Of a stretch of 64,000 nt of DNA, positions 1-64,000 are shown in pieces. The notes below the pieces were generated by a model that saw only the letters and a list, made by a program, of their open reading frames with translations, was not told the DNA's origin and did no database searches. Numbering within the stretch: the stretch's first letter is position 1; every line of letters begins with the position of its first letter. The position numbers and the translations under genes were made by a program. Origin of the DNA: Diplosphaera chodatii (taxonomy: Eukaryota; Chlorophyta; Trebouxiophyceae; Prasiolales; Stichococcaceae); NCBI GenBank assembly GCA_032358165.1, contig JAALGY010000041.1, forward strand, positions 62,001 to 126,000. The letters run 5' to 3'.

Positions 1-209
1 CGCCAAGCCCAACCAGATGTGCGCAAACCAACACACCCTTAATGGCCAGTCAGTCTGATGCCCCGGCCACTCTGATGAACGTCCTAATGTCCGACTGCTG
101 CGCCTTACTCAGCACCTGCCTTGTCCTGACCTGCCGTCGCACAGCCTGCCGCTGCGGCCTCCGCCGCCGCAGCTGTTTGCGCAGTCGTCACCGCACTGCA
201 GCCTTTCAT

Positions 210-3200
210 TCATGCTGTGCCGGGCCGCGGCTGCAGCGGCGCCGCGACGCGTGTGTCCACGATGAGGTGCACTGCTGTTGCAGCCGGGGCCCTGGGGTCC
301 TGGTAGTACGTCTTCAGCGCCACCTCCATCCAGGCGCCGCCCTCCCTGGCATTCAGAAAATTTCATGCTTAGTTCCACATGAACTCTAGCGCCACCTTCA
401 CCCAGGCGCCGCCCTCCCTGGCATTAAAACAGCACATTTCAGGGTGTAGGAAAGCAATTTCAGCGCCACCTCCATCCACAGGGCCACTCCCAGGGGCCAG
501 TCAGTGCCAGCTTGTGTTGGGGCCCTAGCGTCTGAAACGGATTGTGCGTAGCTATGCAGGGCCCCAACCTTCAGGCTGACAGCTGTGGACAGCCGGTTTT
601 CAAGACACCTTGCCGTGTAGTAGGCTGGTTTTGCGCTCCAGAATACAGGCATTAATACTGACACTCATGACCAGCCAGTTGACAGATGGACGCTGCGACA
701 CCAACCTGGTCAGTTCATACGCACCTGGGATTCGGCGTGTCGTTGCGCAGCGCCGCTAGGCAGCCCTGCAGCGCCGCGTGCGCGTCGCCAGCCCCCGGAT
801 CCGACAGGTCCCGCGGCAGCAGGCCGCCGAACAGCCGCCCCTCCGCATCCCACAGCACCAGCGGCGCCTCCGCAGTCGCGTCCGCCACGGTGAGCTGGGC
901 AGCGTACACCCACTGCCCGCCTGCACCATGGCAATCCTCACTCTAAGCTGTTTGCCTACGGACCCATGGACTTGTTTGCACGAGTTTTGGGGCGCTTGCT
1001 AATGGTCCAAGCGCTGGTGATGTGAGCAGGCAGCAGACGGAGGTACAGCAACCGCACGCAGGCACAGCAAATGTAGACGAGGCACATGGCCCTGTCGCAA
1101 GCCAGGCATGATTCCATCGCACGGTGCATAAGATGTTGATCAGGTAGGTTCGCTGTTGTCATGTGTTCCACCTGCGCTGCCGTCCTCCTCGTCTGGCTGG
1201 CACAGCTCCGCGACTGAGCCCGGCTGAACATCGGTGAGCCGCACCAGGCAGCGGCTGCGGGCGACGCGACCGCCGACGGTGTGCGCCAGCACCTGGTTTG
1301 GGGGTGTAGCAGAAAGAGCATCAGGCTGCAGGGCTTGCGAGGCATTGAGTCACGACACACAGCAAAGAATGCAGGCATCAGCTTGGGGGCAGGTGCTGGC
1401 CTGGTCATCAGCACAATTGCAGGTTCTGGTGAGTGTTGTAGCTTCGGGGAACAGAGCGATAGGGCATTGCGGATCTTTCGAGCTTCTCGACCATCGAAGC
1501 GCACCTGGCGCAGGGTGCGGAAGGGCTGCGCGTGGTGCGGGGTGGTGGTGCACCACTCGCCGGGGTTCCCCGGCGCCCACCCTGCAGTGCCACACACAGC
1601 ATGCTCCACCTGGTGCCCCAGAGCGAAAGACAGACGGTCGAACAGTCGTTTGAGGATAGCATGCCTCCTGTGCAGTCTGGACGTACGACAAGGGCAGGCC
1701 AGCGGCTGGCGACAGCCACAGTCACACATGTTGAGCTGGCTTATGGGACAAACCCTGCAAACCGCTGCGCTCCACTCAAGGTGTGTCTTTGTTTCGTTAC
1801 CTGCAACATTGTTGGCGGCACGGCGTCTCGCATCCTCTGCCAGCAGCGCAGTCACATCCTCCCCATTCGCTGGCCACGGCAGCCTGCACCACCAACCAAC
1901 TCTGATGACGGGAGTTGGCATCTGACCACAGCAATGAATATGAATGACAGTCAACCGACAACAATGCACCCAACACAACAAGGTGCATGTCAGCTCTGCA
2001 ATCATTTTGAAGTGAGGTCTCAACAGTGTGCACCAATGGACGCTTAGTACTGACAATGGATTGACTAGTGGATCAACTCACCACTTGGAGGCGGCATGGT
2101 AGGCGGCCTGCAGCTGGCCCCGCGTCGCAAAGGCGCCCACATTCCGCAGCTTCACCCAGTCGCCTGCGCCAGACATCCTCGCACACACTTTGGCGTGTTC
2201 CTAAATCCAAGTGAGTTGAGCAGGCCCACACTATCGTGCAGGGTGTCATATGCGGAAGCTGCACGCATTTGCAAGTGCTGCTGCTGGATGCCATGCACTC
2301 CACCACAGTCCATGGTCACAATGCGGCTTGGTGAAGTACGGTCAATGACAGAAAAGTAGGTGAAATGGGGAGCACAACAACTGCAAGTACGGAAGACGAA
2401 GAGGCGTGCCTGGCTCCGGTAGGCTGCCGCTGCGACGCACGGCGTCCGCTCCCACAAACACCGGCACGAGAGTGCCGAGCGGCGGCATGCCGTCACCCAG
2501 CGCCGCCAGCTCCTACATCACAGAAAAAATACTGCAGCGAATGGTGGGCAAACAATGGCAAACCTACACAAGCGAGGCACCCTTCAGACACCAGGTCATA
2601 CACTAGCTGCAATGCTCTGGCCAGTTGCTGTGATTGCCCTGCCACAGGCAGCGCAGCTCTGACCCCGGATCTACAACAGCTCCAGCCCCTGAATGCAGAT
2701 CGTGCACACCTCTGCGGTCAGCCACCGCTGGATGCGTTCGCCCGGGATCTGCATCGCCTGGGTGGCGCTCGCTGCAGGGCCGCCGTTCTGCATGCCGCCC
2801 GCCCCGGCATGCCCGTTCTGCTGCCCATCTGTGGCCTGCTGCTGCTGCTGTGCACCAGACGGCGGCTGAGCGTCCAGCATGGTGGTCAGCCTGCAGCGGA
2901 GCCAGGCAGGCCTTTCCTGCTCTTGTTGGCAGCGACAGCCAACCTAACTGCTGGCCGGTGCAGTCCGACACAGCAGAGCAGAGCCATGCTTGACATGCAA
3001 GCTCTCAACATCAGTGTATGGATCCTGATGAGGAGTTTCCAGCATTTGAGAAATGCCAGCGGACTCACTCGGGGGCAAGGGGCCTCGCGTCGGTGCCGTC
3101 CCATATGAACATGAGAACGCCGCCTGCCGCACCGCTAGTGTCCTCGCCTCCGCAGCCCTGCTGCTCTGGCTTCACAGGCGACTCCAGCGGCCGCACTGCC

Positions 3201-6200
3201 ACCACCTGTGCATGTCGATGACAGGGGCACCGCTGACATGGTTGGCAGCAGCGTGGACTCATGAATGCAGCAGTCTGCAAAACGATGTTCATGGAACCGC
3301 CGAGCTGCTTGCGACTCAAAGCGCTGCCCTGAGGCAGAACATTAAGTACTGGATCGAGGCTCCTGCAGCACCTGTGGTCCGCTACAGAACATTCTCCACA
3401 GAAGTTGAGTCTACAATGTTGACTTCAAACTCTGATACTGAGCAGGCTCTGAACAGACTGCGCACCCGGCAGATGCAGTCAAAGAACTGGCCGGGGGCCG
3501 CGTCCATGAGCTTCGCCAGATACTTCCGGCGGCCCTCGCCGCGCGGCAGCGACGCCCGATAGCTCCGAATCCTGCAGCGACAGAGCAAACCCCTCACGCA
3601 CCGCATTAAAGGTGTAAATTCCGAAGGATCCCCTGTACGTCGGAGCATCTGTCGTGTGGTGCAACCTGGACCACTGCTGTGATGGCGGCTGCAGCACTTC
3701 AGTGGAGACAGCTACTTTCAGCCCAGCGCACAGGATGCCGTGGGCAGCAGGTCAGGGCGCCTCCCACACGTGGAGCTGCTGCCTCACCAGGCCAGGTAGG
3801 CGCCCTCTGAGTCCTCCTGGAAGGTGTAGGTCCGCCCGGAGTGCGCATATGGCTGCAGCGGCGCCTGCAGTGCAGGGTCCAGAGTGAGAGCCAGGCACCG
3901 GGGCCTTGTGAGTGTCGTTGACTGCTTGCATCAGCCGGTGCAATCTGCGGCAATGACTACAGGGTGATGTTGAGCGGCAATGCCAGAGCCCTGCTGGCAC
4001 CAATGCTTGATGTGCCAAGTGCCAAGTGCAGGCATTGCAATGTGTGAGCAGAAAAACGCAATCTGCGAACCTAGGGGTGCATGTCACGGCCTTCCACCCC
4101 TTACCCATCATTGTACAGGGTGGCAATCATTGTATAGGGTGGCATGCCAATGCAGTTTGCGACAGGGGCCGCACCTGCTGCCTGCCGTCGAAAATGCAGA
4201 AGGCGAGGCCCGACTTGGGGCCCACCTTGCCGCTCAGCTGCGGCTTCCCATTGTAGTACTGGCCCTGCAAACCCAGCAGCAGGGCTCAAGAGAGGCACCA
4301 CAGTTGACCTGGCCGTGCAGGTGCGGTCAGATGAGACCTTAACATTCTGATTAATGGGTGTGAGCAAGCGCGAAGTTCCCATGCGCACAGACTCAGGCGG
4401 AGCATTGTCGGCTGCTGAGCACACCAATCCCACGAACGGTATGCCTGTAGACAAGATGCTACAGAAGCCAAGGGCACCCACCAGCACGCTCACGTCGACA
4501 CGGTGGAGGCGGAGGGATGTCGCCGCCCAAGTGTATGATGTATGTTCTCTGAGTTTACAAAGTCAGAAAGTACCGACACGGTCTGTGTCTATATACACTC
4601 ACGTTGACGCGGTGGAGGCGGATGATGTCGCCGCCGCGGTGCACCTTCGGCAGCGCCGACGGGGCGCCAAACAGGATGAAGTCCACGCCCTCGGCTAGGC
4701 CGGGGGTCTCCTCCGTCGAGGGGTCCCACAGCACGAAGTTCATCACCCAGTCTGCAGCAGCACCGTCAGGGCGTGAATTTACATGTGCAGACTTCACATC
4801 AACAAGGTGGGTACCTCTGCCACTTCAAGGATACCTTTGCCACTTCAGCGATGGTGGAAATGACAGCTTGGCAGCAACGCTTCCAGGCGTAGGTGCCCAT
4901 GTTTCTGGCAGCACCTGTGCCGCGGCTGCGGCGCGGCTGGGTCGCCTCTGTGATGACCGCATACACATGGCACGGCCGCCCACCAAAGTTGCCCACCTGC
5001 AGCAATCGAAGACATGCGTCTGACCTGCTGTTGCATGCTGACACTGTGACAGAAAGAAAGCACCCTTATTCACTTTCTGAGGCCCTCACCAAAAAGCAGG
5101 CTGCCAACTGCAGCATTACTGCTGTGCTGCGTCATACAGAGTGGCTTTTAAAGCAAAGGCCTACTGCATGGACTCGGCACCCAAGGGGCGCAGAGATTGT
5201 GCACCTCGCTGAGCATGGTGTAGGCGTACTGCCCGCCGGTGCGCGGCTCCGGGTTGCGCGGCACCGTCAGCGACCCGTCAGGCAGCTGCTGCACCTGCGG
5301 TGAAGTGGTTTCACTATTTCCCATCAGTACTTCCCTGGTGCTCTTGCTACCTGACACCACCCGCTGCTTGTTGCCTGCTGTACCGCATCAGACGATGTCA
5401 GATCAGCATTATGCCGACAGGCAGCCGCTGTATCTGTGCCGAGTGGAGTCCTTGGTCTCGTGGGGAACGTTGGTCAGCTCACAGTGCATCTCATCACGGT
5501 CCAGTATTGCAGCATGCTCACAGAAAGACGCACAGTGAATCATAGGCAGTGTCCAGCCGCACCTGGGGCGCTCCAGCATGCTGCAGCTGCTGCGGCAGCT
5601 GCACCTGCGCATGGGGCGCTGCGTAGTCCCACTCCGGCTGCTGCTGCTGCGCCCGTTGCTGCTGTGGCGGCGGCGGCGGCTGCGGAGCCACTGGGGCCGC
5701 ACCAGCGGCAGGGCCATGCTGCTGGGTCTGCCGTATCGCAGGTGCCGGCTGCTGCTGTGGCGGCTGGAGTGGTGGCTGCCGCGGCACCGGCGGCTGTCGC
5801 TGCTGTGGCTGCTGCTGCGGCAAAGCTGGTGATGGCTGTTGCTGCTGCGGCTGCTGTGGCAGTGGCTGCTGCGTAGCTGGCAGCTTTGCCTGTGGTGGTG
5901 GCGCCTTCGGCTGCTGCGCCTGCTGCTGTGGCGGCACTAATTGGTGCACCTGCCGCTGCTGCAAGGGCGATGGCTGCCGCTGCGGCTGCGGCTGCGGCTG
6001 CCGGGGCTGCTGCTGCTGCTGTACCTGCTGTGTCTGTCATATTGACACAGTGACCATCAGCAGGATACCAAAAGCAGCGTTTCACCAATGGTTGAAGACA
6101 AAGAGGTTCCCAGACACCACTCCAGTTGGATGCAGCTCGTGCGCCTCAGCGACGGTCGCACCTGCGGGCGGGGCGGCAAGACCAGCGGGCTGTGCACGAG

Positions 6201-9200
6201 GTCAGGTCGCCACAGCAGCGCAGGCAGCAGCGTCAACTTTGGGCCTGCCGCCGGCTGCTCTGTCGCTGGCTGCGCTGCAGGGCCTGCTGCTGGCTGGCCC
6301 GCTGCGCCCTGCACTGCGGGACTTGCCACTGGTTGGCTCGTTGCTCCCTGCACTGCGGCACTTGCCACTGGCTGGTTGGCTGCCCTTTGCAATGGCAGCG
6401 GCGAGACCAGCGAGCTGTGCACATAGTCGGGCCGCTGCAGCGGCGCAGGGAGCTGCGTCAGCGTTGGGCCTGCCGCCGGCTGTTCTTCCGCTGGCTGCAC
6501 TGCAGCACCTGCATGTGGCTGGCTTGCTGGCAATGGCAGCGACAGCACCAGCGAGCTGTGCACATAGTCGGGTTGCTGCAGCACCGCTGGGAGCGGCGTC
6601 AGCTTCGCAGCCGCAGCCGGGTGCGCAGCCGTCTGTTGCCGTGAGGACGGCTGCTGCTGCGTCGGCAATGGCTGCTGTGGCTGCTGCGGCGGCACCTGCT
6701 GCCGCTGTGGCACCTGCTCAGGAGCTCACTTATCAACACTTATCAACACCCAGCTTGAAAGCCTGCCGTAGGCGTTATGCTATGAGATGGTAGTAAGTAA
6801 AAAACTGCAGAAGAGCTGCTCATTGCTTGGTGCACCTGCTGCGATGATACCAGCGTGCTGTGCACGAAGCCGGGCCGCTGCAGATGAGCCGGAAGCGGCG
6901 TCAGCTTTGGCCCCGCGGCTGGTTGCTCTGTTCCTGACTGCACAGCGGCAGCTGGTGCAGGCTGGCTCGCTGCTCCCAGCAACGGCTGCGACAACACCGG
7001 TAGGCTGTGCACGAAATCGGGCCGCTGTAGATGCGCCGGGAGAGGCGTCAGCTTTGGGCCTGCCGCCGGCTGCTCTGCTGCTTCCGGCACTGCCACCCCT
7101 GCTGCTGGCTGGCTTGCTGCTCCCTGCACTGAGCTGACAACTGCCGCCGGCTGGCTTGCTGCTCCCTGCAAAGGCTGTGGCAGAACCAGCGGGCTGTGCA
7201 CGAAGTCGGGCCGCTGCAGCGGCGCCGGGAGCGGCGTCAGCTTTGGGCGCGATGGCTGCTGCGCTGCTTCCTGCGCCCCAGCGCCTGCTACTGGTGACCG
7301 GCCACCTGCTTCCTGCGTCCCAGAACTGGCCGCCGCTTGGCTTGCTGCTTCCTGCAGCGTAGTGCCTGCTGCCGATGGCTGCTGCGCCAGACGCCTCTCA
7401 ACTGCAGCAGCTGCCGGGCCGGGTGCCGCTGCCACAACAAACCCTAAGTCCGGTCTTGCGCGCGCTGCTGCGATTGCAAACAGGCCGCGACTGGCGGGGT
7501 TGACTGCCTGAACAGGCGCAGCAGGCGCATCGGCACTTGGGGTCAGCCCCGCCGCTGTCTCGTCTCCAGGCAGCTGCAGCACTGCGGCGGGCTGCGATGT
7601 ACCAGCCGGATGCAGCCACGGCGCTGGCTGCGTGTGCAAGGACTGCGCGCGGTCGGCAACCTGAGCCCAGCAACATTTAGGGTTTAGGGTTTAACCCAAC
7701 ACGAATGGAAAACTCAGGCATGCGAACCGGCAACCTTCCATGGGCAGGTGCATGCCAGGCTACACAATGGGCATCAAGGCCCCCCACAACGTGCACCCTG
7801 CCAGCAATGTCGGCCACTCCTGCAGGGCCTACACTGCAGCAGGCTGCAGCTGCCGTCACCTGCTGTTTTGTGCGTCGCTTGGCTGCAGGCTCAGGCAGCA
7901 GGGCGGGTGCCAGGCGCCACGTCTGGTGCCGCAGATCCGCACGCGCCGAGGTGCCGTCATCGAACTTGATGGTGTGCAGACTCTGCAATCACGACTGCTC
8001 GTGTTAGCCAGCCATGCACATCCCGCTGGTCGCCCATCTGCAGCAGCTGACTTCAGCATGTGGCAGGTTGGTTGCGGTTGCATCTGCACATATTGTGAGA
8101 TGACCATAGGGGATGCCTTGCGATTTGTTTGATGGCTGTCTTTGACAGGGTGTTTATTCATGTCTGCATGCAGCGGCGTGCTCACTGTCACACCTTGCTG
8201 GCGTCCCAGGCGGTGATGTGCCCGAGGTTGAAGTGCTCTTCGCAAAACAGGCTGATGCGACGCCACAGCAGCTCGGCCCCTTGCAGCCTTGAACCCTCCG
8301 CACAGCCTCCGAACTGAGCTTGCAGTGCTGCTGGTGGTGCAGCTATTGGTCGAGTAGCTGGTGGCAATACAGCTGGTGCGCTGGGCTCCTTGCCGGCAGC
8401 CGGCAGACTAGGATGTGCGGGTGCTGTGCCTGCTGTGTCTGGCGGCGAACTCTGAGCGCCTGCAGTCCTGATGGGCGCTGCTGCTGCCGCTGCTGGTGGC
8501 CCTGTTGCTGCTGTCTGTGGGCATGGTGATACTGCTGGCTGCTGTCCGCTTCGTGCTGCTGATGCTTTAGGTGGTGACCCACCAGCTGGGAACGCAGACT
8601 GCACCTGTGCACTGTCGCGCATGTCATGCGGCCCCTGGGAGGAACCTGAACCCTGAGGTACACCCTGCAGGCGGCCGAGCAGCCCCAAGTTGGGGGGCTG
8701 CGCCTCTGGAACGCTGCCGGCAGGGCCACCCTGCAGCGCCGTGCTCCCCGCAGTTGCTGGCGCTTTGGTGCCTGCAGGCCACAACAAGGCTGGGAGTGTC
8801 CAGCTGGAGCAGATGATGTGATCAGTGTTATGGCGTGAACAACCGACGTGCTTCGTGGCGGCAAAGTAGTACATGAAGCTGTCCCGACAGCCACTATTCT
8901 GCAGTGGTTTGTCGTTGCTTCGGGGTCAAAGCTGCGCAAAATTAGAGCGCAGAGTTGCGGGTCATTGTGAGCATCACCCTGGAGATACGCCTCTGCCCGG
9001 CGGCGGTAGCCCTCGTTTTCGTCGCGGCAACTGCCACACAGCAGGCGCCTGCCGAGAGCGCCGGCCGGCGTCCCGCGGCTGTCAGAAGTGCCGCAAGCAG
9101 AGCACTCCTGCAGGGTGGAGGCCGACAAAGTGTCGTTCAAAGCTCAAAGTGATCGCAATCCACCTTGGTGTCGCTTCAGTGAGAAGCAGACCAGGCCTGC

Positions 9201-12200
9201 TGCCATACTCTGCATTTGTCTGCCTGGACTTGTTGGGCAGGGCGGACAGAAGGTCATCTTAGTACACACACCTCCATGGGACCTGCCAATGCCAGGGAAC
9301 AGCACAAGCATGTCCCAGGCATGGGGCTGCCTTGCAGGTCTGGAGACTGCACACGGCTGGATACTGCACACGGCTGTCTTTTAAATGAACAGCAGCAATG
9401 AACAAGACGGCAGAGAGCCTCCTGAAGCGAATCACCCGTGCAATCGTGGCCGTCCGCAGATTGAATGGCCCCTGCACCGCAGACTGGGCCCTTGGCTGCA
9501 CTGCGGATGCCTCCGGTGTTGCAGCTACAGGCCCTCTTGCTCGACTTGCCGGTTGCAAAACCGCTCCATCTGCTGCGGCTGCTGCACTGCCAGCAGCCAC
9601 TTGCTGACTGGGTGAACCGCTCGCATCACGCTGCAGCTGCTTCGCTGCAGGGTGGATGTTGGCACTCCCGCCCCCGCTGGGCTCCGGTGGCTGCTGCTGC
9701 TTTTCTGCCGCCGCTAACACTGTCGCTGCTATCGCCGCCGTCGCCGAAATTGCTGCTGATGCTGACCCCTCCGCTGTTGACGGTCGTGGCGATACTGCTA
9801 CCAGTGTCGGCGGCAGCACCGCCATCTCACGAGCTGCTGCAGAGAACCTCTCCAGCCCATTTGTCCCACTATCTGCATGTGCGTGGAACACACTCTATCG
9901 GGTGGCGCTCGACCCTTCTTCTTTTGAGTTGTGCAGTGCTTGAATCCTTGTGCAGCGCTTGTATCGTAGCATCAGCACCCTGCTGCCGGTGTGATGCAAT
10001 GTTCTCCTCAACAGGGAGGATAACATGTCGACTACCAAATATTTGGGTTGCTGGCATAGGCCTTTATTGCAGCAGCAGCAGCAGCAGCAGAAAAGCCACC
10101 TGTGAAGTGCAGGAGAGCAGCTGCAGCCTCTGGCCGCAGGCCTTGGGTTGGCATGGTGTGCACCAGGTAGCTGAGTCGGCTGACTGCGGCCTGCAATGAC
10201 CGACATGCCATGCTCAATGACATGCGCAAATGGCAGACACTCCAGCACCAGACTGGAAGGCATGTGGGTGAAACTGGCACAAGGTATGTAGCAGCTACTT
10301 GTCACTCTGGGGGAACAGCAACGCAATGCAGCGACACGGTCCCCGCTGCCCGCAGCACTTGCGCAGCACGAGCCAGGGACTGCAATTCATCCACTGAGGA
10401 AGTTGGGCTTACGTTGAATGCCGCAACTCCCTCGGGCGTCAAGGTGTCGTGGGCAGCGGCTGCCACGGCTTCGCAGGCTGCGGTGACGCCGCTGCCGACA
10501 GCAGTTGCTGCCACGACAAAGTGGGCATAGGTGTCCACAGACCGGCGCAGCCGCTCTTGGCGCGCGCCTACACAGAGCCATAAGCACTGGGGAGTCAGGG
10601 TCCACCATGATGAGGTTTGAAGCTGTCATCTATCTGCATGCGTAGCTCGCATCTGATGTGCATGTGCAGCAACATCAAAGCTGCACGCCCAGCAACAACA
10701 TGGTGTGGCATGGCATGTGCAAAGTCACCCAGGTTTGCAGGCAGTAGATAGCTCACTGCAGGGTTCAGGCTCGCCTGTGTAAACCTTTGCGGCGTGCCGC
10801 GACTCGACCCCACCGCCAGAATGCATGCGCGCCACCAGTTCGCGGCCCTGCATGCCCCCCATATTCTACCCCTCACATCACAAAAGGCTCTTGTGCTGGT
10901 GGTGAGGTGGGATTTGCCGCAAGAAGCAGGAACCAGCACAGCCTTCTGAACCTTGCACACCTCTGCTGTGCAGCTGAGGATGCGCTCGTCGCGAGGCAGC
11001 TCCGGCAGGGGCTGCTGCAGCCACTGCACAGATGCTGCAGGTGCTTCCGGAATGGGCGCATGCGGCTCCGCTGCCACTGGGGCGGGGACGGAATGTGGCG
11101 GCACAGGCGGGGCGTCTGTCACATCCCCCAGCTGCGCCAATTGATTGAGCCCCTGGTCCGGTGCGAGCTGCAGTTGTGCTGCTGCGGCCGCCGTCGCTTG
11201 TACCGCAGCCGCCGGCGCCGAGGGAGGCCTCTGCTGCATCACCAGGGTTGCCACAAATGCCTCCACCTGTCCCAGATCGCACAGCACATCAGCTGCACAT
11301 GCTGATGTGACAATTCTCTAACTTGACGCTTTGACAAGCCAAGCCCTCAATTGCTGTGCTTGCACGCTTCGACACTCGCCAGTTCTGGGACGACCATGGC
11401 TCACAGCATCTAGTGGTACAGTTTGATGTGCAGACGGTCACGCCAGAACTCTGGCAGCTTGCCTGATCCCTGATGAAGCTCTTGCGGGATTCCATGTCCT
11501 CCCCAGTCTCTGCTGACAGCTGCTGCCGGATCATCTTCTCTGTCACCGTCTGCAACATGCACCAACATGAATATATCGACAGGGTTACAGTGCACACAAT
11601 GTGCATGCTGTTGCTATTGGCAGGGACCTCGCATTAGGACCCACCTTCACGTCCACCGTCTTCAGTATCTGGTGTATACGCTGGCCCAGCTCCTCGTCAG
11701 TGAGCGCTTGCGCCCCCTGCTGCGGCTGAGTGCTGGTGACGCCGGAATCAGTGCAGGCTTGCGCATGCTGGGGAGCGTGCGGCTGACTTGCAGTCGGCTC
11801 CGCCATCAGAGTATGCCCTGAAGCAGCCGCTGGCGGCTCGCCGCCTGGGTCCGCTGCATCGGCTGCAGCAGCCTGCACGACCTGGGCAGCAGCTGGGTCG
11901 GCGGCAACGTCTGCTGCCTGTGGCGCCACACCGACTGGCGGCTGTACAACTTCCGCAGCTGCCGGCGATGTGCTGCGTGCAGCCCCTTGCGGAAGTCGTG
12001 CACGAACGACTGTGCCGGGCGCTGGGCCGGGCGCAGCGGCATCATCAAGCCTCCGCCTTTCTCTGCCATCCTCTGCTGTGCAGCTGCAAGAAGGAAGGCG
12101 CTGAGTATTGATCCATGAGCATGGGTTGGGTCAAGCATGCGCAACTCCACAAGTGCATCGTGCAGTGTGGTGCAGTGATATCGTGCTACCTGCGGCAGTG

Positions 12201-13285
12201 GGCTTGCAGGCCGCCCACACTTTTCTGGTCGACAGAAAAGGCGGATGCATCTTGTTCAGCACCGCACTTGCGGCATGCCTCGAACACCTGTTTGCCCATG
12301 TCCCCACCCTGTACACAAGTGGCTTCCATGTGGCAGCACGTGCCACTATGTACATGGTGACGCAGGGCCTTGTCATGCAGGACGCCACAGTGCTCTGGAT
12401 GATGGGCTTGCCTGCGCCTGTGACACAGCAGCTGCCATTGCTGTCGTGGCGGCAACTGGTGGACTGCCTTGCCTTGGGCTCTCCTGTCCGGTAGACATGG
12501 CGCATAAGACGCAGCACACTGTAACCCTATCATTTGGCTTGCAAGCTTTACAGGTGTTGCACAGGGACGGCAGGCTGTGCACGGGTTGCCACATGTCATC
12601 CGACCATGTGCCTGACAAGCACCCCACGCCACCTGCTCAAGCAGCTGCGATGGCTGCATGCTGGCGTCTGGCGGCGTGAGGAAGCCGACGCTGGGCTCGC
12701 TGTCAGAGTCCTGGGTGCCGGGCGGCGGCGTGCGCTGCAGGCCGTCTCCCTGTACCTCTGTCGGGATGAAATCCTGCAGAATTGGACGGCAGATTTAGCA
12801 AATCCACGGAGCAGGACAGCTGATGACGGGGTGATCCCATGCTGCGAGTGTGACAACAAATGTGTCTCCTGCCAATCTGCCGGCAGGCAACCCCAGAACA
12901 CCCTCCATCAGCCTGTCCATACCGCACGCTACTGATGTGTTGAAAGTCCAGCTGTGAAGCCTCACCTGCGAGACCTGAGGGGTCAGCGGCTGCGTGTCGT
13001 CACCCGCTGCCAGCAGCTGCGTCTCGGCGTCCATGTACTGCGTCTCAGCACCCAGCTGCATGCGCACCACTGCCGCTGCCTCCGCCGCTGCTGCCGCTGC
13101 CACCGCCGCCGCCACCTCCGCCGCTGCATCACCCACTTGCTCGGAGGCCACAGCGCTGACCATCGCATTACCGGCGGCAGGACCTGCTGGCTGCATGTCC
13201 CTGCTGGTTGCCGGAAGGTGTGTTTCGGCATCCATGTACTGCGTCTCAGCCTGCAGCTGCATGCGCACGGCAGCCGCTGCCTCGT

Positions 13286-13338
<53 letters not shown>

Positions 13339-14101
13339 GCTGCATCCTCCAGTGGCTCAGTGGCTGCAGCACTGCCTGACGCATCCCCTGCTGCGGGGCC
13401 TGCTGGCTGCATTTCTGTGCGGCCACTGGCAGCGGGCACATCTGCACTGGCAGGATGACCTACAACCTGAGTGCTGAGCGGGATGTCTGGCTGCGAGGGA
13501 GCGGCTGCTGTCATTTTACCCGCTGCACCACCAGATGCTAGTGGAGTCCTTGCTGACACGCAGCGTACTGCCTGGATGTCAGCAGTGACAGCTGGCTGCG
13601 AGGGAACAGCTGCTGGCTGGCCACCGGCTGCGCCATCTGGAACCCACGGTATCCATGTGGACGACGGTTGAGGCGTGGCTGCTGATGTGCTCGCCGTATT
13701 GTCACCTGCTTTGTGCCGCTTGGCAGGATTCTGTGGGTCGGCGGGCTCAGAAGGGCTGCGCCGCCCCAGCATGCTGCCTGCCAGGCGCCTGATGCCTCCA
13801 GCGAGCACGCCGCCTATCGAAGCCCTGCAGGCGTTTCCGCTACAGGTTGCGTGGCAGCATCAAGTGAAAGCAGATGTGCGAGGTCCTGTAGCGCTGCTAG
13901 TCCTGACCTCGATACATGCTTCAGTCCTCAAAATTGCATGCCCGAAACTTTCATATGGGGGTTTGAATGTATCCAGCACCTGCTTGGCGTTGGAGAAGAG
14001 GAACGAGGGCCTCCATCAGCTGCATTAGATGCCGCAGGCAGATCGCCAACCGCCTGCCGCCGCCGTCGCCGCTGCAGCTGCTGCTGCTGCTGGCCTTCCA
14101 T
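210..14101 (-). CDS. POT1: POT1-like telomere-binding protein with a giant DEK_C / GATA-finger / Tudor / repeat N-terminal extension
   Basis: About 31 exons, roughly 2,400 residues. Exons from high to low: 14101-13980, 13824-12966, 12773-12633, 12224-12190, 12083-11645, 11549-11463, 11266-10961, 10774-10729, 10567-10338, 10190-10100, 9872-9436, 9107-8978, 8771-8194, 7982-7797, 7660-6836, 6713-6162, 6027-5563, 5294-5205, 4996-4915, 4751-4603, 4264-4175, 3921-3788, 3571-3466, 3205-3069, 2890-2710, 2512-2410, 2163-2082, 1581-1505, 1292-1172, 920-725, 345-210. All junctions keep phase except 2082/1581, where a small exon may be missing. OB1 (4175-5294) carries SRGTDWVMNFVLWDPS, GDIIRLHRVN and YYNGKPQ; OB2 (2082-3205) carries MFIWDGT and GDWVKLRNV; a third OB-like region spans 210-920. 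POT1 proteins bind the single-stranded G-rich telomere end. The POT1 identity is strong. The N-terminal fusion is inferred from phase continuity. Start chosen at MEGQQQQQ; the 5' end is uncertain. Confidence 0.72.
315..480 (-). repeat. Direct repeats around the acceptor of the last POT1-like exon
   Basis: The last exon's start and acceptor (315-353) recur as a near copy at 387-425 and partly at 461-480, both inside the upstream intron. The full copy keeps the acceptor (gccag|ggaggg) and most of the EGGAW coding sequence. It could act as an alternative acceptor or a cryptic exon. Confidence 0.8.
5563..6027 (-). other. Gln/Pro-rich exon immediately before POT1 OB1
   Basis: An exon of 155 codons, mostly Q and P with tracts such as QVQQQQQPRQPQPQPQRQ, ends at GCCCCAG|gtgcgg. 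It joins in phase 0 to the 5294-5205 exon, which carries GGQYAYTMLSE at the edge of OB1. It contains no Met, so translation cannot start here. It is probably a disordered linker between the peptide-repeat region and the DNA-binding folds. Confidence 0.7.
6181..7246 (-). repeat. Six-copy peptide repeat, core KLTPLPAxLQRPDxVHSxLV, in the POT1-like gene
   Basis: The minus-strand reading frame carries six related cores at about 7184-7246, 6993-7056, 6847-6910, 6546-6608, 6405-6468 and 6181-6242. Examples are LTPLPAPLQRPDFVHSPLV, LTPLPAHLQRPGFVHSTLV, LTQLPAPLQRPDYVHSSLV and LTLLPALLWRPDLVHSPLV. Copies are separated by low-complexity Ala/Gln/Pro linkers such as QGAASQPAA. Copies 1-3 are in exon 7660-6836 and copies 4-6 in exon 6713-6162, so the array spans an intron. 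The conserved R-P-D-(F/Y)-V-H-S centre within a disordered background looks like an array of short binding motifs. I recognise no named family. Confidence 0.8.
7676..7692 (+). repeat. Interstitial telomeric repeat (TTTAGGG), two and a half units
   Basis: TTTAGGGTTTAGGGTTT lies in the intron between exons 7982-7797 and 7660-6836 of the POT1-like gene. On the coding strand it reads AAACCCTAAACCCTAAA, which contains the plant telo-box core AAACCCTAA. If this intron is retained, the Tudor exon frame runs into it and stops at a TAA at 7677-7679. Confidence 0.95.
7797..8265 (-). other. Tudor-like domain split over two exons of the POT1-like gene
   Basis: The end of exon 8771-8194 encodes LLWRRISLFCEEHFNLGHIT and AWDASK. 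Exon 7982-7797 continues SLHTIKFDDGTSARADL and ends the fold with a Trp-Arg-Leu strand. The order R-R-I-x-(L/V), a GHIT-type strand, then H-T-(I/V)-x-F-D-D-G and a closing Trp is the pattern of plant Tudor modules in PWWP and PDS5-like proteins, which read methylated histone tails. Aromatic cage residues cannot be judged without a structural alignment. Assignment is by pattern only. Confidence 0.5.
8978..9107 (-). other. GATA-type zinc-finger exon of the POT1-like gene
   Basis: The exon begins ECSACGTSDSRGTP and ends its metal site with LLCGSC, giving Cys-X2-Cys-X18-Cys-X2-Cys. That is the spacing of plant GATA fingers, including the internal T-P and the G-x-L-G turn. The usual Trp after T-P is absent, replaced by Ala-Gly, so it may be a degenerate finger or a related four-Cys fold. 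The exon ends in phase 1 (CTCCAG|gtgatg) and joins 8771-8194 in frame. Confidence 0.55.
11258..11710 (-). other. DEK_C domain-coding exons of the POT1-like gene
   Basis: Three exons (end of 12083-11645, all of 11549-11463, start of 11266-10961) join into LTDEELGQRIHQILKTVDVK, then TVTEKMIRQQLSAETG, then ESRKSFIRDQ and VEAFVATLV. This is the DEK C-terminal pattern: an acidic start, the T-V-T-x-K-x-(I/V)-R-x-x-L core, then x-S-R-K-x-F-I-R. DEK_C domains are small helical folds that bind DNA or chromatin. The join between RDQ and VEAF only works with a GC donor (CAG|GCAAGC), because a GT donor further on would insert unrelated residues. The domain sits near residues 510-575 of the chain. The domain call is strong; its membership in the same transcript as POT1 is inferred. 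Confidence 0.75.
13288..13336 (-). repeat. Coding GCT/AGC microsatellite (poly-Ala)
   Basis: About 16 tandem GCT triplets on the plus strand lie inside exon 13824-12966 of the POT1-like gene and are read as poly-Ala on the minus strand. The surrounding exon repeats the block MQPAGPAAG ... ETQYMDAET twice, so the tract sits in an internally duplicated acidic/Ala region. A shorter GCA run lies at 10069-10090 in an intron. Confidence 0.9.
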
Positions 14102-15034
14102 GCGAGCGATCTGCAGGTTGCGCCAATGCTACATTGCAGCCAGCTTGCAGCAGGTACCAGCCTCCTGCTTGCTGAGGCTTGCAGTGATGCCCGGTGATCT
14201 AAGCAGGTGTTCAAAACCTTGCGTGTTTGGCACCACTTGAAACACCCTGCGCCGAAGGCTGTTTGGCAACCTTCGATGGCGGTTACAAAGCAGGGTTTAT
14301 GCAGCTGCACCAGCGTGTGGCTGCTCTCCCACTTGGTTGTTACACATGGGCTGCAGCTCCTGCACTTTTAACCCTCAACCTTGGGCACGCTGCAAAATGA
14401 TGCACTACCGCGCTGAGGTACCACAAAAGCCATTCACACTCGCTGACGCACTTCATCCGCTGTTGTGGAGTGTCACAACTGCACCATTTAGCACAGCACG
14501 CGCAGCAGCTCCGAGACCCTCCCAACCCCTGGCGCAACCGAATCGAGAGTAGTGTCTACATTTGCGGGGTGTCAACAGGGTCGCAGATAAACCGCAGATA
14601 ACCGAGACCGTCCTCTGACATGCTGTGCCAAAGCGTCACAGAGGCACAGCAGCGAATTTGCGCACTGCTCAAAGCAGCTACAACATATCAGGATCTTGGA
14701 ACGGTGTCCGCGGCGGCGCGGTGCGCGACCGCTGCGCTGCAGGACAGCATCCCCTGTCATCACACCCGGGTTGGTGCGGTACTGTCGCACGCCTTGCCGC
14801 ATCTCACTCATGCCGCCTGCCAGAAAGCTTTTGCTTTGAGATCTCTCCGATCAACGCAGTCTAGCTTGCTCATTGGCAAGGGATCAATGTCGCTCTGTGT
14901 CATGAGCCCGTCATAGGTGCAGGACCGCGTTTTCTCAGGCTGTGCCACCTGCGCTGGCTGAAGCGTTGAGAAGGGCCTCTACATATCTGTCTGTAACCGC
15001 AGATCAGTGGCGCTAGCAGCTCCATCACGGCGAC
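14102..15034. promoter_or_regulatory. Divergent intergenic region between the POT1-like gene and the repeat-protein gene
   Basis: The two starts (14101 minus, 15035 plus) face away from each other across about 930 bp, so this must hold both promoters and 5' UTRs. I see no clear TATA box. Unidentified 5' exons of either gene may lie here; for example the plus-strand helical ORF starting at 14620 (MLCQSVTEAQQRICALLKAA) has a usable frame but no supporting homology. Confidence 0.4.
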
Positions 15035-18000
15035 ATGGCCAACAAGGACGGTGGTGCGCGCCGTGGCGACCCTGGTGACAACGGCTGCAGCCGCGCAGCA
15101 AAGGTGCTCATCTTATGATGATGGATACATCTTGACGGCAGGTGTGGCGTGATTTGGTAAAGTCCTGTTGCGCTGCGGCGTGTGCTGGCATGCTGCAAAC
15201 GGTTCCTGCCGCAGCTGCACAGGTGCCACCGGTGGTGCATGCATGCATCTGCAGAGCAGTACCAGCAACGCGATTGCTACCCATAGCGGCTTCACGATCA
15301 TGTCGAACTGCATCCCGTCAGTCCTAGTTGCTGGCCAAAAGTTCACACCGCAGAAAGGCATCGCACCTTGTGGACTTGCTCACAAGCACACACACATCGA
15401 TGATCCCACCCTGCATCACTGCCTGTGCCGCAAATCCGTCACATGAAAACAGCACGTACTACAAACATGGTTGTTGCAAGACGTCTTGTGCCCCTTGCTG
15501 CTGCGCAGATGCTGTCCGCAACGGAGGAGGAGGCTCCACTCCGTGCGAAGTGGCTGCGGCACCTTCAGGAGGCAGATGCCCTGTACCAGCAAGGATGCAG
15601 CAGCAAGGTGCTCGCCACCATGGCACCTGTGCACAAGCAGCAGATGTATCATGACAGGAAGGACAAGGCCGATCGAGAACCACGTTCACCAGCAGATGAA
15701 GAGTTCTTCAAGGTGGGCGACTTCTATCCTGCAAGCTCGAGGGTCGGTCAGGCAAGCTCTGAGCAATGTTGAACGGTGAACACGAGCATGCTCACGCTAG
15801 CAGCAGCCTGCATGGCAATACAGCAGTCATCGAACGCAGCAGATACTACTTGCGCTCGCCAGGTGGCTGCGTGCACCTAATGCTACTGATCGGGCATGCA
15901 CATGAGCATACACATAACACTACTGCTGCATATATGTGATGTTATGATGGTACATAGATGCTGCATCTGTGGCGGACTCCTGCAAGCAAGCTCAGGGTCT
16001 GGAGGCACAGCTACTGCTGACGCATTAAACAGCACTTATGCCACCTGACCATACATACATACACAAGCAATGCCAACAATTGCTCTCGCTGACTTTGGTG
16101 AGCTGTATGCCATGCAGTTGTTCTCTGAGGTCTTGGACGCCGCATGGAGCATCAGCCGCTATTACCACATCCATACACATGACAGATTGGTTACCCACTC
16201 GGATGTGAAAGAGGTGGAGAGGGCCGCGATGCTGTGCGCAATTCAAGCATTGAACCTGTCACATTCTGATGTACACTGTATCAGCCACGTGTCTGCACAA
16301 GCAACCTGGATATTTCTGCCAGTAACAGCATGTAGCAGTAACCACATGCCATCATTGTCAGGGGTTCGAAGTCTGGAGGAACAGCCGTCTAGCATCCGGC
16401 TGTTTGCTTGCTGCAGGTACCGATCTGTCCTGAAGGCTCTCAACGGGACGTGGGAGGCTGAGTCGCTCTACGCTGCCATGACCAATCGGGTGGTTCCTGG
16501 AGCGTACCCCGCAATCGCTGCAGCGGTTGCTGAGGCGGCTGCGTCCACTCCTGATGACGGCACGGGCACCAGCGAGGCACAGGTGCTTGTCTCATGCATT
16601 TGCCAAAACCATAGTGCTGCTTCTGGCTGTTGAACCTGGTGAAGGGTCTCCTGGCAGATGGTTACAGTAGTCATGTAACCGCTGTAGGTGCTGCAATGCC
16701 ACATATGTCAGTCTGTAAACACAGGCTTTAGGCATGTCCTGGCTACAGCCTAGGCCATGTCCAAGCTGCAAACGATGCATTCCCGCAACTAGTGACCCAC
16801 ATCGTATAATTTCATTTGCCGGAGTGCACAGGGCAGGGACAGCAGGCACGTAGCTCGATGGGCGCCTCGTGCAGATTTACCCATTGCTGCCTAACGGCAT
16901 GCCCATCGCAGCAGTGACATGCTCGGTCAACATGGCACCTTTTCTGCGCAGGAGCCTGCCGCAGCAGCTCCAAAGTCCCCAGATTGCAATGAGTGGCTGC
17001 AGCGCCTTCAGGAGGCAATGGCCCTGTACCGCAAAGGCGACCGCGATGGCATGCTGGCTGTGGTGGCTCCGCTGCACAAGCAGATGGAGCTCGATGGCGA
17101 ACTGGACGAGGATCAACAGGGCCAGCCGCAGGACAAGCTGATCATGGAGGTGAGTGCACTGCCAAGACCAGTTAGCAGAAGGCAGTTGTTGCACTGGTCA
17201 AGAGCACCCTCTGTATCCATAGGACAACATAGTGTATCAGCACAAGGACGGAGCTCACTAATCTAAATGTGCAAAGGGACGGCAAACTGCTGGCAGCATG
17301 CAATAGCCTGTGCGTCTTTCAGATGCTTCAGTGCAGTGCAGGGCCAACCTTGGTCTCTGCAGCTGCATCTGGTATTCCTGTACTGCCAGGGTTGCAGGGG
17401 ACATGCTTGAGGCAATAGCAGCGTATGAACCTTCAACCGAGCTGATGAACAGTCGGTGCTGTTTCCGTCATGCAGTTTTTCGCTCCACTGCTGACGACGG
17501 CGTGGACATACAGTCAGCAGTACACCAGCAGCTGCACAGACCGCCTCGGCAATGCGGAGCTGGGCGTCTGCAACCTGCGCGTGGCTGCACTCATGTGAGT
17601 GTACAAAATGGCTTTGCCCTGCACTCTGCAACACAGTATAGGAGACAGGGGAGTGAATCGGCTCTGATGAGTGTTCTGCCAAGAGGCACTGCTTGTGTGG
17701 CATTGTCCAGAGTGTCCATTTGCGCAAGCAGCAACAGTTGGACTGTGTTCATACACCACTGCACATCCTTCAGATACAGCAAGTGATCTGTTATCAAAGA
17801 CCCAGCTCATATGTGTACTGAACCCCTCGAGTATTCTGAGCTGCAGATACTACCATACCCAGAAGAGTATCGAAGCCTGGCAGGCTGAGCGAAAGTCTGC
17901 CAGAGTGGTGGATTTTGGGCGGGTCGCAAGCTACCTGGATGGTGCTGAGGCGGCACTCGCAGCAATGTTTGCGGCTGCAGCCACGGTGCCGTCACCGCCG

Positions 18001-21000
18001 CCACCGTCGCCGCCGGCCCCGCCGGCTGCCATGCCCAAGCTGCCGCTCAGCTACACATACTGCTTCCACGCCGCGGCAGACACCTGGGTGCCTGCAGCCC
18101 GCGCTGCAAGGACAGCTGCGGCCAAGCATGCCGGGGGCATCAATGCGGCTGCAGCAAAGCAGCAGAGGGCTGAAGGCGGCCGCAGCTCCAGCACCCGCTG
18201 CCACGCCTCTGCCGACGGCCTGTGGCTGAGCACGCCGCGGACGTACAGCTTCGACGCCGCCACCGACACCTGGGCGCTGCCCGCAGCAGCAGCCAAGCCA
18301 GCCGCCAAGATCAGCACCAGCAGCACAAGCGGCACTGGCACCGGCGGCAAGCGCGCCAGCCATGTGGCCACTGCAGATGGCTGGCAGCCGGCGCCCACAA
18401 CCTACACCTTCGACGCAATCACCGACACCTGGACTGCGCCTGCCAGTGCCAAGAAAGCGGCTTCAGCGGCGCCCGCTGGCAGTGCGGTCAGCGGCGGCCG
18501 CTTCCGCATGCGCTACAGCCACTTCACCGGCGGCTGGGTCAAGACGCAGCCGGCAGTGGGTGCGGATGCGCCAGCGGGAGCAGGGCACCGCCATGTCCGC
18601 TCCACCTACCACTATGACGCGGCGTCAGATGGCTGGGTGCGCAGCAATGCGCCGGCGGAGGACGTGCATGCTGCAGCAGCAGCCAAGCCTGCTCTGCAGC
18701 CCGCTGCCAAGCACGGCACCGGCTGCGCTGCGAGCCACACCTGCAGTGCAGATGGCTGGCGGCCTGCGCCCCGCACCTATGCCTTTGACCCCGCCAGCGG
18801 CACATGGACCCTGGGCTCGGCAGCAGCTACGGCAGCCGCTTCCACGGCACCTGCCAAGTCCACCGCAGCTGCTGCCGCTTCCTGTGCGCCGGCGCATGAG
18901 GCGGCGGCCGCTGCTGCCGCCTTTGCGGGCGCCATGTCGCCGCCAGCGTTCCTGGCATTCGCACGCCGAGGCTCACCAACCTCCAAGGCAGCCACCCCTG
19001 CGGCCGCTGCTACCGCCGCTGCTGTTGTGACCAATGCACCGTCGCCGCCAGCGGCCCTGGCATTTGCGCGTCGGGGCTCACCGACCTCGAGAGCGGCAAC
19101 TGTCGCTGTGCCCGCAGCGGCAAAGGCGACATTGCTGCTGCCGCCGCAGGCAGCACGGGCGTATGCATATGATGCCGCCAGGGACGCCTGGTTCTGCCCC
19201 ACCCTGGACTATGTGAGGCGTTACTTCTCTTGCAGGAGAGTGTGCTCGTCTGCCGCATGACCATGCGACACGATGCAAGCTGGTGGTACACTGTGCATGA
19301 ATGTTGTGCAGGCATGCCGTCTGCTGGGACGCGCCAGCTAATAAGTCACATTCATCCTGCTGTATCAATAAAAGTCTGATCCTCCCGACTGCAGGGCAGG
19401 GTCATGCCCACTGTCTGCAAGGAGCCGCCTGCAGCAGAGCAACAGGCGGCGCCCAACCTGGACACTCTGACGGCCTGCTGCCCATACAGGCGGGTGGCGG
19501 CGCTGTTCGCTGCTGTACACGCGGTGCGCTTGGGTACCAACCATGTCTCACGCATGCTCCGCCTAGGTGGCCATAGCTTGCAGCTCATTATGACAGACGT
19601 ACACACCACCACCACCTGATGTGCACAAAGTCTTCTGCAGTGTCCTGCGCTGTGTGACTGCTGATGAGCAGACAGCACTTAAGGCTCTTACACAGCTGCT
19701 CAAGCGGCAAGCTGTATCGCCACCATCATCGCCCTGCAATAATGATGTGTGCTGCCTCTGCAGCCGCTGGAGCGGCTTGGCACTGGCAAGCTGGTGCAGC
19801 AGCAGGTGCACACGCATGAGGCGGCCTTTGCCGAGGAGTTTGCATCGGTGAGCTGGGGTGCTGCAGTCCTTGTAGTGAGTGTGTCCTGCACCGGCATAGA
19901 TGTCATATGCTGTTGCACACGTCACAGAGCCCCTCAATGTATGGCAGCAGGACACTTGTGTTGACACCAGCTGCATCGTAGTGCAACTCTCTGCAGCTGC
20001 ATGACCATGCTTTCTTGCATAGCGTCACTCATCGGCGTGTGGCACTGAGCTCTAGAGCAACACAGCTGCAATGTGCATGTGGCCAGCACAGCCTGACATA
20101 CAATCGCATGTGCCTGGCCCCGCAGCTGTGCGGCTGCGCGGTGTGCGCTCCCAAGGTGGCGGCAGAGGCAGAGGTGCAGCGCACTGTGGTGCGGCTGGCG
20201 CGAGACAAGCTGCCCGCTCTGGAGTGCGCCAGCAAGGACAGGGCCACTGACATCGCCAGGACGATGCACGGTGAATGCCTCAACCGGCTGCTGTGCTGTA
20301 CATGTGCTGCGTGCCGCTGGCCCTGGCGGGCCCCAGATTTGCGTGCAAGGCATTGTCGAGGCGCTGTAGCCACAGTGCCCGTCACGGTGTGTACAGGCGG
20401 TGCAGCCACATCCCCATAAGTGCTGCTGTATAGCAGCAGCTGGAGGCTGACAGGTCATCATGTTGCCTGCACAGTGCTGGCCCGGGACGCGAGCAATGGT
20501 GACTGCTTCGCCTGCGATGCCGCCGATGCCCTTCTGAGGGAGGTGACAAAACTTCCCCTTCAGCCGCTGGGCGACGTATCTGACTACACCAAATCAGCTC
20601 CTCAAGTTTCTCATCGATCATTGGCTGACTGCAAGCAGGTGCAGGACTCCCGTGCCCCTGACTTCCATATTGCACGACTTCGCCTCACCAGCGCCTCCAC
20701 TCCTACCAGCTGGACACCGCTGCGCAGGTGTGGCTCATAGATGCGCAGGCGCTGCTGGTTGCGGCCACTGATGACGGCGGCAGGGAACGGACGGTGCGCT
20801 ATCTGCAGACCGCCATTGACCACATGGCGGCTGCGCTGCGGCGCGCATGGCGCCTGCAGCCTGAGGTGCTGATTGGCCTGCAGTTTATCTGTCCGTCTGC
20901 CCAAATTTGTCAGCATGGGGAGCTGCAAAGTCAGTGGCATCATTTACGTGTCTTGTTTGCCGGCGCCTGTGTATAGGGGCAAAGCTGTCTCCCTGCCATA

Positions 21001-23248
21001 CTGCGGTCAGATTGCCAAGTACACTTCACACTGCTGGTCCGCAGGCACTCATGGAGGTGAAAGGTGTGCCTGAGACCAACATGACGCTACTTCTTCCATG
21101 CGGGGCGGTGCGAAGGGGCGGGGCCCAGCGCATGCCGCCGCAGGGTACTGTGCAAAACCTTGCCGCATCCGCCTCTGCTGCAACTGTGGAGCCCAGCCAG
21201 CCCCTGAAGCTCGCGGGTGTCAATTTCGGGCTGCCAGCGCCGGCTGTGGGGTCTGCTGCTCCTGACAGCGCCGCCGCCGCCGCCACTGCCGCCGCTGCTG
21301 CCGATGGCAATGCGGCTGCACGCCTGGTGGAGGCCATGCAACAGCTCGGGTCCCCATTGCTTGCAGCGGCTCGCGAGCGGATGATCATACGCGTGGCGGA
21401 GGTAAGGCACTTGTGCCGGAAGGCCCATCACACTGTCTTCTTGGTGTTCCTGCTAAATGGCTACGGGCTCCCAGCTGCAGCCCACAGGGTGCTGCTTGGC
21501 AAAGGCCCCCTGCAGCAGGGCGGCCGGCCTTGCCAGCACTGTCTGCCAGAGCTTGCAGCACATGAGGTGGATTGGGCATTGCAGTACTTGGCAGCCATGC
21601 CGGTCGCGGCCGGAGACGCCACTGCTGGTGGCGCGGAGGCCGTTGCTGCCACTCGTGCACGTGCTGTCCAGCCACCGCTCAAGACTGCTGGCATCAAGTG
21701 GGGAGCTGCAGAAGAGCCAGGGCAAGCAGCACTGCAGGTCGGCAGCACCCCATTGAGAGTTCCGCTCCCTTGGGGTGCTGCAAATGCAAACGAAGCACAT
21801 GGTCTGTTGTCGCAGGCACTGCAGCACTGCTGCTGCTGCTGTGCTGCAATCGCGTGATGAAGGCAGCCTTGAAAGGAATGTGCACGTGCATGTGCAGGAC
21901 ACGGGTGCCAAGTCTGCTGAGGAGGAGTGGTTTGTTCCCATTGTGGCACCGCTGCAGCCGCTCAAGACTGCCGGCATCAAGTGGCAAGCTGCATCTGAGC
22001 CGAAGCCTGCCCCGCCGAAGGTGCGCGCAAGGCCTTGTTCACCTCTTTGCTGACAGACATCACCAGCCGCAGGCAGGGGTTTGTCAGAGTCATGTTGTTC
22101 GTCTGCAGTGCGACATCGACACCCCATTGCTGTAGGTCTGTGGATCTCTTGCGCAACCTGGCCTGAATGCTCGGGTGTACGTAGGACGAGGTGGGAGACG
22201 ACACCACAGAGCGGAAGTCATCCGCAAGCCCTCCCTGGACAGCAGCGCCGGCTGTCAGCAGCACGCCCATCCCCTACGGGGTGGCCTGCGGCACGCCCGC
22301 AGCCGTGTTCGACCCCGCAGCAGCTGCGCCCTGCCCCTTCTGCCCGCCAGCGCTCGGGAACGATGACGAGCAGCCGTTGACATTCTGCAGCAAGCCCGCT
22401 GCGCCGTCAGCTGCTGCCAACGCTGCCGTGAGCACCAAAGCAGATGACACCAAGACCTCTGATGACGGCACCGCCAGCAGCACCGACTCTGACAGCGGTG
22501 TGTCGCTGGCCGTGGCTGCTGTCGACACGCTCAGCATCCCTGCCCTCACAGGGCTGCCTGCTTTGGATCTGACGGCCGTGCTGGATGGCTTCATCACTGT
22601 GCCGCTGTGCAAGGTGCGCCGTTCGATGGCATCATGTTTGCGGCGGTCAATCTGGAGAGTTTCTGTTCTGCCTGCCCCACCTCTCTTCCTAGCTTCATTC
22701 TTGAGATGCTTGCGAGTGCCAGGCTACAGGAGCAGGCATGCACACACGGGATCGTTGCCCCACGCCTTGGTGTTGTACGAGAACCAAAGTGCATAGTCAC
22801 TGCGTGTTTCTGCAGGAGGATGGGCCCGAGCCTGGCGATGCCGCCGTCATCATTGCTGAAGCTGAGGAGGGCGGCGCCGATTCGCCGGACGCCAGCGGTC
22901 CAGCTGGCAGCTTTCTGGCGGACGTCGAGGCCAAGCTGGCTGCTGCTGCAGGTGTGCAGCTGTTACACTCTCTGTGTCACAGGGCATCGAACAGATGTAG
23001 GTGCATTCAGTGTTGTCGAGTGGCTGGGTTTGCCACCTGCATCAAACTGCTGCCCCGCAGCTGGTGCTGTGTTGAGACTGGCGGTACGCTGAAGGAGTTT
23101 ATCAAGGTGGATGCCCATTGTCTGCGCAGGCGAGAATGTGGGCAGCAGCGATGATGAGTGGGTGCATTGTGATACTGCCGCCGCAGATGGACGTGAGCAG
23201 GCGGGCTCTGTGACTGATGGTGATGTGGACACAGCGATGGAGATCTGA
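15035..23248 (+). CDS. Unrecognised multi-exon protein with duplicated helical module and YxFDxxxDTW repeats
   Basis: Starts MANKDGGARRGDPGDNG at 15035. Confident exons in consistent phase: 15035-15103, 15509-15712, 16118-16257, 16417-16582, 16952-17149, 17476-17594, 17847-19212 (754 codons). Further exons: about 19395, 20126-20270 (LCGCAVCAPK, a CxxC pair), 20475-20542, 20692-20865 (helical, QVWLIDAQALLVAATDD), a possible 12-base exon 21045-21056, 21129-21401, exons near 21600-21740, 21890-22020 and 22190-22612, one near 22815-22951, and the last 23130-23248, ending in an acidic SSDDEWVHCDT tail. Features: an N-terminal helical module present twice, a long Ala-rich exon with aromatic repeats, two RRGSPTS sites, and a PLKxAGIKW motif three times. 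I recognise no family. The 19.3-20.1 kb junctions are unresolved, so it could be two genes. Confidence 0.55.
15509..17930 (+). repeat. Tandem duplication of a three-exon helical module
   Basis: Copy A: WLRHLQEADALYQQG (15509-15712), LFSEVLDAAWSISRYY (16118-16257), YRSVLKALNGTWEAE (16417-16582). Copy B: WLQRLQEAMALYRKG (16952-17149), FFAPLLTTAWTYSQQY (17476-17594), YYHTQKSIEAWQAER (17847 onward). Matching residues include the W-L-x-L-Q-E-A-x-A-L-Y block, A-x-P-x-H-K-Q, A-W-(S/T)-x-S-x-x-Y and D-R-L. The two introns inside each copy have the same phases (0 then 2), so whole exons were duplicated. The module looks helical, perhaps TPR-like. Confidence 0.75.
18046..19203 (+). repeat. Aromatic peptide repeats: YxFDAxxDTW alternating with ADGWxPAP
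   Basis: Within exon 17847-19212 the frame repeats YTYCFHAAADTWVP (about 18049), RTYSFDAATDTWALP (18238), TTYTFDAITDTWTAP (18400), a degenerate RMRYSHFTGGW (18507), STYHYDAASDGWVRS (18601), RTYAFDPASGTWTLG (18772) and RAYAYDAARDAWFCP (19156). Several are preceded by ADGWQPAP or ADGWRPAP. The alternation of Y-x-(F/Y)-D and D-T-W resembles Kelch-type blades, but linkers are Ala-rich and spacing runs from about 90 to 380 bases, so this is not a standard propeller. Confidence 0.8.
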
Positions 23249-23781
23249 CCGAAGATAACGAGACTGCCAAATGGAAGCCTGACATTTGGGTGCACTGCCT
23301 GATTGTGGTACTTAAGGTGTAGGGCGTGAAGGGGTGTTGAGCACTGCGCACTGCAGGTTCAACCCATCTAGGAGGACCGACATGCCACATACCCACTGGG
23401 TACTGCAGATGTCGCCACTGCTGCAGCATTGTGGACAGTCTTTGCATTCGTCGGCGGATGCAAAGTAGACTCTGTGGGCATTGAGTCTTGGCGGACGAAG
23501 ACTTGGGTGTTAGCAACGTGAATGCATAGTTTCTCCGCTTGCATATGCCCGTTCCAAACCAGTAAATCTGTTCAACTCCGGAGACATGCGGACCCTGTGC
23601 ATTCACAGCAACCAGCACTGAAGTCAGCCTTCTGCATATGAAACACCGAGCATATGTTCACATGCAGCTGTATGCTTGCTGGCTGATCTAGACAGCTGCA
23701 GCCCACATCTTCCCAAAGTGGGCCCCTGTGAGCGGCTGTCAACGGTGCTAGGCTGTGCCTCCCATTGCGGACTGTGCCACA
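23249..23781. other. Convergent intergenic region
   Basis: Between the stops of the repeat-protein gene (plus) and NOP56 (minus). I see no coding frame with support. It should hold both 3' UTRs. Confidence 0.5.
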
Positions 23782-26700
23782 TCACTCCGCAGCGGCCTTC
23801 TTCTTTTTCTTTTTCTTCTCCCCTGTGTCCATTGCTACTGCTCCGTCCGCAGCATCCTGCACTTTATACAGCAAGCCGTGAAGGAGAACACACGGACTCC
23901 AGCTATGCTGCAGGCGTTACTGTGGCGCTTGCCTGGCCAGCACGCAGGCAGGCAGCCAGCATGCAAGTGATAAAACCATACTGCTGCACCCAAAACCCCC
24001 ACCGCATGCGCAGCTGCCTTCTTCTTTTTCTTGGGTTTGGCCTCCGCCTCTGCTGGCTCCTCTGCAGGCAGCAGGAAGCAGCAAAGCTTAGTGACAGGAG
24101 GGCTGCAGCGGGGCCGGAGGAATGCATGATAACTAGTACATTTGAACAGACATGGTGGTCTCGGGACTTCTTAGAGGTTGAATGAGTCACAGCAGGGGGC
24201 ATCCCCCCTTTCAACATCAGATGCTTTCGTCATCGACCAAAACTGCTGTGCAAACTGCTGATTGCCTGCGTAACTGCTGTGCTGGCTACAGGCTGCGCAA
24301 ACCCTGCAGCATGATCAAGCCCGCTGAACTCTCACCGACTGTGGCGTCCGCCGCGTCCGCCGCCGCCTCCGCCGCCGTGCGCTTCTTCTTCTTCTTCTTC
24401 TTGCCGCCTGTGTCGGGCGCCGCGGCGTCGCCATCGGTCGCCGCCGCCGCCGCCGTCGCTGCTGCCGCCGCCAGAAGCTCCTTACCACCCGCCGTGGCGA
24501 TGGCCGCCTGCACCGGACATGACACCAGGATCTACATTCATCCCCGCAAAACCTAATGATTGCTAGACGCCCCTGCCAGAGCCTGCAGGCTGCTGCCTGG
24601 ATGCAGTACACATGTACAGCGGCCAGATGCAGTGGGTGTGCCGCTCAGCTGACGCTAAACCCTGCTGCGGGCACGCACCTGCATCGCGGCCAGGTTCTTG
24701 GTGGGGGCGACGCCCTCCTCGTAGAACCGCAGCCGCTCCTCCACCTGTGACAACACCGGGATGCAACATTATAATTCATGCCACGCATGCCATGGATAGC
24801 ATTGGCTCTGATGAGGAGCCACAACCATGCGCTGATACATGCTTTCTCTGGTCCACAGCCGGGCGGCCAATCCAACACAAGTGTAGTGGCTGGCTGCTCC
24901 ATGGATGGCTGTGCCACAAGAGAACAGTCACCTGCTCCTTCATCTTGTCGCCAAACGCGGAGGTGGCGACCTCCATGAAGCAATCGATGCGGGAGGCGAT
25001 GGACGCCTTGTTGGCCAGGTACCGGCTGATGCGGCCCTTGTTGCGCGCCTGGCAGCAGCAGCGGGGATGCACATCAGCACCAGAACACATCGCCACTGCA
25101 CGCTGCACTACAGCCGGCCTGCCGTGTGCAGCCAGGTTGTGGGTGTACTGTGGTGCCGACAGCTGGATGCATGTGCAGCATGAAGAGCGCCACCATGTAC
25201 AGCTTCCACGCAAGCTGGAGCGCTGCGTTGTGAAGAGAGAGAGGACCTGTCAGGCGAGAATACGAGCACGTACACCTGAAGTTCAGTCGATGTCGCACCT
25301 TGGCACGGCCGATGAAGGAGGAGTGGAAGATGAGGCCGTACTTGGGGGTGTTGCCGCGCGTCTTGAGCGCGCGGAACAGCGCCTTCTCCGCCCCCAGGAT
25401 CTGCACCGTCGACGACTGCAGCGCAGGGCCACGGATGTGAGACAAACGGCAATGGATGCCCCCCACAAGGACTGACGGCGTGAGCAGGCGGACGAAGAAG
25501 TGTTTGGAATTACAAGTTCTTGGGCAGGAAAGCACCTGACGCCATGCACAAATGGCCATGCATGCATAAAAGCGCAAGTTATTTGCACTGCTAATTAAAT
25601 TTGGCAGCAAAACCAGATGCAGTACACAGCTGCCCACCGGGTACTTGGCCAGGTTGGTGAGGGAGCCGGCGTGGCTGATGAGCCGGGCGCCCACCACCTC
25701 GCCGATCAGCGCGCTCAGGTTGGGCGCCACATTGTGCATGCGCTCCAGAAGGTACGCGTGCAGCCTGCACAAAGTCGGTGACACGATCAAGGTTCAGGGG
25801 CTGCTATGGACACCACCCCTATCGGCAGCTTGCACGAAGCACTGCCTGGATGAGGATGCTCGGTCAATCAAGGAGCTGGGACCAGCAGAGATAGAGGCAG
25901 CGCACTTGTGGCGGTACTCGGCAAGGGAGATGACACGGGCGGCAAAGGTCTTGATGTTGATGAGGTCGATGGGCGAGATGTCCTGGCCCATGCTGGTCTT
26001 GGCGGCCTCGATGATGGACTGCGCCACGTCCTCATCACCTGTTCCCAAACAACACAGGCCGTCAGGCGCCGAGCACTGCGGCCAACAGCGCACAGCATGT
26101 GCGTGTGCCCGCTGCAAACACTGATGATCTTGCCACCAGATGGTAGCATGTTGTCCTGCTGAGTCGGGCAGTTTGCTGCTGAAGATCTTCGTCAGGGGCC
26201 ACACTGTTGACCAGTGGCCCCTCACATGCGGTCTTCCAAGCCCAAACTGCCCAACACCTCACCCCCCCTTCGGCAACACAATTGACTGGGCCACAATGCC
26301 ACAGATGTGTCCCAGCCCAAGCCCGGGGCTCTGTGCCCTGAACCCTTTCATCAGAGTACCTCCTTGCGGTCATTCAATTGCCAACTAACCACTCTACCTA
26401 CGAACTAGTTAACGGGCAACGGGCTGCCCTTCCTGACCACACCCTTGAGCACCCTTGCTGACCCTGAGTTTGATCACCATTTTGACACCCCAATCCCAAG
26501 GCGCACCCGCGATCTCGGCGAGCTCGTCCTTGCGGTCGTCGGAAAGGCTGCCCTTCTCCTGGATCGCCAGCGCCAGGCGGGCGTACGTGTAGTTGTCGGG
26601 CACGATGCGCACCAGCTCCGGGAAGTGCCACGAGTACCACTCCCGCACCCGCATCACGAACGTGTTCACGTCCTTATCCAGCGTGTCCAGCAGCGCGATC

Positions 26701-28517
26701 GCCTGCACAGGTGGGTATATGTATGTTTGCAGGGTGCATGGTCTCGGGTTGATGGTACACGTGATAGCAGGGAGCTGCCTTGAGGAAAGGGAAGTGCCGG
26801 CGCTGTGTTGACTGCATCTTAAAAGACGAGCATGACATTGATACATGTCCGTGAGTGCATGTCTCCACTGGTGGCAGCCGCTAGCCATGCGGTAATCGGC
26901 ACAGAGTGAGAATGCCGAGGCAGAAAGCACCTGGATGATCATGTTGTCCTGGCGGTTGACATTGAACTTGACCTTGGCGCGGGAGTAGGAGTGCGCCAGG
27001 CCCAGCTGCGCGCGGGATGCCTCTGCCGTCGCCAGGTTCTGCAGGACATGTTGTATAACTTAGGTCTCTGTTTACCGCCGTTGTCAGCAGCAGGTCGTGA
27101 CTGTATGAAGATGACTGACCCTAGCTTGCAAGGGCCAGCTGCAGAGTGCTCGAATGCCTGCGCGCTTGGTGAAGGCTGCAGAAGTGTGTATGCCGCGCAC
27201 TCGATTGTCACTGACCAGCTTGTGCAAGATGAGGCGAATATGCGAAGGCATAACTGGGCAGTGACATGAGGCACACTTGCGAAGGCACAACAAGGCAGTG
27301 GACATGGGCAGATGTACACTGCGCTCAACCCAGCGATGGCAGGCCTTGTCGAGGCCCCCGCAAAACCAGACAAATGCGCTGCAGCAGCTCATCCATTTGC
27401 ATTCTGCAAACTCTCGCGAAGGCCTGCCATGGCTGGGCCAAGAGGCCTCGTCCTCAGGAAGACCTAGCTCTTGCACATGTGGTGGCCAGCACGGCAGCGC
27501 TGCTTCGCAGTCCCACTGACTCGAACGGTGCCAGACCACGCACCTTTGTGAGGTGGCCGGCGTGCGCGCGCACGCCCCGCAGCAGCTCCCCAGTCTGCTC
27601 GTTGCAGGCGCAGGGCAGGCCCAGCTGCTCGCTGATCGCGTTGCCCAGCTTCGCCTCCGCCACGCCCAGCGTGAACTTGGGCTTCTTGCCCTCCTTCACC
27701 TGCGGAGCGTCAAAGCCCTGAGCGTGTCAGGACCCTGGATCGTGGGTGGTTGCTGTTCACTGTGACGGTGGCCCTGCCACACGAGGGCATTGCTGCACAT
27801 TCGGGCATTGCTGCACATGCGGCACTGCGGGGCGGAGTCATCGCCCGCAGCATTGGCAACCAGCGGAGGTCATTCCGAGGTGGTTGTCCAGCTCTGTGAT
27901 CACTGGAGGCCCAAAGACGAAGCAAAGAGTCCAAGGGTCAGCATGCTGAAGGCCAGCAGGGAGCTTCGCCTTGGGCATGTTGAGCTGCAGGAAGTTCTTC
28001 AGCGTGTCCGTCACGCCGCCCTCCGAGATCGCCGACGCCTCGTCCAGCGCCTGCTCAGCACCACAGCCCGCAGTCAGTACCCAACCTCCAGGAGCCACGA
28101 ACCTGACGTGCTGCATGCACTGCAGAACTGAGCCTCGGTGCTTCATGATGACTGCCAGCTTGTGTGCCCAGTCGGGCACCTGGGCAGCCGTCGAGAAGGG
28201 CACAAAACCCGTCAGCGCGATGGCCTTGGAGAAGCGGGCCAGGTCGCTGGCGAGCGCCGCGGCGCCCGCATTGCCCTGCGCCAGCTCATCCGCCTGCTTC
28301 ACCTGCAGCGGCCAATTCGATGAGAGCTCCTGAGGCCCACCCCTGCCGGCAGTCTGGAGGCTGGGTCCCCTTTGGCACACCCTGGCCATCCGCTGTGCTG
28401 GAAAGCAGTGGACTCAGCATACGAGACCGCCCGCTGCAGCACCTCGAACAGCGCGTAGCCGTGCGCCGCCTCGAACAGGAGGTACATGGCCATGGCTGCT
28501 GCGGCCGCCGATGTCAC
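23782..28517 (-). CDS. NOP56: Nucleolar protein NOP56, core box C/D snoRNP subunit
   Basis: Fourteen exons with matching phases: 28493-28443, 28302-28180, 28050-27970, 27699-27544, 27038-26931, 26702-26507, 26038-25906, 25764-25638, 25415-25299, 25048-24932, 24744-24679, 24507-24336, 24061-24003, 23856-23782. About 526 residues from [17 protein letters not shown]; an in-frame Met at 28517 would add eight. NOP56 pairs with NOP58 and fibrillarin in the snoRNP that guides 2'-O-methylation of rRNA. Diagnostic blocks: [73 protein letters not shown] and [20 protein letters not shown] (Nop domain), then a lysine-rich tail ([32 protein letters not shown]). The third intron has a GC donor (CCCAAG|GCGAAG). 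Confidence 0.95.
26330..26412 (-). other. tRNA-like fragment in a NOP56 intron
   Basis: On the minus strand the intron 26039-26506 contains GGTAGAGTGGTTAGTTGGCA, which resembles a tRNA D-arm with a box A, followed about 40 bases later by AAGGGTTCAGGGC, a weak box B. The acceptor and T stems do not pair properly, so it is not a working tRNA. It may be a tRNA relic or the head of a SINE. Confidence 0.25.
27239..27310. repeat. Short tandem duplication in a NOP56 intron
   Basis: A unit of about 33 bases, GCGAAGGCA(T/C)AAC followed by GGCAGTG(G)ACATG, occurs twice in a row with a few differences. It lies between exons 27699-27544 and 27038-26931. No function is evident. Confidence 0.7.
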
Positions 28518-29307
28518 GCGGCGTGCGCTGCCGCCGTCGCAGCAATGTCACGGCCGCTGCTGCTGCTGCTGCTCCAACGGCGCTGCAGGTGGCTGGCACC
28601 GGGTGCTGCTCCAGCCACACAGCCCGCCGCCCGCCCAGCAGCAGGCGGCAGGGTGTGCTGCCTGCGCCGGCTGTGGCGGGGCTGAGGCGCGGGCTCCGCA
28701 GCGCTGAGTAGTGATTGGCAAAACGCCCCTGTCCGCAGGGAAAGGTCAGAGATCATCTGGAAACCTTCAAATGATGTCGGGTGTGAAGTGATCGCCGAGA
28801 CAGTGTAGATTTCGAGAGCATGGTCAGGGCCAATGTCCTCGACAAAAGGACGCCGCATGCATGTCCATAGTCCATGTGCGCACTGCGCAAAGTGATATCG
28901 TGCAAACGTCCTGCGACAAATTAGCCTTGACAGTCGAGCTTACCGCTCAAGAGCACGGCGGGATGGGCGGCTGCTTGCGGTAGGCAGCGCAAAACTGGCA
29001 GCCGTGCGGCACTGTGGTGCAAGCAACGTGAACAACCTGTACGTTTGTTGATATCAGGCACCTGAACAGCGGTCAGCAACCATCACGCCCTCTGGCCGGC
29101 GGACAACATATTGCCAAACAGTACTTTACTGCGTGCGCAACTTGACACTCTGCGCTGTACTTTAACACTGTGCCATCGTGTAGGGTTTTGGCGGCTTCGG
29201 CGATCAGCACGAAGCTGCCTCAATATTTGAGGTGCAACCGCGCGAATCGGCGGTAGAAGTCGTATTGCCTGCTTCACCAACACCTTTGACACTCGTAAAC
29301 AGCAATC
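28518..29307. promoter_or_regulatory. Divergent promoter region, NOP56 / ABM-domain gene
   Basis: About 790 bp separate the NOP56 start (minus) from the ABM-protein start at 29308 (plus). An AGGGTTTTGG motif near 29184, which includes a short telo-box-like core, lies on the plus strand. Plant ribosome-biogenesis genes often carry telo-boxes, but this one is only partial. No TATA box is clear. Confidence 0.4.
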
Positions 29308-31977
29308 ATGGCGCGCTTCGCTATCGTCAAAGCGCTGTTGCTGGCGTTCACGGTTGCATCGGTGTCTGCTCGCCCCGGCCCCGCTGTCAACGTCAATGCG
29401 TGGGCCCAGGACATCGTTGGCGCCATGAAGGTGATCCTTCAAGCGTCTGCCAGCAGGAGTCTCCTGTTCCCATTCCTACACGTGCAGATTGTGCATGCAA
29501 CAAAAGCTAGATCGGTCGATCAAAATGCTGTCGTCGGTGCACGCTCTGTGCTGCGACATCGTCCGGAACATGCCAATACAGATTGGCTGCTTCTTGCATT
29601 GGATTGAGACTGGTGCAGCTCGCTTGCGCACATTGAGCTTGCTGTCTCAGCATGAGGGACGTGGCAGGTCGAGCGATGCTTTCGGGCGTGTGCAGCATAA
29701 TCACTTGCCCTATCTTGCGGAGAACACTCCATGCGTACCGTCGTAGAAGTCAGGATTCACTTGTTCTTAAGCAACCCCGCTGTAGGGGTGACATATCGCT
29801 AAGCGTGATTTGTGAAGGGTGCTTGTGGGTGTAGCAATCCTTAGGAGCAGCACTGATCCATTCCGGAGCTCTACGAAGCAGCGCTTGTAGTTGTTGTCCT
29901 TGTAGAACATGCCGCGTCGTGTTGCATGATACTGCTGGGCTGCAACCGAGCAGCGTGCGCTGATGCGCATGCTGGACAATCACAACGACATTGCACTGCA
30001 GGGCTGGAGCGGAGCCCGCATGGAGGTCGAGGAGTCGGCCCTGGCGGCCGCCCTGGGCCACGAGGACGAGGGCGAGCACAAGTTCAACCTGCTGGTCAAG
30101 TACATCGTGCGCCCGTCCATCGCCAAGGAGTTCATCGGGGAGTTCCTGAAGGTGTGCTCCTTTTTGTTTTCTGCCTTTCACATCACCCCTCGATCCTGGC
30201 TGTTCATGCGCTGTGCTGTAATGTCTCCGGTGCACCCTGCTGAACTCGGTCCATCGTTCACAAGGAGCACGCTGCAGTTGCTCTGGTGGGCTCCGCCTGG
30301 CTGATGTCTCCTGTTGGTGCCTGTCAACAGGTCAAGGACGAGGCCGAGGACGTGAAGGGCTGCAACATGTACACGCTGTCCTTCGACCTGTCCAAGAACG
30401 TCGAGTACTGGAGCTACCAGCGTGCGCCTCCGTCCCTTTCCCGCGGCTGTGCTGCTGTAATATTGACGAGCCTTCTCTGCTGCGTCTCATTAAAATTAGT
30501 AAATGTGGGAGCATTGAAGTGCTGCTCTTTCTTGACGTCAGTAGCCCCGTGGGTGTGCAGAGTGGGAGAGCAAGAAGGACTTCTTCGAGTACATCATGAG
30601 CAAGGACACCGAGGTCAAGAAGCTGGCCGAGTGGATTGAGGTGAAAGCGCCCAGAAATGCACACTGCATTGTATCACCCAACATAACCCGCCGCAGCCTT
30701 CATATCAAGGCTCGCATTGCGGTCCTCGAAGTGTCGGAGGGTCGCAAAGCCAGGTGCACATCATCAAAATCAGCAAAACGTGCTCACCATGGGTGTCTAT
30801 TTTGTGCGTTGCAGGAGAAGGATGTGGTGTACACGCTGACGCAGCTGGCGCCGGTCGCATTCCACAAGGAGCACCACCACCACCACGAGCACGGCGCCAT
30901 CCAGAGCCGCGCATCTGAGGTGAGCTTCTGTCCTGCCTGCTGCCGTTGGTCAGTTGCTCTCCCAAGGCTAGGTCGGTTGTTGTTGCCAAGGCCACAGGTC
31001 TCGCAAGGCTGGAGTGACTCTCGCGCTGCTGGGTGACTAATGTGTGCATGGTGCAGTCCCAGCCGATGGAGGTGATGGCCGAGATCCTGGCTGACGCCGC
31101 CGACACTCTGCAGGTAGCTCTGCTATTCTGAGAGTCTCACTTGCTTCAGACATGCTTTAGATATGTTGACCATGCCCGAGTTGCATAGCATCTGATCATG
31201 CTGTACATGACCCAGCAGCACATCAAACACTGGACCTGATCATCAGGTTCAATGCTAATGCAGGCCTGGGTGGATCCTGCTGTGGAGCAGGCCGCGCCCG
31301 TGGTGCACAGCGAGCACGAGCACTCCCGCCCCTTCATCCTCAGCAAGTTCATCGTCAAGCCCTCCGAGCTGGTGCGCCCAAGTGCTGAAATCGTCTCCAG
31401 TTCCTCACCTCAGTGTGCTGACGTCCAGCTACCAGCAGTGCTACCCGTTGGCGGGTTCCTGTGCAGTGCAACCGAAACAAATGTTGTGACAGCACCACAA
31501 CCTTGCCGTCGGACTGCTGCAGGAGCACTTCGTGAAGGCAGCAGAGCTCATCACCGACGCTGTGGCGGAGGAGAAGGGCAACATCGCCTACGGCTTCTCC
31601 AAGGTTTGTGTGAACCCGACATGAGGCACAGCATCTGTCACATGCGGTCAGGAACGCAGTACCTGCTTCTGCAAATTTGTACATAGCTCTCCTGCAGCAA
31701 TTTGCCGGGGGAAGTGAGCTGGTGTCTGGCATATGCACCTGTGTCAGGCAACTAAACACCAATGCAAGTGCACACTAAGATCAACAATAGATGCACTTGC
31801 TCTTTGCAGGCGCTGAACGATGATGTGACTTTCTACAATGTGGCTATGTGGGAGGACAAGGAGGCAGCCTTCGACTTCCTGAAGAGCAAGGCGGCCAAGT
31901 GCTTCCTGAAGTACACCCTGGAGAACAACGTGTACGTGACCACTACCCTGCTGTACCCCATCGAGGGGTCCGATTAA
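29308..31977 (+). CDS. Secreted protein with two antibiotic-biosynthesis-monooxygenase (ABM) like domains
   Basis: Nine exons: 29308-29430, 29954-30151, 30331-30421, 30561-30640, 30815-30919, 31057-31113, 31264-31371, 31523-31603, 31810-31977; about 336 residues. It opens with a signal peptide (MARFAIVKALLLAFTVASVSA). Domain 1 runs from KFNLLVKYIVRPSIAKEF through LSFDLSKNVEYWSYQ and QWESKKDFFEYI. Domain 2 runs from PFILSKFIVKPSELEHFV through GNIAYGFSKALNDDVTFYN and MWEDKEAAFDFLKS. The pattern (strand, helix with K-x-x-(E/F)-F, G-x-x-x-Y/F, then W-E-x-K-E/D-A-F) is that of the ABM dimeric alpha-beta barrel, so a tandem pair may form one barrel inside a single chain. A His cluster (HKEHHHHHEH) lies between the domains. 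The enzyme reaction cannot be read from the sequence. TGTAA follows the stop by about 250 bases. Confidence 0.8.
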
Positions 31978-32737
31978 GTAGCAGGCAGAAGGCGCTGGCT
32001 CGGACCTGACCTGCCACTGACACATTTTGCATGCTTTGTATCGTATCCTGCGGGACCCCTCAGATGGGATTGGCTGTAGTTTTGTGAACAGAGAAGGGTT
32101 GCAGCTGGTCTGCCGATTCTTTGGGCATGATTGGAATGCTCGTTGTTGCTTGCATACGTGCGGCTCGGGTTCGAGCATGGCACTGTGCTGTGCCTGCGCC
32201 GTCATGCAAACAGATTTACATGTGTAATGGCTGTGCTACTGTCCATATCCTCCGCTGTTTTTTCACACCCACACGTCTCGAGCATTGCAGAAACTTGCAC
32301 ACTATCTTTGCTTCATGGCTCGATCATCACGGCTTCATCTGATGGTGTGCCAGACCAGGCATCGTGCCGAAGGGCTGACGATGACACACACTGCCATGTC
32401 AGCATCCCGTGTTGCCTCACTTCACGCTGACTAGCGTCATAACCGCCAAGATCCATGTTTGCGCATCCTAGAAGAGTGCACAAACAGTATATGAAGCAAC
32501 TGCAGAAGCCTGGCGTTGCTGCACCGGGCGTTGCTGACATCGACACCGTGCCCTGACCTCCGGGATGCATGTTCATTGAGCATTGGTTCCTACTGCACAG
32601 CAAGTGCGCTTGAGCCCAGATCTGAGCAGGTGCTGATCCCTACTCACGAGCTACTGCTGAAGAGATCGAACTATAACCAGGATTAGCAACGGACAGCAGC
32701 GGTCGCAAGTCACCCCTTCGCTGGGGAACCTGCCGGC
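31978..32737. other. Intergenic region between the ABM gene and the E2 gene
   Basis: Holds the 3' UTR of the ABM gene, including a TGTAA at 32223-32227 that fits a chlorophyte poly(A) signal, and the promoter of the ubiquitin-conjugating enzyme. No further gene is visible. Confidence 0.5.
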
Positions 32738-33214
32738 ATGGCGATCCCGGGCTCCAGCGCCATGTTGCGCCTGCAGTCCGACCTGCGTCAGATCTGCACC
32801 GACCCGCCGGACGGCTGCTCGGCGAGTCCGTCCAGCGATACGGACATGTTTGTGTGGGCCGCCAGCATCTTCGGGCCCGCCGACACGCCGTGGGAGGGTG
32901 GGGTCTTCAGCCTCCGGCTCACCTTTAGCGAGGGCTACCCCAACCGGCCGCCAAAGGTCAAGTTCACCGGCCCGATGTACCACCCGAATGTGTATCAGGA
33001 CGGCACGCTGTGCCTGGACCTGATCCAGGACCAGTGGAGCCCCGTGCAGAGCGTGTCCACGCTGCTGACCAGCGTGCAGAGCCTGCTGACCGACCCCAAC
33101 TGCAGCAGCCCGGCGAATGCGGAGGCGGCACGCCTGTTTCAGACGGACAGGCGGGAGTACAACCGCCGCGTGAAGCGCGTCGCCGCTCGGTCCATCGAGG
33201 ACGCCTGGAGCTGA
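32738..33214 (+). CDS. RAD6/UBC2-type ubiquitin-conjugating enzyme E2
   Basis: A single exon of 158 residues, against about 152 for RAD6/UBC2 proteins. It carries the E2 HPN motif (YHPNVYQDGTLCLDLIQ) with the likely catalytic Cys at residue 92, then QDQWSPVQSVSTLLTSVQSL and the NSPAN-like SSPANAEAARLF. The N-terminal half (VWAASIFGPADTPWEGGVF, GYPNRPPKVKF) fits RAD6 better than other E2 classes. RAD6 enzymes take ubiquitin from E1 and, with RING partners, monoubiquitinate H2B and PCNA; this copy's partners are unknown. It has no intron, which is unusual here. Stop codon at 33212-33214. Confidence 0.92.
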   Translation: MAIPGSSAMLRLQSDLRQICTDPPDGCSASPSSDTDMFVWAASIFGPADTPWEGGVFSLRLTFSEGYPNRPPKVKFTGPMYHPNVYQDGTLCLDLIQDQWSPVQSVSTLLTSVQSLLTDPNCSSPANAEAARLFQTDRREYNRRVKRVAARSIEDAWS

Positions 33215-33216
33215 TG

Positions 33217-33961
33217 CATGCCGCCAGCCGCTGGAGGCTGGATGCTGAGTGGCCGCAGGCGTTGTATAATTGCCACACAGAAGTGACAGTGTCCTGCTGC
33301 GCGCCGCGGATGGTATGGAAGCTGGGTTGATGCTGCCGTCATGCGCCACCAGAGACAGTGGGCACCCTCAGCTGCAAGCCTGAGGGGACCCCAGGAGCGC
33401 ACATGTGCAGGGCTTGTTGCAATCGGGTGAGGGGGCCGGGATCACAGTCAAAACAGCCATTTGATGTAGGAGGCAGCCGGGGCATTACCGCCACCCACTT
33501 GGGCTGCCCCGCCGCCTCCATGGCAGCTCTGTTGGCGGCCAGGTTGCAGGAGTGGTTGTGTATCTGTTGTGTACGGTATACGCCAAAAGACCCCATTGTA
33601 CTACAGGGTGCGAAGCACGCAGCCATGCCCGCAGGTTTCTGCTGGGGCGTGTGCTTGCACGACGAGGAACCGGTTGCTTCTTCCTCTGCATGTTTACTTC
33701 GTTTAGTCTCATTTCAGGCGCATCTAGCAGATATCTGTTGGCAGGTGGACACGGTGATAGTGCCTCGCCCAGAACTTACCCTGATGAGCTTTTGTGACGC
33801 CCTGTGGTAACTACTAGCTGATATACTACCGACCCACCTTTCGCAGACTGAGAGTAAAGCTCGGCCTGGGCAACATCCTGAGAACGCTCTGATGGTTGCT
33901 CTGGTCAGCAGCAGCACATGGCCCTTGTGAACTGTGACGACGACATGTAGACCCTAAAGTC
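33217..33961. other. Convergent intergenic region
   Basis: Between the E2 gene (plus) and PurK-PurE (minus). Several open frames occur on both strands but none resembles a protein family or has good splice context. It should hold the two 3' UTRs. Confidence 0.45.
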
Positions 33962-36900
33962 TCAGTAGTCCTCCCAGCCGACCGCCTCGAGCCGCGCTGC
34001 CTTCTCCTCCACCGTGCGCCGCATGCCGTCTTGGTAGTCCCGCATGCGGTCCACCAGCGCCGGGTCCCCGCCGCCCAGGATGCGCGCCGCCAGCAGCCCC
34101 GCGTTGGCGGCGTTGCCGATCGCCACCGTCGCCACCGGCACCCCCCGCGGCATCTGCAGGACAGCAGGCGGTCTAGCTCGAGGAACTGCAACAGTGCTGG
34201 AGTGCAGCACAATCTCAGGGTCTTCTGGCCATCTTCTTATGACACGCTTTGGACGGGTCAACGAACGCATGTCTGCATCCCTTGTGTGCCCATCCCACGG
34301 GCGCCATGCGCAGTCAGCAGGCTTCAGGTCTCATGTGCCGCAATTACACACACCTGCACGATGTACCGCAGGTGCTGTTGACAATCAGAAGCCCTGAACC
34401 CTACACGCACCTGCACGATGGACAGCAGCGCGTCCAGGCCGTCCAGGTGCGCGCCCTGGGGCGTGACGGGGACGCCGATCACGGGCAGCGGCGTCGCGGC
34501 CGCCACCATGCCCGGCAGGTGCGCCGCGCCCCCCGCCCCCGCGATGATGACCTGAAGGCGAGTGAACGAAGCTGAAGAGCGCACTTCACACTTGGTCCAA
34601 GCTGCGGTGAGCTCATGAGGGGCAAACGCGTCAGTATATTCGAGCAATGCCGGGAGGGTCTGCCGCTGGGTGGGTGGACTTTGGCGCTCGCATGTCGTGT
34701 ACTCAGGCAGGCGGCATCCCCATGCTGAGGCCTGACGTACCTTCAGGCCGCGCTCTGCCGCGGTCCGTGCGTAGGTCTCCAGCCGCTGCGGGGTGCGGTG
34801 CGCGCTGACGATGGTCACCTGCAGCAGCAGTTTTCACTCCACTGTTAGCCATATGGACCGCCCCAAAGCTACACACCTGATCATATGTTCTCCTGAGATG
34901 CTCACACGAGACATGCAGCGTACAGCGCCCGGTGCCAAATGCAGCGTCGGCCGTCCACTGCACAACGCTGAAGCTGTCACGCAAGCCCGGAGAGGCAGCG
35001 CCGTTGCTGCCCCCGCATCTGGGGCTGGCAGCAGGGGGACCCTCACCTCGCACGCGATGCCAAAGTCCCGCAGCGCCTCTGCAGCGGCGCGCATTGTCGG
35101 CAGATCCGAGTCGCTGCCCATGATGATGCCCACCTGCAGCGCTAGCCCAACCAATATGGAGCATAACGACTTCAATGACACTGTTGAGGGGTAGTTGTGT
35201 GACTGCAACTTTTTACTTGATGGTTATGACCTGATGAAAGTGTGCACCTGACACCTTGCCAATCATTGCAGCACATCGCATGTGGAATCAAGGAGGCTGT
35301 TGTGAGCTGCAATTGCGTCCTGATGTAAGGGCAGGGCAGGCGATGCAGGTCGCATATATCTGAGGGCAGAATAAATCTGATGTCTGCTGCAAAGCGAACC
35401 TGTGGCTGCGGCCCTGGGGCCGCTGCTGAAGCCGCTGCCGGCGCGGCCGCGGGCGCCACCGTGCCGCCGCTGCTGCTGCCGCTGCCGCTGCCGCTGTGCT
35501 CCAGGGCGTCTGCGGCGGCGGGATCGATGGCCCGCAGCCGCCGCCGCGCCTCTGCCCTGCTGTCTGCAGCACCGCAGACGCACATGTGGTGGGCAGTCAT
35601 TAAAGTTATAGGGTTTACCATTTGACTTCAGTTTTCAAGAACAATTTCTGTACGATTCTTTGTAGTATAATAATCGTATTCTGTGCACCACCAGCGGCAG
35701 CTGATCCGCATGCATCAGCTTGAGCGTGCACTTGCAGTGCCTACGGGTGGCAAGTGGTGCCCGCAACAGCAGCTGTGCAATCAGCTGCCCTGAACCGACC
35801 GCGCTCTATGCACTGGGTTGCCGGCACTGCCAGGGCAGTCAGTGGACTGCACCTGCTGTGATGGTGACGTGGCCCAGCTTGCGGCCCGGGGACACGCCGG
35901 CCTTGGCGTACCAGTGCAGAGAGGCGCCAGGCGTCTGCGTTTGGGAGTTTTGCAAAGTTTACCAGCCAAGGGTGTAGTATGATTGGGCCCTGCAGATCTG
36001 TGTCAGGGGCGCCGCGGATCATCAGCTGCTGATGTGCGCAGCAAGCGTGGGCCGCCTCTGATGAGCTGCCGCTGCTGGCCGCCGGTTTCAGGCTTCAAGA
36101 TGCGAGGCACGGTGCATGCTGCTGGGTAGGGGCCAGCATCCCAAGGTCTCCATTAGGAAATGCAGCACCAAACCTCCCCAAAAGTTTTGTAAATCTGGGC
36201 GCACCTGCAGCGCGGCCTGGATCTTGGCCTGCGTGGGCGCCGCGCCCCCGGCCTCGCCGAGCAGGTTCAGCATGATGGCTGCGCCCACCTGTCCATCCGG
36301 TAGAACCGCTTAGTCTCGCTGTGAGCATGCTGCACCTGCTCGGGCCAGAGGTGATCTGGGCGCGGCGTGCAAGGCGACCTGCAAGCTGCGGCTTGTTCAG
36401 GCATTGCTCTGCCTTGCCGCTGTGCCGCTCATCACCAGTCGCAGTCGCTGTTCCACCATACGGAGCGACGAGCCGATGGCTTGTGTGCAGCTGATGCATC
36501 CGTCGGTTACCTCGACACCCCCTACCCCACCTTCAGGTCGGTGGCGCCCAGCGGCCAGCTCAGCAGCTTCCCATTCCATGATACCCATCAAGATGTTGTT
36601 CCTTCTTTCAGGTAACCCACCTTCAGGTCGGTCGAGCCCAGCGGCCAGCCCAGCACCGCGCGCACGTGCTGCTCGTACTGGCTGGTGGCGCACCCCTCGA
36701 TGGTGTAGTGCCCTGCAGGCAGCAGCGACCAATGAGTGCAGCAGCCGGAGTGCGGTGCCCACTGCCCTACCCTGCAGTAGACGGTTGAGCCACACACCCA
36801 TCCCTTTGCGGGGTCACCGGCGCCACTTCAGCGTGACGTGTGCAGATGTGGCAGGTCAAGCAGCGGTGCTGCGGCATGAGGGAGCCAGCAAGGCGTGGAG

Positions 36901-39639
36901 TAGGAATTTGTATGGCATAAACACGCTCTTCGTGCCACACCCAACCCCGGCACCTGAGTTGTGGGGCCGCGGCGCCACTTCGTTGAGCAGCAGCCGCCCG
37001 TCCTGCAGCAGGAACAGCTCCACGCCAAACACGCCCGCCCCTGCAGCATGTAGCGATAGACTTTGTAAGTTTGTTTAGGTTTTAGGTCTTGTCCGGCCTG
37101 TGACACAAGCGCGTCAAAAGCCGAAAATTGGCTGCGGTCACAAGGCCCGGCAGCAGGGCGCGGCGGTTGTGGAGGATATGTGTAGCAATCTGCGGCTGCT
37201 GCCACCATCACCTCGCAGGCGCAGGGCCCCACATGTGCTCAACCAGGTGCCATCAACCACACAGCTGACTCCGTCAGCCGAAGAGCCACAGGCCCTGCAC
37301 TGCTGCACAGTGCAGCGGCACATCTTTCATTGACGCCAATTTGAATGACGCTGAGTGGCTACCTTACAGCATTATCAGCAACACACCTGCCAGCGCCTTG
37401 ACCGCCGCCTCTGCCATCAGCGCGACCTGCCGCCGCAGCTTCGCCGCCGCCGTGTCCGGCAGGCTCGCGGGCGCCTCGGTGACCCAGCAGATGCTGTCCC
37501 GGTGCACCGTCTCCACCACCGGAAAGGTGCGCGTCTCGCCGTCGGCGCCCCTCGCCACCATCACCGCCAGCTCCTGCGGTTAATCAATCGCTGCTGGTCG
37601 CTTTGATGTACGCAGAGTTCTGACGCAGAAGCCACTACAGATCAGCATCATGGCAGTGCAGGATCAGAACCTCCGGCCGCCAGGGTGTAGGTGCAAGAGT
37701 TGATAGCGCCTGCGCCTGCTGATGCGTGCCAGATAAAAAAACGCACAGAAGCGTTGCATTTCACAACACGTCATGTCTCAGTTGATAGTTCAGGCAGAAA
37801 GCTGCGACATCCACCTGTACATAGGGCGCCCAGCGCTCGGCGTACAGCCCCTGCTGGTAGCCGCCCAGTGCTTCCACTGCTGCCGCCGCATTCCGCTCCT
37901 CCTTCACCACCGCGTTCCCCTTCCCATCATATGCCAGCCTGCACCAGGTGGCTCAAGCGGCTGAGAGGTCACATATGTACAGCATAGCAAACCTGTCACG
38001 ACTGCCTTTCCGCTCAAGCAAGGCCTGCACAGCCGGAACATGACGAGATTTGATTTTGGGCCTTGCTGAACAGTGGGGCTTTACAGCTTCAGTGACACTG
38101 CACAGCTGTGAGCGTGCGGCAGGGCCTCACGTGCGCGACTTCAGCATGAAGGGGAAGCCGAACTCCGCGGCGGCAGCCGCCAGATCGCCCGCGTTCTCCA
38201 CCCCCCTGAAGTCCGCCACCGGCACCCCGGCCGCCGCGAAGAACTGCTTCTGCCGCAGCTTGTCCTGCAGTGACATGCCCCTGGCATCGGTGAGTGCTGA
38301 CCAACATCAGACATTCACCTCTACGGCTGGCTGCCCTGTGATTTGGCGTGCTGAGTGCATGTGTGAGGGCCATACAAGCTTCAGCCAACAGGTGGGCAGG
38401 CCTAGTCAGCATCAGTGCACTGCCACAGCAGTGGCATCACCCATCACCCTTAGAGGCTCAACATGGCATGCTGAGCCCAGATGATGACATCACTGAGCCA
38501 CTGCTGTGCAGCCAACACTGGCATTCTGCAATCACACAGCTTGAAAACAACATATAACCTGGATGATGGCGAGGGTGCCGCTGCTGGGGTGCACATCGCA
38601 GCCGCCCCGTGCCTCCAGCTCCGCTAGAATCCCCGCGTCCACGTGCTCGATCTCTGCCGTCAGCACGTCCACCTGGCGTTCAGGATAGCAGGCACTGGGG
38701 CACTCCCTGGTGCAAAGGCTATGAGCACGTCCACCTCGCACGCGAGGTGCAAAACCAGTAAGTGCAAGGCGCAGGCGCAGATGCAGACCAGCTCAGCAAT
38801 GAAAGGCACTTCGAAGAGGCAGGATGACACCTGCTTTGCAAACTCTGCTATCGCTGCCGGGTCCCGGAAGCTGCCCTCTGTCTGCGTTGCCACCGGCGAT
38901 GCGGGGCACCCCGGGGTGGGGTCCAGCACCCGGATGGGCACCCCCAGCTGCGCCTGCAGTAGTGTAAAGTGCGACTGTGACTACCACTCAACAGCAGACT
39001 TCGCTGTGTACTCCGCTGGGCTTGTGAGCTTGTAGCGCAGGAATGCTTCCCCGTCTGCTCACTGCTGTTGACTCTGTTGGTGCGTGCATGGCTGCGGGCG
39101 CTGGGTGTGCAGCTAGAACCCGGAAGCGTAATTCTCACCGCTGCAACCGCGAGCATCTTGCCCAGCTGCCCGCCGCCCAGGACGCCCAGCGTCGGCAGGT
39201 CCGCCGCCTCGCCGGTGTAGCAGTCAGACGCTGCGCCGCCGCCGCCGCCACTGCGCCATGCCGCTGCAGGCTGCCGCTGCATCTTCTGGGCACGCCTGCG
39301 GTGATAGCACGCACCACAATGCTGACATGTCGGTTCAGACGAAGGCACCAGGGTGTGTGACATGTGCCATACATTCTGAACCATCGCTGGGATGTGTTAA
39401 AATGCCACGCAAGGGCCTGCAGCCTTGCCACCTGCAGCTGCCGCAGGGTCAGCGGCCTCCAATGCACAACCTCACCGCTACAACTATCACGTCACGGACG
39501 CTGGGACTATAGAGTACCTGCTACGCATGCGATCGCCGCCTGCACACGGGGTGACGCATGCACTGCGAAGCGGCGTCCTGCTGCCGGCGGCCGCAATCTT
39601 TGGCTGGCCTCCGCGCAGCAGCAGGGAGGCTGCCACCAT
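33962..39639 (-). CDS. Plastid-type phosphoribosylaminoimidazole carboxylase (PurK-PurE fusion)
   Basis: Exons with consistent phases: 39639-39518, 39295-39139, 38955-38831, 38672-38559, 38264-38131, 37938-37815, 37573-37387, 37040-36954, 36712-36621, 36288-36206, 35934-35853, 35563-35400, 35133-35047, 34818-34741, 34551-34411, 34153-33962. It begins [20 protein letters not shown], a Ser/Ala/Arg leader like a plastid transit peptide. The PurK (ATP-grasp) half has [65 protein letters not shown] and [12 protein letters not shown] Gly/Ser/Ala linker leads to PurE with [40 protein letters not shown] and [16 protein letters not shown]. The enzyme converts AIR to CAIR in purine synthesis; the fused order matches plant and fungal ADE2-type proteins. 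All key motifs are present. Confidence 0.93.
36525..36656 (-). repeat. Duplicated exon end and donor site in PurK-PurE
   Basis: The 3' end of exon 36712-36621 with its donor (36612-36656) is repeated at 36525-36564 inside the following intron. The copy keeps GGGCxCxACCGACCTGAAG|GTGGG, so it could serve as an alternative donor. Confidence 0.75.
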
Positions 39640-40156
39640 CCGACCCACGCTAAGCGTTTTCAGTGCAGCATCGCTTCTTTGGCGGTGACTAGTATTGACA
39701 ATGAGTCGAGCGCGGTAGCAGTGCTCTTGGACTGCCAGCGGTGATCTGAGTGAGGTCTAGCAGACCCAATCGTGATGTGACAGCGCCCAAAACGCAGTGT
39801 GGGCGTCAAAACCAGCGTTCAAGTTGGCTGCTGCTTGCTCCCTATCAATGCATGTCCGTGATCGCTTTGCCATGCATGTGTTGAACAGTCAGAGGAAGCA
39901 GTTCGGCGGTGTTGCTGCTTTCTCTTCTTCCCTTGGTCAGGGTCGCTTGCCAGCCTGCTTGGGTGCTCATACCGCTTTCGCTCGCTAAAGCAAATCGGCC
40001 ATCCGCTAGCTGAAGCTGACAAACAGCGCAGAGCTCCGAACGTGCCGTAACGTCGTCTAGTTTGTCAAATTCAGCAGTGATCTAGAGCTGAAGCATCGTC
40101 ACTGCCTCCCATAGCGTGCAGATGCGCGACAATCGTCAGACGCATGACATGGTGAC
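39640..40156. promoter_or_regulatory. Divergent promoter region, PurK-PurE / MED10
   Basis: About 520 bp between the two start codons, which face away from each other. No coding frame or TATA box is evident. Both promoters should lie here. Confidence 0.45.
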
Positions 40157-41096
40157 ATGTCCGATCCCAGGCAGGGCCTGAAGGCTGCCATAAAGGACTC
40201 CTTGCTGAAGGCAAGCACCTTACATGACTGCACTGGGACACACTATCTAGTGCCTGCAAACATGAGGATGATCATGCCGTGTCGCACTGTATAGGATTAC
40301 CCGACAATTGCTCAAGCTCAAGGCACGACCAATGTAGAACACCAGCTCCAACCTGTCATGACGCAATGTCGCGCTCACAATGACGCTGGCAACGGCGTTC
40401 TGCAGGTCTATGAGCTTCAGGCGACGGTTGAGGACTTCAACGGCGACCAGCCGCTGCTGACCGGCCGTATCGACGCGCTGCTGGCATCGCTTCAGGAGCT
40501 GCACGGCCACCGGGACGGGGCCGCCTTCAATGTGCCAATCGACCTCGTCAGGTGCCATGGGGACACATTCACTCCCCATACCCTGGCTGCAGAAGAGCAT
40601 CACACAAGAGACGCCGCCGCATCCTCATCCAATTGGTTGCAAGGCGGCAGCAGCCATTAATTGTTGACTTGAGGACTATAACAGGTTTGTAGACGAGGGC
40701 GGCAACCCGGACGCGTTTTTCGGCAGCGCCACACGTGCAGCCCTGCGAGACAACCAAGCCGCCAAGGGCAAAGTCGACGCCCTCAAGTGCGCCGCGGCTC
40801 GCGTCGCGTGTTGACACTGCAGCTTGTGCAGTGTGCGCATCGTAGCGGGCGGTCACAGCTGCACTCAGCTAGCAAGAAGTGCGAACCTGCCATGCCATGA
40901 TTGCAGGAGCTTCCGGGAGGCGGTTCTGAAGGAGGCAGGTGAAGCCTTTCCAGAGGACGCTGCAGCCTACCACCGGCTTACTGCCGCCCCAAAGGGCGAG
41001 CCTGTGCAGCAGCAGCAGGAGCAGCAGCAGTCGGAACGTGCCACCGCCGCTGCAGCCGACCCCACGGCAGCTGCCGGGCCACCGGCCACAGGCTGA
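40157..41096 (+). CDS. MED10: Mediator complex subunit 10
   Basis: Four exons: 40157-40210, 40406-40551, 40685-40786, 40906-41096. The protein of about 163 residues runs MSDPRQGLKAAIKDSLLK, VYELQATVEDFNGDQ, IDALLASLQELHGHRD, NVPIDLVRFVDEGGNPDAFF, LRDNQAAKGKVDALKSFREA and EAFPEDAAAYHRL, then a Q/A-rich tail. The series L-x-x-L-Q, N-V-P-(I/L)-(D/E), (I/V)-D-E-G-x-N-P, N-x-x-x-K-G-K, F-(K/R)-x-x-(V/L)-L and F-P-(E/D)-D-x-x-x-Y is diagnostic for MED10, a middle-module Mediator subunit that bridges regulators and RNA polymerase II. The first intron uses a GC donor (AAG|GCAAGC); a GT donor would not give the conserved first helix. Confidence 0.93.
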
Positions 41097-41191
41097 CAGC
41101 TACAGGGCCAGCAGCACCACAGCAGCGGATGCAGTAGCTGGGGTGCTGCACTGCAGTCCTCTGGCACGTGTGCGCCTGAGCACCCGCAGCC

Positions 41192-44100
41192 ATGTTCTCG
41201 CGGTTCAAGGGCAAGCCAAAGCAGGCGCCGCCGCCGCCGCAGCAGCAGCCGCAGCCAGATGCATCGCCTTTCTCCTCCCCCTCCGCCACAGGTGCAATGA
41301 ACAGCTGCCTCAGCGGGTCTCTTGGCGGGTGCCACAGATGCCTCTTACTACTCCACTGAACCGGCTGCATGTGCGCAGTTGCACACTGGATAGCATACCG
41401 CCAGTTGAGGGTTGATGCCATACCGCAGGTGGGCAGCCAGGCCCAAGGCCGTCTGGGGACTCTCAGTATGGCCGCGGTGCAGGTCCCCCGCCGCCGCAGC
41501 CCGCCGACGGCCGAGATGGCGGCAGTGCTGCGATGGGTCTGCCAAGTGGAAGTCATGCCTTTCGCAGGCGGGGGGCTGTTGATGTTCATGCAGGCGCACT
41601 GGTCCAGTGATGCAACTGCTGAGAGAGCAGCTGCTGAGGAACCTTGCATCTTTAGATGGTCAGGTCATCGGAAGCAAGGCAAAGGCTGTGACTGCTGATC
41701 TCGTAACATTAGTAGACGAGCGTTGTGGCTCATCTCCCCATGTCTCGTTGTCAGCAGTGACAGCATCGCATGACACGTGCCTGGCTGTCGAATCCCATCA
41801 ATGCTGACGCTCCGCCATCCGGCTTCATACCCGATGCCCACTGGTACGGCTGCACCACTGGCTATCAACTGACGTTCAGCAACTGTGGCGCAGGCATCCG
41901 CTTCGACCTGGGGCCTGGGTCGCCGCCGGAGGTGGCGGCGGCGGCGCTGGCGGCGCTGCAGGGCCTCCCTCCCCACCGCTTTGCCGAGGCGCTGGCCGCC
42001 TCGTCGGCTGACGCAGGCAAGCCGCGGGCACATGCCCTGATGCTGTGCCCCGTCGCAGGGCGCTTCCAGCTGCAGCGGGCGCGCCTGAACATTGCACACC
42101 GGGCACTGTGACCGTCATGCCTCCCATGGCGCTTTCCGCAGGCCAACGAGGCGTCCAGCGCAGCGACAGCGCCGTGAGTGGGCGGGGCGGCGCTGCGGGG
42201 CCGCCCGCCCAGCCGCTGCCGCTCGCACGCAACTCGCTGCAGCCGCAGGTGTGGTTTCTGACCCCAAGGGCGGACCACACTCTGAGGCTGTGGCATCCAT
42301 GAGACTATCCCTCCCGAGTTGTGCACACATGCTTTTGCCAGCAGGGTGCTGCATGCTTTGATGCTGGACTTCAGAACCCACTCTCTACCAACCGAACACA
42401 GCATCTGTATGTTGAAATCATGCCGTGGCGCAGGCCTCGGCGCCGTCACTGGGGATGGCGGCCCCGCAGGCCAGCTTCAACGCGAGCGCCTCCGGCGCCG
42501 CCGCCAATCTGGCTGCCATGGACGCCGCCATTCGTGGCTCCGGCCCCAGCGTCTCAGGTGCTGCCTCACATGAGCGTCACCTACCATGTCATGTCGCAAA
42601 TCCGAAGGCATTTCTGTCAGCCAGGGAGAGGCTGCTGTATAGTCCTGCATGGTGAGCAATGCTTGAAGCACATGCATGCGTCTCCAGGGGCACAAGTCCT
42701 ACACATCAACCACTGATAGGACACGCTTGCCACCGTGTCCCTTGGCTGCACCAATTCTGCTGCAGAGCGCAGTGCAGTAATGTGACCAATGTGCGCTGCA
42801 GGTGCCAGGCCGGAGGCCAGCAAGCCGTCCGAGGCGCAGGGTTTAGAAGCTGAGCGCAGCTACAGCACCGTGGCCGGCATGACGTTCGATGGCTCGGGCA
42901 TCACCGCCAGCGCGGCCTCGGCGACGCTGAGGGCGCAGGCGCACTCGGAACAGTCCATCACCGCAGGTGATGCAGCAGCAAACACGGATGGCTGCGCCGT
43001 GTGTGGGGGGAAAATGCAACCTTGCAGTGTGCTGCAGCTGCTGGAGCAGCAATGTGACCATGGCGGTCACTGCAGACAACATTGTCGACTTCATCGTCGT
43101 GACTGCACCCAGGAACAGCTCGACTTGTGCTGGATGCCGTACTTTTGTTTGAAACCTCTGTTTGGCTGCATATCTTGGTGGTGTCTGGGACCCTCAAAAT
43201 ATGCTGCATCCGCTGTTGTTGCCCAGCAGCAGCTGTGGTTGTCCGCGAGATGGTAGGGAATTGCATCACTCAAGGTCCCGAAGCCTCCACTGGCACACAC
43301 CGCAGGCAGCCGTGTGGCGCTGCGGGTGCGGCTGAATGAGGCGCTGGCATCAGAGTCGCCGGCGGTGCGCGCGGCTGCCGTGGAGGCCCTGGGGCGGGCC
43401 ACCGCCTCGTCAGCGGTGCTGGCCGCCATCGCAGCCTCGTCCACGCCCACCAATGTGCGTAACCCCTGCTGCTGGTGTTGTCGTCACCGTTGCTGGCATC
43501 GGAATGCAGATGAACACATCCGCATTGCCTGCGATGGTTGTGGTGCCCACCCTCTGCCATGCAAGCATTGCAAATGTTGTCAGCTTCAGTTGCCTCACAT
43601 AGCTGCTGCGCAATGCTGCTTCATATATCTGCATTAATGCTCACGTGTGCAACATTCAAGACTCTCAGTTCCTGCCAGCAGCTCCCGCTTCATTTCGATT
43701 GTGCAGTGTGGGTTGATATTGTTTGCTGTGCACCTTCCCCGGCAGGTGGACCTGGCGGTGGGGTGGGCAGAGCGCCTGGGGGACTCGCTGCTGGACGGCA
43801 CCCCAGCGGTCGCCGCTGCAGGCGCCGCCGCCGTCGCCGGGCTGCTGACCGCCGCCGCGGGGCTGGCGCCCGACGGCACCGTCGCGCCGGGCGCCAAGGC
43901 AGTGCTGCCGCCCGAAGCCGCGGTATGCCTCTGCGGGGCGAATGACACTATGTTGTTGTGAGCTTGTCCGCTGCAGGCTTCGGTCTTCTGCTGCGTCCCT
44001 GCTGGACGGCCGTCGCTGGTCGGCTACGCTGCTGCTGCAGGCACATGGGTGTTGGGACAGCTCGATGCCGGGCAGAAGCTGTTGAATCGAACCGTCATTT

Positions 44101-47100
44101 GTCAATCACTGCCGCGCAGGCCGGCATGTCGGCGGAGCCCGGCGCCGGCAGCTGGGTCACCGGGCGCGCCGCCGCGAAGCTCGCCTGGCGCGCCACGGCC
44201 GGGCTGAGCTCCGTGCTGCGGCGGGCGCACAACCTGGGCCCCCTGGACCAGGTGCGGCCGCCCGCCTCCGTTTCGAATGCTGGAAAGGATTAGGGTTTAG
44301 CTGAGCTGTTTTTCACACTGGGGCGGGCGCACAACCTGGCCCCCCTGCACCCAGGTGCGGCCGCCTGCTGCTGGTTTTCAAGACTGCTCTGCAGCCCAGC
44401 GATGTTGTGTGAACACTGCCCGAATGGCCTGTGCAGATAGCAACACGCACAAGGATAGGACACCATGCGCTGGTGGTCAGGCCAATGCCCTGCCAGCAGC
44501 ATCCCACAGAAGACCTGCTCTTCGACAGCCCAACATGCGCAGCTTCCCTTTAAAGGTCTTTCAAAACCCTTCTTCTGATCGTGCTAGGTGCACGTCATCC
44601 GCATGCTGGTGGCGCTGCTGGAGTACGCCGCCGCCCGGGACTTCCACCTGCCGCCGCCGGCGCTGGACAACCCGCTGGCCAACAGGTCGCCGCTCCCCAA
44701 AGCGCAGACCGAGCTGCTGCCCAGCCTGGACCCCATTGCCGAGCTCAGCGCCCCCAACACGGTGATGCCTTTCGTCAACAATCATCATGTCATACTTTAG
44801 GCTGTTGAGGCTTTGCAAGGGTTACTGCCGTCAGCAGTTGAGCGCACTGCTGCGCCATGCACCCTCCATGCTCATCTTTCTTTGCTTTGGACGCAGGACT
44901 CAGATCTTCACTGTAGTCATGCAGCTGATACAGACTGCAATGTGGGCCTGTATACTATGCCGCAATGACAATTCGCCAGTCCCCGACCCCACAGACCCCT
45001 GTTCTCCTCAGCAGGCGGTGGCCAGCGGGGGCGAGCTGGCGGGGCCCTGGATGATCGAGGTGGCCGGGCTGTACGTCGCAGAGCTGCTGGAGTCGCCCGC
45101 GCCCGCGCTGCAGTTCGAGGCGGCGCGCGCGCTGCTGCGCCTGTCTTCGCTCGCCACCCGCGTTGCGCACTCAGGTGCCTGGCACACCTGCATCCCTCGC
45201 GCTTCCCTGTCGCAGCCGCACGTCGAAAGCACGCTGCTACACCCCCGCTGCTGCTGTGGCACCAGCTGTCTGGAGCGCTGGCGCCCCAGTTGTCTGGAGG
45301 ACTGGATCAAAACACACATGCCACAGTGCCTTGAAGCTGACACGACGATGCATGGTGCTTTAATAGAAGTCATACGAGTTGATCCAGCAGCATGTTGTGC
45401 TCTCAATGTACCGCTGGGTTTGACATGTTGCTGCATGCAGCTGTCGTACGATGTCTTGGCGCACTGCAGGGCATGTCGCGTCGCCGGTGGCGGCGGCCAG
45501 CCGCTGGGCGCCGACAGCAGTGACCACCATACTGGAGCTGTGGGACCGCCAGCCGGGCACCGGAGGTGCTTCCTGCTTCCCGGTCACCATGCTGCTACCT
45601 CAAGCCTGCCCAGCCGGAAAGATCAACGGTTTTGGCTGCCATAATCATAAGCAGCAGCGCCAAGTCCTGCGCCTAGTCCGTGCAAACCTCATCGTTGACG
45701 TACAATCACCTTGGAAATGGGGTCCAGCACGCTGCTGACCGGTTGTGGTTGTTGATGTCCACTACAGGGCGGGCGGAGATCGTGGCGGCGGTGGCGGGGC
45801 ACCTGGCGTCGCTGCCGGCCGGCACGCAGCCGCCGCTCGCGCGGCAGCTGGTGCCGCTCATCGCGAAGCTGCCCTTCGCCGCAGAGCGCGCCGCCGCCTT
45901 TGCCAAGGTGCCCTGCGGAACACACCATTGCTTGAGTTACAACAACCTGTTGTTGAGCGGTGCTGCACGGCTTTTGCCCCCATCGCTCCCCACTGCAGCC
46001 TGGACATTATTGCCAAAACCACAGTAGACCCCGGAACCCCACAATGGTTAACCCCGGCCGCAGGTGTGGGCGGCAATGCTGGCGCTGGACCTGCAGCAGC
46101 GGCGGGCGGTGCGCTCCGGGGCGCCCCTGCTGCCCGGCGCCGACCTGAAGGCCGTGCTGGCGGACCCTTTTGTGATGCACATCGCCGGCGCCACATGTGA
46201 GCCTGGACATGTGGTGACTTGTGTTTGGAACATGTAGGGTTTGAGTCGATGTGTTGGCCCTAAGCACGCTGGCAAGGCGCACCTGGCACCGCGGATCCTA
46301 TCATGCATTGCTGATGTCAAATTTACAGCTGTCACACAAGCCCGAACCCTCAACCAGGAGCTGCACGCATTGCTTGCATTGACGCCAGCCCTGTGCACCA
46401 ATGCAGCCTCGGCGGCTGACGCAGCGGCAAAGGCGACATACCCAGCCTTCCGGGACGAGATGGTCATGACGCTGCTGGCGGTGGCCGACTCGCACCCCTG
46501 GGGCGCCCGCAGCCAGGAGCTGCTGGCCGGGCCGGACCCCGCCAATGTTGCCATCCTCCCCAGGTCGGTACCAGCGCTCCATCCGCATGTCTACATCCGG
46601 GCAGGCCTCAGTTTCTGATGCACGCCTCAGTACAGTGCACATTGCCCAGGTGGCAGGCCTCCCAGCATGTTGCCATGCAGTTGCTAGGTTGGCATGCCCT
46701 GTGATGCATGGCAGGCGACAACAAGCTTCACCTTCACAGCTGAGGCCCTTTTGCCGCGATGAACACGTCAGGCCAACGCCGCAGTTGGCTCAAACCCTCA
46801 GGGGCGGCAACAGTCAAAACCCTACACTCCGCAGGCCGCCCTCTGCGGGCCCCAGCACGGCGGCGGACAAGGCGCGGGGCGCGGCGCAGCGGGATGCGGC
46901 CCGATTTGCCGCCGAGGCCGCCTACCGGCAGCGCACCGCCGAGACGCTGGACTGGCTGGGCTCCGCTCGCATTGCCCTGCAGGTATGGACACGAAGTCGG
47001 GAATACAAATAAGTCGTTTTGGGTCCTAAAGGTGGGAAACTCGCAGGGAAGACCAGGTGGTATCACCTTTGAGGCAGTTTGCACCACTCAGGGCAGGGGC

Positions 47101-50100
47101 AGAAGTTGCTGGCCTTCCTACAACTGGCCAATGATCACTTCAGGCCTCGTAGCTTTGGCGCATAACATATGTGAAGACATGTTGTCACCACAAGCGGCAC
47201 TTGGAAGCTGCAAGCATGTGCACAGGTCACCTGTCCTGGTCAGGGCTTGTGCGATACCGTGCTCCTCCAGCTGCCGCTTCATCATGCCAAACCCCTGGCC
47301 GGTGCTCACGGACAGTGCCGTCACCAGCATGGCGCCATGCCCTGCAGCACCACAGGCCCAGCATGTGGTGGCCAGCTGCATAGTCCTACTTCATCAGCAC
47401 CATTTTCATCACTCGACTTCCTGGCGATCCCAGCAAGCCAGAGTCTGCGGCTTGTTGATTGCATTTCTGGCTTCAGCTGATGCTGGATGGTCAGTGTTGC
47501 AGGCCACTGTGACTGGGATGCAGTTAGACAGACCTCCACTTCTGCTCGTCCTTGTGGCGTTACAGTTGTCATCGCCCACCCTGACACACGACCCTGGCGC
47601 TGCTATGCGTCGATAGACTTTGACCGTCACCCATTCCACTGCAGGGCAGCAAGGCGTGCCTGGGGTGGGAGCGCGCCCCCGACGGCGGCCTGCACGCCTG
47701 CACTGCCGTCGTGGACGCCTGGCTGCGGCTGCTGCAGCGGGCGCTGCACGCGGTGCGCGCGCTGCGGGTGGCTGTGCCGGCGGCGCCGGAGCACGCCACC
47801 CTGGGGTGAGCGCCTCGTGTACTGACAGCAGGCTGCGCCCTGCTGAGGACTGGCTGCTATATAAGCATTACCTCGTGGTGGCTAATATGAAGTGGCAGAT
47901 ACTGCTGTCTGACCACGCTTAGCTTTTGCTGCGCTATCATCGCGTTGTTTCACACCAGGTGACAACCTTCAGGAGAGGTCTGCAGCCACAAGCACACCTC
48001 TCCTGTCGATGCGCTCTTCCGGCTGAATGGACGCGACAGCAGCATATGCAGTGGAGTCTCGTGCTAGCACCCTTTGTATGGATGTTAAATACCAGAAGAT
48101 GAATGTGTCTAGCTAGCCACAGGAGGAGTCCAGTGGTGTGGCTTGCCTGCAAGCTGACGCTGGCGCTGCTGAAACAGGACGGCAGCAGCAGGTCACGAAC
48201 ACGCGGGGGCCGTGCTCTCCTTCAAGCTGCTGCTGCCCTGCCCACATGGCTGCGGCTGCATGCACGACTGCCGCAGCGCCTCTCAAGGCTTCCATGTGAG
48301 CCGCACCCTGGCACTGCAGGACTCTCACGGCGGACCGCGGGGACCTGACGCTGGAGGAGGCGGTGGCGACGGCCGACGGCGGCCCCGCGGTGAAGACCGG
48401 CCTGCTGCTGGCGGACCACGAGAAGACGCTGCAGGACCTGGTGTCCCAAATCGTCACGCACTGGAAGGTACTGTTTCTCACCACTACTGTTGCTGGCATG
48501 CGTATAGCTCACAGTGTATTCGCGGTTGCGCCCGGTGTTGTCTGTCGTTGGTGCCTCTCCGCCCTGGGCCCCCTACATGAGCAGAGTCACCACTGCCCCC
48601 ATTCCCAGCTCTGCACTTCCTGCTTGTTGATGGAACCCGTATGGTGGGTCAATAACAATCTCGACCATTCATATTTGAACGCCTCAGCAACGCTCTCATC
48701 GGTGTGGCCTATGCCAGCTGGTTTGTCAGGCCTCAGAAGTCTTTTGACATCAACGTCTGCTGCCCATGCCGCCACTCAGCCCAGCAGTAGCGCCGCGGGG
48801 CACATCACATTACTCGATCCCAAGCCTTGTTGTTAAAATTTTGTGGCTCTCAATCTGCAGGCGCTAAGTCCCGCGGTGGCGCCGCGGGCGCTGTGGGTGG
48901 CGGCGCACCACGCCGCCCTGCCACGGCGGCTGCCCGGCGCCTGGACCAGCGTCCTGGACTGGATCGACACGCTGCTGCAGCGCGGGCTCACTGACGAGTC
49001 CAGCAAGGTGCGTGCGCATGGCCGGGCAGAGGGTTGCGAGCTCTGGGCTGAACTGTCGGGTTTCCTGCTCATGCTGGTGGTGCCGATGACTTTCAACAGC
49101 TGCAAGGCTGCCACCGGTGGTGGAAGGCGGGTGCTGTGTCGTCAAGCAACTGCTGCTCGAGGTGCAGGAGTGCCTCTGCGCACTGGTTTGAGCGTGCTGG
49201 TGCCCATCAACTGTGTCAGATTGTTAAAGTCGCCAGCAGTGTCACGTGTACAACATGATGTGCATGCTTCCCACAGGTGTTTGCGGCCAAGCAGGCGGTG
49301 GCAGAGGGCTCGCTGTCGGCGCGCAACGCCTTCGCCTCGGCCGCGGACCGCCGGCTGGACGGCCCAGACAGCCCCCGGCGCGACGTCATCCTCAACGAGG
49401 ACGGCGAGGCGGTTGAGGAGACCAAAGAGGTAGGGCCCATGGTTCAGGGTCATGCGCACGTTGTGTGGGTCGAGAACGGAGCTGCCGTCAGCGTACCGAC
49501 GCTTGCAAAATTGTTGAGTGCAAGTGCAGGGCGGGTCATGAACATGCATCTTGGAGGTGCTAGGCGTCAACAGGTGACATGCTGGTTGACACTGTGTAAG
49601 CCCGTCTCATTACACACCTGTCTGCAGGACGGCCCAAAGGAGGGCGGGCTGGAGGGGCCGCAGGCGGCGGCCGACGACGCGGGCATCGCGGTGGAGGGTT
49701 TAGACGCCGCAGCGGCGGCCCTGGAGCGCCTGACTGCGCTGCTGCAGTTCAACTCGCAGGGCGACTCCTTCGCCTGGAGCCTCAAGGTGACCCAGTGTGA
49801 AAGTGACATGTGCGCGGTTCTTGCAGGCGCCCTGAACAGCGATCATTTTGCTGTTCCTGACCCCTCAACGTTGCAGTGCAGATGCTTGTCAAGGCGTTGA
49901 TCCCGTAAACCCTGTGGAAACCCTGTGCCGTTGCCTTTTCTCAGGAGCTGGCGGGGCGCATGCTGGAGGTGGTGCAGTATTACATCGACGACCCCCGGGC
50001 GCGCATAGACGCACGGGAGCGCCTCGGCCGTGTGGCCCGCCGCATCAGGTGGACACCATGCGTGTGCAGCCCGAGTTTCATGCGGATTTTGCGACGCTTT

Positions 50101-53100
50101 GCCAGCGTCGGCAAGCACAGATGATGAGGGGGCCATGCTTCGCATCAGTGGGTGGCATGAAGCAAACAACGAGGTCCATGATCCATGTGCAGGTCCGTCG
50201 CGTCCCGAACAGACGCCAAGCCGCCCAAGTCGGACAAGGAAAAGGCAAAGGAGAAGGAGAAGCGGGCCAAGGCGCGTGCCAAAGCGGCCGGGGAGGCCGC
50301 AAAGGCGGCTGAGGAAGCTGCCAAGGTGGAGCTGCCTGAAACGTTCACTACGGAATGTGAAACCTGCACAGTGCGATGAGCTCGGCCATGTAGCCTCCGC
50401 ACATGCAGAACATCACCACCAAGCGCTGATGTGGGGCTGCACTTGCAAACCCCATGCATGCGTTGAAGCGTCTGCTGTCGCGCTGTGCTCAGGCGGCCAT
50501 ACCTGAGGACGTGACAGAAGCCTCCGACTTCAACGCCGCGCTGGCGGCAGCCGGCATGCAGCCGCCAGTGGAAAACGGTGCGCCCTTCCTCTGCTTGAGC
50601 AGCAGTATGCCTGCTGCTCTCCGGGCTTCGTCCTCGGCAACTTGTGATGCTGGGTGGCTCGTTGTGTTACAGCCAAGTGCCTCTGCTTGACGGCGCCAAC
50701 AGCAGTGTGTGTGAAATGCCTCAGGCACTGCCCCGCCCACCGCCAACGGCGTCCCGGCGGCTCCGGTGCCGCCGGGGGTCGATGACGAGGAGGAGCTGGA
50801 CGAGGACGAGCTCCTGGCCATGATGCGCATGGTGCCAGGTGCGGGTTGACAGGCTGGAGGCAGACTCTTCTGGCTTCCAAAGCTCCGTCGCTCAAGTTGT
50901 TGCGCGAAGTATCCTGGGCTCGAATACACACGACATGGACACAAGCGATGCGTCACGAACATTCACAGTCATGTGGGAACACTGCATGCTTGACGCCAGG
51001 AGCCTCCTGTTGCACAGCATGTCAGCTCCTCAGGTGCTTGTTGGGCATGCAGACCCGGACAGCGAGCAGGTGGAGGGCTTCCCCTTTGGGCCGCCGCCCT
51101 CCGCCGTGCTGGCGGGCACCAAGCGCACCGCCAGGCGCGGCTCTTAGGATCAGGAACCCTGAACCCTGTCACCTGTCCCTCAGAATCAGTCCACTGCAGC
51201 CACGATGTGTCACTTGCGTTTGCACAAGCCTGCTGTAGTGCCTAAAGCGCATTGAATGGATAAATTTGGATAATGGCTTCTGTCTCTCGGTCTGCTTGAC
51301 GCCAGCACACTTTCAAGAGCGTGAACATGTGGCGGCACAGATACCTTGCGCTTGATAGCGTGGTGGGGGCGGCAACAGCGGAGGCATACGGCGACACGGC
51401 GGCGCAGCAGAGCAAGCCCAGCACTCAGACAGAGGTGCGCCAGCAGGCTGCTGCCCATCATGTGTGCCTGATGTTCATCGGATGGTTGGCTGTCGAATCC
51501 ACGTTAAACGCGCAGCTACGTGCCTGACAGCGCTGCTTGCTGCTGCTGCCCGATGCTGACGGCTTCATAGCAGGGGAGACCATTCATCAGGTCGTGAAGG
51601 CTGAAGTGCATCCATGCAGGTGGCGGGTCTGCCAAGCCTGGTGGAGGTCATGGAGCTCGTCAGCGGCCAGGTGAGCTGTGTGTGAAAGTGCATGCATGTT
51701 CAGCCCTGATGCATAGCCCCGGCTGCTGAACAACGCATTTGACACCTGGCAATGTAGTGAGCTGTAGAGGATGCATGCATCACATATGAGGTGCATCAGT
51801 GACATCTCAAATAGCTGGCAGTACTGCCCGGTTCGTTGTGCATGGTTCAGCAGTGTTGATCGTGCATGCTTGCGACTGCATGGGACGCTGAAGGCATAGC
51901 ATGCTACACTCTTGTGCGCCCACTTCTGGCTGATCTAGAGCGGCACCATGCAGCAGGCAGCCAGGAGACTCATTCAGGATCCCTCACACAACCTCTGAGG
52001 CTGTCTTCATCTTGACAGCATCACCAACGAGTGCTGGCCCCTGACTGCACGTCTTCATGTGGTGCCAGGTGGGCGGCCCGGACTCGTCGGCCACGGTGGA
52101 GCTGACGGGGCCCGCAGACCCGCTGCGGCTGACGGCGCGCCACGAGCTGGACCTGGTCACCCGCACCCTCAGCATAAGCTTCGTGCTGTACAACCGGCTG
52201 CCTGGCGAGGTGGCCGGCGCCTTCGTCAGGTGATCGTCGGTGCCAGGACGCTAGAGGTTACCACGAATGTGGCTTCAAAGCCGTGCGGGCTCCACTGCTG
52301 TATGCGCCTGTTGACACGCAAACGCAGCTGCAAGGCTGGCGATGGGTCTTGCTGCTAGTGCCCAACTCTGTAGTAACACCACTACTTGCAAGGCGCAACT
52401 GAGTTGCCTTACCTGTGCTGTCAAGCGAGCAGCCGAGCGGACGTGTTGCACCTCAGTCAGGAGAACGACAAACACTGTCTGCTGTCTGGTGTGACACAAA
52501 TACTCGGTTGCTCGTACAATGGAAGCTGATGCCTAGCTACAGAGTTGTGCTTTATGCTGCACTGCACCATGCCTTTGTTCACGCACGCACAACATGAGCG
52601 TGAACTCAGCTGAGGGGACTGTATCGTTCGATCGTGCTTTAGGCTGGCGACGGGTGGCCCGCTGTCGCGGCCGGCGCCAGGCCCCGTGGTCTTCCGGCTG
52701 CCGCCGCTGCCGGGGCGCGGGCAGCACGCCTTCCGCATGACCTTCCGCCTCGCGGGCTTCGGCCGCCTGGTGGTGCAGCCCTTTGTGGGCGTGCCGCTGC
52801 GGGGCTTCTCGGCAACCGACGCGCCGCTGCTGCGCGCCCGGCCCTACACCGTCTCGCCCGTCGCCCTGCTGCAGGTGCGCACCTTTTTGGGGTTGCTGCG
52901 GCAGCAGGATGTGGTCTAGCATGTTGCAGTGCTCCTTGGGGTCTGTGTCTAGTTTAGGACATCCTACCACTGTAGTAATGACAGCCCCACAACCGCTGGC
53001 GCTCTGGCTGGTGCATTGTTCGGTCGGCTCGGCTGTAAACATGCTGTTGCAGAGCCTTGCAAATACCATGCCGCCAGTGCGCATTTGGAGGTTGATAACA

Positions 53101-55301
53101 CTGCACCTGAATCCTGCCTGATCGTCAAATGCGCCAGGCCATACAACAGCAGACGGTATTTGGTTCGAATATCCTGCTACCTGTTGTGCAGGCGCCCAAG
53201 GAGGCCGTCTCTGCGGCGGGCTTCTTCCAGGCGTGGCCGCCGATCCCGTACACCGCGGACCTAACAGCGTTAGGTGCCGCTGCGGGCGTGGACGGCGGGC
53301 TGCTGGCGCTGTCGGCCCTGGAGCGCTCGCCCCTGGCGCGCGTCCTGCTGCAGGGCCTCCCGGCGCTGGGCGGCTTCCAGGCGGCCTACCTCGGTAGTCA
53401 TCCATTTGACAACAGCTCTATTTAGCTTCTTGTTTACAGGCGCTGACTGCTGTGGACCCTCCCTGGCAATTTTAAAAAGGCAGCTGTCGCTGTTGATAAC
53501 GTACAGACTGCCATTCAACCCCAGGGGTGTGCTGCCGAATGCAACCCAGTACTCTAGTGCAGCACATATTGACTGTCATGCTCTGTTAGCGCCATCCGAA
53601 AGCTCTGCACGTGCACTTGAGAGCTTCACACATGCCAACTGCGGCCATCAAGGCAATCTACTCACCTACCATGTTTAAACAGTAGGGCCTCAGGTTCTAC
53701 TGCAATTGAAGCGTAGAAAGGTGTGTCAATACTGTAGCGGTACGCGTAAGCTTTCGGCATCATGGTTACACAGGCAAGTCGCTGGGGGACACGACGGTGG
53801 CGCTGGTGGTCACGGGGCAGCTGCTGCCGTTCGAGGAGGCGGCGCCCGCGCAGCCGGCCGCCGAGCTGGACGGGGCGCACCAGCGGCTGGCGGCCGACGC
53901 CATCCTGGGCGCCAGCTTCGGCAACGCAGCGGCTCCGGAGGCGGCCCCGCAGCCGCCCAGGCGCACGGTCAGCGTGGCGGGCAGCCGGGTGGCGGTGCGG
54001 CTCACGGTGCGGTCCACCTCGGCGGAGATCGTGGCGGCGATCGAGGCCGACAAGCCCGCCTTCGTGCAGGCACGCCTGCCCTCATCGCATGTGCACAAGC
54101 CTCTACGTGCTCACACAGCACCACTGTGCATCATTGTGGTTGTTGCATGGGCCCTGGGCAGGTGTGGTGTCTGCAGTGGCACAGCATTGCCCCGTTCCCT
54201 TAGGGTGCTGGGCCACATGAAGACCCACCATCATAGCTTTCCAGTCAACTGCCTACCCAACCTCATTGTCATAGGTTTTGTCCGATAGCTAACTAGTGGA
54301 CTTTGCACCATCTGTGGCTGGGGACATGAGCAGCAATGGTTCTCGATGCAGGTTGCCGCCTACCAACATAAACATCACTTGCAACTTCAAAGGTCCACAG
54401 GGACATTCTGACACAGCTGGCTTGCCACAGGACCTGTTCGACGGCGCACTGGTGGCGGGCAGCGTATCGGACGCGGTCGCTTCCGGCTTCCGGGGCCCGC
54501 TGCGCCTGACGCCGGCCGTGTCCGCCCTCAAGTGGGCGTACCAGGCGATGGGCATCGCCATGCCGCCGGGCGAGGGCGCCGCGGAGGACGGCGACGACGG
54601 CAGCGTGGCTGAGGTGAGGTGTCGTGCGCAGTGTGATCGAGGCCCAGTGCTGCCGCTGGTGCCGGCCAGCGGCAGGCCGGTGGCCCATGCCCTAGGGTTT
54701 TACTGCAACGCTCGGCAGCCCTTGTTCATGTGTCCGTCTGCTGATCGAGAATTACAGCAGATACTGTCCGCTGGTTCTGACCGACACAGACTCTGCTGAT
54801 TTCAGGCCGAGGAGGGGGAGGAGGAAAAGCCCGACGAGCTGGACGCGATCGCTGCGGGCGAGGACCTGGTGACAACCCGCAGCGAGGCCTCGGGCGGCGG
54901 CTCCGAGCTGTCCTCCTCAGCAGCCGGCTCCGTCATCGAGCGCGAGGACGGGTGAGGGTTCAGCGCTGGGCGTTCAGCCCCCTGGATGTGCTCAGGTCCT
55001 GCGGCGGCGTGTGCTTGCTCATTCAAAGCCCGGGCGCTAGGGCTGCAGCCGTCCGATGTCGATCGCAGGACGCAGTGCTTGGCTGTCAATGTCGGCGTCG
55101 TCCTGTGGAATGACAATGTGGTGCACTTGCCGCCGCAGGTACGACGGAGAGTCATCCTCGGAGTCGGGCACCAGCATGCAGGACGGGGAAGCGGAGGATG
55201 CGGAGGAAGCGCCGCCGCCGCCGCTGGCGGCGCCCGACCTGTTCGACGCGGTGGCGGAGGAGTGGCAGCGGCTGCGGCTGGCCATGCAGGACGTGTACTG
55301 A
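41192..55301 (+). CDS. TPLATE: TPLATE, adaptin-like subunit of the plant TSET/TPLATE endocytic complex
   Basis: About 36 exons; first 41192-41291 (MFSRFKGKPKQAPPPPQQQP), last ending at TGA 55299-55301. The trunk follows plant TPLATE block by block: GIRFDLGPGSPPEVAAAALA, VDLAVGWAERLGDSLLDG, VHVIRMLVALLEYAA, VTTILELWDRQPGTG, AEIVAAVAGHLASLPAGTQP, YPAFRDEMVMTLLAV and VSQIVTHWKALSPAVAPRAL. The appendage part (52069-54070) includes LVTRTLSISFVLYNRLPGEV, QPFVGVPLRGFSATDAP and FFQAWPPIPYTADLTAL, and the acidic tail ends EEWQRLRLAMQDVY. TPLATE drives clathrin-mediated endocytosis at the plasma membrane. Phases agree at most junctions; one GC donor is inferred at 42016. The junctions around 41.6-41.9 kb and 51.1-51.4 kb are uncertain. 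A K/E-rich segment (50190-50325) sits between trunk and appendage. Confidence 0.85.
44221..44372 (+). repeat. Duplicated exon end and donor in TPLATE, with a telomere-like motif between copies
   Basis: The end of the exon encoding RRAHNLGPLDQ with its donor (44221-44265) recurs at 44323-44372 in the following intron (GGGCGCACAACCTGG ... AGGTGCGGCCGCC). TTAGGGTTTA lies between them at 44290-44299. Confidence 0.8.
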
Positions 55302-56205
55302 TCATACCATGAGACGATGCTATACCCCAAATACAATGCTGTCGGCGGCAGCAGGGCGATGGCTCTGGCTGGCAGTACATGGCGCGCACTGACCGTGCAG
55401 CATGAGCTGCAAACAGCTGCACACTCGCCCTGTTGCCGTCATGAAGTTGCCAAGCAGTTTGCTCTCTGAGCTGTTTGTGTAAATCAGCTAGAACAGGTTC
55501 TTGCTGCTTGGTCTTGTCGTGCACACGCTGGCATGAGTAATGCGACCAGCGCAAAACCTCAAATAGCAGCTGGCAGCCAGCACCGGGAGCAGGAAGCCAG
55601 CAACAACAGGTGGTGCAACACCTCGCCCCTCTACCTCGCAAATTACGCATGACCAGCATAGAACGGAGCTGTGGTATGCTTTAGCCCGCTGCACGCACTC
55701 CAGTGCGTTCTGGTTGGCAGCGGTTGTAAATTGATCCGGACGCCGAGGCAGGTGCGGACCGCTCGCAGCCTGTCTGCACGCATTGCGATCATGTTCATTC
55801 CATCCACGCCCGCGCGTCTAAATGTAGAGGCAGCGCTACAGCACATGCGCGCTCTTCTGTAATATGCATAAATTCATGCCTATATGTGGGGCCCATAGGC
55901 ACAAGTGCTTGCTACGTGAACGCAGCGCTCTCTGATCTTCTCATGCATGCGCCGGCTTGGAGCCCTACAGTAACATTATTTCTGGCACGATACACATGCA
56001 CGTAGGCCTGCCTGCTCCCTGGTGGTCCACTGGCCTGTTAGCACCTCGCCACTCGCTTGTTGCATGCAGCAGCAGAGAGTTCAGCTACATCAGTGCATGT
56101 GTCTTCCTTACTGTACAGGTGCTGCACGGGCGAGTACCTGGGGCAAGCCTCATCGGCACAGGACCAAAGGGCTTTTCACCGGCGGCAGGGCGCCCGGCGG
56201 CAGCC
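55302..56205. promoter_or_regulatory. Intergenic region between TPLATE and the membrane-protein gene
   Basis: About 900 bp. A TGTAA at 55478-55482, 177 bases after the TPLATE stop, fits a poly(A) signal. The rest should hold the promoter and 5' UTR of the next gene. An upstream in-frame ATG at 55957 would add a poor-quality extension and was not used. Confidence 0.4.
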
Positions 56206-57074
56206 ATGGCGCTCGACATCCTGCGGGTGGTGCAGATCATGTGGGCGCTGGGCGACGTGCTGCTCACCGGCGGCGCCTTCGCGGTGCTGGGCGTGTACGG
56301 CAGCGACCGCGACGCCAACTGCCGCTACGGCGGCCTGTTCCTGTGGACGCTGTGCGGCATCGCGCCCGCGGTGCTGTACATCGCGGGTGGGTGTAGCGGA
56401 TGGAGATCACCTGCTGTCTGCATGTCGTCATGATGGCACGTGTTGCCCATTGCCTTGATCTCACAAACAGCGTCTGCAGTGGTCTGTTCACGTTTTCAGC
56501 GCCATGTGAAGCGTGGCGTGCAAAGGCCTCATCACATGATCACACCACTTCAGCGTCAACCGAGGGGGCCGCTGCCTTTCCGCAGGCTTCGTCATAACGT
56601 ACACGTCGCGGCAGCTGGACGCGCGGCACCCCGCCAACTGGAAGCTTCTCACGCTGCTGGCGGCCGCCAATAACATCACCATCGGCCTGCTGTACCAACA
56701 CCAGCCCGGCAGCGTGTGCGGCTCCACCGTCGCCAAGGTGCTGCACCATCAGTACACTGTCCCACTGAACAGTCACTGCACTCTGTTGCTGTAGCCACCA
56801 TTCTCTTGATGTTTGAGATGATTGGACGAAACACTGTCTGCCGATGTTGACCACTGCTTCAGTGACAGACTAAACCCACTTCCACAGCAGCGTTCATCCG
56901 CACGTGTGCTACCACATGCAGGTGCTGCTGGCGTCGTTCGGCGCGGTGCCGGTGCTGGGGGCACTGCTGAAGCAGCTGGTCAAGGGCGGCGCCGGCGGCA
57001 AGCGGCAGTTTGGCGCTGAGGCGTACAAGCAGGAGTTTTTGCCGTCAGGGGCGATGGCGCACGGCGGCCACTAG
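56206..57074 (+). CDS. Unrecognised small four-helix membrane protein
   Basis: Three exons, 56206-56386, 56586-56737 and 56922-57074, give 161 residues with matching phases. It starts MALDILRVVQIMWALGDVLL. Four hydrophobic segments are visible: around VQIMWALGDVLLTGGAFAVL, LFLWTLCGIAPAVLYIAGFV, LLTLLAAANNITIGLLYQH and VLLASFGAVPVLGALLKQLV. The tail is soluble and ends SGAMAHGGH. Topology suggests an integral membrane protein. I do not recognise the family. The clean splice phases and hydrophobic periodicity support a real gene. Confidence 0.7.
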
Positions 57075-57742
57075 GACCGCATGCACAGGGTTTAGTACTC
57101 ACAACGGGGAGCAGGGTGGGACTTGGGCTGGGCAGTTTGACGGGCGGAGACATCAAGAGTTGGGTGTGGGGGATGCAGGCTGGACTCGGCAGAGGCGCCT
57201 GCAGCTATACTGGTTTTCAGCTGCAACAGTGCAGCATGTGCACCAGCCGCTGCAATGCGGGCGCATGACCCAGTATGATTATGCTGCGACTAGAAGGCAG
57301 CGGCTGCCTATACCGGTACTGCTGCTGCTATAACACCGTACTGTAGAGTGCCGAGCTTGGTAATGTTAGAGCATCTAAATGAACAGCTGCTGCTCATTGA
57401 CCAAAGTACATGGCATTGGATTACACAATGAGGTTGCTCAGTAAGCAGGCAATGCCACCAGCGCAAAATTCATGGACGGACACCATCAAGCACCTCCTGA
57501 ACACATCTCCGAAGCAATATCCTGACTCAAAACAACATGGTTGCGCTGAAAAAGAATTGCACTCAAGCCTACTCATTGAGGCCACAAGAGTGTATACCGG
57601 TACAGTTGTTCCGAAGGTGCCATGCCGCCCTTGCGCAGCTACTACATTGGGCAATGTGCCCTGAAAAGTTTGAGATACACGCTACTGGCGCCACATTCGG
57701 GTGTGAGACAGTTGGTTTGATGGCGGCCAGGCCTCGGCAGCA
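57075..57742. other. Convergent intergenic region
   Basis: Between the membrane-protein gene (plus) and allantoinase (minus). TTACA at 57421-57425 is TGTAA on the minus strand and could be the allantoinase poly(A) signal. An AGGGTTTAG motif lies near 57089. No gene is visible. Confidence 0.4.
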
Positions 57743-60700
57743 TCACCGCTTCTGCCGGAGGACCAGAGCGCCACACGGCCGCTGCGGAAACTTCTTGCCA
57801 TCCACAAACACCTGCGACGCGAGGTGCATTGACACTATTTCGTCTTCATTTCAACCACAGACTCGCAGCCTGTCAGGTCTTGTGGGCAGCTAACTCGGGC
57901 TACTAGACGGCCCAAATGGTGAAAGGTTCTCTACTGCAGGTGAGCCACCTGCTGTCCGCGGACAAAGGTTGCGAGCACGCGCCCCTGCAGCGGCAGGTCG
58001 AGGTACGGCGTCGACTTGTGCTTGTGGTGCAGCCCAGCGGCTGTCGTGTTGGCTGTCGCCTCTGGATCGAACACCTGCTCATGCCGACAAAGCACACTAT
58101 GGTTTCGGGTTTAGGGTTGTGACACCTCAGGGCATGCATGTGTCACAGCCTGCCCAGCAAAGAGGCAGGAAGGCATTGCTGCAGGCTGTAACTGCCGGTC
58201 TTGCTGCATCTTGTATTTGTGCAAGCGTACGAGGTAGGCCATGCCGAATGGAAATCAACTTACCACGATGTCAGCGTCAAAGCCGGCCGCCAGCCGCCCC
58301 TTCCGCTTGTGCAGGTTGGCCAGCCGCGCGGGCCGCTCGGCCCACCAGGCGGCTGTCCAGTCCAGCGGGATGCCCCGCCGCTGCATCCCCGTCACCAGCG
58401 CCGGCAGGCTGTACTGCAGCCCTGTAACATGACAGTCATGACGCCTTGAGCTTGCTGCTCCTGGGTAGCTGGTGACGGCGCAGTTGGCAGGTGCACCGCT
58501 GCAACGCTGCGACTGTGCAGCTGAAGTCGCACCCCTGTCCTACTCGCAGCTTCTGATGATGCCTCTGGCTACAGTGAGGTGCTGCTCAGGCACTCTAGGA
58601 GGCTGCATGCCCCATTGCTCAGCCGCACAACTGCCTGGCACCAAGAAAGGACACAAGCTTCACGCTGCCGGCCTGGCCAGCTGATGCCTGCAGACAGCAC
58701 TGCCCAAGCAGCGAGTGCACCTGCGATGCCGCCCCAGGCGCTCAGGAAGTCGCCCTCGGCCAGCAGCTTCAGCGCGGGCGTGGACGGCGAGTGGTCGCTG
58801 GCAACCATGTCGATCGTGCCCCCCTGCACCAGGGTTTACCACTCAGAAAACACTATATGTGGAGCACGCCCTCCTGCACCGGCAGCCAAACTTCCTTGAG
58901 GACAATACTGTTTTCGCACGCTGCACGCCCGTTGAGCAGCACGGCACGGCGCAGGGCGCAGCGCGTGCATGAGAATATGGAGCAGCGGCGCAGATCTTCT
59001 GGTGTCCAGCCCGGATGCCTTATACCTCGACCGCTTCCTCTTGACATGGGCGAGACTCCGCAGGAGGTAACCCAACAAACACGTTTCGAACCCACCTGCA
59101 GCGCCTGCCACAAGGCCTCCAGGTTCTGCCGGTCGCGCAGCGGCGGCATGCACTTGAATAGCGTGTTGCCGTCGGGCACGTCGTCGTCCGCCCAGGTCAG
59201 GTGGTGCGCGTTCACCTCCGCCGTCAGCGGCAGCCCTGTAGTGTGGCAGCGTGCAGGCTGACCACAATTGGTGAGGCCAGTACAGTATGGCAATAACGAC
59301 GCACCGTACAAATGACCCAGGCAGACCTGCGCATGCCTGGTTGAGCAGCATGTGGAGGCGCCAAGTGCACCCTGCGCTCGGTGTGTGTTGTCGGTCGAAT
59401 ACTACAAACATTGTGCAGCGACTGCATGTTGCAGCGGGCCTCACCGTCCGCCTTGGCGGCTGCGATGCTGGGCAGCGCCTCGGCGTTGGCCAGGTGCGCG
59501 ATGTGGATGCCGAAGCCCGGGCTCCTGGTCAGCTCGGGGTGCTCCCGCGCCGCCGCCCGCAGCCGCCGGATCAGCATGCTGATCGCCGCAGCCTCGAAGC
59601 GCTTGGGCCGCAGCGCCAGGAACGTCTGATACTTGCGCGGGTCGCCCTGCGGCAGGCGTGGCAGACTGTACAGCCTTTTGTCGGTGATGCTCCGTTTGGG
59701 CTGGCAAAACCCTGAAAATCTGCAGCGGTGAGTTGCCGTGTAGCTGGGCCGCTGCGACCTGTTCCACTTGCCACAGCCACGCCTGCAGCAGAGCTCCGAT
59801 TGCCTGTGCTGTGGTGCCTGCTCCACATCAGCAGGATGCAGCGCTTGCTTCCTGTGCTCACCCGCGTGGGCGGCACGTCTTCAAGCAGCTCCGCGTGCGC
59901 CAGCAGCGGCACGCCCGCCGCGGCCAGCACCGGCAGCGCGGCCTCCACGTCGTCCTCATCAGCATTCGGGAAGTCGTTGATGCCTGTCAGCGCAGCACGC
60001 CCAGTGGATACCCCCTGACTGCTGGGCAGCTGCCCGATTGCCGGCACAAGATGCACAGCGTGGGCGAGCGAAGAGTGTCCCCAGCAGTGCCTGACACAAC
60101 TGAGCCACGCCGAGCGTACAAGGCAACCACCACATTGCAGCGACCGTCAGCCGCGCTGCGGGTGTGGCGACTGGTATGGCGACGCGCGCAAGCCCTCGGC
60201 ACCTGACGGCGAGAAGAAGCTCTTGAAGCCGAGCGCCCCCGCGTCCAGCATCGCGCGCAGCTCCGACGCGTTGTGCGAGTTGGCGGGCACCATGCCGCCC
60301 CAGAAGCCCACGTCCACCATGACCTTGCCCTGTAGCGAATCATGGGCCAGGCGTCCTGCTCGCCATCGATCCCATGCGCAGCTGCTGGGCAGGCCGTCTT
60401 CCACTGGACACATCGTTCTGACAGGCGCTGCGAGTGCGCCAGCCCGTGGAGGCAACACAGCTTCATTCCATTGACCTCAGCAGCGGCTGTGTAGTAGACA
60501 CCTTGACGGCGGCGATCTTCTCCTGCAGCAGCTGCGCGGTGGTGGTGGTGGGCACGCTGTTGAGCGGCATGTCCACCAGCGTGGTGACGCCCCCCGCAGC
60601 GGCCGCCCGCGTGGCTGTGCGTGCGCCTGAAAGTCACGTAGGCAATCCACTTTGCTGTACACACATGCAATAGAACGTGGCAGCACACATCGTGCAAGAG

Positions 60701-62020
60701 TGTCACTCCACAGCCTGGCTGTGGTTTGCTGCTGTTTGCTATCGAGCATGCGCAGTCAGTTTTACACCGTGTGCATCGTTGACACTGTACGGCGACAGGC
60801 TGCATCTCAGCGCTGCTCAGGGGCTTTCAGGGTTGCGAGCACAGGCTGCGTACCCTCCCACTCCACACGCCCGGGCTCATTCATGTGCACGTGCACGTCG
60901 ATCAGGCCCGGGGCAAGCACTGCCGAGCCGTAGTCCAGCACCTGCATGCCGCAGCCTGTTTGTCAGAGGTTCAGATCAGCCCCGGCACCTCCCAAGCGTG
61001 GTGGTCCCCCACAGTGCACAGGACATGGCACGCCGCTCGTGTCTTGAGGGCTGACTTGCAGTGTTTGAGAATGCAAAGATTCTGCCGCTTTAACGCCATC
61101 AACCAGCGTTTGCATCGACGCCACACTTTCCACCTACCTGCGCCTGCGAGCCCACAGCGGCGCGAGCACGGTCCGCCACAGGGTGGCCGTCATCTGCGGG
61201 CAGGCGCTCAAGGCCGCGGATCTTGCTGCGCTCCACCAGGACTGCATTGCAGACACCAGGTGTCCCTGTTCACCGACCACACCGACCACAGGCTCGGCGT
61301 CGCAAAAGGATTGATCTGCAACTGCTACATTTGACGGCCAGCCGCAAGTCTGCTCAGCGGGGTGCCCCTCAACATGTTTCGGTGCTGTCATATATATGAT
61401 GCAGTCAGTCCCTCGTAGCAAGCCGATTCGGCGCTTCGAACAGGAAGCAGGAAGGTGCTGCAATGCGGCCAAGGGACAACCTGCGCCTGGGGCGAAGCCC
61501 TCCGGAAAGGACACGCGTGTGGACGTCAGGATGAAGGACGTGTCCTCGAGCAGCCCGCAGCGGTCCAGGCCGAGCGAGACTGCAGCCGACCACAGGACCT
61601 CTCAGGCTGCGCCACCTCGCCTGTTGACGGTGCCGACACTAGGCATGCTGCTTCAGACACCGCTTGGTTTTTTCTGTTCAACCAGCCCCGGCTGCATGCT
61701 GCTAGCACTACAGTCGGTTGCCAGACTGCATGCTGGTGGATGCACACATCAGCAGGCGGCACGCCGATCAAAGCGCCTGCGTGTGCTACGTGTCCTGTAT
61801 AGTTGCCGCACAGTATGGCTGCGTAAGACGCACCCAGCAGTGGTTGCGGCACGAATTGCACATACGCCGTGGGGTCGAAGAAGCCCCAGGTGCCGAGGCG
61901 GTGCACAAGAACGGCCAGCACCACTGCGCCAAACAGCAGCGTGGACCCCTGTGGAGGCTTGCGGGCCGGTAGCACCGTCACAGTCGGCTGTGCCATCGCG
62001 CGCTGGCCCACAGCACGCAT
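57743..62020 (-). CDS. ALN: Allantoinase
   Basis: Thirteen exons: 62020-61834, 61579-61481, 61241-61138, 60941-60854, 60626-60502, 60329-60203, 59983-59862, 59646-59445, 59235-59096, 58823-58721, 58421-58264, 58074-57949, 57811-57743. It opens with a hydrophobic anchor ([18 protein letters not shown]), as in plant ALN. Amidohydrolase residues are visible in order: the H-x-H of [12 protein letters not shown], the likely carboxylated Lys in [12 protein letters not shown], the His of VPLLAHAE, the His of [14 protein letters not shown], and the Asp of [19 protein letters not shown]. Other matches are [17 protein letters not shown] and [17 protein letters not shown]. It opens the allantoin ring to allantoate in ureide breakdown, usually in the ER. 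Start at 61996 is equally possible. Confidence 0.93.
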
Positions 62021-63025
62021 GCGCTGCTTCCAGCTGCCACTTTGGCGCCCGTGGGTGCACCTCAGCGGCTGCTGATTGCAAACTCACAAGCGTGTCGGTC
62101 CGATGCCGCTTCAACACAACTCATCAATACGAGGACAGACGTTACTAATTGACAGGAGTAAGGGGCTGGGTGCTGTTGTCACTGCATGCTTTATTCACAC
62201 AACATTACTTGCTGATCGGACATGAGAGCAGGTCACACAAAACACTGCGATCGGTCAGCAGGTGATTACAGCGTGTCACCCTTTTGCTAAGTGGAGGGCA
62301 TTGCAGCTTGTTGCGGGTGCCGCTGCCAGAGGCAGGAAGCCTCAGCCAGGCTTGTGCCTACATGTGCAGAACATGCTTGGAAGCTTCGTAACATTGTGGT
62401 AGACTTCCCACAGGAGCAGATCGAGCATCATCGCTGCGCAACATGTGACGGACCTGCTGGATCGCGTCCTGCTGATCAGCGTTAGGTTTTGTTGCTCGGC
62501 GTAAGTTTTAAGGCAAGGTTGCACGCAGGCGGGCTTACATACTGTTACAGCTGTTGCAAGACTGCAAACTTTGGCGAGGCCCTGATACATCGAGGTCGTT
62601 GGCGAGACCACATGTGTGATTTTACGCCACCCTGTAGCTATGCGAAACCTACGGTGTACGGTAGTACGCCGGGTAGGGTTTTGCGCACCTCTCGATGCTT
62701 GTTTCTCCACGCTGTTGCTGTATAAATACCTTCTCTTCCGCAGCGCGTACAAGATGTCAAGAGCACACTCGATCTGACATCGCGCTGGCAAAGTGGCATT
62801 CGACATAGGATCAGGCTCCGGGCAACGCTCTGCAGCGGTCAGGTCGTAATCTTGGCGCACAGCGGCAGCCCCAGCCACTGACAGCTGAGCCCGCTGCAGC
62901 AGCTGGGCCCCTCAGCGGCGTCGTCCTCCTGCGGGCTCAAGGCGCGTTGACAGCTGCCGCAGCCGGCAGTCTCAAACCCGCGTTCTACCCCTGCCAATTT
63001 CGGCGTCTGACACCCAAGGGTGGCA
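62021..63025. promoter_or_regulatory. Divergent promoter region, allantoinase / cyclic phosphodiesterase
   Basis: About 1 kb between start codons. TATAAATA at 62721-62728 is the clearest TATA-like element in the window. It lies about 300 bases before the phosphodiesterase ATG and could direct that gene if its 5' UTR is long. No coding sequence is supported. Confidence 0.4.
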
Positions 63026-64000
63026 ATGGCGCAGCCCCGGGCCGCCGAGCGGCCAGCCCCGCCCAAGCCGGACCACACCTACTCGCTGGTCATCTTCATC
63101 ACGGGCAACAAGCAGAAGGTGCTGCAGAACGAGATCGACACGCTTGCGAAGCAGCACGGCGGGCGCAGCGTGCCGGCGCACCTCACGCTCATGGGTGGGA
63201 TAGTGGACGACCGGGAGGGCGCTGAGGAGCGCGCCCAGCTGCTGTCCAGCCAGCTCAGGGTGCAGAAGATCTTCTTCGACAAGGTGGTGTCGCGGCCGGT
63301 GACGCTGTACCGGAAGCCGGTGCACTCGGTGGCGGTGTCGGTGGACGGCGAGATAGGGTTTGGGGAGTGGGGCGCCCTGGCGCACCCCACCTACGTCCGG
63401 ACGCCCATGCTGCCGCGTGTGGCGCACCTCCACGTCAGCCTGCTGTACTCGTCCACCATCGACGAGGCGACCAGGTGCGCGGCGCTGGTCTGCTGGTGTA
63501 CTGGGCCCCAGTTTCTGCACAATTTCTGAAGCCTATCGGGTGTGGTGATAGCAGGCGGCCAAGCCTGCTGACCTGCAACCACATGCAGCCTCCTGATCAT
63601 CAGCACGGTGGTGCCTAGTTGTGACTGCAAGCTGGCAGCATGCAAAGGCAATGTGGCCTGGCAGGCCTGTCAGCTATATGGGCTTTTGATCTAGACTGCC
63701 AGCCTGCAGCATGTGTCATGAATCGTCAAGGCAAGATCATTGCAGCCCACGATGTGCGAGGGGCAGCCGGTGTCTGGATGGCGTAGAAGCCGTTGTAGCT
63801 TGCGCCTAGGTTGCTGCTGATGCCTCTGTTGCTGACAAGTGGAGGTCCGTGACGCGATGCAGTTGCATGAAGCCGAGGCTTGGCTGCTGCTCTCATGCAG
63901 GGACAAGATTGTGGCAGAGGCGCAGGAGCGGCTGCTGGGGGCAGACGGCGCGCTGCACCCTGCTGAGTACACCATCACCGAGCTGGCGCTGGTGGAGACC
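63026..64000 (+). CDS. Cyclic phosphodiesterase (2H phosphoesterase family), 3' end missing
   Basis: Exon 1, 63026-63474, starts MAQPRAAERPAPPKPDHTY. Exon 2 starts at 63901 in matching phase and runs off the window with DKIVAEAQERLLGADG and YTITELALVET. The two catalytic H-x-(T/S) motifs of the 2H fold are present: VPAHLTLMGG and VAHLHVSLLYSS, about 80 residues apart. The layout fits plant cyclic phosphodiesterase, which opens ADP-ribose 1'',2''-cyclic phosphate from tRNA splicing and other 2',3'-cyclic nucleotides. The substrate of this copy is not proven. The intron 63475-63900 shows no further feature. Confidence 0.85.

Follow-up and report, generated by a model that had tools for sequence, protein, structure and literature searches.

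POT1 proteins of known architecture

To our knowledge, little is known about the protection of telomere ends in green algae. One study describes CTC1 as not readily identified in several species of the genera Chlamydomonas, Micromonas and Chlorella (PMC3400083). A long N-terminal extension ahead of OB1 is described for Pot1 of Ustilago maydis, where an extra N-terminal OB fold sits in an extension of ~350 aa before OB1 and is thought to serve protein contacts (PMC9119445). The locus of Diplosphaera chodatii discussed here would share such an extension, with the difference that the one in U. maydis is another OB fold, while the one in Diplosphaera would comprise 1847 residues with a DEK_C domain, zinc fingers and a Tudor-like module. 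In the POT1 literature searched (titles and abstract openings, with partial coverage), none of the entries names a fusion of POT1 with DEK_C or Tudor.

Three algal POT1 proteins (P0001 and P0002 from the Trebouxiophyceae Apatococcus fuscideae and Myrmecia bisecta, and P0003; lengths, in ascending order, 506, 511 and 880 aa) have the same order of OB folds as the Diplosphaera POT1 part, with the POT1 and OB_POT1A families present in 3/3, and align with it at 34-36% identity. Unlike the Diplosphaera protein, they start just before OB1 and lack N-terminal modules; the long addition found in M. bisecta P0002 is C-terminal, not N-terminal. No long POT1 relative (about 1330-4230 aa) is found among 7995 scored candidates. 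This result and the lack of N-terminal modules in the three proteins argue against a fusion. A search of a plasmid collection, an ill-suited target, gave 0 matches.

Exon chain and POT1 part

The window, that is the whole stretch of 64,000 nucleotides analysed here, corresponds to positions 62,001-126,000 of the forward strand of D. chodatii contig JAALGY010000041.1; positions are given in window coordinates, and all features lie on the minus strand. An exon chain of 32 exons and 2416 codons runs through 210..14101, with the stop codon at 212-210 and 0 internal stops. The exon model was refined by comparison with a second copy of the locus on another contig, C52. The first exon (13980..14101) carries the start codon at 14101-14099, the ATG and its flanks being aligned and kept in C52, and a small exon (10775..10847) with a GC donor in both copies was recognised through the same comparison. 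All 31 introns have regular borders (28 GT-AG and 3 GC-AG), so that the phase-matched joins proposed from OB1 up to the N-terminal exons are recovered as one open chain. Matching phases had also been considered as strong evidence of a fusion; this was rejected, since 18 of the 31 introns are in phase 0 anyway and the match alone is weak. The chain probably represents a single gene encoding a protein of 2416 residues with POT1 at its C-terminus, divided into an upstream part of 1847 residues, largely of low complexity, and a POT1 part of 569 residues.

The 3' end of the chain is a real POT1. It occupies 15 exons (210..5294) and contains OB1 (PF02765, 3.7e-17, 62.9 bits, cut-off 29) and the C-terminal OB of plant-type POT1 (PF25507, 5.3e-8, 33.1 bits, cut-off 27), both above cut-off, which bears out the original identification. 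The second OB (POT1PC) stays under its cut-off of 27.2 in the final model (0.0026, 18.1 bits) as well as in the C52 copy (19.9 bits); of the earlier window models, one gave 19.9 bits and another did not list it at E<=0.05. The region aligns over its full length with the three algal POT1 proteins. Sequence matches of the POT1 part in the PDB, obtained with an early gene model, are POT1 and ciliate TEBP-alpha. When the OB1-OB2 part was searched against its own genome, 10/10 matches at E<=1 fell in the window locus and the C52 locus; a six-frame search of the genome with PF02765 gave 0 matches, and control genomes were equally silent.

The second copy and the junction before OB1

The second, diverged copy (C52:87156-74990) has the same exon order, comprising 29 exons and 2047 aa with 0 internal stops and 28/28 introns of the GT-AG or GC-AG type. 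Here an uninterrupted exon of 1064 nt (81921-80858) holds the preceding module and the repeats together, and because this single exon spans both sides, it answers, for that copy, the doubt about the join at 7.7 kb. Since the two copies share a common ancestry, they are not independent proofs. The copy nevertheless supports a fusion, as it keeps exon order, frame and splice sites and shows coding constraint to either side of the junction with POT1.

The junction is formed by a Gln/Pro-rich exon directly before POT1 (5563..6024), the stretch 5295..5562, which would be an intron if the chain is fused or intergenic if it is not, and the OB1 exon. Each copy retains the donor of the Gln/Pro-rich exon (CAG|GT) as well as the acceptor of the OB1 exon. 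The Gln/Pro-rich exon is under purifying selection relative to C52 (w = 0.37), its lengths of 462 bases in the window and 495 in C52 differ by a multiple of three, and 5/6 codon differences in the OB1 exon are synonymous. Conservation drops at the donor (bins 0.90 to 0.77, with 3 gap columns) and climbs again past the acceptor (0.80 to 0.90, 0.93 and 0.97). The splice scores of the junction are within the range of 56 other sites, with donor quantiles of 0.80/0.66 and acceptor quantiles of 0.16/0.20, as calculated on an earlier exon model in which the splices of window exon 26/27 and C52 exon 23/24 have since been revised; the OB1 acceptor is rather weak. We infer from these sequences that the junction would be spliced and that a protein would be produced from the fused chain.

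Counting against a fusion, the stretch 5562-5295 ranks first in conservation among the 27 introns with an alignment (0.736 matches per column, the next being 0.731 and 0.705), and within it the 30-base bin 5442-5413 reaches 0.87, which promoter sequence or a short terminal exon might account for as well. Few changes are available for its codons, with w 1.0 for those from ATG 5324 (n=10) and w 0.39 for 5354-5295 (n=20); these w values, that of the Gln/Pro-rich exon and the intron conservation come from earlier exon models, the junction exons being identical in all models. A TGTAA poly(A) mark is found in the junction of neither copy, but it is equally missing in about 1 kb past either POT1 stop.

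Alternative readings of the locus

On balance we favour a fusion, which we hold to be probable, over two adjacent genes, a possible but unlikely arrangement of an upstream chromatin-type gene and an ordinary POT1 of 579 aa beginning at an in-frame ATG (5322..5324), 10 codons ahead of the OB1 exon. The upstream gene would then end by read-through (stop 5520-5518) or in a short terminal exon, and the POT1 promoter would lie nearby or within the last exon of that gene. Such an arrangement agrees with the presence of this ATG and of an in-frame stop upstream of it at 5390, with another in-frame ATG in C52 (80006), with the start of the POT1 of 3/3 relatives at the level of OB1 and with a length that is ordinary for POT1. 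A short terminal exon would be consistent with a conserved AG at 5428, which is followed in both copies by a short tail (RLPVGIMLI/QLPVGTMMI, each ending in a stop) inside bin 5442-5413, where conservation of the stretch peaks; the acceptor scores of this exon, however, are at quantile 0.0/0.07. On read-through, the tails are dissimilar and frame-shifted between the copies and the stop is not kept. No more than 193 bases lie between stop 5518 and ATG 5324. The start codon itself differs between the copies, the place aligned with ATG 5324 being GTG in C52 and ATG 80006 being AAG in the window. In the same earlier exon model that was used for the splice scores, in-frame ATGs precede 11/31 internal exons in the window and 16/28 in C52, the junction exon being counted in each. 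ATG 5324 was consequently rejected as strong evidence for two genes and proves little either way. It does overturn the argument that translation cannot begin just before OB1, although the exons 7660-6836, 6713-6162 and 6024-5563 are indeed free of Met (0/275, 0/184 and 0/154 residues), the last of them starting at 6024 and not at 6027. One long protein ending in POT1 stays the best-supported reading, through the second copy rather than through the lack of a usable start.

Both kinds of product could also arise together, if an internal promoter yielded a short POT1 transcript next to the long fused one, giving fused and plain POT1. This would accommodate the features of the fusion as well as those of the two-gene arrangement, and the top rank of the stretch 5562-5295 among the alignable introns fits it; with no positive sign of an internal promoter and no start codon position common to the two copies, it is quite improbable. 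A single bicistronic mRNA whose two reading frames are translated separately has a precedent, as green algae, among them Trebouxiophyceae, have nuclear bicistronic mRNAs in which the ORFs are separated by short spacers, and the mechanism proposed for them is leaky scanning past ORF 1 (PMC11291117). In the Diplosphaera chain, 19 Met codons, the start codon counted, would lie in frame within ORF 1 ahead of OB1, which makes leaky scanning implausible, and this reading is given very little probability.

Modules of the front part and their possible role

It is reasonably likely that a complete POT1 and a front of DEK_C, zinc-finger and Tudor type are united in one polypeptide that combines end-binding with chromatin-binding, both copies being fused and the second being without the Tudor-like module. 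Judging by the domains, the most likely mechanism is that the OB folds of POT1 would bind the G-strand overhang of the telomere and that the front part, with DEK_C and zinc finger and in the window copy also the Tudor-like module, would hold neighbouring duplex DNA or chromatin, with the linker rich in Gln, Pro and Ala supplying the reach. A single chain would in this way do the bridging that is done elsewhere by separate shelterin proteins, and contact between overhang and chromatin would become possible within one protein.

The individual modules are of unequal standing. The DEK_C assignment (11463..11698, two main exons and a few residues in a third) is firm, with PF08766 at 1e-15 and 57.8 bits in the joined protein (cut-off 24.8) and at 1.7e-17 in C52, in agreement with the original prediction. 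Compared with DEK C-terminal domain proteins, the window protein is alike in this well-scoring domain and unlike in that its residues 1-1234 have DEK_C as their sole Pfam family and no second DEK domain at E<=0.05. A zinc-finger exon (12190..12287) has the pattern CX2C...CX2C, the second pair being finished by the following exon; its C52 partner is 60% identical, it has 77 matches in the genome at E<=1, 8 of them at E<=0.001 (its own counted), and 0 Pfam families exceed their cut-off. The exon once read as a GATA finger (8978..9107) is better called zinc-finger-like: its motif is CX2C-X18-CX2C, with the cysteine pairs kept in C52 at a spacing of 17 residues, and the GATA family gives no match in the window protein at E<=1 or in the C52 copy at E<=5, in searches where HMMER filters drop most weak matches.

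For the Tudor-like module (7797..8300, two exons at about 8300-8194 and within 7982-7797), which is absent from C52, the earlier assignment holds in part. Taken alone, the module is below the cut-off of every Tudor family, with LBR_tudor at E 0.23. Its likeness to the PTM/DIR17-type Tudor (PF21743) comes through a related place on contig C19 of the same genome (E 0.0015), which itself matches PTM_DIR17_Tudor at 4.4e-8, over the cut-off. A further place on C41 is 46% identical to the module (8e-8); the C41 and C25 relatives give 0 Tudor family matches at E<=5. For the front part as a whole, a query rich in Ala and Gln, no relatives are found among 8000 scored candidates in the protein database. 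The repeat modules recognised earlier are confirmed by count, as a 21-residue repeat occurs six times in two exons (6162..7660), three times in each, and four times in the C52 copy.

An exon chain and its second copy

The genome (85.6 Mb, 55 contigs; the window being C35:62001-126000) was searched with individual parts of an exon chain that had been assembled by hand and was then refined through comparison with a second copy. The chain runs on the minus strand from 14101 to 210, with 32 exons encoding 2416 residues, no internal stops, and 28 GT-AG and 3 GC-AG introns. Its last 15 exons (5294 to 210, minus strand, 569 residues) form the POT1 part, for which profile searches of the translation returned PF02765 (3.7e-17) and PF25507 (5.3e-8), with POT1PC at 0.0026 falling under the cut-off. 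An early gene model of this part matched the PDB sequences of human POT1 and ciliate TEBP-alpha, and identity to three POT1 proteins is 34-36%, two of them from members of the class Trebouxiophyceae. On this basis the genome is taken to be green-alga-like. Part of the beginning of the last exon occurs a second time within the last intron, at 388-424, and duplicate and exon both match one place on contig C52. At the other end, the roughly 1 kb lying 5' of the start codon (14102-15083) forms part of a larger block, 15083-12631, that aligns with C52 at 75%; this 1 kb may be either promoter/5' UTR or an unrecognised exon.

Single-module searches led to C52, where the locus order is identical, POT1 included; all 10 matches of an OB1-OB2 search at E<=1 lie inside these two loci. 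The C52 copy has 29 exons, 2047 residues, no internal stops, and 25 GT-AG plus 3 GC-AG introns; of 2021 residues aligned with the window chain, 1529 are identical. Between the copies the gene has diverged by about 0.3-0.7 at synonymous sites, so exons can be distinguished from most introns. The contigs are colinear in the three flanking stretches tested, with 73-76% identity in longer pieces. This colinearity (C35:52001-107000 with C52:61779-117437) would fit an old large-scale duplication or two diverged subgenomes of a hybrid.

Modules of the front part

The DEK_C domain and the repeats of the original prediction were both recovered, the former firmly in both copies, the latter as six units in the window and four in C52. 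The predicted GATA finger was not: the second zinc-finger motif (CX2C-X18-CX2C in the window, X17 in C52) has no GATA match. The first zinc finger (exon 4) has numerous potential relatives, with 77 genome matches at E<=1, eight of these at E<=0.001 (the window's own included). Many of the 77, similar CX2C...CX2C motifs that are each a weak match, cluster at C33:163-277 kb and C13:2989-3054 kb and may belong to a large gene family that has no name.

Relatives of the Tudor-like module lie on C41, C25 and C19, with one more, weak match on C47. The C19 relative is a PTM_DIR17-type Tudor; the C41 and C25 relatives gave no Pfam family at E<=5. The module is missing from the C52 copy. The intron 3' of the Tudor-like exon carries two telomere-type repeats (CCCTAAACCCTAAA; 7676-7689, minus strand), and this intron has no counterpart in C52.

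In C52 the module 3' of the second zinc finger and the repeats lie on one unbroken exon, 81921-80858, with no counterpart of the Tudor-like exons between them, so this module and the repeats share one reading frame. The Q-rich exon (6024-5563) codes for protein in both copies (w, the coding-constraint ratio between them, 0.37); its lengths differ by 33 bases, and an in-frame gap of 21 takes up most of the 30-base bin 5652-5623.

One gene or two

The Q-rich exon ends in CAG|GT in both copies; past this donor, gaps in the alignment shift the frame, and the two read-through tails do not resemble each other. The acceptor at the OB1 exon is also present in both, and five of six codon differences over the 30 codons of that exon are synonymous, so that coding constraint is plain from the OB1 acceptor onward. 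Scored against 56 other splice sites, the donor lies at quantiles 0.80 and 0.66 in the two copies and the acceptor at 0.16 and 0.20. Among the further AGs that the copies have in common in the stretch 5562-5295, 5428, in the best conserved bin (0.87) and with a similar short tail, scores at quantiles 0.0 and 0.07, while 5375 ranks higher, at 0.61 and 0.30, but is followed by dissimilar tails. On balance a single fused gene, front part plus POT1, is the more probable reading, though not a secure one; the common ancestry of the two copies speaks against it.

Two adjacent genes, with 5562-5295 intergenic, are distinctly less likely. The three exons before OB1 do lack methionine, as predicted (none among 275, 184 and 154 residues), but the claim that no start exists just before OB1 was wrong. 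An ATG at 5324-5322 lies in frame ten codons 5' of the OB1 exon, stop-free between (upstream in-frame stop at 5390), and could thus start a plain, 579-residue POT1. In all three POT1 proteins that were recovered the sequence begins just ahead of OB1, which counts against fusion. The counterpart of this ATG in C52 is GTG, and w is 1.0 over the ten codons to the acceptor and 0.39 over 20 codons of the same stretch, with too few changes to decide. For 11 of the window's 31 internal exons and 16 of the 28 in C52 (the OB1 exon counted each time), an in-frame ATG with no intervening stop lies within 300 bases upstream, and ATG 5324 is thus at chance level. Also counting against fusion, the stretch 5562-5295 is the most conserved of 27 alignable introns, by a narrow lead (0.736 vs 0.731 and 0.705). 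That the locus yields both fused protein and plain POT1 is improbable, and a bicistronic mRNA more improbable still.

If true, the fusion would be a new variant of POT1, with a function predicted from domain knowledge only. Against it, none of 7995 scored proteins of about 1330-4230 aa was found to contain POT1, though that database yielded just three relatives of ordinary length. The nearest precedent found for a long N-terminal part is the POT1 with four OB folds of basidiomycetes and metazoans (PMC9119445).

Adjoining the 3' side of POT1 on C35 (L001:7679-9226, minus strand) is one open frame of 515 codons. We take this gene to be permease-like; in C52 its partner is broken up, with 115-292 bases between the pieces, and it looks as if the C35 copy has shed its introns wholesale.
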